From Lolium rigidum (Eukaryota > Streptophyta > Magnoliopsida > Poales > Poaceae), in contig NC_061508.1 of the NCBI RefSeq assembly GCF_022539505.1, forward strand, positions 34,032,256-34,096,255: a DNA stretch of 64,000 nucleotides, given 5' to 3'. A program made the position numbers and the translations under genes. Every line of letters starts with the position of its first letter. The first letter of the stretch is position 1. The notes under the pieces were generated by a model. It was not told the origin of the DNA and did no database searches. It saw only the letters and a list, made by a program, of their open reading frames with translations. Below are positions 1 through 64,000 of this stretch, one piece after another.

Positions 1-415
1 GATCGCCTTGAGAAGAGGGGATGACCCATTGCTATAATTTGCCCTCTTTGTAGGGGTCACGACGAGTCGGCTTCTCACCTTCTCTTCAAGTGCCTCTACT
101 CCATCCGTATTTGGAAGATGGTTAAGGATTGGCTACAAATTCACGACTTCGACCCCTCTTCTTGGGATGAGTTTGACAACGTTGAGATTTGGTGGACCTT
201 TGTCGCCTTGGCTCATGAATCATGACGGTCGAAGGAAAGCAATGGGCACCATTCTTATATTGGTGGCATGGGAAATTTGGAGTGAACGAAATGCAAGAAC
301 CTTCAAGAATGTGAGCACCATGCTAACAATCGTCTTCCATAGAATCAAGTCGGAAGCTAAGACATGGGTTATTGCTGGTGCCAAACACTTGGGTCTATTC
401 ATGGCGGATGTGTAA
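1..415 (+). pseudogene. LINE reverse-transcriptase C-terminal (zf-RVT) remnant
   Basis: In frame 1 the first 230 bases read as the zinc-binding region that follows the reverse transcriptase of plant L1-like retrotransposons: DRLEKRG, then CPLCRGHDESASHLLFKC with the typical C-x2-C...H-x4-C spacing, then a Trp-rich stretch. A TGA replaces the usual Trp codon just before the zinc motif. The frame shifts near position 230, and the tail (AWEIWSERNARTF, a common end of this domain) continues in another frame to the stop at 415. The 5' part of the element lies outside the window. It is a dead fragment; host function is not expected. Confidence 0.75.
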
Positions 416-1239
416 ACTTATATTCCTCGGGTTGTAAAACTAAATTTGGACCGCCAAACTCTTCTTCTCTATTAATGAATTATGGCAAATCTTTTGCCTT
501 TCTTTCAAATAAAATATACAAAGGTACACTGTCAATCGTTTCAGCTAATTTATCTGCCCAACAAGCAAACTCCAAGAAGGCCAAAGTCCCAAACTCCACG
601 TACGACATCGCACAACAGGCCTATGCACGTCCATAAAAAAGTTAAAGACAGCCTCATGCATGTAGTATGTGTATACAAGTTATTAAAAAAAAAGTAGTAC
701 GTGGATACAAGCATATGTCTAATTTCATTTAGCTTCATCTAGCTATGCACGAGTAGTTTACTACTACATGATCGTATGGTTCTTGGAGATAGGAGCACTG
801 TACTATACACATGCTAAACAATCCTTGTCGTATGTGGACCTAGCTTTTAGTCACGGCAACTCGGCAACTGCCAAGCTACTGCGTTCCATCGTACATACTT
901 GACTTTTTATTTCCTGTAACAATTAGGTTAAATCGGTTAAAAATTGAACACAAAACCGAATTGTTGGGTAATCGAATTACAGATTAATTAGAAAACCAAT
1001 ATAATTTCGGTTCTTATTTCTTATTACCCGAATTATCAAAGAAACCAAAAAACTGAACCGAATGCCCAGGCCTAGCAGCATCGGATTTGGAAGCTAGAGT
1101 TTTGCCGAACGGGGCCAATAAGGGAGTTAATAAAAAAGTTAGGCCCAATTTAAATTAGCTACTAATTTGTCGCATCTACCATTTTTACTGGGTGGATGCA
1201 AATTTCAAGTTTGGTGATTATTTTTAAGTACCACACTTT
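416..1239. other. Intergenic, no gene seen
   Basis: AT-rich sequence with no reading frame that resembles a known protein and no clear terminal repeats. Short ORFs here have no recognisable domain. Confidence 0.6.
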
Positions 1240-1757
1240 CATAGCACATTCACATATTTTTTTCCTGAAAATAGGCACTAATATTCACTGTACCCCTAGT
1301 TTAAATTTGAATTTGAATGAATTTAGCTAAAAATTCAGTATATGGCTGCGGACCGATATAATCCCTCAAACCCTGGATTTTCCCTAGCTACCGTGTCCCA
1401 CGAGTGGAAGTGAAATGGTTGCGGTGTGCACGTTAGTTTTAATAGCCACTTCAAAAAAAAACACCCATTTTAACCCTCTTGGGCAGTGATAAAATGAAGA
1501 TTCTATTTTTTTTTATGAAAAAACAAAATACCTTAGTTTGCAAAGTTGTTGGCAACAAAAACATGCACAACTCTGCCAAAAAAAAAGGACCAACTCTGTA
1601 TAAGTGGGGTCATGATTCGGTTATCCCACACCTTCACGACACCTCCTTGTATTTTTTTCCAAAAAAAGTTTTGATTGTGCTTAATATACCCCGAGTTCAA
1701 ATTTTAATTTATATGGATTGAGCTAAAAAATAATTCAGTATATTGCTGTAACCCGAT
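1240..1757. repeat. Diverged direct repeat, two copies about 390 bp apart
   Basis: Segment 1240-1359 and segment 1627-1754 align by eye: both run through a T-rich stretch, a TACCCC(T/G)AGTT block, an AATTTGAAT-like block, AGCTAAAAA, TTCAGTATAT and end in CGATAT. The first copy stops matching exactly where an inverted-repeat motif (1361-1381) begins. Confidence 0.55.
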
Positions 1758-2344
1758 ATTGCCGCAACGAGGGTCTTGATCGAGTTTCTAGACACGATAG
1801 GAACTACAATGTGTTCAACAAGTACACAGGCAGACCAGGCGATCGGAACAAACATTGGTCGACCACACGTGGAGACCCGGATGGAGAAGGAGAAGGAGGC
1901 GGCTACGAGCTCATTGTTATCTCTACTACTTATAAAGGCACGAAGTGCCGTAGGAAAAATAAATCTGGACCATCCATCCACTCCTTCCCCGCACGGCGCA
2001 CGCCCCACACTCCCAGCGCTGATTTTTAGGGATCAATTCCACCAGATTTATGCTACGTTGTTAACAAGAAGTTAATACGCCAATTTTCCCTTCCTTTCCT
2101 ATCATCACACGACGCCCTTATTTCCGATCCTCCCATCGCGCTTCCCCGACCACCATATCTTACCACGTTATGTGCATTAGATGCATATCGCCAAATAATT
2201 CCACAAAGGGGACGCTAAAGAAGACCATCAAACGGACTGAACCAACAATCCAATCGCGATCTGCAGTCCCGGGAGGCGATGGATCGCCGACGTCGGCAAA
2301 GGGCGCATGCAATAGATCGCTGACGTCGGCAGAGAGCACACGCG

Positions 2345-2575
2345 GTGGACAAGGTGGCGGCGGTGCTACGGAAGGTATGGCGCGGAACAGCGGAAGGTAA
2401 GGTGCTGACTGCGGATATCAGCGTGCTCCGGCGCGAGTTCGGCGCTCTGGGGCGCGGTCATGCACACGGCCGCCAGCCCCGAGCAGGCCACGTTCTGCGA
2501 CCACCAGCTCGCATACAGGCTCAGCTTTGGGTGCCGGACAGCAGCCATCCATCTTATGTTTATGCAAACAAGCCA
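2345..2575. other. GC-rich coding-like patch inside the Helitron-like unit
   Basis: This 230-bp block is markedly GC-richer than its surroundings and stays open in several frames on both strands: plus-strand 2460-2654 starting MHTAASPEQATF, and minus-strand 2548-2366 starting MAAVRHPKLSLYASWW. GC-rich exons of grass genes often look like this, so a captured exon is plausible, but no family was recognised and no function is proposed. Confidence 0.3.
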
Positions 2576-3196
2576 ACTAGGTTTACGAAATTATGTCAGT
2601 GTTATTATCCTGCAAAAATACATGATGCATTTGTGTACAGTTTATTATCCCTAAAAAGTACCAAAGTTTATCTTGACCTGTACATATCGTTCTTAACTTC
2701 TTCTTTTTTTACATTGTATATAGATTAACGAAGGAAGAGCAAACAAGGCCATAAGTACAAACTGATTACAAGACCAGACACAAAAGAACAATCCTACTGA
2801 GGACCTACGCCCATCGTCTTACAGAGAGACAACGAAAATAGAGTATCATGCATTTGTTTTTCAAGATGACAGGGTTAGTATAAGCAATTCTACTGACGGC
2901 CTATAAGAAATTCCATTGAACTTTTTAAATTAATTAAAAGAGAGTTATCATGCATTTTTTTTCATATTTCACTTAGAATTTTCGACCTATGACAAATTTC
3001 AAAACTAAAATAGAATATAGGACACATGTTTTTAAATTTCCCAAGGAGTTTGCCTAATATATTACAAATTTAGAACTTCTTATACCGATTGATCTCAATA
3101 ATACTATTGTTCTCGGAATGCCGGAGTATAAACTCTTGCATGTTGCCCTCTATGAGATTTGATGCTCTTGGAAGATGACAAGGTTATGCAAGTTTA

Positions 3197-3453
3197 TCTT
3201 CCTATGTTCCAAAATATAAGGCGTCCTTAAATTCGCGGGTCAGTGGCTTACAACTTTGACTATAATTTGTACTTATAGTGTATCCACAAAATTTGTATAA
3301 ATATATGCGAAACGAAAGAGAACTGTAAGATGAATGCAATGATACAATTAATAGATACATGCTCAATCCATATACTTTACTATATATTAGTTGTTAAAGT
3401 TATGCATCAAAGACCGTGCAAAAAATGTGCCTTTTATTTTTGGGCGGAGGGAG
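3197..3453. mobile_element. Stowaway-type MITE (257 bp)
   Basis: The left end (TCTTCCTATGTTCCAAAATA) and the reverse complement of the right end (CTCCCTCCGCCCAAAAATA) form the degenerate TIR typical of grass Stowaway elements, and the unit is flanked by TA at 3195-3196 and 3454-3455. The interior is AT-rich and non-coding. Confidence 0.75.
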
Positions 3454-3688
3454 TAGAAAAGTAGATATATGTGCTAATGTATACTTTTGGTAATACTATG
3501 AGATTTTTTATTTTGTTTGTGATAGATGTATGTCCTTGGCAACTGTATGTCGCAGATGAATTAGGAATTTTGGAAGTTGTAGACAGCGCAATGCAAGCAT
3601 ACAGTTTATGAGCAGGGTATATATTTTAATTACTAGAGGACATACAATTGAGCAAATTGTTGAGGTTTTTCTTTGCTGCTCTTAACAG

Positions 3689-3773
3689 GGTGATGCCTAC
3701 ATTTATTTGGAGAAAGTAGAGAACTGTAGCTTTGATGATGTCTTGGAAGTTGGAACTACGTACAAATTAGACG
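3689..3773 (+). other. Exon-like 85-bp segment
   Basis: Preceded by a pyrimidine-rich stretch ending CTTAACAG and followed by GTAGTT, this stretch is open for 28 codons (begins GDAYIYLEKVENC). It could be an exon carried by the Helitron-like unit. No family is recognised. Confidence 0.3.
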
Positions 3774-3957
3774 GTAGTTCTTTTTTTATCAGAGTCACAA
3801 ATTTTACTCCATGATCCGTGCATATAACTTTCAAAAGATTGTACATGCATTCTTAACATTATGTTATTCACTCTGAATATTCCAAGAAATGAATTCTATG
3901 TTTGAACGATATTTATATGTTAGAGACATGTGCATGTTAGAAACAGTATTCTGATGA

Positions 3958-4203
3958 TTGCGATTGAATAGTGACACAGTGGAACATCCCGATCATGGCT
4001 TCAATAAGATGAATGTTGATCCAAGGTTCTGTGAAAATTTAAACCGTGGAAGCTATGGGGCGGTGCTTCGTGATTGGAATGGACATGTAATGCCTTCGAA
4101 GTCTGTTGGTGAAACTTCTGAGGCCATTGCATGCATTCGAAGTCTGAACTTAGCTCATGGACTAGATTTAGAAGTGTGGAGTTTGCAAACGATTTCTAGA
4201 TAA
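3958..4203 (+). pseudogene. RNase H-like (RVT_3) fragment
   Basis: The translation contains NVDPRF, then GAVLRDWNGHV, then EAIACIRSLNLAHGLDLEVW. This is the order seen in the plant RNase H-like domain at the end of LINE polyproteins: N-x-D-G-A-F, GxVxRDxxG, E-A-x-A...AL-x-A. The canonical NVDGAF is changed to NVDPRF, there is no proper ATG, and the domain stops before the second catalytic Asp motif. It lies in the 3' part of the Helitron-like unit and is probably a captured LINE or gene scrap. Confidence 0.55.
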
Positions 4204-4553
4204 AACAATGTTATTGCTCATGGACTAGATTTGTTTAGTAGGATCTCGGCGAGTTGGCCGTGTCCTGTAATCAAACTATTTTAGTTTGTTAAATATAATC
4301 TGAATTCAGAAAAGACACTTTGGAAACATAGAGTTCATATAAACCATGTTTATATTGTGAAGAAGTGCGTTGCACGTGCACACTAACTAGTGGTGACAAG
4401 TGACAACACTCAAATACGTTATTAGCTCCACGTGGCAGATGGCCATCAGCCGTTGCAATGCAAAAAAGAAAACCATGTGCAACGCATGTGCACATTTGCC
4501 AGTAAAGTACTCTAGACACTTTTGTTAGTAAAATCCAGGGTTTGAGGGAGTAT

Positions 4554-4562
4554 TAGTTTCTC
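4554..4562. repeat. MULE target-site duplication, left copy
   Basis: The 9-mer TAGTTTCTC directly precedes the left TIR and is repeated exactly at 12107-12115 after the right TIR. Nine base pairs is the Mutator-class TSD length. Confidence 0.9.
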
Positions 4563-4659
4563 GGGATTTCTAGTTTCGTGCCCCTGGTTCGTTAGTTGTA
4601 CTCAGTTTTCCCCAGCCTCTTAACTTTTCCTCAGTTTTCCCCTCCCTCTAGTTTGAAAC
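4563..4659 (+). repeat. MULE left terminal inverted repeat
   Basis: About 97 bp matching the reverse complement of 12011-12106 with only a few substitutions and indels; the homology fades after GTTTGAAAC. Confidence 0.9.
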
Positions 4660-5134
4660 CCCTTTCAGAGGCTCGGACGGGAGGGTTGCCGTCTGTTCAG
4701 AGGCCTTCCGTTACCGGTGACGGCTAGGGAGCCGCGGTGGTTTTGACTTGACCGTTGCTTTCGAAATGTGTTGACTATTGACTGGAAGAGCTGACCCAAA
4801 GCTTTCCCCTCCGTCCGAGACTGGAGGAGCTCACACGCCGCCCCTCCGCCGCCACGCCATCATGCCCACCTACCTTATGGCGTCGTCCGCCGCCGAGCCG
4901 GCCCCGCCCCCACCACCACCCCCGGGCTCCGCCTCCACCAGATCTGGATCTACCCCTGTCCTCTTTGTAATTCCGTCTGGTGTGTAGACTATTCCCGCCA
5001 GCCGTGGAGAAGATTGGGAATCGGAGGGATCTAACGCATGGATTCCATCTGGGTAAGCATCGTCTGCCTATCCCATGTGAATTAACAGTAGGCAGTTTTT
5101 GAGCGCCAATCGTTGTTGCTCAACTAACTGCGTT

Positions 5135-5192
5135 GCTTTTCGAATAGGATGGATCCAGCGCTGGCTTTTCGAATAGGATGGATCCAGCGCTG
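5135..5192. repeat. Perfect 29-bp tandem duplication at the transposase start
   Basis: A unit starting GCTTTTCGAATAGGATGG occurs twice head to tail (5135-5163 and 5164-5192). It includes the likely splice acceptor (AATAG) and the start codon, so there are ATGs at 5149 and 5178. Because 29 is not a multiple of three, the first ATG is out of frame with the transposase. Confidence 0.9.
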
Positions 5193-8100
5193 GCTTTTCG
5201 GCTGGTGGTTAGGCTGGATTCTAGCTTTACGCGTGATTCTAAACGCTGTAAGACTGGGTTTAACTTCCCTGCGGTGGTTGCAACCACCATCTCGTTAACG
5301 GATTTCAAAGCTAACATCTACGATAACTACACCTGGAGCTCTCTCGATGCGGTTCATTTCGAATATTTCAACAGCTCGGAGGGAAGATTTGTTCCACTAA
5401 TTTCCGAAGACGATCCGGGATTTCTTTTTGCTTTGAATGCTTCTTGCCGGTTCGGTAAAATTCGTATCCATGTGGACAGGGGCCGGGCATCATCCGGTGC
5501 TGGGGCATCATCGGGTGGTCGGGCATCATGTCTCTCTACTGCCGCTGCCTCCGCTAATAGTGTGCGCCGTGGCGCTCCTTGTAGGTCCACGGCAGCACCA
5601 TCTGTCCCCGGTGCTAGTGGTAGCCGGATCGTTCGTACGGTCGATGTGGAGGACGATGCGGACATTGAGGATCAGCCTCCTCAAGATGATGAGGATGAGT
5701 TGATGTTTCCTGAATTGGTAGATCGATGCGATGAAGCGGGCAATGGAGGATCAATACATGGAAGATATGGCTTTTGGTGCCAGATTTGATGACACTGATG
5801 ATGAAGAGAAGAATGAGAATGATGACAGCCTCGTTTTAGCCGATTACGAAGGTGAAGACTTGCCAACAATTGAGTGGAACAGGGAGAAACCCCGACTTGT
5901 AGAAGGCACCGTGTTTCAAACGATGATGGACTGCCGTAATGCAATTACTACATATCACATTCTCACTAAGAATAATTTTGAGGTTATTAAAAGTGAGCCA
6001 GGTAGGTTCACAATTAAATGCCCATACCCAAGGTGTAGGTTTAGGCTGCATGCATCCACAATGCGCGAAGCGGCTTGGTTCGGGTACTACGCCAACCCAG
6101 TTGTGTATTTAGATCACGGTGTAAAATTTGTTATCTATTACTCGACATCCCTTATCATTATGTTTCAGATAAAGAAGAATAATGAGATCCATAGGTGTCC
6201 ACCTCTAGGGGAGAGCCGAGCTAAAAACAAAGCTAGCGAAGACTAGGTGGTTGGCGAGATGTAATCCTAGATTGGCTGAGAGAAGATCCTTCACTTGGTC
6301 CAACGAGCACTCGTAAAAAGGTGGTTGAGAAGTATAAAATGGAAGTACCTTACATGAGGATGTTCTATGCAAAGGAAATGGCTCTTGACAAGATCAATGG
6401 TCCATGGAATGAAAGCTTTCAGTTGCTTTACACTTTCAAAGCTGAAGTGGAGATGGCTAGTCCGAGCGAGTGTTGTAGCGATAGACAAGCATACGGTTTC
6501 CTACAAATTGAAAAGCGGGAAGGTAATGCACAAGGAATGTTTCAGAAGGGCTTTTGTTTGTTTCAAAGCTTGCTGGAAAGGCTTTTTGGACGGTTGCGTG
6601 GCCTTATTTGGCCGTGGATGCATCAGCTCTTCATGGCAGGTTTAAAGGACAGCTAGTTGTTGCTCATTGCGATTGATGGACATAATTGGATGTTCCCTGT
6701 TGCTTATGGGGTTTTGGAGGTTGAGTCACGGGAAAGTTGGACTTGGTTTCGCAGAATTTGCGCGACCTTATAGGTCATCCAACAGGACTTGTTATCCACA
6801 CGGACGCTTGCAAAGGTTTGGAGACTGCGGTAGAAGCAGTATTCCCCGGAGTGGAGCATAGGGAATGTATGCGACACTTGGTACGAGAATTTTACAAAGA
6901 ATTCAAGGGTAAAGTTTTTACTCGACAACCTATGGCCAGCTTCATACACATGCAGCTCTAGGAAGCATCTGTTTCATTTGGATGTGTTGTATAAACAAAA
7001 ACCTGGGGTGAAGGAGTACTTGGATGAACATCATGGTAGGGTGTGGTCAAGAAGCCAATTCAATGAAATTTGTAAGGTAGACTATGTAACAAGTAACCTT
7101 GCGGAGAGTTTCAATTCAAAGGTCAAGTCATCGAAAGGGCTTATGTTGTGGCAAATATTTGATAAGATTAGGCAGATGATCATGATAAAGATCGATCTGC
7201 GTCAAAGAATTGCATCCACAAATTATGTTGGCCATCTCATGCTCCCATCTTTGATTAAGTCTTTGCATGCCAGGGCAAAACAATTGAGGATGCGGTGCGT
7301 CAGAAAAGGAATGGAGGCTGAGGTAACCTACACTGACAAAGAAAACAGGCAGTGGAGGTATCCAGTGAGTTTGGTTGATAGGACATGCCATTGTAGGGGA
7401 TGGCAGATCCGTGGGATACCCTGCATACATTCATGAGTGTTATAGGGGGTGAAGATGGTGAAGTTGATCAGTATGTGTCAGAGTATTTCTCTGTTGCCAA
7501 ATTTAGGGCTGCATATGCTATGAATGTTCCTACCTTGTTGGGAAAAGACCAATGGATGAAAGTCGATCCAGGCTTCAAACTGTACTCTCCGAGTATTGAC
7601 TAGACCGGCGAGGTAGGCCGAGGAAGAATAGGATCGAGCTAGTGCAGAGGGTGGTGCACCGATTCGAAAACGTAAGTGCAAACGTTGTGGAATCCCTGGA
7701 CACATTGCTAGGCTTTGTAAAAATGGAGTTGACCCAGCTTTTGGAATGGAAGATCGAGCGGGAGCGAGAAAATGCGAGAGGAGAATGAAGCAGACAATTC
7801 AACTTGAGATTGAAGCAGCAGTTCAACATGAGGTGATTGAAGCGAGCAAATGCGAGAGGAGATTGAAGCGACGAGTTCAACATGAGGAGATTGAAGCAGC
7901 AAATGCAGAGGAGATTGAAGCAGCAGTTCAACATGAGGAGATTGAACCGATGGATCGAGAGCGGGGGGAACAGATGGATGTAGAGCTGCTTGAACAATTG
8001 GATGGAGAGCAGAGGGAACAGATGGATATAAAATGGCTTCAACCGATGAGTCTAGAGGAGAGGGAACAGTATAGTCGAGAATGCCACGAAAGTGGTAAGG

Positions 8101-8291
8101 CCATGATACAAGCTAACTTCGAAGAGTACATGGCAGAAGAAAAAGCACAAGCTTTGCGGAAGAAGAAGAACAAGAAAGAGGGCAAAAGGAAGGTAGACAC
8201 CGGTAATATCCCCGTTAGGGTTACCGGAGTAAGGTGGTGGCCCGGCGAGTCACACCAGGAGCAAGAGAAAGATTTTATTCTGAACAACTAA
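5178..8291 (+). pseudogene. MuDR-type (MURA) transposase, decayed
   Basis: Domain order matches plant MuDR transposases. 5178-5735 is an N-terminal PB1-like/acidic region (MDPALAFRLVVRLD...). About 5731-6243 is the MuDR N-terminal domain (FQTMMDCRNAITTYHI, CPYPRCRFRLHAS), interrupted by an apparent intron ending TTTCAG at 6170. 6320-7130 is the MULE transposase core with the DDE context VDASALHGRF, HTDACKGLETAVEAVFPGVE and TSNLAESFN. 7320-7436 is a SWIM zinc finger (CHCRGWQIRGIPCIH). About 7660-7720 is a CCHC knuckle (CKRCGIPGHIARLC). The last part is a Glu/Gln-rich tail with degenerate EEIEAA repeats ending at 8291. Frames change near 5735, 6250, 6460, 6590, 6655, 6965 and 7436. A short first exon (MDSI) may lie at 5037-5050. 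Not functional as it stands. Confidence 0.88.
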
Positions 8292-8508
8292 TTTGAATTT
8301 GTATGAACAGTTTGTATTGGGGTTCCCTTTGTATTGGCGATCCCTTTGTGTTGAACAATTTGTATTGGGGATACCTTTGTGTTGAACAATTTGAATTTGT
8401 ATGAACAATTTGTATTTGTATGAACAATTTGTATTGTGGTTCCCTTTGTATTGGGGATCCCTTTGTGTTGAACAATTTGAATTTGTATGAACAATTTGTA
8501 TGCCACAT
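8290..8508. repeat. Minisatellite based on TTTGTATTGGGG/TTTGTATGAACA
   Basis: Directly after the transposase stop, two short modules (TTGTATTGGGGTTCCCTTTG and TTGAATTTGTATGAACAA) alternate irregularly about ten times. This makes the sequence open in all three minus frames, which is a repeat artefact and not coding. Confidence 0.8.
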
Positions 8509-8525
8509 TTAAGCCACATTTATCA

Positions 8526-8557
8526 TTTTAGGGTTTTAGGGTTTTAGGGTTTTAGGG
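8526..8557 (+). repeat. Four copies of TTTTAGGG
   Basis: Four perfect 8-mers, one T longer than the plant telomere unit TTTAGGG. Located inside the MULE, so not a chromosome end. Confidence 0.85.
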
Positions 8558-8560
8558 TTC

Positions 8561-9290
8561 AATTCAAAATAATTCAAAACATGGTGGAACCTTCCCATGG
8601 AGCCTTGTTATGTTACCTACAACCTAGAGAAATAATAATGGAAAAGGAAATATAGAGATATGAAGTTTTTATGCCAAAAGCTTCAAAATCACTTCCTAGT
8701 CCATGAGCTACTAGATATGAAGATGCAGGGCTTTACTGCTCAATACACCTCCCAAATACCCACTATGCTTACAAACTTTGTCCAAATAAGTCCAAATTCG
8801 TCACACTTGTGTATCTTTGAGTTGCAAACAATATCTAGTCGGCCAAAATGTAATATATTGTTCAAATAACACAATTTTACAATTTTTATGCCAAAAGCTT
8901 CAATTTCCCTTAGTCCGTTTATTATTTGGGTGCCCCTGTTTTACTTAGTGTTACTCGGTTTTCCCCTCCGGGCCCACTTGTTTTACTCGAGTCATACTCG
9001 GTTTTGCCCTTCCGATAAACATTTCCTCACTTTTCACCCTCTTAGTTCTACTCGAGTTTTCCTAACTTGTACTCACCGGCTGATCTCCGATTGGTCGAGA
9101 TGTATGTCACACGGATCTTGGTTAGTTGAAAGCTCAACGAACGCTTGCACCGTTCGATCATTTATGATCGGACGGCCTGTATCTCTCTCTCTACCACGAT
9201 GGACGCATACGGAGACAAGAGCAGAGCACATACCTACCAACCCTGGCAGTCGCATATTCCAGTCGCATCCTCCTCTCTCGTATTTCCTCT
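8561..9290. other. Non-coding MULE interior with an internal TIR-like stretch
   Basis: No gene is seen. From about 8920 to 9080 the sequence repeatedly resembles the MULE terminal repeat: GTGCCCCTGTTTTACTTAG, TTACTCGGTTTTCCCC, TTTCCTCACTTTTC and CTCGAGTTTTCC. This may be the left end of a nested MULE or an older terminus. Confidence 0.5.
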
Positions 9291-9296
9291 ATTACT

Positions 9297-9533
9297 ACGG
9301 CGGTCGCGGCGGCGCGGATCTAACTGTGCGTGCGGCGGCGCGGATCTAACCGTGCGTGTGGCGGCGTGCGGCGGCGCGGATCTAACCGTGCGTGCGGCGG
9401 CGTGCGGCGGCGCGGATCTAACCGTGCGTGCGGCGGCGCGGATCTAACCGTGCGTGCGGCGGCGTGCGGCGGCGCGGATCTAACCGTGCGTGCGGCGGCG
9501 TGCGGCGGCGCGGATCTGACCGTGCGTGCGCCG
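9297..9533. repeat. GC-rich tandem repeat (GCGGCGCGGATCTAACCGTGC)
   Basis: The core GGATCTAACCGTGCGTGC is repeated about seven times, separated by one or two GCGGCG spacers, giving units of about 24 and 34 bp. The unit length does not keep one frame, and the apparent proteins on both strands are by-products. Confidence 0.85.
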
Positions 9534-9649
9534 TGGATCTAAGAGTGCCGGTGAGGATCTAACCGTCAGAAATAGTTGAAATGTCTCTCTCTGTCTCTCT
9601 CGTCTCTAACCGGTGAGGATTCTATTCTCAGATCCGTTGAATGATGAAG

Positions 9650-9960
9650 AACACCAAGACGGCGGCCGTGCCGACGGTGGTCATCGATGCCACGAACATT
9701 GAAGCCATCGCCTACAACATCGCTTCGACGGCGCAGACCCGGCCTTCAATGTCGGAGCTCTGTTGATGTCTCACTTCCGGTGTCGAGAGTGCGAATCGAT
9801 GCCAAGACGATTGAAGCCATCGTCTACAACCGCGCCGCAAAGCCGCCGATCCAGCCCTCCGCAGATCCGTCGCCGATGAAGTACACCAAGACAGCGGCGG
9901 TTCCGACACTCGGTCATCGATGCCACGAACATTGAAGCCATCGCCGATAACATCGCTTCA
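9650..9960. repeat. Internal duplication of an IEAIAYNIAS-coding segment
   Basis: The block around 9650-9730 (ACCAAGACGGCGGCCGTGCC, ATCGATGCCACGAACATTGA) recurs at 9878-9960, and a third, weaker copy lies at 9795-9835. Codons such as IDATNIEAIA are kept in two copies, but there is no continuous frame. It is probably a decayed MULE cargo or 5' region of the second gene. Confidence 0.6.
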
Positions 9961-10365
9961 ACGTTTGATGGCGCGGATGACCGTGTTCGACGCCGCAAAT
10001 TGGGATAAATTATGATAAATTTGTATTTTTCAATTGCCAAATGGGATAAAATTGTTCGAACTACTACCTCCGTCTCAAAAAAAGCTTCTCCACGTTCTTG
10101 ATGTGTCCATGTACATCCGTATGTATGATTTGAATTCTATCCCAACTTGATTGGGAAGATATTGATATGTATTTGATCCGGAGGCTGGTACATGCTTTCA
10201 CTTTTGGGATCCCTTCACTTTTATAAAATGTTCATGCATTCTAAAATTATCGTGCGCATTACTTAGCACAAGTAGGAAATTGTACACCAAAATACAGTGC
10301 TTAGAGCCACAACAAAATATAGTGGTTAGAGCCATCTACTGAATAACAATTCTATACTAAATCGT
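9961..10365. other. AT-rich MULE interior, possible truncated Stowaway end
   Basis: No gene is visible. CTACCTCCGTCTCAAAAAAA at about 10065 looks like one end of a Stowaway-type MITE; a matching second end was not found. Confidence 0.35.
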
Positions 10366-10660
10366 CTACCAGAACCACATAACTGCTAGGACAGAGATGA
10401 CACCTAATAAAACTGCACAGATGAATCTACTTTTCTCCTCTCCCATCACTTTAAGTTCATGTTCTAGATTTTCTACCACTTGATCAAATACGGCAAGATC
10501 TGTCTCAACTCTCAACTTCTCCTTGCGAATAAGCTCGAATTCTTCTTTTCTTCCTCCACAATACGCTTCAGCTCGAATATCATCAGGTTTTTACGGGCCA
10601 ATTCATCACCTAAATTGGCCACCTTCTCCTCCAAATCCATCCTCCGGCTACACCACTGGT
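10366..10660 (-). pseudogene. Second MULE reading frame: coiled coil with C-terminal membrane segment
   Basis: Read from about 10660 down to the TAG at 10366-10368, the minus strand encodes MDLEEKVANLGDELARKN, then a charged helix rich in Lys/Glu (IFELKRIVEEEKK). After a frameshift near 10535 it continues VETDLAVFDQVVENLEHEL, and ends with a hydrophobic segment FICAVLLGVISVLAVMWFW just before the stop. This is a coiled coil with a tail anchor. Similar short proteins, often with an N-terminal GRF zinc finger, are common in grass MULE-type repeats; no GRF motif could be confirmed here. It converges with the transposase like mudrB does with mudrA, but homology to MURB is not claimed. Confidence 0.5.
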
Positions 10661-11248
10661 TGATTCACCTTGGTATGCAATGTACCATGGATCATCGGCT
10701 TGCACTGGCTAACTCGTAACAATAATGGAAAAAAGAACAACCGAAATCACCCCAACGAGGCCATGGCGGAACTTCAAATTCGACGGTAGTACGGAGAGCT
10801 GAAGCTAGATACCGCACTTCAGACGAGGTAGGAGAAGTAGAACGTGGCCACGACATGATCGAATCCCCACCCTCGCCGGTGTACCCGCTACGACCGGACA
10901 TTGAGGACTATTTCGTACCCGCAAACTCCAATAAATTACGGGAACCGAATCGATTAGGGAGCGGGGGAGGCAGAAGCGGAGGTCTTACAAAGCTATACCA
11001 ATTGGTGCGCGTAACAAATCCCGGTCGTCGTGGGCGGCGGATCTGCTTGCGGCGGACTTTCCTGCGGTGGGTACAATGCGTGCGGACGAAACAAGTGCTG
11101 GAGCCGTGGTTGACGTGCAGCGCCGCGGTTCGTCCGACGCCGCCGGGGACGGAGCCGGCGGCGCGACGAGGCGCCGGCGATGGCTGCTCCGTCCGACGGT
11201 GGGGAACGAGCTGCCAGCGGTTCTCCGGTCTAGCTTAAGAATAATTAA
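10661..11248. other. Open but unassigned GC-rich part of the MULE
   Basis: Both strands are open for more than 60 codons (plus 10855-11238, minus 10901-10692). On the minus strand it would be the 5' portion or promoter of the coiled-coil frame. No domain is recognised. Confidence 0.35.
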
Positions 11249-11289
11249 TTAGCGAACTTGTTGCTTCTCTCTATGATATTCTCTAAAGA

Positions 11290-11830
11290 CATATATCAGA
11301 GCGGCAATATGTGAGTTTTCCTGAAAAATAGACGACCCACTGGTCATTGGCTGCGCGAGCCCCACGGAAGCGGCAATATATGATTTTCTCTCTCTAAATA
11401 AGTAGACGATCCCACTGGTCATTGGCTGCGGCAGCCACACGGAGCGACAATATGTGTCTTTTCCTGAAAAATAGACGACCCCATCGGTCATTGGCTGCGG
11501 AGGCCCCACGAGCGGCAATATATGATTTTCTCTAAATAAATAGACGACCCCACCGGTCATTGGCTGCGGCAGCCCACGGAGCGGCAATATATGTCACGTC
11601 TTTTCTCGAAAAATAGACGACCCCACTGGTCATTGGCTGCGGAGGCCCCACGGAGCGGCAATATATGAGTTTCTCTAAATAAATAGACGACCCCACTTGG
11701 TCATTGGCTGCGGCAGCCCACGGAGCGGCAATATATGTCTTTTCCTGAAAAATAGACGACCCCATCTGGTCATTGGCTGCGGCAGCCCTATAGAGCGGCC
11801 CCATTTGTCATTGGCAGCACCGCGTATAAA
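11290..11830. repeat. Subterminal minisatellite, two alternating 65-72-bp monomers
   Basis: Seven monomers share AATAGACGACCCCA, GGTCATTGGCTGCGG and GAGCGGCAATATATG. They fall into two types: type B carries TTTTCCTGAAAAATAGAC (mostly followed by GGAGGCCCC), and type A carries TTCTCTAAATAAATAGAC followed by GGCAGCC. The order is B-A-B-A-B-A-B. The last monomer is truncated or altered near 11790. Confidence 0.85.
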
Positions 11831-12010
11831 ATCATGAATTAAAACGGCCCACACGTCGGCGATAGATGGATGGCTGCTCCGACGTGTCTCCGACCCTACC
11901 CGTCGGCACGAGACGGTCGGGGAGGAGCTGCCCCTGTGCGGCCCCACCCGGTCAGACTAACGGTCAAGGCCTTGACCTGACGGCTACCGGCCGTTCCAGC
12001 ACTTGTGCGT

Positions 12011-12106
12011 GTTTCAAACTAGAGGAGGGGAAAACTGAGGAAAAACTAAGGGACTGGGGAAAACTGAGTACAACTAACGAACCAGGGGCACGAAAATAGA
12101 AATCCC
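12011..12106 (-). repeat. MULE right terminal inverted repeat
   Basis: Reverse complement of the left TIR over about 96 bp, ending at CCC next to the TSD copy at 12107-12115. Confidence 0.9.
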
Positions 12107-12115
12107 TAGTTTCTC
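12107..12115. repeat. MULE target-site duplication, right copy
   Basis: TAGTTTCTC, identical to 4554-4562. The following bases (TAGACACTTTTGTT) also occur left of the element at 4513-4526, so the target itself held a short direct repeat. Confidence 0.9.
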
Positions 12116-12988
12116 TAGACACTTTTGTTTATTTCATTAATTTCTTTATGCTTCAAACTTTGGCCTATCTTGAACTCTTTTTTCCATTTTGGTCATTCGT
12201 ATGTGGTCTAAGAATCTATATATAACTTTTATTTTATTTTATAATTTTTTTGAATTAGTATGTATACTAGATCGATATACTCTTGGAAAAGAAAAATGAC
12301 TGGGCTCACATCCTAGCAACATCTTCACGTTGGCTTTTCAAATGATCTTATCATTGTCTTAGGCATTTGCTCTCGGGGATAAAGTAGCATAAAGAAACGT
12401 TCTTCACGATACGACAGTGTGTATCGTTGTGCCACACGACGAGAGGCGAGAGCCATGAATATTCTTGGATGCTGACAGTCGTGTCCCATCCCGAGACAAC
12501 ATTTGGACCAGGCGAAATAATGTACACACGTTGAAAAGCGATCCCACTTTGTTGCGATGTAAAAACTTTCAAATTGCATGCCGTTCATTGCTATGTATAT
12601 ATATTGGCACTTCCTTATTTGTTAACTCAACCACCTTGACAAACAGTCACATAACAATGCATGCATCTGCCTTTTGATTTATTTAGGAGATAAATATCAA
12701 TTTTGAGTTCTAGGAAACAACTAAGTTTTTATATGTCACAAAAAATGAAAAGCTATCTAATACGGAGTACAAGATAAGTCCATAATCACAAATTTACAAT
12801 CACAATAGATATGTGTTTCTCTGTTTGATGTGGTCGAGAACATTCAATAACTTGGCATTGTTATTTATCAGGTGCTAGTTCTATGATTGTTGAACTCATG
12901 CATTGTCCAAGAAAACAGCCACACAAGTGAAAAGTATGGATTTGGGTTAGACAAATTAAAATAAACAAAATACTAGTTAGACAAAGAA
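12116..12988. other. Intergenic, no gene seen
   Basis: AT-rich spacer between the MULE and the promoter region of the HAD gene. Minus-strand ORFs near 12350-12590 have no recognisable domain. Confidence 0.5.
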
Positions 12989-13178
12989 TCTAAGAGTGAT
13001 CAAATCATACTAAACCGTTGTACTTCTAACTTGTTAGGACTTTGTGCGTTTTTGGAATCCCAATACAAATGAAACGAATTGATGTATTCATCAAATGAAA
13101 TGAATACATGGGTGCCAAACGAGCTGTAAGAGTGATCAAATGGTACTAAACCGTTACACCTCCAACTTTACTGGACTG
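12989..13178. repeat. 52-bp direct repeat flanking an 86-bp spacer, upstream of the HAD gene
   Basis: TAAGAGTGATCAAAT...TACTAAACCGTT occurs at 12989-13041 and again at 13127-13178 with few changes. It lies roughly 250-400 bp upstream of the likely transcription start of the gene at 13803. Confidence 0.7.
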
Positions 13179-13399
13179 GGCTGCAAAACTTAAAATAAAT
13201 AAATCTGAGCTGCACGCATTCCGAAAAAAGGGAAAATTTTTGGAAAAAGAAAAGGAGCCCACGATCACCGCCACTCCACAAGTCCACAATACCCGAAATA
13301 ATAATTCGCAAAAAAAAACCCGAAATAAAAGACGCACGAAATAATTGTGCAGAACAACTGAAACCCTTAAAACAGCACACAATAGAGGGAAAAAAAAAC

Positions 13400-13802
13400 A
13401 GAGAAAAACCCAAGAAATCCGCTTCGCCGTCTCCAATTTCGCCTGCACACACATATCCCCTCAGAATCTCGCGCGAATTTCCCCGAGTTGTTCCCTCATC
13501 CCCGATTCGCGATCTGGGTTCGAAAGATGCGCGCCGATTCCCTTCCCCTTTCCCCCGCGCTCGGATCACAGGAAAGGCGTGGAGGAAACTGACGGCGAGG
13601 GCTCGTCGTCGGTTCCAACCGATCTGATCTCGCCTCCGCAGGTACGAGATCCACTGGCGCCGGAGATTGCGTGCCCCGCTTTCCTTAAATTTGCAATCTT
13701 GCAGATTCTGCGTGCTCTGCTTTGGGGTATGAGAATCTGATCCGGGTGGGTGCGCGGGTTTGGCAGGTTTCTTTGATTTGGACGGGGAATGCTCGTGTCA
13801 AC
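13400..13802 (+). promoter_or_regulatory. Probable 5' UTR/leader of the HAD gene
   Basis: The sequence is C-rich and resembles a plant 5' leader, with a candidate 5' UTR intron from GTACGAG at 13642 to TTTGGCAG at 13767. The transcription start is not determined. Confidence 0.4.
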
Positions 13803-15689
13803 ATGCTAAACCGAGGAGGAGCCGTGCGGTCGTTGCTGGATCGTCTCCGCCCGCCGCCGAGGGGAAGGAGCCCCGCCATGCCGCCGCCGGCCGCTGCCAG
13901 CCACGCTTGCTTCTCCAGTCTTAGCCACTCGAATGCGCACGGCGAGAGCAGCAGGGTGCAGAGGAAGGGTGCCCTGGATTTGGGGGCCGGTCGGAGGTTT
14001 GCGCCGGGCAGCGCGCTGAGCTTGAAGAGCTGTCTGGATTGGCAGGACGGCAGCAGGTTCAGGAGGGTGGATGGTGAAGGCGAGGCGGTGGATATCAAGG
14101 CGAGGGTTCTGTCCCCTCAGCGGCAGTTCGTGTGTGATTCAGAGGTTCGGCTGTCGGAGGAGGTGAGCGTGAAGAGTGTTAATGGAAATGGCGCTTGCCG
14201 TCCTGGGAAGCGCTTTGGTTTCCCTGAGCAGGCTGTGCCAACTAAGATGGTTGTTGCTGTTGATGTGGATGAAGGTATTGTGAAGCTAGATCTTTACCAT
14301 GCCTTGATCTTTACAGTAGAGATGTGCATCTCTGGGTTATGCAGGGCTAAATTACCATGTTCATTGCATAACTAGTTCCTTTCTCAGTGGTTGAGTTTCA
14401 TGTTGCCTAGTCTAGAACAATATTCTAAATGGAACATTATTGCAAAAAACTTCCATGAGAAAGGAACTTGTTATGCAATGATCATACTTTATAAAGTAAC
14501 ATATTTTTTTTGTTTCTTATAACTTACCATTTTCTCTTTATATTGTTATATCCCACCTGCAGTTCTCGGAAGCTTTCTTGCTGCCCTGAACAGATTTATT
14601 GCCGAGCGGTACTCATGGAATCACTCGGTGTCAGAGTACCATGTGTATGAGTTCTTTAAGGTGCCTTGCTTTTCCTACAAAATCTTGAGTTCCTGTTATT
14701 TATTCTCTATGGCGAGTTTGTAATTTGTTTTGCATCTTTTTTTGCAATACACTATGCAGATATGGAATTGTTCTCAAGAGAAAGGTTTGCATTGGTTGTA
14801 ATGTTCTCATCGTGTTTGTTTCAATAGAATGCTCTGAATTAAATTGAAGCATTCTGCTAAATTGTTGCAGCTAGTATTCTTGTCCACGAGTTCTTTACAA
14901 CCCATTACTTCCAAGATGGTATACATCCTATTCCAGGCGCTCGAGATGCTCTCCAAAATCTCTCTTCTTTCTGTAGCTTATCTGTAGTAACGTAAGTCAA
15001 TCATTTGATTTTAGACACACAGTTGATTATCTTTTGTTATGTGCTGCCTGCTTAGTGACATCTTTCCTCTTAAAGATCTCGGCAGGATGTAATAAAAAAT
15101 CACACATTAGAGTGGATCGAGAAGTTTTATCCAGGATTATTTGAGCAGATCCATTTTGGGAATCATTTTGCTTTGCAAGGTCAATCAAGGCCAAAATCAG
15201 AGATTTGCAGGTATTGTTTGAGGAACCTTATTCTACTTTTTTCAGTCATTTAAAGACACTCTGCATTCAGTCTTCGACTAGGCTTAGAACACATATTAAA
15301 GAATAATGATTTTCAAAATGTCGTTTACTATCTCACTTCAAGCTGTTACAGCATGTTCTCGGCTTTTTTGACACAGAATGTTAAAAGACCTACTTACTAT
15401 CTCATTTGAATCTGTTACAACATATTCTCACTTGTTCTTACACAAAAATTTAACTCCTTGGCTTCCGAATGCCTTCAGATCGTTTGGTGCGCAGGTTTTA
15501 ATAGACGACAACCCGAGATATGCTCAAGAATGTGCCGAGGATGGCATGAGGGTCCTGCTGTTTGATTATGATAACTCGTATCCCTGGTGCAAAACTGGTG
15601 TGGATCAATCACATCCGTTGGTGACCAAGGTTCATAACTGGCAAGAAGTCGAGCAGAAACTTCTTTCGTGGGTAGCACCTGAGAGCTGA
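13803..15689 (+). CDS. HAD-superfamily 5'(3')-deoxyribonucleotidase-like protein (NT5C type), six exons
   Basis: Exons 13803-14274, 14563-14660, 14760-14784, 14871-14991, 15076-15210 and 15479-15689 all have GT/AG borders and join in frame to 353 residues. All four HAD motifs are present: motif I AVDVDEVLG (nucleophile Asp154, acid/base Asp156), motif II VVTS (239-240), motif III Lys279 in RPKSEIC, motif IV LIDDN (Asp293/Asp294). Between motifs I and II lies an all-helical cap, as in NT5C-type nucleotidases, which remove phosphate from (deoxy)nucleoside monophosphates; the actual substrate is not shown. The first 145 residues are basic and low-complexity, possibly an organelle transit peptide. 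The start at 13803 was chosen because the in-frame ATG at 13722 precedes a likely 5' UTR splice acceptor (GGCAG near 13767). The 25-bp micro-exon 3 is notable. Convergent with the STIG1-like gene. Confidence 0.85.
15303..15445. repeat. 69-bp tandem duplication in intron 5 of the HAD gene
   Basis: TTTACTATCTCACTT...CTGTTACAGCATGTTCTC at about 15324 is repeated 69 bp downstream with about 80% identity by eye. It does not affect the splice sites at 15211 and 15478. Confidence 0.7.
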
Positions 15690-16685
15690 CATTCTTTGTC
15701 GGGTGTGGGAAGCAGAATTGTGAGCAGCAGATAAGAGCCCAGTTTCTGAATGAACATCCTGGATCCCTTCTAACATTTCAATCCATGAACATGTCAAGGG
15801 TAAAGTAGAATACCCCAGATCATCAGTGATAGAATGACAATGGAACATTACCTTACTGCAGCATGATTGGTGTAGGCCTGAAATGCAATCAAACAGTCTA
15901 GTATGCCATTGGATGATTCAAGATCACGTGTTGAAGCTCAATTCTTGGCACTGTGCTATGTGCATCTGTTGGATCAAATAGTTCCTATGAATATATATCT
16001 AATAAGCATTATTATCTTATGAATTGGATCTTTTGTCCTGGGTCCTGATTTGTACTGGTGCAAAGGTAGCAAGTGGTTACAGTTGTGTGCTAATTGTGCT
16101 ATCATGTCGTATTTTATTGCAGATTGAATCGATGTCAGGGAAAAAAAAGTACTGTAAATCATCATGTACTGGGCCTACAATGTGAATGAATATCTTTATG
16201 AATATGAATATGACAATTTTGTTTTCGGGTATCCTCTCTATCCACATATCTCAAAGCACGGTACAGCTGAGCTTCTGCCTACGAGTACGACAAGGCTAAA
16301 TTTGCTGTGCCATATACTAACATTATCAAATGTCATTACCGCCAGTCGAGTCTCTGGTAATGTTAATTCAACGGAAGCAATCAATCTGAGATAACCACAC
16401 TTTTCTGTAGGCAGCACTGGCAATCATCATAATCAATATGTTACGAGTTATGACTTATTATATATATCTCTGTAAATCAATAGGTTTTCTGTAGGCAGCA
16501 CTGGCAATCATCATAATCAATATGTTACGAGTTATGACATGTTATATATATCTCTGTAAATCAATAGGTTATGAGGAGTTGTTATATATCTCAACACCAG
16601 TATCGCGTTCTGTATATGCACATAGCTATAAGTAGTGCAAATCTTAAGATACCACCGACGCATAATTAGGATCCACTATATATTA
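15690..16685. other. Convergent 3' region between the HAD and STIG1-like genes
   Basis: Contains the 3' UTR of the HAD gene and, at its right end, that of the STIG1-like gene. AT-rich, no further gene seen. Confidence 0.55.
16401..16568. repeat. 84-bp tandem duplication
   Basis: A unit starting TTTTCTGTAGGCAGCACTGG occurs at 16401-16484 and 16485-16568, nearly identical (CTTATTATAT against CATGTTATAT is the main change). The near identity suggests a recent duplication. Confidence 0.9.
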
Positions 16686-17081
16686 CTACTGCGCATAGTT
16701 GCAGAAGCCCTGGTTGCACTTGCCATCGCACTGGTTGGAGCAGCTGCCGCAGTTCTTCTTGTCGGAGAGCAGATCCACGCAGTGGCTGCCACAGCACGTC
16801 CGGCCGTGCTTGCAGGCCTTGTTGCAGCCGCCGCAGTGCTCGGCGCTAGCGACGATGTCCACGCACTGACCGCCGCAGCACGTCGTCCCGGCGCTCCCCG
16901 GCACGAGGCATGCTTCAGGCGACTTCTTCGAGCAATAGTTCGTAGGCAGGACGACAGTGCCACCAACAAGCAGGAAACGGCTCCTCCTCGCCGGGAGCGG
17001 GAGCGCCAGGCTAGCGCTGATGGCGGTGCCAGTGGCAGTGGCTAGCACCGTGAGGAGAAGCAGGAAGGCGGCGCGCGCCAT
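16686..17081 (-). CDS. STIG1-like secreted cysteine-rich protein
   Basis: Single exon, 131 residues, ATG at 17081, TAG at 16686. The N-terminus MARAAFLLLLTVLATA is a signal peptide with cleavage likely near residue 24, followed by a short variable region and a C-terminal block with 16 cysteines. The block has two similar modules (TCCGGQCVDI...CGGCNKAC and TCCGSHCVDL...CGSCSNQC) and ends CDGKCNQGFCNYAQ, the signature of the plant STIG1 family. Family members are extracellular and act in stigma exudate and pollen-tube signalling or in cell-wall/ROS responses; the role of this member is unknown. The longer upstream frame (to 17327) is 5' UTR plus transposon and is not used. A Harbinger-like element sits 108 bp upstream, directly in the TATA box. 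Confidence 0.9.
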   Translation of the reverse strand: MARAAFLLLLTVLATATGTAISASLALPLPARRSRFLLVGGTVVLPTNYCSKKSPEACLVPGSAGTTCCGGQCVDIVASAEHCGGCNKACKHGRTCCGSHCVDLLSDKKNCGSCSNQCDGKCNQGFCNYAQ

Positions 17082-17560
17082 TGCGAAGTGAATGAAAAAT
17101 GAGTAATCGGGATTTGGATCAGCCTCGAGATTATGGAGATAGCTGTAGGATTTGAGGGTGTGAAGTGAATGTCTCTGAATCGCCGCACTTAGAGCATCTC
17201 CAGTCGCGTCCCCCAAACCGTCCCCCAAACCGCGCCGGATCGAGCGTTTGGGGGACGTATTTCGTTCGTGCCGCGTTTGGGGGACGTCGCTCCCCAGCCG
17301 CGTCCCCCAAACGCCGCCCCCAAACATTTAAAATAATTTTTCTGGCATTTTTATTTCAATTTCCACAAACTAATACATAATTTGGAACGTGGTTTACACG
17401 AAAACACAGTTTGGAACATGGTTTTCCACAAACTAATACATAGTTTGAACCATGGTGGACACAAATATAAAATATTGCAAAGAAACTAAACCTAACTAGG
17501 CCGTGCATCGAAGGTTTCGTGTGTTCGCTGCTAAGAAAGAACACTCGAGGGCACACCCGA

Positions 17561-18169
17561 TCACCTAAAGCTGGAAAATCCGAGCGGGAGGATGGTGCCC
17601 TTGTTGGTTCTACCGATGAGGCGAACATGCGAAACCTCCGTGCACGTATTCGCTGCGAAGAAACAACACTCATTCAGTCGTCCTCCTCGTCGGTCTTTGT
17701 CGTCGTCCCCGTCGACGTGGTAGTCCCGGAGGCAGCGCCTCTCGTCGAAGACCTTGACGCTCATGTCCCTGTTGCCGAAGTAGGAGAACACGAGGATGAA
17801 GCCGGCTTCGAGGCTGTGGTGGCGCGCGAACTTCTCCCAGCCGATGTTGAGGTACATCTTGCCGCGCGCGTCGTAGATCGCCTTGACGATCCACCGGCGG
17901 TAGCCGCACGAATGCTCCCGCGGATGCATCGTGCGCGGGCGTACGCCGCCGACGTACTCGGCGAAGGAGTCCGGCAGCCTCTGGATGCCGCGCGGGTCGC
18001 CCTTGAGGACGTGGACGAACTCGAACAGGACGCCCGGCTCCACGTCCATCTCCGACGATGAAGACGACGGCGTGGGAGGCGACGGCGAGCGTTCAGCTGT
18101 GCCGCGGCCACGACCACGACCACGACCACGGCCGCGGCCGCGAGGTCCGCCTCCGCCTCTACCAGACAT
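17561..18169 (-). CDS. B3-type DNA-binding protein with GR-rich N-terminus (transposon cargo)
   Basis: 202 residues as read. Residues 1-25 are Gly/Arg repeats (MSGRGGGGPRGRGRGRGRG), likely to bind nucleic acid. Then comes a Ser/Pro/acidic linker. Residues about 48-150 fit the B3 fold: FVHVLKGD...LPDSFAEYV at the start, RRWIVKAIYDARGKMYL, IGWEKFARHHSLEAGFILVF, SYFGNRDMSVKVFDERRC. The conserved Trp, GW-x2-F, H-x-L-x2-G and F-D positions of plant B3 proteins are present. After VDGDDD a 1-base insertion relative to copy 2 replaces the ending TDEEDD-stop by about 40 unrelated residues. Otherwise the frame is intact, so a DNA-binding protein could still be made. Whether it is expressed or binds the element's own ends is unknown. 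Confidence 0.7.
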   Translation of the reverse strand: MSGRGGGGPRGRGRGRGRGRGRGTAERSPSPPTPSSSSSEMDVEPGVLFEFVHVLKGDPRGIQRLPDSFAEYVGGVRPRTMHPREHSCGYRRWIVKAIYDARGKMYLNIGWEKFARHHSLEAGFILVFSYFGNRDMSVKVFDERRCLRDYHVDGDDDKDRRGGRLNECCFFAANTCTEVSHVRLIGRTNKGTILPLGFSSFR

Positions 18170-18200
18170 AGCGTCGAGTCTTGTTGAGAGATGGTGGCGG

Positions 18201-18230
18201 CTAGGGTTTGGGAGAGAGGCGCTAGGGTTT
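18201..18230 (-). promoter_or_regulatory. Two telo-box-like motifs in the B3 gene leader, copy 1
   Basis: AAACCCTAG on the minus strand at 18222-18230 and 18201-18209, between the TATA box and the ATG. Telo-boxes are common in leaders of growth-related plant genes. Both are conserved in copy 2. Confidence 0.6.
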
Positions 18231-18259
18231 GTGTGTGAGAGGGACGATGAGAGGCGCCC

Positions 18260-18270
18260 CTTTTATAGGC
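18260..18270 (-). promoter_or_regulatory. TATA box of the transposon-borne B3 gene, copy 1
   Basis: Minus strand CCTATAAAAGG, about 95 bp upstream of the ATG at 18169, with a C/T-rich leader. Identical in copy 2. Confidence 0.7.
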
Positions 18271-18652
18271 CGGAGGGAGGCGGAGGAGCGGTGGCGCTCA
18301 TTAACGCCGGCACGCAGAGCTAGGCGCGACGGGACGCGTCCGCTGCGCCCTCTGCGGGAACCGCACCGTCGCTGCGCGCCAATAACTTCCGTCGCGAGGT
18401 AGGCGACGGTTAGGTTTAAATTAATTGTGCCGCTGACGGGTCGGCCCCGCCACTCCCCGCCTCGCTTTTCGTTGTGTCCGGCGTCCCCGGAGCGTCCCCT
18501 GTGGGACGGGGACGGGCTCGGGGCGCCGGACACCATATAGGGGCGCGCCGGACAAAAAAGGGCTTTGGGGGACGCGGCTGGAACGCTTTTTTTGTCCGGC
18601 GCGCCCCAAATCCCTTTGGGGGACGGTTTGGGGGACGCGACTGGAGATGCTC

Positions 18653-18659
18653 TTATATA
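18653..18659 (-). promoter_or_regulatory. Original TATA box of the STIG1-like gene, split from its gene by the transposon
   Basis: Minus strand TATATAA ends exactly at the element border. Its last three bases are the duplicated TAA target. Before insertion this box lay about 110 bp from the STIG1 ATG, a normal spacing; it is now 1.57 kb away. Confidence 0.7.
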
Positions 18660-19908
18660 GTCCAGAGGAGAGCGTGAAGGAAGCTAGCGGGGTTAGCTTT
18701 GCTCTCGATCTGCAGGTTGACTTCTGATTACTATATTCGAAAAGAGGTTGAGTAGAGCCTTCAAAACGATGCGAACAGGACGCTTTTGTCGGTCACGAAT
18801 ACGCAAGGATTTAAGGACACCATGTGTGTGTGGAGTCTAGAGTTCAGCAAGATTAATTGCAGGCTGATCAATCAACCAGTTCGTGGCAATGTTCAGAGCT
18901 GGGAATGGCTGCAACACTGTCGTAACCAGGATTCTGGCATGATTAGTATATTTAGGATTCAGTGAAGCAAATGATGGCCGCCTAACCCGGTGTTTTTAAA
19001 GGCAACTTCACCTACAGAAGCTATATCTACCATTCACCTGGTACTTTGAGATTGGTGAGGCTTCTGACATTTATCTAATATAAAACTAATAATTAAAATA
19101 TAAGTGAAACTTTTATGAAACTAAATTGACACATGGAAAATATTATGAAATATTCTGACAAAAAAGTGAAACTGCTGATGCCACCGCTGACATCACTTCG
19201 ATATGTTACACAAAAATACCGTGTTTCAGTTAAGTTTCAGATTGGTTGGTTTCATAATTTTGTGACTGGACTGAGTTAGTACATGGGTGACATCACAAAT
19301 GACATCACTGCTGTAGGTGTTCACTGTAAAAAGAGGTTTTCGTGGCCGTCTTCCCATGCTAGACGTGCTGCGCTACCAGCTAATTCATCAAATTAAATAA
19401 AGAGCATCTCCAAGAAGTAACATATTTGTAAAAAGCTGTCGTATACATCACTTTGGGCCAAAAAGCAGGCTTCAACGATTGATGCATATGCGAAAAAGAA
19501 GCAAAAAATAATTTACATCGCGATGAAACAAATGATGTCCGTCTTCCCATGCTAGACGTGTGCTACGCTACGAGAAGCAAATTCATGAAATAAAAATAAG
19601 GCGCGTACTAGGTCTGAACTACATACGCAACGTTAGGAAAAAACAAAACAAGTGAAGCGTGAACCTCCTACGTGGCTGCCCTAAATGCACGAGGCGGTGC
19701 CTTCCGTGCTAATTCACCCTTCTTATATTGCGTGAGAGCAGATAGTTGAGTTTGAAGCACACACATATGCATCGCTTCATTGTACTGAGACAGAGTGCGA
19801 AAGAAAAATAAAATGAAAGAGACATAATTGTAAGGCCGATGTCGTCTTGCTTAGTTAGTTTTAGTCACGGCGAAGCCTCGCGTGTTTACATGCATAGATG
19901 ATCGATTT
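18660..19908. other. Intergenic with MITE-like and duplicated segments
   Basis: Distal promoter region of the STIG1-like gene, then AT-rich sequence. GTCTTCCCATGCTAGACGTG occurs at about 19348 and again at about 19532 with matching flanks, a direct repeat about 185 bp apart. No gene seen. Confidence 0.45.
19011..19319. mobile_element. Possible MITE with CACCTACAG ends
   Basis: The left end CACCTACAGAAG and right end CTGCTGTAGGTG are inverted, with AT-rich non-coding DNA between. The TSD is unclear. It appears to interrupt one copy of the direct repeat described for 18660-19908. Confidence 0.35.
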
Positions 19909-22900
19909 TTTTTAAGGATACATCGTGGATAGACGTATCCAAGTCAAGAAGAGCGGCCAGAAGACCGAGATACAACACGCTCGAGGCACATACGCCCACG
20001 AAGCTCAAACCCCCGCTACCTTTGGAGGGAGGTAGCACACACACCTAACCGAACTACTCGCGGCATCTCTACTTATCTACCGGCGCAAGGGATCCCCTAA
20101 AGATCCTAGCTACTCTCCACAGCTCCGCCTCATTAGAGATCCTTGAGACCACCGTGGATTTGGAAGGTGCAACTCTATCGAACACAATGTCGTTTCGGTG
20201 ACGTCAGAGGCACCAACAGATGAGAGTCACACCTGTCCAAAGGTCTCGGTCACCTCCATGCCATCCTCGCTTGCCCTGCAGCCAAGCAACAAAGTCTGCG
20301 TCCATCTGTGGCATCCAGTGCAGCTTCCCCCACCAGCGTAGACAAATCGCCCAGACCTCTCATGCCAACACACATCCCAACAACAGGTGGTTCAAGGTCT
20401 CGTCGCTCTGATCGCAGAAAGGGCATGAAGCAGGATGGGGAAGACCTCGCCTGCTAAGCCTGTCTGCAGTCCAACATCTGTTCCTGGCCGCAAGCCATAA
20501 AAAGACCCTGCAGTTTGGTGGGGCCCTCGAGCGCCAGATCTGAAGCGCTCCTGGCATCTCCACCCTCACCCTGAACATCGCGCGGTAGCCTGAGCGTGCG
20601 GAGTAGGAGAAGTCTTTCTCCCAGTCCCACCTGAAGCTTTCATCTACGCCCTCCACACGGGCTATATCCTCCAAACGGTCTGCCACTTCGAAGAGTTCCC
20701 GGATTGCTGACGCATCTAGGTCGGGTGGAATGTCATCTAACCAGGCACTAGCCATTCCTTCTCGGACCTTGCGCAGTCGCACAACACGTTTTGGGATCGC
20801 CTTCATAAGGCTTGGGGCTATGTCCGTCAGCCGACCTTCAAGGAGCCACCGATCTGACTAGAAAAAGGTGGACGCCCCGTCGCCTGGCACCGAGTAGGTT
20901 GCCCCTTCAAAGAGCTGCCTCACAACATGTGGTACTTGGATGTTCAGCTCTTTCCACAACATCGAGTCATCAACTCGTTGAAGCCACAACATCTGGCCCT
21001 TAGGGCGATGTTCATGTACCGGAGGTTAGGAATGCCAAGCCCTCCCCAGTCCTTTGGGGCAAAGACTTTGTCCCACGCCACCAAGCAGTGGCCACCTTTA
21101 ACATCCTTACGACCTTTCCACAGGAACCCCCTTATAATATTTTCGATGGCCGTGAGTGTATTTACTGGGATGTCAAGGGACATCATTGAGAAAATGGGGA
21201 TCGCCGAGAGCGTCGCTCGAACCAGCTCCAGACGTCCACCTCTGTCCAAAAGAGAGGCCCTCCAACTTGGCAGTTTGTTGGCCACCTTATCCACTAGATA
21301 CTGAAGCTGTGCTGCCGTCGGTTTCCTCAGCGTCAGGGGGAGCCCAAGGTAGCGAAGAGGAAAGGGTACCACAGGGCATCTGAGTTCGCCGTCAATGATC
21401 TCTTCGTCTATGCTGGAACATCTAATGAGATTTGTTGAGCATTTATCCATGTTGGTGCGGAGACCTGAGGCATCGCCAAAGTCCTAAATGATTGCAGCAA
21501 AGACCTTGAGATCCAACACAATGGGGCGCAGGAAAATGACCACATCATCTGCATATATGGAGGTGCGGTGGCGCAGTCCAGACTCGGACTGCGGGGTGAG
21601 CAAACCCACCGACGAGGCCTTCTCGATCATCAGGTGAAGGATCTCCATAATCAAAATGAAGAGCTGGGGAGATAGATGGTCCCCATGTCTCAATCCACTC
21701 CTGTTGGCAATCCTAGAGCCCAGGCAACCATTCAGGAGGACGCGAGTTGAGGTTGTGGACAAAAGGGCGCAAATACAAGCTAGGATCCTTGTCCCGAATC
21801 CGATCCTCCTCAGGACCTCCATAAGAAAGGGTCATTCCACCGTGTCAAAGGCTTTTGTTATATCCAGCTTGATCAACACAGCAGGAGTTGAGCTACTATG
21901 AAGCTTGCGAGCCGTTCCTTGGACCATCATGAAATTATCATGTAGGGACCTTCCACGCACAAAGGCACTTTGATGCACTCCAACCATATGGGGAAGGACA
22001 GGGGCTACCCGGTTGGCCAGCACTTTGGCCACAAGCTTGGCGAATCCATGGATAAGACTGATGGGTCTGAAGTCTTGGACCCTCTCTGCCCCATCTTTCT
22101 TAGGGATCAGAGTGACAAGGGCATCGTTAACTGCACCAAAACCACGACAGTCCAGGCGGGACATGGAGTTGAAGGCTGTCATAATGTCCACTTTAATGAT
22201 CTCCTAGCAAACCGTGAAGAAGCGAGTAGAGAAGCCATACGGACCAGGGCACTTGTCCATAGGCATGCTTTTGAGAGCTGTCCACACCTCTTCTTCGGCG
22301 AAAACATCGTCAATATGCTTACTCCAAGTCAAGGGAGGAACTCATGTCCGTCCTCAATCCAATCAGGCTGTCAAATAAGGAGTCTACGACCTCAGCCTTA
22401 TCCACATGCTCTACCACTCGCACATCGTCCACGAACAGGTGTCCAATGAAGTTCTTCCGTCTCCTATGGCTCGCATGTAGATGGAAGAAAAGAGTGCAAG
22501 CATCCCCTTCCCGTAGCCAGAGGATGCGCGAGCGCTGCCTCGCGATCGTCCTTTCTAAGGAGGCTAGCCCGAGTAGCTTCTTCTTGAGCAGGAGACGAAG
22601 AGCTCTTTCATCAGGTGGCAACTGGTGGGATTCCATCGCAATATCAAAGCGAAGGATTGGCTCTGATGCCAACATAATCTGTGTCTTGACGCTTCCGATG
22701 AACTTAGCGCTCTAGCTTGATAGCCGCTTGGCCGTGGCCCGGAGCTTGTTATCCAAAGTCTTGAAGGGGTTGGGTCTATGGCCTGGGCCGTCCACACTTC
22801 CCGGAACACATCTAGGAAGCCATCCATCTTTGGCCAGAAGGATTGCAACTGGAATCTACGACCTCGGTGAAGTTCAGGGGCTAGGCTCAGCACCAGCGGG

Positions 22901-23155
22901 CAGTGATCAGAGGGACCACTAGACATGGCTGACAGGAAGGCATCAGTGAAAAGCTCTTCCCAATCCACGGTCGAAAAGACCCTGTCCAACTTCTCCAGCG
23001 TTGGTTGCGCACGTTCGTTAGGCCACGTGAATCTACGCCCATTTAGATAGATTTCCTTGAGTTCGAGGTTGGATAAGGACCTCCGGAATCTATCATACGA
23101 CGATGTAGGATGCCTTGGTTCTTGTCTTCCAGGTTGACTATCAGGTTGAAGTCAC
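19909..23155 (-). pseudogene. L1-type LINE ORF2, 5' end lost in the assembly gap
   Basis: On the minus strand the order is that of an L1-like ORF2. There is an endonuclease tail (DFNLIVNLEDKN near 23150-23120, SGPSDHCPLVL near 22900), a linker, and reverse transcriptase blocks (FRPISLIHGFAKLVAKVLA near 22080, ADDVV at the YADD catalytic site 21541-21556). The thumb region follows (LRYLGLPLTLRKP, GGLGIPNLRYMNIAL), and then the zinc-binding motif CPFCDQSDETLNHLLLGC near 20370-20425. A poly-A tail (T8 on the plus strand at about 19909) marks the 3' end. Several frameshifts and stops break it. The missing 5' part may lie in the 100-N gap. Confidence 0.88.
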
Positions 23156-23255
23156 NNNNNNNNNNNNNNNNNNNNNNNNNNNNNNNNNNNNNNNNNNNNN
23201 NNNNNNNNNNNNNNNNNNNNNNNNNNNNNNNNNNNNNNNNNNNNNNNNNNNNNNN
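23156..23255. other. Assembly gap (100 N)
   Basis: Exactly 100 N, a placeholder; true size unknown. It separates a LINE (left) from an LTR piece (right). Confidence 0.99.
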
Positions 23256-23978
23256 GTGTGCACCGTGTTAGTACTTGGTTTATGCTATGATCATGATCTC
23301 TTGTAGATTGCGAAGTTAACTATTGCTATGATAATATTGATGTGATCTATTCCTCCTACATATGCATGAAGGTGACGAGTGTGCATGCTATGCTAGTACT
23401 TGGTTTAGTCCTGTTGATCTATCTTACACTAAAGGTTACTAAAATATGAGCATTATTGTGGAGCTTGTTAACTCCGGCATTGAGGGTTCGTGTAATCCTA
23501 CGCAATGTGTTCATCATCCAACAAAAGTGTAGAGTATGCATTTATCTGTTCTATTATGTGATCAATGTTGAGAGTGTCCACTAGTGAAAGTCTAATCCCT
23601 AGGCCTTGTTCCTAAATACTGCTGAGTTACTACGCACTGTTTCTTGTTTTTCTGCGTTACTACTGCTGCAATACCACCACCATCAACTACGCGCCAAGCA
23701 CTTTTACGGCACCGTTGCTACTGCTCATACTTATTCATACCACTGTATTTCACTATCTCTTCGCCGAACTAGTGCACCTATTAGGTGTCTTGGGGACACA
23801 AGAGACTTCTTGCTTTGTGGTTGCGGGGGTTGCATGAGAGGGATATCTTTGACCTCTTCCTCCCTGAGTTCGATAAACCTTGGGTAATCCACTTAAGGGA
23901 AACTTGCTGCTGTTCTACAAACCTCTGCTCTTGGAGGCCCAACACTGTCTACAAGAATAGAAGCTCCCGTAGACATCA
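23256..23978 (+). mobile_element. Truncated gypsy-type LTR (3' part)
   Basis: The sequence has the typical end of a Triticeae gypsy LTR: GACACAAGAGACTTCTTGC, CTCCCTGAGTTCGATAAACC, GGGAAACTTGCTGC, and ends GTAGACATCA at 23978. The 5' end lies in the gap. No internal domain follows, so it is a solo or truncated LTR. The family name is not assigned. Confidence 0.6.
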
Positions 23979-24660
23979 ATGCTCCTGTCGCACAGCTTGT
24001 ATAGTTATTGCTGCGTGCATGTCTGGTCTTTGTATTATCGTAGACTAACTTGTCAATGTATTTTTCCTAGGGATTGATCATGCGAACCACTTATTAGAAT
24101 ATCCAACATTAACAGCGGGGACGCTAGGGAAGGTTGGAATCTGAGTTCTTGGTTGGTAACTTTGGCAGCTTTACTTCATTATTATCTATAACCTATATGC
24201 ATTGTTCCTTATGCAAGAGATTAACACTTGGAACCCTACCATAGCAATGCCATCCATGCTTTACTATGTTTCGCCTATTTGATATGCTTGTCTTGGAGCA
24301 ACTGCGAAGGTGATTTGAACCTGACATTTGGTCATTCTTAATGCCAGTTTACTTTATGTGGAAAACCTTGGCATTACCCTACTCTAAATCTGAATGTCTG
24401 AAATTCGTATCTCATGCAAAGCAACATCTAGTTGGTTTTAATCCGATATCTGGTAAATATTGGCTTATTCATTTGGCAGCTCAAGTTTTTTGTTATTTGA
24501 AACCAGGCTGACTTGGTCTTAAATGTGATATCTAAACACGATTAAGGACAATGGAGCAGGAGGATTAGCATTTCACTTAATGGTTGAACCTAAAATGACG
24601 AGCATGTCGACCACGACTAGTGCACGCAAGAGAAGGACCTGCAAGTGAGCCGAATATGTG

Positions 24661-25230
24661 CTTAGTACATGCATCTTATCTTATCTTGTGCTTATTTCCT
24701 CTACATGTTGTTATCTGATATCTACATTGCGTAATACATTTTTGAATAGTTAATTGTTGTAACTATGTTTGCAATATTACTGAATGCGGCTTTAGTGAAG
24801 CAGATCATCATTAGAAGATAGTCGCCAAAGCGACCCCGTGCAACATTATGATGTAAGCCTCGCTTAGTACAAGTTCCATACATTGTCTTATTTATGCAAC
24901 TTGTTATTATCTTATATCTACATTGCATAATAAATGTTTGAATAGTTCATTGTTGTAACTATGTTTGCAATATTACTAGAATGCAGTTGTAATGAAGAAG
25001 TCCTTAGTAGAAGATAGAGCGCAAAAAAGGTTCCGGGGTGAGCCTATGCAACGATATAATGTAAGTCTGTGCTTAGTACTTGTGACTATCTCATATCGAC
25101 AATGCTTAATACATGTTTGCATAGTTCATCGTTTAACTCTTTTTGCATTATTATCAAATGCGACTGTGATGAAGCAATCTTCATCGAAGAGAGGCCCACA
25201 AAAGTTCCGATCTTTCTTCCGATGCATCCT
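24661..25230 (+). repeat. About 205-bp tandem repeat containing a potential exon and donor site
   Basis: CTTAGTAC...CTACATTG(C)...AATAC/AATG...TTGTTGTAACTATGTTTGCAATATTA is repeated from 24661, 24863 and 25072. Each unit then has a short Lys/Arg-rich coding-like stretch beginning near an ATGAAG (for example MKKSLVEDRAQKRFRGEP), which in the first two units ends in a GTAAG(T/C) donor. This looks like serial duplication of an exon plus intron. Confidence 0.6.
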
Positions 25231-25559
25231 CTCATAGCCGTCAACCTAGACCATTTCTTTCATCAAACAAGTAAATATCTCAAGGTCGTACTTTATAAAA
25301 GACATGGTATTGCTCGCTTTAAGATCCAGAGCTGATATGTTGACCAAGAGTACACAAGATTCAATCAACGCGATTGCCAAATGTCAACGTGTTATTGATG
25401 ATGCTAATAGAAGTCCTCAATGATTCTATGTAATTTTTTTATTTGGGCACATTAATTGCCTTGTAATTTTCCTAGTTATTTTATGTGTGTATGTAATTGT
25501 GTGTATCATCATTGATATCAGATTGTAGGCTCATGAAATTTAATGCAAGTTGACTAGTC

Positions 25560-26540
25560 AAACAACCAGGGCCCTACAACAGATTGGGTCGGCCTATTTA
25601 CAGTAGTGTGGGACCCACTTTCATTTTGGGCCGGCTCACTTACTTATTGGGCCGGCCCGTTAACACGATAGTGGGCCCACCTGCTCATTGGGCCGGCCCA
25701 CTATCTTGTTGGGCCGGCCCACTTGCTATATGGTGGACCCCACATACTAAATGGGCCGACCCTTTAACAGGCAAGTGGGACCCACTGTGTTTTTGGCCCG
25801 CCCACTATCTTGTTGGGCCGACCCACTTGCTATATGGTGGACCCCACATACTAAATGGGCCGGCCCTTTAACAGGCAAGTGGGACCCACCTGTGTTTTTG
25901 GCCCGGCCCACTTTCTTGTTGGGCCAGCCACCGGCTATGTGGTGGACCCCACATACTAAATGGGCCGACCTCTTTAACAGAAAGTGGGACCCACCTGTGT
26001 TTTTGGCCCGGCCCACTATCTTGCTGGGCCGGCCCACTTGCTATATGGTGGACCCCACATACTAAATGGGCCGGCCCTTTAACAGGAAAGTGGGACCCAC
26101 CCGTGTTTTTGGCTCGGCCCACTTTTTTGTTGGACCAGCCCATTTGATCTATTGTGGAACCCACGTACTAAATGGGTCGGCCCGATAGCAGGAAAGTGGG
26201 ACCCACAGGCTAATTGGGCCGGCCCACTTACTTTAAGGTGGACCCCACTTGTTAAATGGGCCGGCCCGATAACAGGAAAGTGGGTCCCACATGTCTTGTG
26301 GGCCGGCCTTTTTGCCTGTTGACCGGTCAAACGAGTGCATTCGGCCCGGCCCACATGCTTAGTGGGCCGGCCCATTAAAGTTTTGACCAGTCAACCTTAG
26401 AGGTTAGGCCCGGCCCACGTAACTAATGGTCCAACCCAGCTATATAGTTGACCGGTCAAACTAAGTCAGCTGGCCCGGCCCGCAAACTTAATGGGCCAGC
26501 CCGCTTAAGACGTGGCAGGCCTCGTGTGGGCCTTCCATCT
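25560..26540. repeat. CACTA subterminal array rich in GGGCCGGCCCA
   Basis: A unit of about 105 bp (CATACTAAATGGGCCG at 25743, 25847, 25952, 26058, with variants at 26164 and 26246) alternates the palindromic GGGCCGGCCCA with GTGGGACCCAC and GGTGGACCCCAC. The distal part also has the palindrome TTGACCGGTCAA. The array keeps frames open on both strands, but no protein is indicated. In CACTA elements such arrays are transposase-binding regions. Confidence 0.75.
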
Positions 26541-26833
26541 ACCATGGGGTTTCAGCCGGTTAACGCCGGTACTCGCCGGTTAACGGCGTACGCCACGTGG
26601 CGGCTTGCATGACGTCGCGAGCCAATGGGCTCCCGGAAACACTTCTGCAACGGTCCGATTTTCCGTGGTGGAAGGGCGCCCAAGCGCGACGGACCGAAAA
26701 AATCGTCCTAGGACTTTGCCAGACGCAGTTTTGACAACAGAACCCATATCGTCGGGTTAGGCCCATAGGCGACGAAAAATACCCCTTAGCGGACGATTTT
26801 GGGACGTTGTCTATCAGAACTTTTCTTGTAGTG

Positions 26834-28963
26834 GTTACTGCATTGTAGTAATCCTCAATCCAGGTATCCGGTCTTTCGGTGCCATCGTAATGCTTCAGGT
26901 TTCCAGGTAGCTTGAGGTTCATCCTTGGCTTTGGTTCCTCTCGAATCATCCTGCCAAAGTACTTTGGGCCGATGTAATCAGTTTTGTATTCATTGAGGCG
27001 TTCCCGTGCGTCACGCGAGCCTTTGCGAGGGGATTTCGAGCGTGAGCGAGATCTCCGACCACCACCTCCGCCTCCACCTCCGTCTCCACCGCTAGGTGGT
27101 GGGGAAGGAGATCTGCGAGGGGGTCGGTACGACCTCTTGCTTCCGCCTTCGGATTCTCCTCGCCCTTCACGGTGCTGACTCCGGCTTCGGTGGCTGCCTT
27201 CACCGTGGTGCTGGCCGCCTTCCTCGTTCCGGCTTCGGCGGGGTTCCGGCTCGCGTTCCTCGTTCCGACTCCTCCTGGGCTCGGGCTCACGGTCATTGTT
27301 CCGGCTACGACGGGGTTCCGGCGTATGCTCCCTGCTCCTGTTCCTCTTAGGGGCCACGTTGTCGCGGATATTGATTCCACCTGGCCCATGGGGTCTGGTG
27401 TTTCTGGCTGGACTACGGCGACGAGGGAGTGGGGGACGCGGGTATCCGTTGGGTGGAGGTGACGGATTTCGGTACTTATCTTTACCAGTGTACCTTGCAT
27501 CCTTTCCCTTCTTTGGATCTGACGGAGGTGTCTTTGATGGCACGGGGATTGGATTTGGATGTTCTCTGGTTTTCCTTCTGCGCTCCGAAGATCCGGTGCG
27601 CGATTCATCATCACGATGGCGATTGTCGTAGGCGTCCTTCTGCGCGGTAGACATGCAAAGATCCGGGTTGGACTCCAACCTGCACGAAGTATCTGCCTTG
27701 CTCTGCTGCTTCATTGCTGAGGCAACAAGCGTTCGGACGTAGTCGATATCAATCTCCTCGTCCTTCTTTTTCAAGATCTCCGCAGCCTTTTTCATGTTAT
27801 CCTTTGGAGTTGCGAGTGGCTGTGATCTTGCGGGGAGCTACAGCTTCTCGCCTCATCCTATCAGCCTCCCGTTGAGCCTCGTTGATCTTGTCCTCCCAAT
27901 GCTTCCGGAGGTGCTTGACTTGTTCCAGTGATTCGTCAACCTGCCGTTCCCGTTTGAGGAAATTATCCACGAAGTGCGCGGCTTCTTTCCTCTCCTCCAG
28001 CATTGCTGCGGTGGTGGCGAATTTTTTGGCAGTTTCCAGCATCTCCTGTCTTTTGGCTTCTAGAGCCTCCGCATTTGCTGCGTCTTCATGAGTTATGGGT
28101 TTGTTGAGGATATCTGAGTGTGCGATTGCATCCATGCCTGCATGTTCAACCAGTTCTTCTGGGGACAAGACTTCCTTATGCGGTCGTTCCCGCGATAGCG
28201 GAGATCCTTCATGGGATGGTTGTGGGTCGGATTCAAAGTGCTCCTCTTCTGAATGTCGCTGATCCAGTGCCGCCAAGGTTGCGAGGACCTGCTTAGGCTG
28301 GGCGGATTCAACTTCAGCTTGATCATCGCCTCTGAACTCCTTCAGTTTGCGATCGAATTCCTCGGTATCCATGGAGGAGGTATCACCAGAGACTGGGCTG
28401 AGATTGCCCAGGATTGATTCTTCTCCGGCATCATCTTGCTGATCCGGTGCGCTGCTATCTCCGGCAACCTCATGCTGTTCCGGGGCGTCGCCGGTTCCGG
28501 CATCATTAACCTGCATGGGTCCTGCATCTTTCAGAGGAGGAGGGGTTCCAGCGGTATGTGCAAGGTAGTGCACGAAGTGACACCTTTGCTTTTCCAACAC
28601 CTGGGAGATACAGACGGATCTGCATTGGTCTTCCACCGTTGTTTCCTGCTCAGGGGCGGATTGAGTGGGTTTTGAATTTTCCAGATCCAAGGCGGAAACT
28701 TCCCTAGGGAGTTCCGGCCTCTCAGATCGGATCTTCGCGACTGCGTCCCGCTCAGCAGCGGTCGCGTCAGCGCTACTTACCAGAGCGTTTCCGTCGGAAT
28801 CGACGGTTTCGCCGATGAAGATGTGTATGCCGCCAACTGGGACGATGGAGAGCTTGGTGGGGTTGGTCCTAGCCGGAATCCAATACTCGTCCTGAGGGAC
28901 GATTGGGAAGTTGCCGGCGTAAAGGACACGCCCCACAGCAATGGTGTTGTCGTAGCTTCCCAT
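26834..28963 (-). pseudogene. Gypsy gag, copy A, cut by a CACTA insertion
   Basis: From the ATG at 28963 the minus strand reads MGSYDNTIAVGRVLYAGN, an acidic region, and a coiled-coil stretch (EERKEAAHFVDNFLKRERQ). A small deletion near 27810 shifts the frame, which resumes with AAEILKKKDEEIDIDYVRTL (27795 on), an Arg/Pro/Glu repeat region (EPEPRRSRN repeated) and the capsid start PRMNLKLPGNLKHYDGTERP. It breaks off at DYYNA, where the CACTA terminus starts (26833). Copy B (36561-40438) shows the uninterrupted sequence. The rest of the pol gene of copy A is absent. Confidence 0.8.
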
Positions 28964-29002
28964 GGCGGAACCCTCCCGGTTCCGGCCTCCAGACGTCGCT
29001 GG

Positions 29003-29018
29003 CCCACGGTGGGCGCCA
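29003..29018 (-). other. Primer-binding site of gypsy copy A
   Basis: Minus strand TGGCGCCCACCGTGGG, 2 bases from the LTR edge at 29021; TGGCGCC is the usual start of a gypsy PBS. Confidence 0.7.
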
Positions 29019-29020
29019 AC

Positions 29021-29559
29021 TGTCGTTGCCTATTCGACGGTACCTCGGAGGAGGGATCCTCACGAGGGGGGGAAGAAGTAGGGACCCATAGGGCGGAGTG
29101 CACACGTGACGGTGGTACGCGATTTACCCAGCTTCGGAACACCTGCACGATGGCAAGGCCTACTGCTGCTTGTCTGGAATTATCTGGCGCTTTCGCGTTG
29201 TTACAATGAGTTGTGGTTGTGCCTCTAGGGCTACCGGGATCCGGCTTATAAAGGCGCACGAATCTAGGGTTTACATGGAGAGTCCTAGCCGGATTACAGG
29301 TTGCCTAACTACGGTACAATATCTTACCGTGTACGTCAAGGATCCGCCTTCCATCTACGTCGTACTGGATCCGGGTTCCTCATGGGCCTTCACGGATCCG
29401 GCCTCCTTCGAAGGTCGGTTGGGATCCGGCTCCCTGATCCTGGACTGGACTTCATCCTTCATGATCAACAGCAACTGGACCGTCCGATGGGCCACATGCC
29501 ACATCACCATCTGTGGATCACCCGGGCTTACCGGATCTAGGCACTGTGGATGGTACACC
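29021..29559 (-). mobile_element. 5' LTR of gypsy copy A, truncated distally
   Basis: On the minus strand the LTR ends GGCAACGACA next to the PBS. It matches 40499-40949 along most of its length, but homology is lost after GGATGGTACACC at 29559, where copy B continues to its TGTTGTGGGT start. Contains ACTACGTCGTAC/CCGGATC-rich blocks and no gene. Confidence 0.7.
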
Positions 29560-29614
29560 GCAAGCGCTAAACTAGACGCATTCAAATCCATGTAGGACGA
29601 CGGCGCTGAGTGAT

Positions 29615-30157
29615 GGTCGTGGGGCGGGAGGCAGATGAGAAGCAGCCAATGTAGCGGCCACATCCGTCTGAGTTGCACATCGGGGTCTCGCCAAAGCATC
29701 GAGCGGCTGCAGAACGATCACACGATGGTGTAGTGGCGTGATAATATTCCCAAATCCCTCTCAGTCCTAGACCTTACGTGTGCGCGCTCTACGAGCCATG
29801 GTGATTTCATTTTAGGTTTCACTTGCAATATCCACAAAAATCAGGTTAAACCCTGGCACTGATGAAATATAGTTTTTCGGTTTTTTTTTTTTTTTGAGAA
29901 GTATTTTTTGGTACTTGATAAGTTGGTATCCATCTATCAACCTATCTACTCAGTACTCATCATGCCAGTCGTAAATCCTATCATCCATGGGTTTGGTTTC
30001 AATGGAAGTTTGGAAAATCTCGATTCTGCTCTTCGGCTTTTAAAGTGTAGCTACTCAGCAATCCGCCATCGGCTTTAATTCACATATAATAATGACTACA
30101 ACCAAGGTTGGCGATTATGAAGACAAATTTTGCCTCCGTGCTACTCCCTGGGTCTCA
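29615..30157 (+). repeat. Segment duplicated at 33220-33710, copy 1
   Basis: Collinear blocks shared with the second copy: GATAATATTCCCAAATCCCT against GATATTTCCCAAACCCT, CAGTCCTAGACCTTACGTGTG against CAATCCTAGACCTTCAACGTGTG, GGTATCCAT, GTTTGGTTT, CTTTTAAA and GGTTGGCGA. Unique otherwise; possibly promoter regions of a duplicated gene. Copy 1 is interrupted by the B3 element at 30158. Confidence 0.6.
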
Positions 30158-30540
30158 GAGCATCTCCAGTCGCGTCCCCAAACCGTCCCCCAAAGGCATT
30201 TGGGGCGCGCTGGACAAAAAAAGCGTTCCAGCCGCGTCCCCCAAAGCCCTTTTTTGTCCGGCGCGCCCCCATTCGGTGTCCGGCGCCCCGAGCCCGGCCC
30301 CGTCCCACAGGGGACGCACCGGGGACGCCGGACACAACGAAAAGCGAGGCGGGGAGTGGCGGGGCCGACCCGTCGACGGCACAATTAATTTAAACCTAAC
30401 CGTCGCCTACCTCGCGACGGAAGTTGTTGGCGCGCAGCCGACGGTGCAGCTTCCCGCAGAGGGCGCAGCGACAGCGTCCCGTCGCGCCTAGCTCGCGTGC
30501 CGGCGTTAATGAGCGCCACCGCTCCTCCACCTCCCTCCGG

Positions 30541-30551
30541 CCTATAAAAGG
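30541..30551 (+). promoter_or_regulatory. TATA box of the transposon-borne B3 gene, copy 2
   Basis: CCTATAAAAGG, about 95 bp upstream of the ATG at 30641. Two AAACCCTAG telo-boxes follow at 30590-30598 and 30601-30609. Confidence 0.7.
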
Positions 30552-30640
30552 GGCGCCTCTCATCGTCCCTCTCACACACAAACCCTAGCGCCTCTCTCCC
30601 AAACCCTAGCCGCCACCATCTCTCAACAAGACTCGACGCT

Positions 30641-31135
30641 ATGTCTGGTAGAGGCGGACCTCGCGGCCGCGGCCGTGGTCGTGGTCGTGGTCGTGGCCGC
30701 GGCGTAGCTGAACGCTCGCCGTCGCCTTCCACGCCGCCGCCTTCATCATCGTCGGAGATGGACGTGGAGCCGGACGTCCTGTTCGGAGTTCGTCCACGTC
30801 CTCAGGGGCGACCCGCGCGGCATCCGAGAGGCTGCCGGACTCCTTCGCCGAGTACGTCGGCGGCGTACGCCCGCGCACGATGCATCTGCGGGAGCATTCG
30901 TGCGGCTACTGCCGGTGGATCGTCAAGGCGATCTACGACGCGCGCGGCAAGATGTACCTCAACATCGGCTGGGAGAAGTTCGCGCGCCACCACAGCCTCC
31001 AAGCCGGCTTCATCTTCGTGTTCTCCTACTTCGGCAACAGGGACATGAAGGTCAAGGTCTTCGACGAGAGGCGCTGCTCTCCGGGACTACCACGTCGACG
31101 GGGATGACGACAGCACCGACGAGGAGGACGACTGA
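30641..31135 (+). pseudogene. B3-type DNA-binding protein, copy 2, frameshifted
   Basis: Starts MSGRGGPRGRGRGRGRG, then the same Ser/Pro linker as copy 1. Relative to copy 1 there is an extra G in TTCGGAGTTCG (about 30783), an extra G in ATCCGAGAGG (about 30824) and an altered CTGCTCTCCGG (about 31075), so the B3 domain is only readable in pieces (for example 30880 on: CGYCRWIVKAIYDARGKMYL, GWEKFARHHSL). The natural C-terminus is preserved here: after VDGDDD it reads STDEEDD and a stop at 31133-31135. Confidence 0.75.
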
Positions 31136-31619
31136 ATGAGTGTTGTTTCTTCGCAGCGAATACGTGCACGGAGGTTTCTGCCTGTTCGCCTCATCGGTAG
31201 AACCAACAAGGGCACCATCCTCCCGCTGGATTTTCCAGTTTAGGTGACTGGGTGTGCCCTCGAGTGTTCTTTCTTAGCAGCGAATACACGAAACCTTCGA
31301 TGCACGGCCTAGTTAGGTTTAGTTTCTTTGCAATATTTTATATTTGTGTCCACCATGGTTCAAACTATGTATTAGTTTGTGGAAAACCATGTTCCAAACT
31401 GTGTTTTCGTGTAAACCACGTTCCAAATTATGTATTAGTTTGTGGAAATTGAAATAAAAATGCCAGAAAAATTATTTTAAATGTTTGGGGGCGGCGTTTG
31501 GGGGACGCGGCTGGGGAGCGACGTCTCCCAAACGCGGCACGAACGAAACACGTCCCCCAAACGCTCGATCCGGCGCGGTTTGGGGGACGGTTTGGGGGAC
31601 GCGACTGAAGATGCTCTCA

Positions 31620-32889
31620 TTACATCTTATATTGGTCGTAATAATATCTTATAATGCCAGAGCGGGATTGCTTTTTGGCAAGAAAACCAAAGTACTCCGG
31701 GCGGGAGTACATGTTTTAAGTATTCTTTCGTCCGGAAATTGACACACAAAAATGAGTTTTTTTTTTCATTGGTGGCCCAAACGGGTGGATTTATAGTAAC
31801 AATCATTTATAAACTATTTCAAATATGCATGAATTTTACATAATCACATAACAGATTTTTTCTGAAAATGTTTATATATTATACATAATTTCCTAATATC
31901 CATAAAATAGTTATGAAATTGATGAAGTTAAATCATTTTCTGGAAAAAGTTAAAAAATTGTTTGTACCCTAGGGCATATCTAGCCACCGAGGACGACCGG
32001 TGGGCCATGGACCATTGCTGCTTCCACATAGGTGAGCTGGCCCAACCCACCCTAGATTGATCCTAAAATCAAATTATCACATTCCCTTTTTATCTTACCG
32101 GTGGGACCCACCTATAAGCTTCATCTTCCTCGAATCCCTAGTCATGCCTTCATCTGGGGTGACAGTCGAACGAATCGACTGATCTCAGGTTGCACCGGCA
32201 GCTGAGGCTAAGGCCGAGACCAAGGTGGGAGAGGCAAGGCCTAGTCCTCGAGTGCACTTCACCTCAATGCCGCACTTGACCTCCGCGGCTCAGACCTCCC
32301 ATGCACCTCCGTGGTGGCACCGAAGATGGGTGATGCCATGGCCACGCTTGGGACGTCAGGATGACGCACCATGTGGCCACCCCGGCGTTGTCCCCTCCTT
32401 AGCCCTCCTGCATGGCACCAATGAAGATGGTGGTTCACCTAGGCATCTATCATAGACGGGAGCTCGCGTGTGGCACCCCCTAGACCTCTCCCTCTCAAAC
32501 AACGATGACCGGAGCTAAAGAAAACAACAACATGGAGAGCCATACCGACGTATTAGAGATATCGCCTAAACCAAAAAAAGAGGAGAAAAACGAAAACTTG
32601 TACCTGGCCCACATATTTGTGTTATTTAATTTTATTAGCTTAAATAATTTAAATTTGAGTCATTTTGAACCCTTTGAACCAATGGTTTATGATCTTTAGG
32701 TAGCTAAAAGCAATTGCAGTCAATATGAACTGTGTGAGCGTGCGGAGGATCTGGAGGTATGTATAGCAAATTCCCCTTCCACGGGCAGCGACAAGCGTCG
32801 GGACGCCATCTACGGTATAGTTATCTGCTCTAGCAGCGCAACAGACATCGAGGGAGATGGGAACCATCATCCTCTTCTCCGGAACCTAC
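31620..32889. other. Intergenic, no gene seen
   Basis: AT-rich sequence from 31620 to 31980, then a more GC-rich stretch (32100-32500) with short ORFs lacking any recognised domain. Confidence 0.5.
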
Positions 32890-33210
32890 TTCAAATTTTC
32901 CTCTGCTAAAGAATTCTCCTAGAATTTTCATTAGTCCTTTCCAGAAAAGTGAATCAGTAGACTTGCTTTCAACTTCAGCCAAGGTTTTCTGTGATAGATA
33001 TTTGTTTTTTAAAAATTGTTACCATAATCCTTCTTCAGAAGGAGCTTATAAAGCCATTTGCTAAGCAGGCAAGAATTTTTAATCTCTAATACTTCAATTC
33101 CCAGACCACCTTGGACCTTGCGTCTGCAAATTAAGTTCCACTTAGTTCCAAAGCACTTATTTGCATGTTGCATGACATTCAACTTAGGACGATGCTGCTC
33201 AAAACCCGTC
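32890..33210 (-). pseudogene. LINE reverse-transcriptase fragment
   Basis: The minus strand reads KCFGTKWNLICRRKVQGGLG, then IEVLEIKNSCLLSKWLYKLL. This is the conserved stretch between the reverse transcriptase and the zinc domain of plant LINEs (W-x2-IC-x3-x2-GGLGI). A degraded continuation lies to 32890. Only this scrap is present. Confidence 0.75.
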
Positions 33211-33219
33211 GCGGCGTTG

Positions 33220-33710
33220 CAATTGGAGGCAGACATGGAACGCCAAGAAGAGCGACATTGGCCCTAGAAGCTGCGCATCAGGGTCGTCATAAAACATATA
33301 GCCGTGGAAGATCGATTGCAGGACGATTCGGTGGCATGATGATATTTCCCAAACCCTCGCAATCCTAGACCTTCAACGTGTGCTCTACTACTGATTGTGC
33401 TTTGAATCCAGGTTGCACTCGCGCTGTCAACTAAAATCAGATTAGCTATGCACTGATGTCTGATATAATATAATATATTGGTATCCATCGATGATCCTAT
33501 CGACCCATCACATCGTTCGCCAGTCCTTCTCACCGATGAGTTTGGTTTTCCCTCAATGTCTGAAGAATCACTATGCTGTTCTGGGCTTTTAAATAGCAGC
33601 CATTGGGCACTGCTTTGCATTTAACTCCTCACGTTCCGTTAGCCCTGACTGCATCTATGGTTGGCAACTTTGAGGCCGGATTGTGCCTCTGTATTTGATT
33701 GCCTGGCATG
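33220..33710 (+). repeat. Segment duplicated at 29615-30157, copy 2
   Basis: Second copy of the unassigned segment, about 3.6 kb downstream in the same orientation. A TTTAAATAG box near 33591 and a leader-like stretch to TCTATGGTTGGC suggest a promoter, but no gene follows. Confidence 0.55.
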
Positions 33711-33939
33711 TGGACTGAAAAATTGCAGAGTTGTCATAGCAGTTGGCCGGACAGAATTTACAATTTGCAATACTGGTTGTTGAATCAAGTTGACAAAAAT
33801 GTGCAGATAATTAGCGTACGATTGGGCAAGTATACCAGACAATCAATCATCTTCACCGGCGCGCTCTAAATAGGCGCCGGTAGGGGCATCGGCGCTGCGC
33901 TATGGGGTGGGCTGGCATTGCACTATGGATTTAGATGTA

Positions 33940-34170
33940 ATAGTTAGAATAGTTTTTTTAGAAAACATAAAATGGTTTTAGATTAATTATAATTTTATTA
34001 GTTGTTGTAGTTATAATTTATTAGTTGTTCTAATTATAACTTATTTTATAGTTGTAATTTTATTATTAGTTATTAGTTATAGTTATAATTTTATTATTAC
34101 TTATAATTTATTAATTGTTGTAGCTATAACTAATTTTTTAGTTATAATTTTATTATTAGTTGATGCAATT
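33940..34170. repeat. AT-rich degenerate repeat (TTATAATTTTATTATTAGTTG)
   Basis: Short modules of TTATAATTTATTAGTTGTTG recur about eight times with variation. No coding potential. Upstream, 33855-33900 has an inverted GGCGCC motif (CACCGGCGCG, GGCGCCGGT). Confidence 0.6.
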
Positions 34171-34290
34171 TTAGAAGTAAACAACAACTCGATTTTTTTT
34201 ATAAAATAGCTGATAAGAACCTCGACAGATACAGCAGATACTTGCTTAGAATTTATTTATTTTTGCGGGTATACTTGCTTAGAATTCTGA

Positions 34291-34390
34291 NNNNNNNNNN
34301 NNNNNNNNNNNNNNNNNNNNNNNNNNNNNNNNNNNNNNNNNNNNNNNNNNNNNNNNNNNNNNNNNNNNNNNNNNNNNNNNNNNNNNNNNN
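34291..34390. other. Assembly gap (100 N)
   Basis: Exactly 100 N; true size unknown. It lies at the left side of a copia LTR. Confidence 0.99.
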
Positions 34391-34552
34391 AAAGATCTAA
34401 TCTACCTACGAACATGAACCACAATGTTGATACTAATGTTGTCAATAGAAGAGTAAATTGAATCTTTACTATAGTAGGAGAGACAGACACCCGCAAAGCC
34501 TCTTATGCAATACAAGTTGCATGTCGAACGAGGAACAAGTCTCATAAAATGA

Positions 34553-35522
34553 CATCCTATATATGAATCTTATTCTCCGGACCATTCCGGAACTCCTCGT
34601 GATGTCCGGGATCTCATCCGGAACTCCGAACAAATATTCGAACTCCATTCCATATTCAAGTACTACCATTTCAACATCCAACTTTAAGTGTGTCACCCTA
34701 CGGTTCGTGAACTATGCGGACATGGTTGAGTACTCACTTCGACCAATAACCAATAGCGGGATCTGGAGATCCATAATGACTCCCACATATTCAACGATGA
34801 CTTTAGTGATCGAATGAACCATTCACATACAATACCAATTCCCTTTGTCACGCGATATTTTACTTGTCCGAGGTTTGATCTTCGGTATCACTCCATACCT
34901 TGTTCAACCTCGTCTCCTGACAAGTACTCTTTACTCGTACCGCGGTATGTGGTCTCTTATGAACTTATTCATATGCTTGCAAGACATTAGACGACATTCC
35001 ACCGAGAGGGCCCAGAGTATATCTATCCGTCATCGGGATGGACAAATCCCACTGTTGATCCATATGCCTCAACTCATACTTTCCGGATACTTAATCCCAC
35101 CTTTATAGCCACCCATTTACGCGAGTGGTGTTTGGTGTAATCAAAGTACCTTTCCGGTATAAGTGATTTATATGATCTCATGGTCATAAGGACTAGGTAA
35201 CTATGTATCGAAAGCTTATAGCAAATAACTTAATGACGAGATCTTATGCTACGCTTAATTTTGGTGTATCCATTACATCATTCATACAATGATATAACCT
35301 TGTTATTAATAACATCCAATGTTCATGATTATGAAACTAATCATCCATTAATCAACAAGCTAGTTTAAGAGGCATACTAGGGACTTCTTTGTTGTCTACA
35401 TATCACACATGTATTAATGTTTCGGTTAATACAATTATAGCATGATATATAAACATTTATCATAAACATAAAGATATAAATAATAACCACTTTATTATCG
35501 CCTCTAGGGCATATCTCCTTCA
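34553..35522 (-). mobile_element. Ty1/copia LTR (BARE/Angela-like), partial
   Basis: Read on the minus strand it starts TGAAGGAGATATGCCCTAGA and carries the blocks of this copia LTR class: AATACATGTGTG, ACATTGGATGTTATTAATAA, CGGTACGAGTAAAG, GGTCCGGAATAAGA-like. It is homologous to 59655-61201 from about 34553 on; the distal end is lost (34391-34552 differs and borders the gap). It abuts gypsy copy B exactly at 35522/35523, inside the reverse transcriptase/RNase H junction. Confidence 0.75.
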
Positions 35523-36560
35523 GTGGCTGCCAGGTAATGGAGCATAGGCTCTGACTCTCCTGGAGCTGCTAGGATAGGTGGGGAGGTGAGTATGTCCTTC
35601 AACCCTTGTAGTGCTGCATCCGCTGCCTCGTCCCAGACAAACTTGTCTGTTTTCTTCAATAGCTTGTACAGGGGAAGTGCCTTCTCGCCAAGACGGCTAA
35701 CAAACCTGCTGATTGCTTGCGACACAACCGGTGAGCCGTTGCACATCTTTGAGACAAGTTGGCCTTTTTATGCACAAAATTGCCTTGATTTTTTCCGGGT
35801 TTACTTCAATGCCCCTGTTAGAGACAATGAAGCCAAGGAGTTTTCCAGTCGAGTACGCCAAAGACGCACTTCAGCGGATTCAACATCATCTTGTACCGAC
35901 GGAGATTCTCAAAGGTTTCTGTGAGATCGCTGATCAAGTCGGATCCTTTCCGAGTCATGACCGCGATGTCGTCGATGTAGGCGTGTACGTTCCGGCCAAT
36001 CTGGTCCTTCAAGCACCGCTGCATCGTACGTTGGTAGGTGGCACCTACGTTTTTCAAGCCAAAGGGCATAGTAACATAGCAGTAAGTGCCAAACGGGGTG
36101 ATGAATGAGGTTGCCTTTTGGTCAGACTCCTTCATCCGGATCTGGTGATACCGGAATATGCATCAAGAAAACACGAAGTTCCGCCCCTGCAGTCGAATCA
36201 ATGACTTGGTCAATGCGCGGCGGGGAAACAGATCTTTCGGGCAATGTTTGTTCAAGCCGAGTAATCGATGCACATTCTTAGTATTTCGAGTATTCTTTTT
36301 GGGTACAAGGACGGGATTTGCGACCCAATCGGTGTGGATTACTTCTATTACAAAACCTGCCTCTAGTAACTTTGCTAATTCCATTCCTATGGCGCGGCGC
36401 TTCTTATCTCCAAAGCGTCGCATAGCTTGCTTCACCGGTTTAGCCCCGGGTTTATGTTGAGGTAGTGCTCGGCGAGTTTCCTTGGTACTCCGGACATGTC
36501 GGAAGGTTGCCATGCGAAGATATCCATGTTAGCGCGGAGAAACTCGACGAGCGCGTCTTC
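35523..36560 (-). pseudogene. Gypsy reverse transcriptase, copy B, truncated by a copia LTR
   Basis: Follows the gag-protease frame after an in-frame TAG. The minus strand reads EDALVEFLRANMDIFAWQ, NVHRLLGLNKHCPKDLFP, KATSFITPFGTYCYVTMPFG, then the catalytic YIDDIAV (YxDD) near 36000-35980. It continues with the RT/RNase H connection FVSRLGEKALPLYKLLKK and WDEAADAALQGLKDIL, up to MLHYLAAT, where the copia LTR begins. Frame changes occur near 36150 and 35800. RNase H and integrase are missing. Confidence 0.85.
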
Positions 36561-38417
36561 CTATTTGGGGTCCATGTTGGCTCCGATCGAGACTTGCTTG
36601 GTAGCGTCATCTTCCTTGAAGTTGACTTTCTTGGTCTCTATCGCGGCCCTGAAGGAGTTTTTCTGTTCGGAGATCTGCTTCTTGGTGGTCTGCATCTCAG
36701 TCGGATCCACCGCGGCTCTGTAGCCTTTCAGCTCTTCTCCAGATATCACAGACTCTGCGAAGGCGGCTTCGCCCAACTCGCACTCATGAGCCTTTTTGTA
36801 GTCTCCGGATACGGTGATCATACCCTTAGGACCCGGAATCTTGAGCTTGTTGTAGATGTAGCACGCTCTTGCGTGGAACTTGTGGTAGGTGGGCCTGCCG
36901 AAGATGACGTAGTAGGAGCTCTTGAAGGGCACGACTTCAAACGTGATCTTTTCTTCGCGGAAATTGTGAACATCGCCGAAGGCCACAGGAACTGTGATGC
37001 TGCCGAGGGAGTTTGCCTTCTTACCCGGAACCACGCCATGAAACTCAGTGTTGCTGTGTTTGAGCTGTTCCTTGGTGAGGTTCATCCGTTCCAGAGTCTC
37101 CAGGTACATGATGTTCAAGCTGGCTCCACCATCCATCAGGCACTTGGAGAAGTCGTACCCGTCTATGCGGGGACTTACAACCAAGGCGTAGCATTCTTTT
37201 GGCACAATGGTAGGATGATCCTCCCTGTCAAATGTGCACGGAACTTCCGACCACCTGACATACTGCGGCACAGCCGGAACTGTGGCGTTCAGGATCCGGG
37301 TAGCTGACTTTGTAGCGCGGACTGTTGGGGTTCCGAGGAAAGTGTGGTAAGCCCCCACGCTCTTTTTCTCAAATGGGTTGGATTTACCTGCGGACCCTGC
37401 CTTGGGATCCGGCGAGTTATCATCCTCATCCATTGCCTCGGAACTGTCTTCCTCTTTGTCCTTGTTCTTGCCCTTGCCTCCTTTGCCGCGTGGGCGGTGC
37501 TTCCGGGCTCGCTTGTATCCTGCCTCCGGGTCGTTTTTAGGTCGTTGACCCACTTGCGAGTTGCGGTTGGTGTGAGTGGACTTCCCTGTAACCGGATCCG
37601 AGTGGGCCGGGCAGGGCATGTCTCTATACTCCTCGTAGGTTTGCGGGGCGCGGGATCCGCTAGCTGTGACCTCAGTGCCATGCTGCTGACCCCTGCCGGC
37701 TCCGCCTCCACGGCCGCGTCCTCTTCCGCCTCCTGATCCTCCGCGTTGGAATGCCATGGCGACCATCTCGCCGCCACTCTTCTGGTCATCAGGGTTTTTT
37801 CTTTTATGGCTGCTGCTGTTGCCGTTATCACGGTTCTTCTTTTGTTGATGTAGGGGGATTGCTGTAGCTGCGATATCACTGCCTGCGTCGTCATCGGCGG
37901 CAGTATGGTCACTGGCAATGGAGATCATTTCATCCAAAGTCGGTTTATTTGCGTTAGCCAAACAAGTGAGCTTATGCCTCGGCAATCCTCCTCTCTGCAG
38001 TCCACCAATGAAGGCGTACATGGCGGTGGTGTGGTCGACGTTTTCGCACTCGTTCCTGCATGCCAACCATCGTGTGAGGAAGTTTCTTGAGGATTCTCCC
38101 TTCTTCGGATACAAGCTTGTAAGTCGCTTGCCGTGGCGAGGTCTTTTGTAGGTGCCTCCGAAGTGTTTCTCGAAAGCGGTCTTCGGGTCAAACCAGCAAA
38201 AGATGGAGTTCTTCTCGAGGTCGCCGAGCCGGATCCGGGCTGGACCTACAAGGTACAACTGGAGCATGCGGCAGGCGATATTAGGGGTTCCTCCGGCGAA
38301 GGTTATTGCATTATAGTAATCCTCAATCCAGGTATCCGGCCTTTCGGTGCCATCATAATGCTTCAGGTTTCCGGGTAGCTTGAGGTTCATCCTTGGCTTT
38401 GGTTCCTCTCGAATCAT
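36561..38417 (-). CDS. Gypsy gag-protease (capsid, aspartic protease), copy B
   Basis: A 618-codon open frame. It opens with the capsid (PRMNLKLPGNLKHYDGTERP, DPKTAFEKHFGGTYKRPRHG, AFIGGLQRGG), then a Gly/Arg-rich nucleic-acid-binding stretch (GGSGGGRGRGRGGGAGRG). The retroviral-type protease follows: LMDGGASLNIMYLETL with DGGA in place of the commoner D(T/S)GA, and later YYVIFGRPTYHKFHARACY. It ends at a TAG (36561-36563) after ANMDPK, exactly where the polyprotein should run on into reverse transcriptase. CAG to TAG is the simplest explanation. The first part of gag is in another frame upstream (38418-40438). Confidence 0.85.
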   Translation of the reverse strand: MIREEPKPRMNLKLPGNLKHYDGTERPDTWIEDYYNAITFAGGTPNIACRMLQLYLVGPARIRLGDLEKNSIFCWFDPKTAFEKHFGGTYKRPRHGKRLTSLYPKKGESSRNFLTRWLACRNECENVDHTTAMYAFIGGLQRGGLPRHKLTCLANANKPTLDEMISIASDHTAADDDAGSDIAATAIPLHQQKKNRDNGNSSSHKRKNPDDQKSGGEMVAMAFQRGGSGGGRGRGRGGGAGRGQQHGTEVTASGSRAPQTYEEYRDMPCPAHSDPVTGKSTHTNRNSQVGQRPKNDPEAGYKRARKHRPRGKGGKGKNKDKEEDSSEAMDEDDNSPDPKAGSAGKSNPFEKKSVGAYHTFLGTPTVRATKSATRILNATVPAVPQYVRWSEVPCTFDREDHPTIVPKECYALVVSPRIDGYDFSKCLMDGGASLNIMYLETLERMNLTKEQLKHSNTEFHGVVPGKKANSLGSITVPVAFGDVHNFREEKITFEVVPFKSSYYVIFGRPTYHKFHARACYIYNKLKIPGPKGMITVSGDYKKAHECELGEAAFAESVISGEELKGYRAAVDPTEMQTTKKQISEQKNSFRAAIETKKVNFKEDDATKQVSIGANMDPK

Positions 38418-40438
38418 CCTGCCAAAGCACTTCGGACCGATGTAGTCGGTTCTGTATTCGTTGAAGCGTTCCCGCGCGTCACGCGAGCCGTGGCGGGGAG
38501 ACTGTGAGCGAGAGCGAGATCTTCGGCCGCCGCCTCCGCCTCCACCTCCGCCGCCACCGCTAGGTGGTGGTGAGGGAGACCTGCGAGGGGGCCGATCCGA
38601 CCTCTTGCTTCCGCCTTCAGATTCTCCCCGGCCCTCCCGGTGCTAGCTCCGGCTCCTGCGGCTGCCTTCGCCGTGGCGCTGGCTGCCCTGGTCGTTCCGG
38701 CTCCGGCGAGGTTCCGGATCGCGCTCGCCATCCCGGCTCCTCCTAGGCTCGGGTTCACGATCGTTGTTCTGGTTCCGGCGAGGTTCCGGCGTGCGCTCCC
38801 TGTTTCTGTTTCTTGAAGGCAGCACGTTGTCGCGGATAACAATTCCACCATGCCCATGGGGCCTGGTGTTTCCGGCTGGACTACGGCGGCGAGAGGGACG
38901 CGGGTAACCATTGGGCGGAGGAGAGGGGTTGCGGTACTTGTCCCGTCCAGAGTACATTGCATCCTTTCCCTTTCTTGGATCTGACGGTGGCGTCTTTGAT
39001 GGTACGGGGATCGGATTTGGGTGCCCTGGCTTTCCTTCTGCGTTCCGAAGATCCGGTTCGCGATTCGTCATCTCGATGGCGATTGTCGTGGGCGTCCTTC
39101 GCGCAGTGGAGACGCAATGCTCTGGGTTAGACTCCAATTTGCGCGAAGTGTCTGCCTTGCTCTGCTGCTTCACTGCTGAAGCGACGAGCGTGCGAACGTA
39201 GTCGATGTCGATCTCCTCGTTCTTTTTCTTCAAGATCTCTGCAGCCTTCGTCATATTGTCCTTTGGGGTTGCGAATGGCTGCTGCTCCGTTGGAGTTGCG
39301 AAGGTGATCCTGCGGGGAGCTATCAACTCACGCCGGGTCCTTTCGACCTCATGATGAGCTTCAACGATCTTGTCCTCCCAATGCTTTCGGAGTTCCTTGA
39401 CCTTTGCCAGTCCTTCGTCCACCTCCTGCTCGCGGCTGGATGAAGTCTTCCACAAAAACTGCGGCGTGCTTCCTTTCCTCCGAGCATGGCGGCTGCGGTG
39501 TCCTTAAACGTTTTGGCTGTGGCCAGCAGCTCCAGTCTCTTAGCTTCTAATGCTTCTACGTCTTCGGGAGTGATGGGTTTGTTAAGAATATCCGAGCGAT
39601 AAACCGCATCCATGCCTGCTTGTGCGACCATCTCTTCAGGCGACAGGAGGTCATCCGAGGATGAATCCTTGCGGGGTCACTCCCGCGACATTGGAGATCC
39701 CTGATGGGATGGCTGGGGGTCGGATTGGGTGCCTGCCTCTTCTGATCCGTGTTCTCCCAGCGCCGCTACAGTCGCAAGTACCTGCTTTGGCGGGCGGAGT
39801 CAACTTCAGGCTGATCACCGTATCCATATTCCTTCACCTTGCGATCGAACTCTTCAGTGTCCATGGATTGGGTATCTCCGGAAATTGGGCTTAGATTTCC
39901 CAAAATCGACTCTTCAGCCGGAGTTCCGCTTTCTCCGAGCAGCCTCTTGCCGATCCGGAGCAGCGTTGTTTTCCGGGGCCTCGACCTGCTCGGGACCAGC
40001 TCCGGCTTCTTGAGGGGCGGTTCCGGCGGTATGGGCCAAGAAGTGCACAAAGTGACACCTTTGCTTTTCTAACACCTGGGAGACCCAAGCGGATCTGCAT
40101 TGGTCTTCCACCTTTATTTCCTGCTCAGGGGCGGATTGGCTGGGGATTGATTTTTTCAGATCTAAGGCGGAATCTTCGCTAGGAAGTTCCTGCGTCTCGG
40201 ATCGGATCTTCGCGACTGCGTCCTGCTCGGCGGCGGTCGCGTCGGCGCTACTTACCGGTGGGTTTCCGTCGGAATCTACGGTTTCCCGATGAAGATGTGT
40301 ATGCCGCCAGCCGGGACGATGGAGAGCTTGACGGGGTCGGTTTTAGCCGGAATCCGAGCACTCATCCGGAGGGACGATCGGCAGATTTCCGGCGTAAAGG
40401 ACACGCCCCACAGCGATGGTGTCGTCGTAGCTTCCCAT
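38418..40438 (-). pseudogene. Gypsy gag N-terminal region, copy B
   Basis: Collinear with copy A. The ATG (MGSYD) is at 40438, followed by an acidic segment, a coiled coil (KELRKHWEDKIVEAHHEVER), AAEILKKKNEEIDIDYVRTL and Arg/Pro/Glu repeats (EPEPRRSRD). Several frameshifts occur (about 39450, 39130, 38640). Together with 36561-38417 this is the gag of one element. Confidence 0.75.
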
Positions 40439-40480
40439 GGCGGAACCCTCCCGGTTCCGGCCTCCGGACGCCGCGAGGCC

Positions 40481-40495
40481 CCACGGTGGGCGCCA
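40481..40495 (-). other. Primer-binding site of gypsy copy B
   Basis: Minus strand TGGCGCCCACCGTGG, 3 bases from the LTR edge; the same site as in copy A. Confidence 0.7.
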
Positions 40496-40498
40496 AGC

Positions 40499-40949
40499 CG
40501 TCGTTGCCTATCGACGGTACCTCGGAGGAGGGATCCTCACGAGGGGAGAAGAAGTAGGGGCCATAGGGCGGAGTGCACACGGGACGGTGGTACGCGATTT
40601 ACCCAGCTTCGGAACACCTGCACGATGACAGGGCCTACTGCTGCTTGTCTGGAATTATCTGGGCGCTTTCGCGTTGTTACAATGAGTTGGTCTTGTCGTG
40701 CACGCCAAGGATCCGCCTTCCTCTATACGTCGTCCCGGATCCGGGTTCCTGCTGGGCCTTCATGGATCCGGGTTCCTCCTAAGGTCGGTCGGATCCGGCT
40801 CCCCTACTCCTGGGCCAGACATCTTCCGTCAGGATCAACAGCAACTGGGCCGCCCGATGGGCCACACGCCTCATCACCATCTGTGGGCCACCCGGGCTTG
40901 CCGGATCTGGGCACTGTCGATGGTACACCCATGATGTATACCCACAACA
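40499..40949 (-). mobile_element. 5' LTR of gypsy copy B
   Basis: Minus strand starts TGTTGTGGGTATACATCATG (40949) and ends GGCAACGACG next to the PBS; the expected final CA is mutated to CG. 451 bp. No 3' LTR is present because the element is truncated at 35522. Confidence 0.75.
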
Positions 40950-41498
40950 ATTAGTATTGTTGGTTTGGGTACCTGTCAAATCTTCTAAAATAGATAAAAA
41001 GATATAAAAGATGAAATGGATCTCTATTCCCATATTGCACAGATATAATTAGATGAACAATAGTAAACACTGTATAACAAATCTCAAAGAGATGAATGAT
41101 GAGTTTTACAATGCTGCCAATCGAATATCAAATCTAGGTTACAAGTAGATGGAGAGGGGATAAAGATGGTGAAGGTGTTGATGAAGCGTTGAAGTCGTGG
41201 TGGCGGCTTGACTCTTGAGGCTTCGGTGGAGATGGGATCTGGTCTGATGGCGGGATGAGGTTTTTCTCTATGTGTGTTCGTCAAATGCATATTTGTAATT
41301 CAAATTTGAATTAATTTCAGAAAATCCCATTGAACCGGTTTAAACGGAGAAAAGTAGTTAGAAATCAAGAAAAATCAAGATATCTCGGATTTTGCCATCT
41401 CATGTGTTCTGATAGTTTTGAAAATTGGAGTGGCGCTATTTTTTTAATATGTGGTGTCGGGTCTTCACAAATAAACCTATTTGTCACTAATAAAATCG
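40950..41498. other. Intergenic, no gene seen
   Basis: AT-rich spacer between two gypsy elements; minus-strand ORF 41290-41084 has no recognised domain. The last five bases, AATCG (41494-41498), are the left TSD copy of the next element. Confidence 0.5.
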
Positions 41499-43092
41499 TG
41501 ATGACGCGTAAAGCACACGCCCGTTGGGAACCCCAAGTGGAAGGTGTGATGCGTACAGCAGCAAGTTTCCCTCAGTAAGAAACCAAGGTTTATCGAACCA
41601 GTAGGAGTCAAGAAGCACGTCGAAGGTTGATGGCGGCGGGATGTAGTGCGAGCGCAACACCGGGGATTCCGGCGCCAACGTGGAACCTGCACAACACAAC
41701 CAAAGTACTTTGCCCCAACGAAACAGTGAGGTTGTCAATCTCACCGGCTTGCTGTAACAAAGGATTGGATGTATAGTGTGGATGATGATTGTTTGCACAA
41801 AACAGGAGAACAAGTATTGCAGTAGATTGTATTCGATGTAAAAGAATGGACCGGGGTCCACAATTCACTAGAGGTGTCTCTCCCATAAGATAAATAGCAT
41901 GTTGGGTGAACAAATTACAGTTGGGCAATTGACAAATAGAGCACATAAGGAGAAGACGACCATGCACATACATGATATGATGAGTATAGTGAGATTTAAT
42001 TGGGCATTACGACAAAGTACATAGACCGCTATCCAGCATGCATCTATGCCTAAAAAGTCCACCTTCAGGTTATCATCCGAACCCCTTCCGGTATTAAGTT
42101 GCAAACAACAGACAATTGCATTAAGTATGGTGCGTAATGTAATCAATAACTACATTATCGGACATAGCATCAATGTTTTATCCCTAGTGGCAACAGCACA
42201 TCCACAACCTTAGAACTTTCTGTCACTGTCCCAGATTTAATGGAGGCATGAACCCACTATCGAGCATAAATACTCCCTCTTGGAGTTAAGAGTAAAAACT
42301 TGGCCAGAGCCTCTACAAATAACGGAGAGCATGCAAGATCATAAACAACACATAGGTAATAGATTGATAATCAACATAACATAGTATTCTCTATCCATCG
42401 GATCCCAACAAACACAACATATAGCATTACAGATAGATGATCTTGATCGTGTTAGGCAGCTCACAAGATCCGACAATGAAGCACATAAGGAGAAGACGAC
42501 CATCTAGCTACTGCTATGGACCCATAGTCCGGGGGTGAACTACTCACTCATCACTCCGGAGGCGACCATGGCGGTGAAGAGTCCTCCAGGAGATGATTCC
42601 CCTCTCCGGCGGGGTGCCGGAGGCGATCTCTCGAATCCCCCGAGATGGGATTGGCGGCGTCTCTGGAAGGTTTTCCGTATCGTGGCTCTCGGTACTGGGG
42701 GTTTCGCGACGAAGACTATATGTAGGCGGAAGGGCAGGTAAAGGGGCGTCATGAGGGCCCCACACGCCAGGGCCGCGCGGCCAAGGCCCAGGCCGCGCCG
42801 CCCTGTTTTGGCGGCGCCTCGTGGCCCCACTTCGTAAGTCCTCCGGTCTTCTGGAAGCTTCGTGGAAAAACAGGCCCCTGGGCGTTGATTTCGTCCAATT
42901 CCGAGAATATTTCCTTACTAGGATTTCGAAACCAAAAACGAGCAGAAAACAGCAGCGGCTCTTCGGCATCTCGTTAATAGGTTAGTGCCGGAAAATGCAT
43001 AAATATGACATAAAGTATGCATAAAACATGTAGATATCATCAATAATGTGGCATGGAACATAAGAAATTATCGATACGTCGGAGACGTATCA
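41499..43092 (-). repeat. 3' LTR of the 7.7-kb gypsy element
   Basis: 1594 bp; minus strand TGATACGTCTCCGACGTATC...CGCGTCATCA. Compared with the 5' LTR it has a 22-bp patch (CACATAAGGAGAAGACGACC at 41943 on) copied from the LTR's own segment at 42482. Confidence 0.9.
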
Positions 43093-45223
43093 GCATCCCC
43101 AAGCTTAGTTCCTGCTCATCCTGAGCAGGTAAACGATTGCTATATTTGTTATATTTGTGCTAGAGCTTTGATTTTGAAAACAAGAAACAATTTTGTCAAC
43201 GGTAGTAATAAAGCATATGTGTTATGTAAATTATATCTTACAAGTTGCAAGCCTCATGCATAGTATACTAATAGTGCCCGCACCTTGTCCTAATTAGCTT
43301 GGATTACCGGGATTGTCATCGCAATACCTCTATGCCTCCTGTACAAAGGTCTAAGGAGAAAGCTCGCATTGGATTTCTCGCTTTTGATTATTCTCAACTT
43401 AGACATCCATACCGGGACAACATAGACAACAGATAATGGACTCCTCTTTAATGCATAAGCATGTAGCAACAATTAATGTTCTCATATGATATTGAGGATA
43501 TATGTCCAAAACTGAAACTTCCACCATGGATCATGGCTTTAGTTAGCGGCCCAATGTTCTTCTCTAACATTATGCATGCTCTAACCATTAAATGAGTGGT
43601 AAATCTCCCTTACTTCGGACAAGACGAACATGCATAGCAACTCACATGATATTCAACAAAGAGTAGTTGATGGCGTCCCCGAGAACATGGTTATCGCACA
43701 ACTAGCAACTTAATAAGAGATAAAGTGCATAAGTACATATTCAATACCACAATAGTTTTTAAGCTATTTGTCCCATGAGCTATATATTGCAAAGGTAAAG
43801 AATGGAAATTTTTAAAGGTAGCACTCAAGCAATTTACTTTGGAATGGCGGAGAAATACCATGTAGTAGGTAGGTATGGTGGACACAAATGGCATAGTGGT
43901 TGGCTCAAGGATTTTGGATGCATGAGAAGTATTCCCTCTCGATACAAGGTTTAGGCTAGCAAGGTTATTTGAAACAAACACAAGGATGAACCGGTGCAGC
44001 AAAACTCACATAAAAGACATATTGTAAACATTATAAGACTCTACACCGTCTTCCTTGTTGTTCAAATTCAATACTAGAAATTATCTAGACTTTAGAGAGA
44101 CCAATTATGCAAACCAAATTTTAGCAAGCTCTATGTGTTTCTTCATTAATAGGTGCAAAGTATATGATGCAAGAGCTTAAACATGAGCACAACAATTGCC
44201 AAGTATCAAATTATTCAAGACATTTTAGAATTACTACATGTAGCATTTCCCGATTCCAACCATATAACAATTTAACGAAGAAGATTCGACCTTCGCCATG
44301 AATACTATGAGTAAAGCCTAAGGACATATTTGTCCATATGCAACAGCGGAGCGTGTATCTCTCCCACACAATGAATGCTAGGATCCATTTTATTCAAACA
44401 AAAACAAAAACAAAAACAAATCGACGCTCCAAGCAAAGCACATAAGATGTGATGGAATAAAAATATAGTTTCAGGGGAGGAACCTGATAATGTTGTCGAT
44501 GAAGAAGGGGATGCCTTGGGCATCCCCAAGCTTAGACGCTTGAGTCTTCTTAAAATATGCAGGGGTGAACCACCGGGGCATCCCCAAGCTTAGAGCTTTC
44601 ACTCTCCTTGATCATATTGTATCATCTCCTCTCTTGATCCTTGAAAACTTCCTCCACACCAAACTCAAAACAACTCATTAGAGGGTTAGTGCACAATTAA
44701 AATTTACATGTTCAGAGGTGACATACTCATTCTTAACACTTCTGGACATTGCACAAAGCTACTGAAAGTCAATGGAATAGAAGAATCCATCAAGCATATC
44801 AAAACAGGCAATGCGAAATAAAAGGCAGAATCTGTCAAAACAGAACAGTTCGTAAAGACGAATTTTATTGAGGCACCAGACTTGCTCAGATGAAAATGCT
44901 CAAACTGAATGAAAGTTGCGTACATATCTGAGGATCACTCAAGTAAATTGGCATAATTTTCTGAGTTACCTACAGAGAATTAGGTCCAGATTCGTGACAG
45001 CAAAGAAATCTGTTTCTGCGCAGTAATCCACATCTAGTATGAACCTTACTATCAAAGACTTTACTTGGCACAACAATGCACAAAACTAAGATAAGGAGAG
45101 GTTGCTACAGTAGTAACAACTTCCAAGACTCAAATATAAAATAAAAGTACTGTAGTAAAAACATGGGTTGTCTCCCATAAGCGCTTTTCTTTAACGCCTT
45201 TCAGCTAGGCGCGAAAGTGTATA
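43093..45223. other. Non-coding internal region with repeated polypurine tracts
   Basis: No gene is seen. AAGCTTGGGGATGC (minus strand) next to the LTR at 43093-43107 is the working purine tract. Two further copies occur at 44518-44535 and 44576-44593, the first within a hairpin-capable GGATGCC...GGCATCC. Confidence 0.75.
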
Positions 45224-47370
45224 TCAAGTGTTATCAAGAGACGAAGTATCAACATCATAACTTGTTCTAATAATAGAATCAAAAGGTAACTTCATTCTCT
45301 TTCTAGGGAAGTGTTCCATACCTTTCTTGAGAGTAAATTGATATTTAATATTACCTTCCTTCATATCAATGATAGCTCCAACAGTTCGAAGAAAAGGTCT
45401 TCCCAATATAATGGGACAAGATGCATTGCATTCAATATCCAAGACAACAAAATCAACGGGGACAAGGTTATTGTTAACGGTAATGCGAACATTATCAACT
45501 CTCCCGAAAGGTTCCTTTATAGCATTATCAACAAGATTAACATCCAAATAACAATTTTTCAATGGTGGCAAGTCAAGCATATCATAAATTTTCTTAGGCA
45601 TAACGGAAATACTTGCACCAAGATCACATAAAGCATTACAATCAAAGTCATTGACCTTCATCTTAATGATGGGCTCCCAACCATCCTCTAGCTTCCTAGG
45701 AATAGAAGCTTCACGTTCTAGTTTCTCTTCTCTAGCTTTTATGAGAGCATTTGTAATATGTTTTGTGAAAGCCAAGTTTATAGCACTAGCATTAGGACTC
45801 TTAGCAAGTTTTTGTAAGAACTTTATAACTTCATAGATGTGGCAATCATCAAAATCCAAACCATTATGATCTACAGCAATGGGATCATCATCCCCAATGT
45901 TGGAAAAAATTTCAGCAGTTTTATCACAGGCAATTTCAGCAGTTTTAGCAGTTTCCGGCAGTTTTGCAGGCTTGCATTAGAAGTGGAAACATTGCCAACA
46001 CCAATTATTTTACCATTGATAGTAGGAGGTGCAGCAACATGTGGAGCATTAACATTACTAGTGGTGGTAATAGTCCAAACTTTAGCTACATTATTCTCTT
46101 TAGCTAGTTTTTCATTTTCTTCTCTTTCCCACCTAGCATGCAATTCAGCCATCAATCTAATATTCTCATTAATTCTAACTTGGATGGCATTTGCTGTAGT
46201 AACAATTTTATTATCAATATCCTCGGGTTTAGCAGCCATTTTATTAATTAAAGAAGATTGTGACGCAGACATGTATGAGATTCGGTTTTCAGCATTTGCA
46301 AGTTTAGTTTGCAACCTGTAAATTTCCATATTCAGATTTTCAAGTTGATTTCCTATATTCTTCAACAAGGTAGATTGTTCACTCATAGTTTTAGTAAACA
46401 ATTTATTTTTCTCATATTGTGATTGCATAAAGCTCTTGGTGGATCTTTCAATTTCTAACATCTTTTCCTCATTAGGTGAAACATATCTACCATAAGAGTT
46501 ACCATTAGCAGGATATGGCCTGGAATTATTGTAATTGTTATTTTTAACGAAATTCACATCAACATGTTCTTTTTGAGCAACCAATGAAGCTAACGGAACA
46601 TTATTAGGATCAACATTAGTCCTACCATTCACAAGCATAGACATAATAGCATCAATCTTATCACTCAAGGAAGAGGTTTCTTCGACGAATTTACCTTCTT
46701 ACCTTGTGGAGCTCTTTCCGTGTGCCATTCAGAGTAATTAATCATCATATTATCAAGAAGCTTTGTTGCTTCACCAAGAGTGATGGACATAAAGGTACCT
46801 CCAGTAGCTGAATCCAATAGGTTCCGCGAAGAAAAGTTCGATCCTGCATAAAAGGTTTGGATGATCATCCAAGTAGTCGATCCATGGGTTGGGCAATTTT
46901 TAACCAAAGATTTCATTCTTTCCCAAGCTTGTGCAACATGCTCATTATCCAATTGTTTAAAATTCATTATGCTACTCCTCAAAGATATAATTTTAGCGAG
47001 GGGATAATATCTACCAATAAAAGCATCCTTGCATTTAGTCCATGAATCAATACTATTCTTAGGCGAGAGATAGCAACCAATCTTTAGCTCTTCCTCTTAA
47101 TGAGAAAGGAAACAATTTTAATTTTATAATGTCACCATCTACATCTTTATACTTTTGCATTTCACACAATTCAACAAAATTATTGAGATGGGCAGCAGCA
47201 TCATCGAACTAACACCGAGAAAATTGCTCTCGCATAACAAGATTCAGTAAAGCAGGTTTAATTTCAAAGAATTCTGCTGTAGTAGCAGGTGGAGCAATAG
47301 GTGTGCATAAGAAATCATTATTATTTGTTGTTGTGAAATCACACAACTTAGTATTTTCAGGAGTACCCAT
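45224..47370 (-). pseudogene. gag and aspartic protease of the 7.7-kb gypsy element
   Basis: ATG at 47370 (MGTPENTKLCDF). The gag core follows: FVELCEMQKYKDVDGDIIKL, LFPFSLRGRAKDWL, then HVAQAWERMKSLVKNCP and TFYAGSNFSSRNLLDSATGG. Next come a long coiled-coil region (46668-45871) and the protease (45859-45224) with NALCDLGASISVMP (catalytic DLGAS) and CPIILGRPFLRT. Stops occur after EQFSRC and near 47060, with frame changes near 46670 and 45870. Reads to a TAG at 45224 without continuing into pol. Confidence 0.85.
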
Positions 47371-47595
47371 TTTAGCAGTAGTAAATAAAGCAAACTAGAT
47401 AAAATAAATGCAAGTAACTAATTTTTTTTTTGTGTTTTTAATATAGAGTGCAAGACAGTAAATAAAGTAAAGCTAGCAGCTAATTTTTTTGTGTTTTGAT
47501 ATAATGCAGCAAACAAAGTAGTAAATAAAATAAAGCAAGACAAAAACAAAGTAAAGAGATTGGATTGTGGAGACTCCCCTTGCAGCGTGTCTTGA

Positions 47596-47615
47596 TCTCC
47601 CCGGCAATGGCGCCA
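47596..47615 (-). other. Primer-binding site of the 7.7-kb gypsy element
   Basis: Minus strand TGGCGCCATTGCCGGGGAGA, 11 bases from the 5' LTR edge; matches the 3' end pattern used by Athila-like elements. Confidence 0.8.
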
Positions 47616-47626
47616 GAAATTTAGCT

Positions 47627-49214
47627 TGATGACGCGTAAAGCACACGCCCGTTGGGAACCCCAAGTGGAAGGTGTGATGCGTACAGCAGCAAGTTTCTCT
47701 CAGTAAGAAACCAAGGTTTATCGAACCAGTAGGAGTCAAGAAGCACGTCGAAGGTTGATGGCGGCGGGATGTAGTGCAGCGCAACACCAGGGATTCCGGC
47801 GCCAACGTGGAACCTGCACAACACAACCAAAGTACTTTGCCCCAACAAAACAGTGAGGTTGTCAATCTCACCGGCTTGCTGTAAAAAAGGATTAGATGTA
47901 TAGTGTGGATGATGATTGTTTGCAGAAAACAGTAGAACAAGTATTGCAGTAGATTGTATTCGATGTAAAAGAATGGACCGGGGTCCACAGTTCACTAGAG
48001 GTGTCTCTCCCATAAGATAAATAGCATGTTGGGTGAACAAATTACAGTTGGGCAATTGACAAATAGAGAGGGCATGACCATGCACATACATGATATGATG
48101 AGTATAGTGAGATTTAATTGGGCATTACGACAAAGTACATAGACCGCTATCTAGCATGCATCTATGCCTAAAAAGTCCACCTTCGAGGTTATCATCCGAA
48201 CCCCTTCCAGTATTAAGTTGCAAACAACGGACAATTGCATTAAGTATGGTGCGTAATGTAATCAATAACTACATCCTCGGACATAGCATCAATGTTTTAT
48301 CCCTAGTGGCAACAGCACATCCACAACCTTAGAACTTTCCGTCACTGTCCCAGATTTAATGGAGGCATGAACCCACTATCGAGCATAAATACTCCCTCTT
48401 GGAGTTAAGAGTAAAAACTTGGCCAGAGCCTCTACTAATAACGGAGAGCATGCAAGATCATAAACGACACATAGGTAATAGATTGATAATCAACATAACA
48501 TAGTATTCTCTATCCATCGGATCCCAACAAACACAACATATAGCATTACAGATAGATGATCTTGATCATGTTAGGCAGCTCACAAGATCCGACAATGAAG
48601 CACATAAGGAGAAGACGACCATCTAGCTACTGCTATGGACCCATAGTCCAGGGGTGAACTACTCACTCATCACTCCGGAGGCGACCATGGCGGTGAAGAG
48701 TCCTCCGGGAGATGATTCCCTTCTCCGGCGAGGGTGCCGGAGGCGATCTCCCGAATCCCCGAGATGGGATTGGCGGCGGCGGCGTCTCTGGAAGGTTTTC
48801 CGTATCGTGGCTCTCGGTACTGGGGGTTTCGCGACTATATGTAGGCGGAAGGGCAGGTAAAGGGGCGTCACGAGGGCCCCACACGCCAGGGCCGCGCGGC
48901 CAAGGCCCAGGCCGCGCCGCCCTGTTGTGGCGGCGCCTCGTGGCCCCACTTCGTAAGTCCTCCGGTCTTCTGGAAGCTTCGTGGAAAAATAGGCCCCTGG
49001 GCGTTGATTTCGTCCAATTCCAAGAATATTTCCTTACTAGGATTTCTGAAACCAAAAACAGCGAGAAAACAGACAATCGGCTCTTCGGCGTCTCGTTAAT
49101 AGGTTAGTGCCGGAAAATGCATAAATATGACATGAAGTATGCATAAAACATGTAGATATCATCAATAATGTGGCATGGAACATAAGAAATTATCGATACG
49201 TCGGAGACGTATCA
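47627..49214 (-). repeat. 5' LTR of the 7.7-kb gypsy element
   Basis: 1588 bp, close to identical to the other LTR, with small indels (for example GGCGGCGGCGTC against GGCGTC). The similarity indicates a fairly recent insertion. Confidence 0.9.
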
Positions 49215-49841
49215 AATCGCTAATCAACTTTTCGTGACAAAAGCTAGAAAAAATATTTACTACTTTTATTCCCATGCCAAGATGCACCCATGCATGTTAA
49301 AAATTGAGAAGGGTTATCATGAGGGGAGACGTGGAATTTGGTGATTTGGCGTCCCAGAGCACCCTATGTGCGTGCACGATGTGTCAGTTCATGTCTAGAG
49401 CGCGCTCTAGTAATGCACACAGACTGTTCGACAAAACAACAATACACTACCTCTGGGCAACTATGGCGTGTTTGGTAGGCTGCATGCTCCTTGGCTCGCA
49501 TCGGCGTAGCTTTTTTCGTCCTGTTTGGTTTCCTGGTCGACACCGCGTTCTTGCAGAAACCGGTTCTCAAATCACCCTCGGGCCAGGCCCTGGAGGAAGC
49601 CCGGTTTGGCCGTTTCTAGCGAGCCACCCCCGTTTTCGCAGAAGTGGAGAACGCGGCGTCCTCGCAGAGCCACCGCGGGAGATGTCGGGAGCTCGCGCGG
49701 GACGGCGAAATCTCGGCGCCATGAATTTGGTCACCGCGCTTGAATTTTCGCCACCGTATATAGGGGCCGCTCTCTCACCGGAAAATCCAAATCCCCCATT
49801 TCCCTCATTTCAAGCTCATCCAGCATCCCCGATCTAGCGAC

Positions 49842-50245
49842 ATGGCCGACTCTACCTCACCCGCACGGTCGGCGAGGCTTGCGGCGGCGAGGGCGGCTGT
49901 GGTGGCGGCTACTAGCCGTGGAGGATGGTTGACTTCTACGTGTGTGTCGATGACTTCGGTTGTGGTAAGCTTCTTCAAACCCTAGCCTTAGATCTAGATC
50001 TTATGAGTACACAACCTGAGTCTGAACGAATCCATTGTAGGACATTCCTTCGTCGCCGGAGGAGGTTGTGGAGGTTTTCCAGGTTCCATCTGACTCTACG
50101 ACGGGACGATGGTGCTGCCTGCATCTTCCACTGGGACGGTGGTGCTGGCTGCATCTCTGCTAGGGTCCCCTGCTTCCCCTACCTCGGTGCTGCGTGTGGC
50201 TCCTTTGATTGTAAGGCCGATCTTACCTACATCGCTGTTCTTTGA
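49842..50245 (+). other. Possible 5' exons of the Myb/SANT gene
   Basis: The ATG at 49842 begins MADSTSPARSARLAAARAAV. A GTAAGC donor at about 49966, a CATTGTAG acceptor at about 50040 (exon starts DIPSSPEEVVEVFQVP) and a GTAAGG donor near 50211 suggest upstream exons. The frames do not join cleanly, so the model is provisional. Confidence 0.35.
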
Positions 50246-50412
50246 TGTGGTACTGGTAGTTCATAGATCTGCTACTGCTTAAGGATTTCCATTTGGTAGT
50301 TCATTGATCTGGTAGTGCTTACGGATTTCCATTTGGTAGTTCATTGATCTGGTAGTGTTCATCATGTAGGCGATCATACCTTTGGGTTTCCCCTGATCTG
50401 TCTGCGGAAAGT

Positions 50413-51074
50413 ATGAATGCTCAGTCATCTCTGATAGCAAGCAAACCAGCCATGGTTTGGAAACCTGAGCTATCAGAGTTTGTGCTGAACCGGTTGGTTC
50501 AGCTCGTCCGTAGCGGCGTCTGCTTCAACATGGGATTCAAGGAGGAGCAGATGAAGAAGGTAGCCGCGGATGTTCTTGCATTGGCGGGGGTACATGTCAC
50601 CACTCTTCAGCTGTACAACCACATCAGAAACTGGAGGACGAAGTGGAGCGTCATCACGAAGATGAAATCCGATCGCATTCTGGACTGGAGCGAAGCTGGT
50701 TGCTGCTTCTACGGCGGTGATGAAGGGGCGGCGGACGAGTACATCCTGGTACAAATCCTCATTGAGCTCTTGCATAGATCTCAAAGTATATAATGTCAAT
50801 GTCGTGTACGCTTACAGGTGTTCCTTGTCGATTGAAGCGGTACCCGAAGCACCGTCAGTATATCGACACTCCGATCAGCAACTACGCTCAGATGAAGACG
50901 ATCTTCACTCCCCGGTTCGTCTGCAAGGCGCAACTGTTCCAGCCTAACTTGCTGGTCAGGGCAATCGACTTCATTGCAGACAATGAAGCCGAGTATGCCG
51001 TCTACCGTAAGCTGCAGCCACCGAAGAGGAGGAGCTGGCTTAGGACCTGGCTCCGTAAACAGTTTCCTGCTTAG
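50413..51074 (+). CDS. Myb/SANT-like domain protein of the Harbinger-associated type
   Basis: Two exons, 50413-50748 and 50838-51074 (donor CTG|GTACAA, acceptor TTGAAG|CGG), join in phase 0 to 190 residues. Residues 15-110 have the Myb/SANT-like pattern: VWKPELSEFVLNRLVQLVRS, FKEEQMKKVAADVL, VTTLQLYNHIRNWRTKWSVI, ILDWSEAG. Exon 2 begins RYPKHRQYIDTPISNYAQM, the usual second block of this family (a conserved hydrophobic-T/K-PI-x-x-Y-x-x-M motif). The end is Lys/Arg-rich. In PIF/Harbinger elements this protein brings the transposase to DNA and into the nucleus. Here it stands without a transposase. Upstream exons are possible. Confidence 0.65.
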
Positions 51075-51612
51075 TGCTTCTGCTTCCTTCGTCATGAACC
51101 GCTGATTTTGGGAGATGATCTTGTATCCCTCCATTAGCTAGGACTTGCTACAACCTGATCCCCAGTTTGTAATGATGAACTTGTTCGAGGTGGTATATAC
51201 TAACCCCTCGTGACAAACCTGCGATGCATCGCGAAGTAGTTGCTTCGTTTGTGATGCATCGCCCACTAAGTAGTAGTTGATGTGTATTACCAGCATCTTT
51301 TCTGATGAACTGAATCTCATGTGTGTTGTTATTCAGTTTTGGGTAACCTCACCACTCAAAGTGAAGGAGTTACCACAACACTGAGCTATCTGCAATCAAA
51401 TAGGCTGTGGGTTGTACGACCTGGGAAGAATGGGCTGGAAACGGGCAACCAAACGATGGGGCCTGGGTTCCTTATCCGGCGCGCAAAAGGGCTCACAGGC
51501 TACCAAACGACCGGCCGAAAGTGGCTCATGGCCCGTTCGCAACGTGCAATGCGCCCCATCTTGCTGGCGTAGTCATGCAAGAAATCGGCTCAGATATCCA
51601 AACGTGCCCCTA

Positions 51613-52798
51613 ATGGTTTAACTGCCTACTACATCACACATCTCAATGCCATCTACTCCTCCTTTCGTTCCGTAGCTAGTTGTAGATTGACCTTCCGGTC
51701 GAACAAGCGGCATGCCCATGTTGTTGCGTGTTTTCCACTCTGAAACACTGACATGTCATTTCACCTGGCGTTCTTTGTCCTTGGAACGCAAAGTGTGAGG
51801 AAGAGGCGGAGGGAGACATGTGTTAGAATAGGTTCTAATTGTGTGAAGCATGATTTCAATCTTAAAATTTTCATAAATATACAACACATTCAAACTTTAG
51901 AAAATTACATAAACTAACTACCACTATTCTTAACTGACGTCTCTAACATAATTATACATATACTAACTACACCTAATTCTTAATCCACAATTGTGCCTAG
52001 TCAACGCCGTTACCATCAGCATTGTCGGAAACCTCCATCGGGTACATTCTGTCCTTTCCCTGGCCACGCACCTTCGTTGGCGTCTTCCCCTTGCCCTACA
52101 CCTTTATGTTTACCAACGATTTGTCCTGAGCCGTACGCACATCCTCTTAATACATTACGCCGGTTCTAGCCCGCTATGCTCCTACATCGCCCATAGAATT
52201 CTTAGAATCTACGAGAGCTTCCGTGAGCTGTTGCTGCTCCGTGGCATGTCTGGCCCAATTTATGGCCTAAAGTCGGCCTTGGAGTAGGCTAGAGCCTCGT
52301 CGATGCCGTCCTCACCATCAAATTCAATATTGGGGGAGGGACGGGATCAACATCGAACGTGAACCGGCGACCGGCATCATGTCCGGCATGTGGCTTTTGG
52401 TCGAGCTCGGAGTAGTCCTTCTTGAGCCACCGCTCGGCTCAAGAAACCATGGATAGTTGATCCGGCGACTATGGTTGGAGTTGGCATCGCAAGCGGGGGG
52501 TGGAGCCACCGCGAGCCATGTAAAGCTTAGAGGACTGGTTGTGGGTGGCAAGGCGAGGAAGAGGAGGCAAGTGGCTCCATGGGTGCAATGAGGAGGGAAT
52601 GTGCCTCTTATTACATGCGTCCCAACGGACCGGAATCAATAGCTACCGGGGAGCGTTCGCGCGATGAGCAGGGTATCGATTGAGCTCACTACACTAGCCA
52701 AGAGAGGGAAGGTACGAGCGGCTAGGCTAGTAGCGTAGGCAGCGAGCAAGCTTTCTGCCTGCCAGTGGAAGCGCCATTGAAGGTGAGCTGCATGGACG
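51613..52798. other. Unassigned; decayed minus-strand coding-like sequence
   Basis: 51780-51990 is AT-rich. From about 52580 down to 52000 the minus strand has coding-like pieces (MARGGSTP, KKDYSELDQKPHAG, FTFDVDPVPPP, DEALAYSKADF) in changing frames. It is probably an old transposon cargo or gene fragment; no family is recognised. Confidence 0.35.
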
Positions 52799-52890
52799 CG
52801 CATGAGAGCAACATGGGTCCACACGTGAAATTTTCCCACGTGCGCATGAGAGCATCATGGGTCCACACGTAAAATTTTCCCACGTTCGCA
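52799..52890. repeat. 44-bp tandem duplication
   Basis: CGCATGAGAGCAACATGGG...CCCACGTG at 52799-52842 is repeated at 52843-52886 with three substitutions; each unit contains GGGTCCACACGT. Confidence 0.85.
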
Positions 52891-53119
52891 TGGCGCGTCT
52901 AAGCTTATACTTAGTCCTACCTGTAAACTTTACCAGGATTCCACCTTATACCACGAACAGTCAAATGGTGTGGGACCGCAAGAAACACGCCGTTTGGTTA
53001 TTTACGTGGCTAGTTTCAATGAAAGAAGGTAAAAGTGAGAAGTATTTCGAGCGTTGCGTGAAACCAAGTAGCACAAGGCTACGTAGGACACGGAACCAAT
53101 TTTCTTATAATCTTATTAA

Positions 53120-53371
53120 GACTGCTCATAGTGTGGGTAACATAGGTGATAACATCACACATCTCAAGATATTTTTGTGATATGGTACGATAATAAATGA
53201 AAGAGAGAGTGATGTGGTAACTAGCTATATTACCATAACATAACACAAACCCAAAACAATAGTATGAGTCTACAACATAATTAATGACACACTACTACTA
53301 TGGAGGTAGTAACTTATACTAGTAACATAACATCTAGTCTAAATTACTCCCCACTATGACTATGAGTAGCC
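53120..53371. mobile_element. Tourist-type MITE (252 bp)
   Basis: Left end GACTGCTCATAGTGTGGGTA and inverted right end GGCTACTCATAGTCATAGTG; TSD TAA (53117-53119 and 53372-53374). This is a common grass Tourist family derived from PIF/Harbinger. Confidence 0.85.
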
Positions 53372-53374
53372 TAA

Positions 53375-54714
53375 ACATGGTGTAAATTAGGATAAGACTT
53401 TGTTTCGCTGCAATTTAATTGGACAGATCGATGATGTTAGCAGTCAGTCCGTGGCTCTGACTCGTCTTACACTTGCAGACCCGAATCATTGGTCAACGTA
53501 ACTGCTCTTGTCAGTCTGTTTCATATTAGTTGTCACTCATATGGTATCAATTCTTTTGCTGAATCAGTGATAATTAATATGGAAATGAGAGAGTAGCTGA
53601 GAGGCCTTATGTCAGTGGGTGTATGACCGTGCGAGCGAAGAAGACTAACTACACAGAGCCACGGATCGGTCTCTGAAAAACTGTGACAGTAGTCCGTGAA
53701 CACAAAACAACGGGACCATCAATGCAGCTAAGCTAAGCAAATACGAGACGAGGAAAATTCAGAAACAAAAGCCAAAACGTATCACCTCGAGGTTTTACAC
53801 GTGACATATCCACCAGAAGCAGTTCAGTACTTGTAGACAAGAATCACAGCTAGGCTGGTACTAAAAGCCAATTCGTCCAATAGGAGAATGGCTAGTTGTA
53901 GCGGTATGCCGAAGCACTTCTTACAGCTTGTGATGCATGTTGCATGGCGCATACTGCAACCAGTCTTTGCGCCGAGGAGGTCAGGGAAACGTCGAGCAGC
54001 TGTAGTAGTACTTGCTAGTAGCAAACTCGGAATTCGTGCTGACTGGTTCTGAACAACTCATTCCAGCGACTGTATGAAGACTTAGCAAGCTACGTATGCA
54101 CGCAAATGCTCCTTTACGGAGTACCGTTGTACATGGAACTAGGCTGCAAATATCCGAGGAACGCAACCAACCCGCGATGTTTGACTTCATGTAATTTGCT
54201 CGCTTACTCGGTTGTCGCGAGATCTGCCTCAAAATATTCCTAATGCCTCTTATTTCTAGATACATGCCCGTGCAATCGATTGTGAACAGCATAACAGATA
54301 TCATGTAACACATGCCCAGATCGAGCATAGTTCTGCAGGAGAAAGATTTGTGATAATATATAGCCCGGAGTTGAAGGTGGTCGGTGAGACGCAATGTAGG
54401 ATGGAACTCAATAATGTAAGCTCCACGTCACGTGATATTTCAGAGTATGCCGAGGAGTTACCGCTGCAATATATGCCCACATTCGTGAAGAGTTGAGGCC
54501 TAGTAGTAACTTGTTTGCTTATTCAAAATTTCATTCTAGAACTTCAGTTGGTTGGACCTGCCGTCCATCAGTCCATGCATTTAATAAAACTAGCTAAGGG
54601 TATACCAATACATTTATATTGTAATATCACCCTAAGATATTAGGCCACCTTTCAAAACGTAGAATCGTGTAAACAGTCAATGATCAGACATAGTCTTTGC
54701 CGTCTTTGAAATCC
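53375..54714. other. Intergenic, no gene seen
   Basis: No conserved reading frame or terminal repeat noticed; the minus-strand ORF 54394-53981 has no recognised domain. Confidence 0.5.
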
Positions 54715-57045
54715 ACTGGCGGAGCTTGGTTTTGGCAAAACCGGGCCATGGCCCGCCCAGCCCTGGAGCGATTTTTTTTTATACCTATGCTGCATGTGTA
54801 AAGCCCATTAGCGGATTAGCCCACCACTTAGCTAGTCCAGTTCACATGAGAGGCCGAGAACGAGAAGGGAGAAGCACTTCGTTTCCGTTTCCAGACCGTC
54901 GTCATGTTCGTGAGCGGAGCGGAGCATCCCCAAAATTCCACATCCATGGAGGCATGGCCATGGCGCCAGTTCCGGTGACCGACACACCAAGAGGCGAAAA
55001 TAGCAGCGGCTGGACTGTTTATCCCAGCGCCCGACGACCGTCCCGATCATCAGGCAGAGCGACGGCAAGCTAACTAGGACGGCCAGGCCCCAAGCCACCA
55101 ACCCTAAGCTGAGGCAGCAGGCGCAAACGACAGGCCGGTAGGCGGCCAGACCGCCAGAGAGCTAGAGCGATCCGGCACAAGGTCCCCGCGCTTCTCAGAT
55201 TTTGCTTGCTTGCATTTTTGAGCTGATTGCCTGATTGGAGCGCACAGCACAACCGCACATCAGCACATGTGACGCTGCAGTCTGAAGGTAATTCACCTTC
55301 CCAATTCTCAAATCTCAATGCTTAATTCTCTCTCAGTACCAATTTTCATATAACAAGTTAAGAACTAAAGGTATTGTTTAACAATTTGTAATTGGTATTT
55401 GGTAACATGAATAATTTATAATTCGTTCCATTGTTGTCACTACTGTCTACTGATTGATGTTATAAATTGCAATTTAGGTATCTACCGGCTACCATGAGCA
55501 AAGCTAGTCTGAGAAGAATAGATCAGGTTTTTAATAGAAAAAGAGATGATGCAAATGAAATTGAGGAAGACCAGTCAGTACCAGCAGATCCACCACCCTT
55601 ACTCTTACTTGAATTACAGTAGCAGATTCCACACAATCAACATGAAGATCAGTCAAATGAAGTTGTTACGTTTCAAGGTATCGAACACTTGCAGCGAGAC
55701 CCGGGATTGCGCCCACAGATTTGGCAATATCCACCAGACCAGAGAGATAATGTGCGGCGGGCGTATTTGATGTTGGGTCCTATGCAACCCCATCTGCAGA
55801 TCTATGAATCTTCAGGTGAAAAAGGGCATAAACGGCGCTTCAAGTACAATTGGTTTGGTCAATTTCCCTCATGGCTTGAGTACTCGCAGGAAAAGCACCG
55901 TGCTTATTGTTTGTTTTGCTTTGTCTATGGAAAAAAGGAAAATACACGAGGTGGCTCTCATGTGTTTACGGTCAATGGGTTTGATAGTTGGAAGAGAGTG
56001 AATTCTGGAAAACATTGTGCATTTTTAACACATGTAGGTTCTGGACCATGCTCATCACACCAAAATGCAGTCGCAGATTGTCAAGCCTTGATGAATCAAA
56101 CATGCCACATTGAAAATGTGATAGCAGTGAAGGACAAGGAGAAAGTAGAAAGAAACCGTTTGCGGCTGGAAGTCTCAATTGCAGCTGTTAAGTGGCTCAC
56201 GTTGCAAGCTTGTGCATTTAGAGGACATGATGAGAGGCCTCAGTCAAGGAACAGAGGAAACTTTCTTGAAATAGTGGATCTTCTTGCAGAATTCAACCCG
56301 GAGATCGCCAAAGTGGTGAGGGGGAATGCTCCGTATAATTCAAAATACACATCACTAGAAATTCAGAAAGAGATCTTGAGTATGTTTGCATGTAAAATCA
56401 GGAAGCATATCCGGGATGAAATCGGGGATTCTAAGTTCTCTATTTTAGTGGATGAGACATGTGATGTGGAAAAGAGAGAGCAAATGGCGCTAGTTCTAAG
56501 ATTTGTTGATAAAGCTGGTATCTTGCAAGAGAGGTTCTTTGACTTGATACATGTAGCAAACACGAAATCTTTGACACTTAAAGATGAATTGAGCTCTGTT
56601 TTATCAAAGCATGGTTTTGATATTCAGAATCTTCGAGGACAAGGTTATGACGGGGCCAGCAACATGAGAGGTGACTTGAATGGACTGCAAGCTCTTTTCC
56701 TCCAAGAATGCCCATATGCTTATTATGTCCATCGTTATGCCCACCGCTTGCAACTTGCTCTAGTTGATGCTTCCAAAGAAGTTATTTCAGTTTCTCAATT
56801 TTTCCAAAAATTGATCTCTATCATTAACACCGTTGACTCCTCTTCAAAGTGCCATGACGAGCTCCATCAAGCCCAACTAGATGAACTAGAAATCGCAATT
56901 GCTAATGCTAGCGTTGAGACAGGTCAAGGGGCAAACCAAATCCGCTCTCTTAAGCGACCAGGAGACACAAAGTGCAGAATCTCTTAAATAGAGGCTAGGG
57001 AAAATCTAATACTATCATTCTGAAACACATGTTTAATTATTGTAA
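54715..57045 (+). mobile_element. hAT-superfamily transposon, 3' end lost
   Basis: The left part (TGGCGGAGCTTGGTTTTGGC, GGGCCATGGCCCGCCCAGCC) resembles the start of grass hAT elements with TTF-type transposases. The transposase gene follows, but its C-terminal dimerisation region and the right TIR are missing, so the element is truncated near 57000. Confidence 0.6.
55494..56987 (+). pseudogene. hAT transposase (TTF-type zinc finger, DUF4371), truncated
   Basis: ATG at 55494 (MSKASLRRIDQVFNRKRDDA), after a 5' leader with a probable intron ending ATTTAG at 55476. An in-frame TAG at 55620-55622 interrupts residue 43; the frame then runs on to 56987. The TTF/BED-like zinc region is FKYNWFGQFPSWLEYS and AYCLFCFVYGK. 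Next come the DUF4371 core (NRGNFLEIVDLLAEFNP, YTSLEIQKEIL) and the catalytic-Asp contexts ILVDETCDVEKREQ and GYDGASNMRG, then YVHRYAHRLQLALVDAS. The last recognisable block is RSLKRPGDTK, where an active protein would continue for about 200 residues to the hAT dimerisation domain. Dead copy. Confidence 0.88.
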
Positions 57046-57419
57046 AACACACTAGTATCGAAACATTTCCAGAAGTACAACCACGAAGGCCAAGAAGTAC
57101 AAGGACATGTCACGAGAAGTTCAGATGCGCGTGGTTGTGATGCACATTTTGTGTGGTGAAAATTATAGCTCTCTTTTACTGAACACTTTCATGAAACCGC
57201 ACCAAGAAGTACAACAACATTTCCCGATAAGTACAAGTTCACGTCGAGGGAAGTTCGGTGCTCTGTTTTTACGGGGCGAAAATCTATTGTCCAAATCTCA
57301 CCGATTTGATCACAAACCACTTCAATCATTGTCACCAAAAGCTTTATATGATAGAGTATATGTCTAATTTTATTACCTACAACATTTTACAACAAATAAA
57401 TGGATCTAATCCATCAAAT

Positions 57420-58110
57420 TCAAACCGTTATCCAACAAAATATACCGGAAACATGATTTCAAAACTAAAATTACTTTTAAACCGTTCGGATTTGGCAAAA
57501 ATGGTAGATACAAAAAAGATGCGCCATTTTGACACCTTTCTAACCGTATATCATTTGCGTTGTTTAAATATACCGCATGGAAATCGCGGGGAAAATCATT
57601 CGGTGCCCGTCACATAAAACGGGCGGACAGTAATTCGAGTTATTCTCTTAAACTGTAAGGAATTAGAGAAAACAATTAGAATAAGAAAGTTGCGCCTAGT
57701 CCATAGCTTTCCAACGCCATATCATTCGCATCATTCCGACATACGGTTGAAACAAATCATCCAAATTACTGTCCGCTCGTTTTTTGAGTACGTCCGAATT
57801 TCGGTATTTTCAAAATTGTTCAAACACTGTGAGGATTTCGAAACAACGTAAAACATGAAAACGTTGCGCAATTTCATTATCTTTCCAACGGTATATCGTT
57901 TGAACATTTTCGATAAGCGATTCAAAAATCGAACTAAAAGTTCATTTTCTGGCCACATAGAAGCGTTTTCGTATTTTTAAAATTAAATTTAAACCGTAAA
58001 AAATCTGTGAAAAGTGTGAACATGAAAATGTTGCGGTTTTTTATTATCTATCCAACGGTATATCATTTGCATAGTTCCGACAAATGGTTGAGAAACTCGA
58101 GGTATAATCA
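57420..58110. repeat. Degenerate tandem repeat of about 168 bp, four copies
   Basis: TTTCCAACG(G/C)(T/C)ATATC(A/G)TT(T/C)G(C/A) recurs near 57540, 57707, 57883 and 58046, each preceded by a GTTGCG(C/G) block and followed by CCGACA...GGTTGA. 57046-57420 before it has AAGTACAA-rich sequence. Non-coding. Confidence 0.6.
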
Positions 58111-58199
58111 GTACCTCTGAAGAAAACGGGAAGTTCAGGTAAGTTCGACAGAAAGTTGAACCCTGTTATCCGGGAAATACAACCTTGTGTCCAGGAAAG

Positions 58200-59300
58200 T
58201 ACAAGTCGGTGCTCAGAATATTATTCTGCAACCGGTTGCAGAATAGCGCCACAGAATTCTCACATTTCTATAATGCATCCACACAATATGCGCCACAAAA
58301 TTCTTAAAAATCAAAAAAAGTAAAAAGAAAATAGAAATAAAATAAAAAATTGAATAATTTGGAAAAAAACAAATATTTGAACCTTTTGACCATCAAATCA
58401 CACTGCGAATATAAATCAAATGACATAAAAATGATGACTTCTCACTAGGTCACCCGTCCTCAAACTCCTCCAACCTATCCACGCTTAACTTTTGAGTTTT
58501 ATTTGATTGAGCAACCATTATACCACTAAAGTTCTTATCAATATTAGTATCATATCAACCATCTTAAAGCTTGTTTGTGTATAATGTGTGTAGTTTATGT
58601 GTGGTATGTATATATATGTGCGTTTAGGTGTGTTTTAAAATTTATCAAAAAAACCAAAAACTTCAAAATTTTCAAAAGGAAATTCAAAAATTTACAAATT
58701 TCAAAAAATGCAAAAATTAATTTTTTTAGGAATTCTATATTTTTTGAAAATTTCAAAGAAACTAAATGTTTTCAAAAAAATCTTTAATTTTAAAAAAATG
58801 GAAAATAATCTAAAAAAAATTGAAAATTTGAAAAAAGTATAAAATTTAAAAATAAAAAGTTCATTTCAAAAAACACTATAAGGTCAGAAAATATGAAAAT
58901 ATTAAATATTAAAAATATCATATTTTGAAATTTCAAAAAGAACTAATTTAAAAAAATCAAAAAAATCCTAGAAGTTCAAAAATTTGTAAAGATTCTAACA
59001 ACTAAAATTTTAAAAAAAATATTAAAAAATCTAGAATTTAATAATCTAAAGAAAATCTGTGGCGCGGATTGTGTATTTCTGTGGGGCATATCAATATGCG
59101 TCACATAAATATGCATTTGTGTGGCGCATATAGCAATATGCGCCACAGAAATACACATTTTTGTGGCGCTTATGGTTTGCATGCGTCACAGAATTCCAAC
59201 AATTTTGTGGAGCATATGGTTTGCATGAGGCACAGAAATATTTTTGTGGAGCACACTTTTTTAAATGTGCCACAAAATCCATTTATATTTCCTACTAGTG
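58200..59300 (-). mobile_element. CACTA element, one end (CACTAGTAGG type)
   Basis: The right border reads CCTACTAGTG at 59291-59300, the inverse of a CACTAGTAGG terminus. Inside it, short modules TGTGGCGCATAT...GCCACAGAAATA repeat in both orientations (59050-59280 and again near 58230-58300), the usual subterminal signature. 58310-59040 is A/T homopolymer-rich. The other end was not identified. Confidence 0.6.
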
Positions 59301-59654
59301 AACGATCACCCGCAAACAGATGTCCCGCAGACTTGTTAGTTTGAGCGCATTCTCACCCCAAACTTAGGACAACCCATGTGTTCGCGGTCCTGGCTTGGGC
59401 CTTATATCCAGGCACACAACTACCCAACCCAACTCCCACCCCTGCTGCCACATCGCCACCGCTGCCAGCAATAGGCGATTCGGCCACCAATTTCGGCTGC
59501 ATATCATAGCAGGACGTGCATGGGCCTGGGTGGCCTCGGCTCTGCGGTAGAGGTCTACGCCCTGGTCGCCGCACCTTGTGGTTCGCGCGACCCGCAGCCT
59601 ACCAATTCGCTCGCCTTTCGACAATGTAATTTGCAAGCCCCGCAATCCACTTTT
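59301..59654. other. Probable 5' piece of a PIF/Harbinger element
   Basis: The start ACCCGCAAACAGATGTCCCG resembles the GTCCG/CAAACGGAC-rich terminal regions of grass Harbinger elements such as the one ending at 62277. GC-rich, no complete gene. It is probably the left part of that element, separated from the transposase by the copia LTR insertion. Confidence 0.4.
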
Positions 59655-61201
59655 TGATGGGTTCGTTGCATGGAAAACAAAAAAAATTCTACCGTGAACA
59701 TGAACAAAAACCAAGATCCAATCTAGGAAAAAGCAAGATCTAATCTACAAGATCGAAGCAACGAGATGTATGTGAGACTAACCCTCAAAGATTCCAAAGC
59801 CTACGAGATTAGATCTCGTTGTTGATGTAGTCGATCGTCATGTGCTGCAATCAGCACTTCCGTACTCGGCCGTGCGTACGGTGTCGATGAAGCCCGTCCT
59901 CTCCCCGTTCCAGCGGGCAGCGGAGGTGTGGTAGATCCCCTCGGATCCCAACAGCACGACGGCATGGTGGTGATGGTGGAGGAGAAAAGCTGCAGGGCTT
60001 CGCCAAGCTGGAGCAGACTAGCGGTGGAGGAGAGAGGGGGGCTGCCAGATTTATGCTGAAGGATGGCTGCGCCCCCTCCCATCTTTATATAGGGGGGAGG
60101 TCGGTTGGGGTGGCCCCTGCTCCCCAGACCCATCTAGGACCGGCGGCCAAGTGGTGGACCCCCCAAAACCTTCTAGAACCTTCCCGATCTTCCACCGGAA
60201 AAATCCCGAACTTTTCTGAAACCTAGAAATCAACTTCCCTTATATGAATCTTATTCTCCGGACCATTCCGGACCTCCTCGTGATGTCCTGGATCCCATCC
60301 GAGACTCCGAACAAACTTCGGTCTCCATCTCATATTCCGAATCTACTTATGCGACATCGAACCTTAAGCGCGTCACCCTACGGTTCGTGAACTATGGGGA
60401 CATGATCGAGACTCCTCTCCGACCAATAACCAATAGCGGGACCTGAGATCCATAATGGCTCCCACACATTCAGCGATAACTTAGTGATCGATTGAACCAT
60501 TAACATACAATACCGATTCCCTTTGTCACGCGATATTTTACTTGCCCGAGGTTCGATCATCGGTATCTCCATACCTAGTTCAACCTCGGTACCGACAAGT
60601 AATCTTTACTCGTACCGTGGTATGTCATCTCTTGTGACCTATTCACATGCTTGCAAGCTAATTAGACGATATTCCACCAAGAGGGCCCAGAGTATATCTA
60701 TCCGTCATCGGGATGGACAAATCCCACTCTTGATCCATATTCCTCAACTCATACTTTCTGAATACTTAATCCCATCTTTATAACCACCCATTTACGCAGT
60801 AGCGTTTGATGTAATCAAAGTACCCTTCCGGTATAAGAGATTTACATGAGCTCATGGTCAAAGGACTAGGTTACTATGTATCTGAAAGCTTATAGCAAGT
60901 TGAACTTGATGACTTGATCTCATGATATGATTACTATGGGTGTATGTCCATCACATCATTCACCTAATGATATGATCTTGTTATTAATAACATCCAATGT
61001 TCATGATCAGGAAACCATGATCATCTATTAAGCAACAAGCTAGTTAAACGAGAGGCTTACTAGGGACTCTGGTTGTTTACACAACACACATGTATTAATG
61101 TTTCCGGTTAATACAATTATAGCATAGAGTAAACATTTATCAAGAACACTAAGATATAACAATAACTACTTTATTATTACCTCTCGGGCATATCTCCAAC
61201 A
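59655..61201 (-). mobile_element. Ty1/copia solo LTR (BARE/Angela-like), 1547 bp
   Basis: The minus strand starts TGTTGGAGATATGCCCGAGA (61201) and ends GCAACGAACCCATCA (59655). The 5-bp TSD CTTTT flanks it exactly (59650-59654 and 61202-61206). No internal domain, so it is the product of LTR-LTR recombination. Homologous to 34553-35522. Confidence 0.88.
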
Positions 61202-61263
61202 CTTTTTTCAGCTCATACATATGAAAATCATTGCCCATAGTGTGTTCTGTACTATCGTAAATC

Positions 61264-62100
61264 ATGGTTGATAGTTTTGATGATTTTTTATACAACCATG
61301 TCATCAACACATCGTCGAACGAGTCTGATGATGATAGTGAGATCCTAAAGGTTGTGACTCTTCTCGTCCATGAGCATGAAAAGAACCAAGTACAAAGGAC
61401 CAGGGGCTCAGTCAAGAGGCGAGCCGCAGTGAGGAAGGACCGCAAGCATGAAGCCTACCATGATCAACTCTGGCGGGACTACTTTCATCGGAATGATCCC
61501 TTGTCCAAGGAACTTCTTTTCCGGCGACTTTTTAGATGTCGATGAATATTTTCTTGAAAATTATGCACAGAGTGAGAACTTATGATGACTAATTGCACCT
61601 GAAGAAGGATGCCACGGGTAAGCTTGGATTCACTTCTTACCAGAAATGCATTGAGGTTGTGAGGATGCTCGTGTATGGAGTTGCTAGTGATCTAGTGGAT
61701 GAGTACAGAATGTACAGGTTATGCAAAGAAGTAGTTCATGTGTTTGCAGAAGAATACTTCAGGGAACCAAATGTTGCGGACACTGCGCCCCGACTGTTGT
61801 CAATCAATTAGTCAAGAAGATCGCAGGTATGCTTGGAAGCATAGATTGCATGCGCTGGAATGGAAGGACTGACCGTTTGTATGGCAGGGGCAATACCATG
61901 GCCATGCTGAAGGATGGATAGTCATACTTGATGCTGTTACATCAGCAGATCCCTAGATGTGGCACTCTTTTTTCGGCACGGCAGGCTCTCACAATGATAT
62001 GAGTGTGCTTTAGCGGTCTACGGTGTTCTCTCGACTTGCGGAAGATAATGCTCCTATGGTCAACTATGAGATCAATGCCACAATTATGGTTGGGTAGTTG
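61264..62100 (+). pseudogene. PIF/Harbinger transposase (DDE_Tnp4 type), decayed
   Basis: The N-terminal part MVDSFDDFLYNHV...DYFHRNDPLSKELLFRRLFRCR is the typical opening of grass PIF transposases (F-R-R-x-F/Y-R). The frame is lost near 61545. Then KLGFTSYQKCIEVVRMLVYG, YRMYRLCKEVVHVFAEEYF, the first catalytic Asp in GMLGSIDCMRWNG, and AVTSADP-stop-MWHSFFGTAGSHNDMSVL, which holds the second catalytic Asp (HND). The last recognisable block is FSRLAEDNAPMVNYEIN at about 62070. The third catalytic residue (Glu) region is missing; instead 33 bp homologous to the neighbouring subtilase gene follow (62084-62116). Frames change near 61545, 61810, 61920. Confidence 0.85.
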
Positions 62101-62116
62101 AGTTGCGCTTTGGTGA
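62084..62116 (+). repeat. 33-bp segment shared with the subtilase gene
   Basis: Matches 63625-63657 at 31 of 33 positions, same strand (TTATGGTTGGGTA...GAGTTGCGCTT). In the subtilase it encodes TEAQLNYPTIT on the minus strand. Confidence 0.85.
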
Positions 62117-62277
62117 AAATTAGCCTAAAATTACGTGGCCACAGACCAAATCAGGGCGTCATTGGGTTCGATGTCACCCGCACACGGACATGGGCTCAAC
62201 GGATCCGTGCGCCGCCGCAAACGGACCAAAACAGATAGCTTCGGTGTCCGAAATGTGGACCTTCATTGGAGATGCAC
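62117..62277. mobile_element. Right terminal region of the PIF/Harbinger element
   Basis: Contains CACCCGCACACGGACATGGG, CCGCAAACGGACC and ends TTCATTGGAGATGCAC followed by TTA, the usual Harbinger end and target trinucleotide. The matching left end was not identified. Confidence 0.6.
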
Positions 62278-62280
62278 TTA

Positions 62281-63283
62281 GTCTTATCATAAATGGGGCA
62301 AGACATTAAAACTCAGAAGTAAAAGATAAGATTGAATAGTCCAGGTCTAATTTTGCAGAGGCTAGGGATTTTAACCTCGTTTTTGAAAAAGGAAGTCCAA
62401 ATCTAAATCAATAAATCTTATGGGGATGCAAAGAATGTCAATAATACAGTGTCCTTATTCATGAATGATGGAGATTACGTAATTGGTATTGAGTTTCTAA
62501 GGGACTGAATACGGAATCAGGACAATACTTTTGTCCATTTAGTTTAATTGTTCAATTGCTAGGATAAGTACATAGGCCCGGGCTATTCCACCTTATAGTA
62601 AAAATAGTATAATTACACAGAATTGCTAAGTTTCAGCTAGCTAAGACGTAGAATGTTTCAGTCCCGTGCTTATGCGTTGGATTTTGTTTTTGCTTGAAGA
62701 TTCATGTTTGCTTATGTTTGTACTTTTTTATTTAGACCCGCGTTGAAACAAGCCGACTTAATTCGACTCAGACATAAGTTAAGTCCCAATCGACTGTGGT
62801 TAGAGACACCCATAATTATAACAGAATAGAACGATTTGAGAGGTTAATTTCTGATTGCCCATAGCAGACACAATAGTAGTGTCAGAATTTTAGACTTGCT
62901 TTTACTATTTATCATCTCTCTCTGTTTTTAAGGAACAAATACTCTGTATTTCTTATCTGGCGAAGAGCTAGAGATGTTCCATCGGTTTAAAACTGCAGAA
63001 TGTAAGAAATATGGAAATTTCCATCAGTTTTCAGTTGGCAGTTTACACCCACGCGAACCTCGCTATAACTCTTTTCGCTGTTCTTAATGAAATGATGAGC
63101 AATCCCTACGGTACTTCAGAAAACCCTCAACTTAAAGAAGGTACTCGGCTCGTGTTCGAACCCATTTATCCCAAGAAAACACAACCATAAATGTACTGAG
63201 ACGATCCAAGTTTTGTGCCATGAGCTTGGTTTATGTGCCACAATAATAACAACGAGAGAATGAATTAAACACATGGATCGATC
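62281..63283. other. Intergenic; 3' flank of the subtilase gene
   Basis: AT-rich sequence with no gene seen; its right end should contain the subtilase 3' UTR. Confidence 0.55.
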
Positions 63284-64000
63284 TCAATGCACGGACGTCC
63301 TGCCTGGTGGTGAAGCAGCGGGAGGAGGGCTGCCGCGCCTGCCGATCCCGACTATGGCAACGACCGGGCTCCGCACGACGTGCTTCTCCGACACCCAGCT
63401 CAGGCTTCCCTCTGCGGTGAGCTCTTCTTCGGTCACGCCGTGGCCGCTCACCGACACGCTGAACGTCTTCTTCTCTCCAACCTTGGAGAAGGACAGCGTC
63501 TCCGGTGAGACATGGACCGCCAATGTCGTTGGTGCTTCCACCTTGGCAGTGTAGGTCGATTCCGCCGGGCCGACGTTTGTCACCGTCCTGTTGACAATGA
63601 ACGGTGTTGGCCTCAGCGGCACGGTTATGGTTGGGTAATTGAGTTGCGCTTCGGTGATCTTGGGCAGGTCGCCACAGGGCAAGCTCGAGTCCAGCAGACT
63701 GGCTGACTTGGCGTCGGTGCTTTCGAGCCAGCAGATGTAGCTGGCGAACTCGTTGGCGGTGATGTCGTACACAAGGCCAGGGTCAGCAGCTCTCGTCGGA
63801 TTGACATGGCCAGCGCCTCTTGCGCACGCATTGGCTTTCCCGTGCTGCTCGTCCAAGATCGGGCCACCAGTGTTGTCGACGACATCGGAGGTCGTCAGGA
63901 TGGCAGACTTGATGGCGGCCGGAGACCAATCAGGATGCAAGCTCTTGACGAGAGCCACAACGCCACTGATGTGCGGCGTCGCCATGGATGTGCCGGATAT
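63284..64000 (-). CDS. Subtilisin-like serine protease, C-terminal part (partial)
   Basis: Open on the minus strand from the window edge to a TGA at 63284. It begins ISGTSMATPHISGVVALVKS, which holds the catalytic Ser of the S8 family in GTSMATPH, and continues with the conserved helix HPDWSPAAIKSAILTTSD. The GAGHVNPTRAADPGLVYDIT motif of plant subtilases follows, then the fibronectin III-like domain (LNYPTITV, RTVTNVGPAESTY, VHVSPETLSFSKVGEKKTF). It ends in an unusual Gly/Pro/Ser tail after VVAIVGIGRRGSPPPAA. Plant subtilases are secreted and act on extracellular or hormone-precursor proteins; the substrate here is unknown. The N-terminal two thirds, including Asp and His of the triad, lie outside the window. 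Frame intact in the visible part. Confidence 0.93.
   Translation of the reverse strand: MSGTSMATPHISGVVALVKSLHPDWSPAAIKSAILTTSDVVDNTGGPILDEQHGKANACARGAGHVNPTRAADPGLVYDITANEFASYICWLESTDAKSASLLDSSLPCGDLPKITEAQLNYPTITVPLRPTPFIVNRTVTNVGPAESTYTAKVEAPTTLAVHVSPETLSFSKVGEKKTFSVSVSGHGVTEEELTAEGSLSWVSEKHVVRSPVVAIVGIGRRGSPPPAASPPGRTSVH

Follow-up and report, generated by a model that had tools for sequence, protein, structure and literature searches.

A Harbinger-like transposon carrying a B3-domain gene with its own promoter in Lolium rigidum

The analyzed sequence (hereafter the window) is a 64-kb stretch of DNA from Lolium rigidum. It contains two copies of an element bounded by terminal inverted repeats (TIRs) and target site duplications (TSDs), with a B3-domain gene inside. 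The features are, in window coordinates:

17192..18652, minus strand (strand of the gene): copy 1 of the B3-carrying Harbinger-like element, 1461 bp, delimited by its TIRs, its alignment to copy 2 and its flanks
30158..31616, plus strand (strand of the gene): copy 2, 96% identical over its length, a pseudogene with frameshifts, TSD TCA
17189..17191, no strand: TSD TTA of copy 1, low-coordinate side
18653..18655, no strand: TSD TTA of copy 1, high-coordinate side
17192..17229, no strand: TIR of copy 1, 38 bp, perfect
18615..18652, no strand: TIR of copy 1, 38 bp, perfect
17208..17311, no strand: subterminal array of five exact GTCCCCCAAA (17208+, 17220+, 17247-, 17276-, 17302+)
18564..18636, no strand: subterminal array of three exact GTCCCCCAAA (18564-, 18615-, 18627-)
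18414..18536, minus strand: non-coding 5′ subterminal stretch common to the element (positions 117-239, gene orientation) and the start of protein P0176
18261..18267, minus strand: TATA box TATAAAA, at the same element position in copy 2
18223..18230, minus strand: telo-box AAACCCTA in the leader, at the same element position in copy 2
18202..18209, minus strand: second telo-box AAACCCTA in the leader, at the same element position in copy 2
17561..18169, minus strand: open reading frame (ORF) of the B3 gene, 202 aa, ATG at 18169, at the same element position in copy 2

The TIRs of copy 1 match over 38 bp, the first mismatch appearing at position 39, and its borders read ctta, then GAGCATCTCC...GGAGATGCTC, then ttata, with TTA on both sides. 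The 1461-bp unit, its coordinates, its TIRs of about 38 bp and its TTA duplication, all proposed by an earlier note made from the sequence alone, are therefore correct for copy 1, as judged from flanks and alignment. Copy 2 lies in the opposite orientation, has slightly damaged TIRs and carries TCA at each border, so that the TTA (or TAA) duplication holds for copy 1 and is replaced by TCA (or TGA) in copy 2. Since flanks and duplications differ between the two copies, their insertions were independent and each of them generated a 3-bp TSD. Both arrays beside the ends consist of a 10-bp motif, GTCCCCCAAA or its complement, present in eight exact occurrences in copy 1 and six in copy 2, whereas 300 first-order Markov simulations gave a mean of 0.007 occurrences per element. 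All 14 exact matches found in the window are located inside the two elements.

The gene has the organization announced by the earlier note, i.e. a TATA box, a leader with two telo-boxes and a GR-rich start, all on the minus strand at the coordinates given above. The 202-aa ORF encodes successively the GR-rich start, a Ser-rich linker, a B3 match (residues 63-143) and, after about residue 157, a frameshifted tail. Pfam identifies the B3 domain (PF02362) with an E-value of 2.3e-9 (37.5 bits, above the cut-off of 30.1), which confirms the B3 assignment and excludes the possibility, raised in the same note, that a profile search would give no B3 match. Two further Pfam families were found under their cut-offs, both on the GR-rich start, to which the SNF2 and ribosomal-protein matches of the window protein are also attributable. 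Among solved structures, the window protein matches by sequence At1g16640 (1yel, E 3.1e-5) and VRN1 (4i1k, E 0.0062). An AlphaFold2 model was built for the Lolium relative P0002, rather than for the window protein itself, from an alignment of 28 relatives. Its pLDDT is at least 90 at 86 of the 168 residues, in the B3 part, and its first Foldseek matches are VRN1, At1g16640, TEM1 and other B3 domains. The GR-rich start and the serine-rich linker of this model (residues 1-42, nearly all with a pLDDT below 50) are read as disordered, and the acidic tail also has a low score. By both sequence and fold, REM-type B3 proteins (At1g16640, VRN1) are thus the closest solved relatives of the element protein, which differs from them by its GR-rich start, its acidic tail and its location on a transposon. 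The proposal that the gene is complete stands for the promoter and the B3 domain but not for the 202-aa ORF, which is not that of the original protein: in copy 1, the acidic tail has been replaced owing to a 1-bp indel near codon 157, the rest of the frame being intact. The original tail, STDEEDD, is kept in copy 2, whose coding part has undergone three 1-bp insertions, and in many Lolium proteins.

The assignment of the element to a superfamily relies on several features. CACTA elements also generate 3-bp duplications but their ends start with CAC. Membership in this group was ruled out because the ends of the present element start with GAG. Both copies have the 3-bp TSD of PIF/Harbinger elements, and the 5′ part of the element matches P0176 (see below), a protein carrying the PF04827 transposase model. 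The label Harbinger-like used in the earlier note is supported by these two features. Other features are atypical: one of the two duplications is TCA, and neither a transposase nor the Myb-like ORF1 of autonomous PIF/Harbinger elements was found inside, the gene present being a B3 gene. Furthermore, the TIRs (38 bp) are longer than the 14-25 bp given for PIF/Harbinger elements in the available parts of two reports (PMC4565680, PMC2213677). The element ends, which read GAGCATCTCC, do not follow the motif G(N)5GTT. However, in the accessible text of the Medicago survey where it appears (PMC2213677), this motif serves as a filter; as it does not define the superfamily, we kept the label. A search for a DDE transposase (PF04827) inside the 1461-bp unit found none. 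In being a TIR element that carries coding sequence and no transposase, the element resembles Pack-TYPE elements.

P0176, from locus QYE76_054104 of Lolium multiflorum, starts with MVSGAPSPSPSHRGRSG, identical to the translation of the element from position 117, with the same ATG and the same frame. Seventeen identical residues are followed by weaker similarity up to position 239 (E 1e-9), and no match at E≤0.01 was found between P0176 and the element beyond positions 117-239. The ungapped score of this match is 100, compared to 41 for the best of 100 simulated elements; over tiles of the window, P0176 scores 100 and 89 at the two elements and at most 46 elsewhere. The set of transposases examined comprised the best 120 of 728 matches, i.e. 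119 besides P0087 (discussed below). Peptides from the 5′ non-coding part of the element were found in one of these 119 listed transposases, P0176 itself, and those from the 3′ region in none of the 119. The remaining listed transposases gave only weak low-complexity rows (the best being P0242, E 5.9e-5, compared to a best E of 3.7e-4 in the reversed control). This shared sequence suggests that a transposase-bearing Harbinger element with the same 5′ end may be the partner that moves the B3 element in trans. It should be emphasized that P0176 is one gene model, picked for matching, and that the match could equally come from a short related element located in front of an unrelated transposase.

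The window protein was searched against 5.8 billion proteins; scoring was limited to the 7986 candidates with the most words in common, and other grasses may therefore be missed. This search retrieved 99 clusters at E≤1e-3, the largest with 127 members, in which all species-named matches are from Lolium multiflorum or L. perenne and usually bear the names "TF-B3 domain-containing" or "Os03g0212300-like". Summed over clusters, the relatives amount to 370 members, 183 of which belong to two diverged clusters, P0084 and P0089. These two clusters from Lolium multiflorum (56 and 127 members, respectively) represent a diverged lineage with the same GR-B3-acidic arrangement, which outnumbers the lineage of the window. 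A profile search yielded 113 clusters and thereby reached more distant relatives, with identities as low as about 25-40%, including one that bears the name Aegilops tauschii. Many relatives have a full ORF. By simple counts among 104 proteins, 63 have a GR-rich start and 60 an acidic end, several models beginning downstream of the GR-rich part. The large family found in Lolium excludes the possibility, considered in the earlier note, that the gene exists only as these two copies.

Do these relatives derive from the dispersal of the ORF alone or of the whole unit? A tblastn comparison of 143 B3-family proteins with the non-coding parts of the element was dominated by low-complexity matches to GR-rich sequence (59 rows compared to 43 in the reversed control); given this noise, a count of exact 7-residue peptides was adopted in its place. 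Such peptides from the 3′ region after the stop codon were found in 11 of the 143 proteins, and from the 5′ non-coding region in one (P0029), compared to 0 of 143 with reversed DNA in both cases. Alignments extending into the non-coding parts were obtained for P0029, P0023, P0026, P0042 and P0083. As 12 of the 143 relatives carry peptides from these parts, it is the whole unit that was dispersed and not the ORF alone. Taken together, the two insertions with TSDs, the Lolium family and the gene models that include non-coding parts uphold the view that a B3 gene and its promoter form a mobile unit. Outside plants, searches of viral contigs gave no match to the TIR pattern, six pattern stretches but no relative with the B3 alignment, and nothing with the transposase P0145; in bacterial and archaeal contigs, P0002 gave 251 pattern stretches and no relative.

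Aligned over 1470 columns, the two window copies are separated by 38 substitutions and 20 gap columns, and their divergence is lower in the 3′ part (1.8%) than in the 5′ part (3.1%) or the coding part (3.0%). Their longest stretch without any difference covers 240 columns (1140-1379, gene orientation), mostly AT-rich 3′ sequence, whereas they are about 3% different elsewhere; this stretch perhaps contains fewer methylated CpG sites. The coding changes comprise one silent and 13 replacement changes (for 110.7 silent and 351.3 replacement sites). The probability of at least 13 replacements among 14 changes is 0.12 under neutrality and 4e-5 under a dN/dS of 0.2. The coding changes fit neutrality, and the window copies show no constraint since their insertion.

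Selection over a longer period was examined on the relatives. From the 143 proteins, 39 were set aside as short, chimeric or gapped; the other 104, which have a B3 domain that is nearly full and lack chimeric extensions, were aligned by MAFFT. The resulting tree is roughly ladder-shaped for Lolium and has many weak nodes. The test was carried out on a Lolium-type clade of 81 proteins, and the remaining 23 served to define the site classes. By parsimony, conserved, middle and variable B3 sites underwent 32, 63 and 91 changes on internal branches and 123, 165 and 183 on terminal branches. When the class labels are permuted among sites, p is 0.0004 for internal branches and 0.0078 for internal versus terminal branches (the latter becoming 0.005 and 0.016 when terminal branches longer than 0.12 or 0.08, respectively, are removed). 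On terminal branches alone, conserved sites are also depleted (p 0.0088; 0.053 and 0.065 without the long branches). Conserved B3 sites are therefore spared to a greater extent by older changes than by recent changes, as expected if the spreading lineages kept the B3 core while single copies decay more freely; this test uses proteins only, parsimony, a weakly resolved tree and databases that favour intact frames. When the coding stretch of the window was randomly mutated, 70% of 200 runs had acquired a stop by the point at which identity reached 65%. This too favours maintenance, subject to the same bias towards intact frames. The earlier note had taken a dN/dS of 1 across the family as the sign of a decaying passenger: this value fits the two window copies, but in the 81 relatives constraint is seen at the protein level and is stronger on older branches.

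The reading that we favour, with an even chance of being right, is that of a non-autonomous PIF/Harbinger-like transposon, moved in trans, in which the one gene found, REM-like and of the B3 type, has its own promoter and encodes a protein that aids the element. The transposase of the partner element would act on its ends, and the B3 protein would bind the GTCCCCCAAA arrays beside both of them. Two kinds of help can be envisaged by analogy: (i) the B3 protein may position the transposase at the ends, as does ORF1 in other Harbinger elements, or (ii) it may protect the element from silencing, in the manner of VANC in VANDAL elements. According to the available part of one report, PIF/Harbinger transposition requires a transposase and ORF1, and the zebrafish Harbinger ORF1 binds inverted repeats (PMC2836001). 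In an excerpt of another, VANC leads to a loss of DNA methylation in VANDAL elements and its targets often form repeats (PMC5735166). The VANDAL/VANC system is a possible parallel, as it also pairs a protein encoded by the element with target motifs that are repeated there (PMC5735166, in part), but it involves another element and another protein, and both binding and anti-silencing are putative here. Encoded between two arrays of one motif, a B3 protein could act in either way. In our reading it probably serves the element by binding its motif-rich ends, one of the two options proposed in the earlier note. Lineages with a working B3 gene would go on spreading, every new insertion later decaying. 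The weakest point of such a helper is that its activity in trans alone would give no protection to the gene copy from which it is made; its maintenance would thus require a preference for cis action, local action or a benefit to the host.

The best surviving alternative, improbable but to be taken seriously, is a Pack-type passenger: a host B3 gene and its promoter would have been captured once between Harbinger ends and multiplied as cargo of no use to the element. The restriction of the P0176 match to positions 117-239, as if the gene had been set behind a Harbinger 5′ end, and the apparently neutral evolution of the two window copies agree with such a capture, and rice and maize have Pack-TYPE elements that belong to Harbinger-PIF (PMC8903248, in part). 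In the accessible text of that report, Pack-PIFs are likewise non-autonomous TIR elements that carry gene sequence and are moved by the transposase of another element (PMC8903248). However, one quoted Pack-PIF family contains gene pieces of only 163 and 58 bp (PMC8903248, same part), whereas the gene found here is not a fragment: it has a promoter, a full domain and many relatives, many of them with a full ORF, and shows signs of constraint at the protein level. It is this constraint on B3 core sites on the older branches of the Lolium family that led us to rate a helper above a pure passenger. It is not decisive, since purifying selection can likewise act on genes that CACTA elements have captured in wheat (PMC4290129, in part); constraint alone is therefore no proof of a role for the element. 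These wheat captures resemble the present case, as whole or partial genes are carried by DNA transposons and some are transcribed and under purifying selection, with 140 CACTA capture events and 145 captured gene copies from 121 families on chromosome 3B; they concern another superfamily, and the term "B3 domain" is absent from the text (PMC4290129).

A second alternative, which we consider rather unlikely, is that an autonomous element with two genes encodes the B3 protein, as its ORF1, together with a transposase, the window copies being internally deleted derivatives. It would agree with the need for both ORF1 and transposase in PIF/Harbinger transposition (PMC2836001, in part) and with P0087 from locus QYE76_044222 of Lolium multiflorum, a single model that combines a B3 fragment (E 4.9e-4, below the Pfam cut-off) with PF04827 (E 3.6e-20), the B3 part coming first and on the same strand as the transposase. 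We rejected P0087 as proof of such an element. According to Pfam, B3 pieces are also fused in P0078 (with a copia-type gag just under cut-off and a zinc knuckle) and in P0097 (with zf-RVT), and such junctions with retroelement proteins indicate that B3 fusions arise by chance. Moreover, the transposase of P0087 is only 47% identical to P0176, the B3 family occurs in none of the 119 other transposases among the best 120 of 728 matches, and, in a comparison of low power that excludes P0087, all 18 Lolium multiflorum transposase tags lie at least 22 locus-tag numbers from the 80 B3 tags. Compared with Ping/Pong-type PIF/Harbinger elements, the present element shares the 3-bp TSD, TIRs and an element-encoded DNA-binding protein, but it has a B3 instead of a Myb-like protein, no transposase in the unit and TIRs of 38 bp instead of 14-25 bp.

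It is still less likely that we are dealing with a host REM family kept by host selection, in which transposition merely relocates genes. The constraint on older branches agrees with such a family, and the accessible text of the Triticum urartu genome paper reports an amplification of the REM subfamily of B3 genes in T. urartu, Aegilops tauschii and bread wheat, with a speculation on vernalization (PMC6784869). However, constraint on older branches together with decay of single insertions is the pattern of a transposon lineage. Finally, ordinary duplication of a gene sitting in a repeat, with incidental inverted ends, is practically untenable, being contradicted by the separate TSDs, the ends shared by both copies, their unrelated flanks and their motif arrays.

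Pack-TYPE Harbinger elements were already known, but a B3 gene as cargo of such an element appears to be new: among the papers listed, no title or start of abstract describes one. This covers few subscription journals and does not prove that none is published. The start of the TIR, used as a text string, retrieved papers that, among the matches listed and by title, do not deal with transposons. The "B3 domain" in the accessible part of PMC7602945 is the VAL2 gene in a list, and PMC9129072, as far as its available text goes, concerns a domesticated Harbinger gene and not a B3 cargo. Such transposons may be one route by which grasses multiply B3 regulatory genes. A mobile B3 gene would provide an alternative and testable cause for the REM-type amplification in wheat and its relatives, the evidence presented here coming from Lolium and not from wheat copies. 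A broader proposal, possible but doubtful, is that the B3 protein is the transposon's own DNA-binding helper that reads the end motifs, that its spread is a main cause both of the REM-type amplification in wheat relatives and of the abundance of annotated B3 genes in Lolium, and that many B3 "regulators" of grasses are transposon genes. If this were true, (i) a large group of the "B3 transcription factors" annotated in grasses would be transposon-borne, (ii) Harbinger elements would gain a second type of DNA-binding helper besides the Myb-like ORF1, and (iii) units made of a promoter and a regulator would land at new places.

Copy 1 is located directly upstream of a STIG1-like gene (PF04885, E 2.5e-18; ATG at 17081, minus strand; window 17081-17191 and 18653-18662) that has the same direction as the B3 gene. 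On the minus strand, its TSD forms the last letters of CTATATAA, about 108 bp upstream of the STIG1-like ATG, and, as judged from this arrangement, the insertion probably split the TATA box of the STIG1-like gene from its start. The element end (window 17192-17327) lengthens the STIG1 frame upstream, giving a 213-aa ORF that starts inside the element. Other traces of mobile elements were observed in the window. Reading frames at 5148-8291, one of which encodes a SWIM zinc finger (E 6.7e-6), are probably a Mutator-like transposase in pieces, and the 454-codon open frame with DUF4371 (E 1.6e-55) at 55623-56987 is presumably part of a hAT-like element. Long minus-strand frames at 26560-29029 and 36561-39503, alike in translation, Arg/Ser/Pro-rich and with a strong AT skew, are probably two copies of one retroelement.
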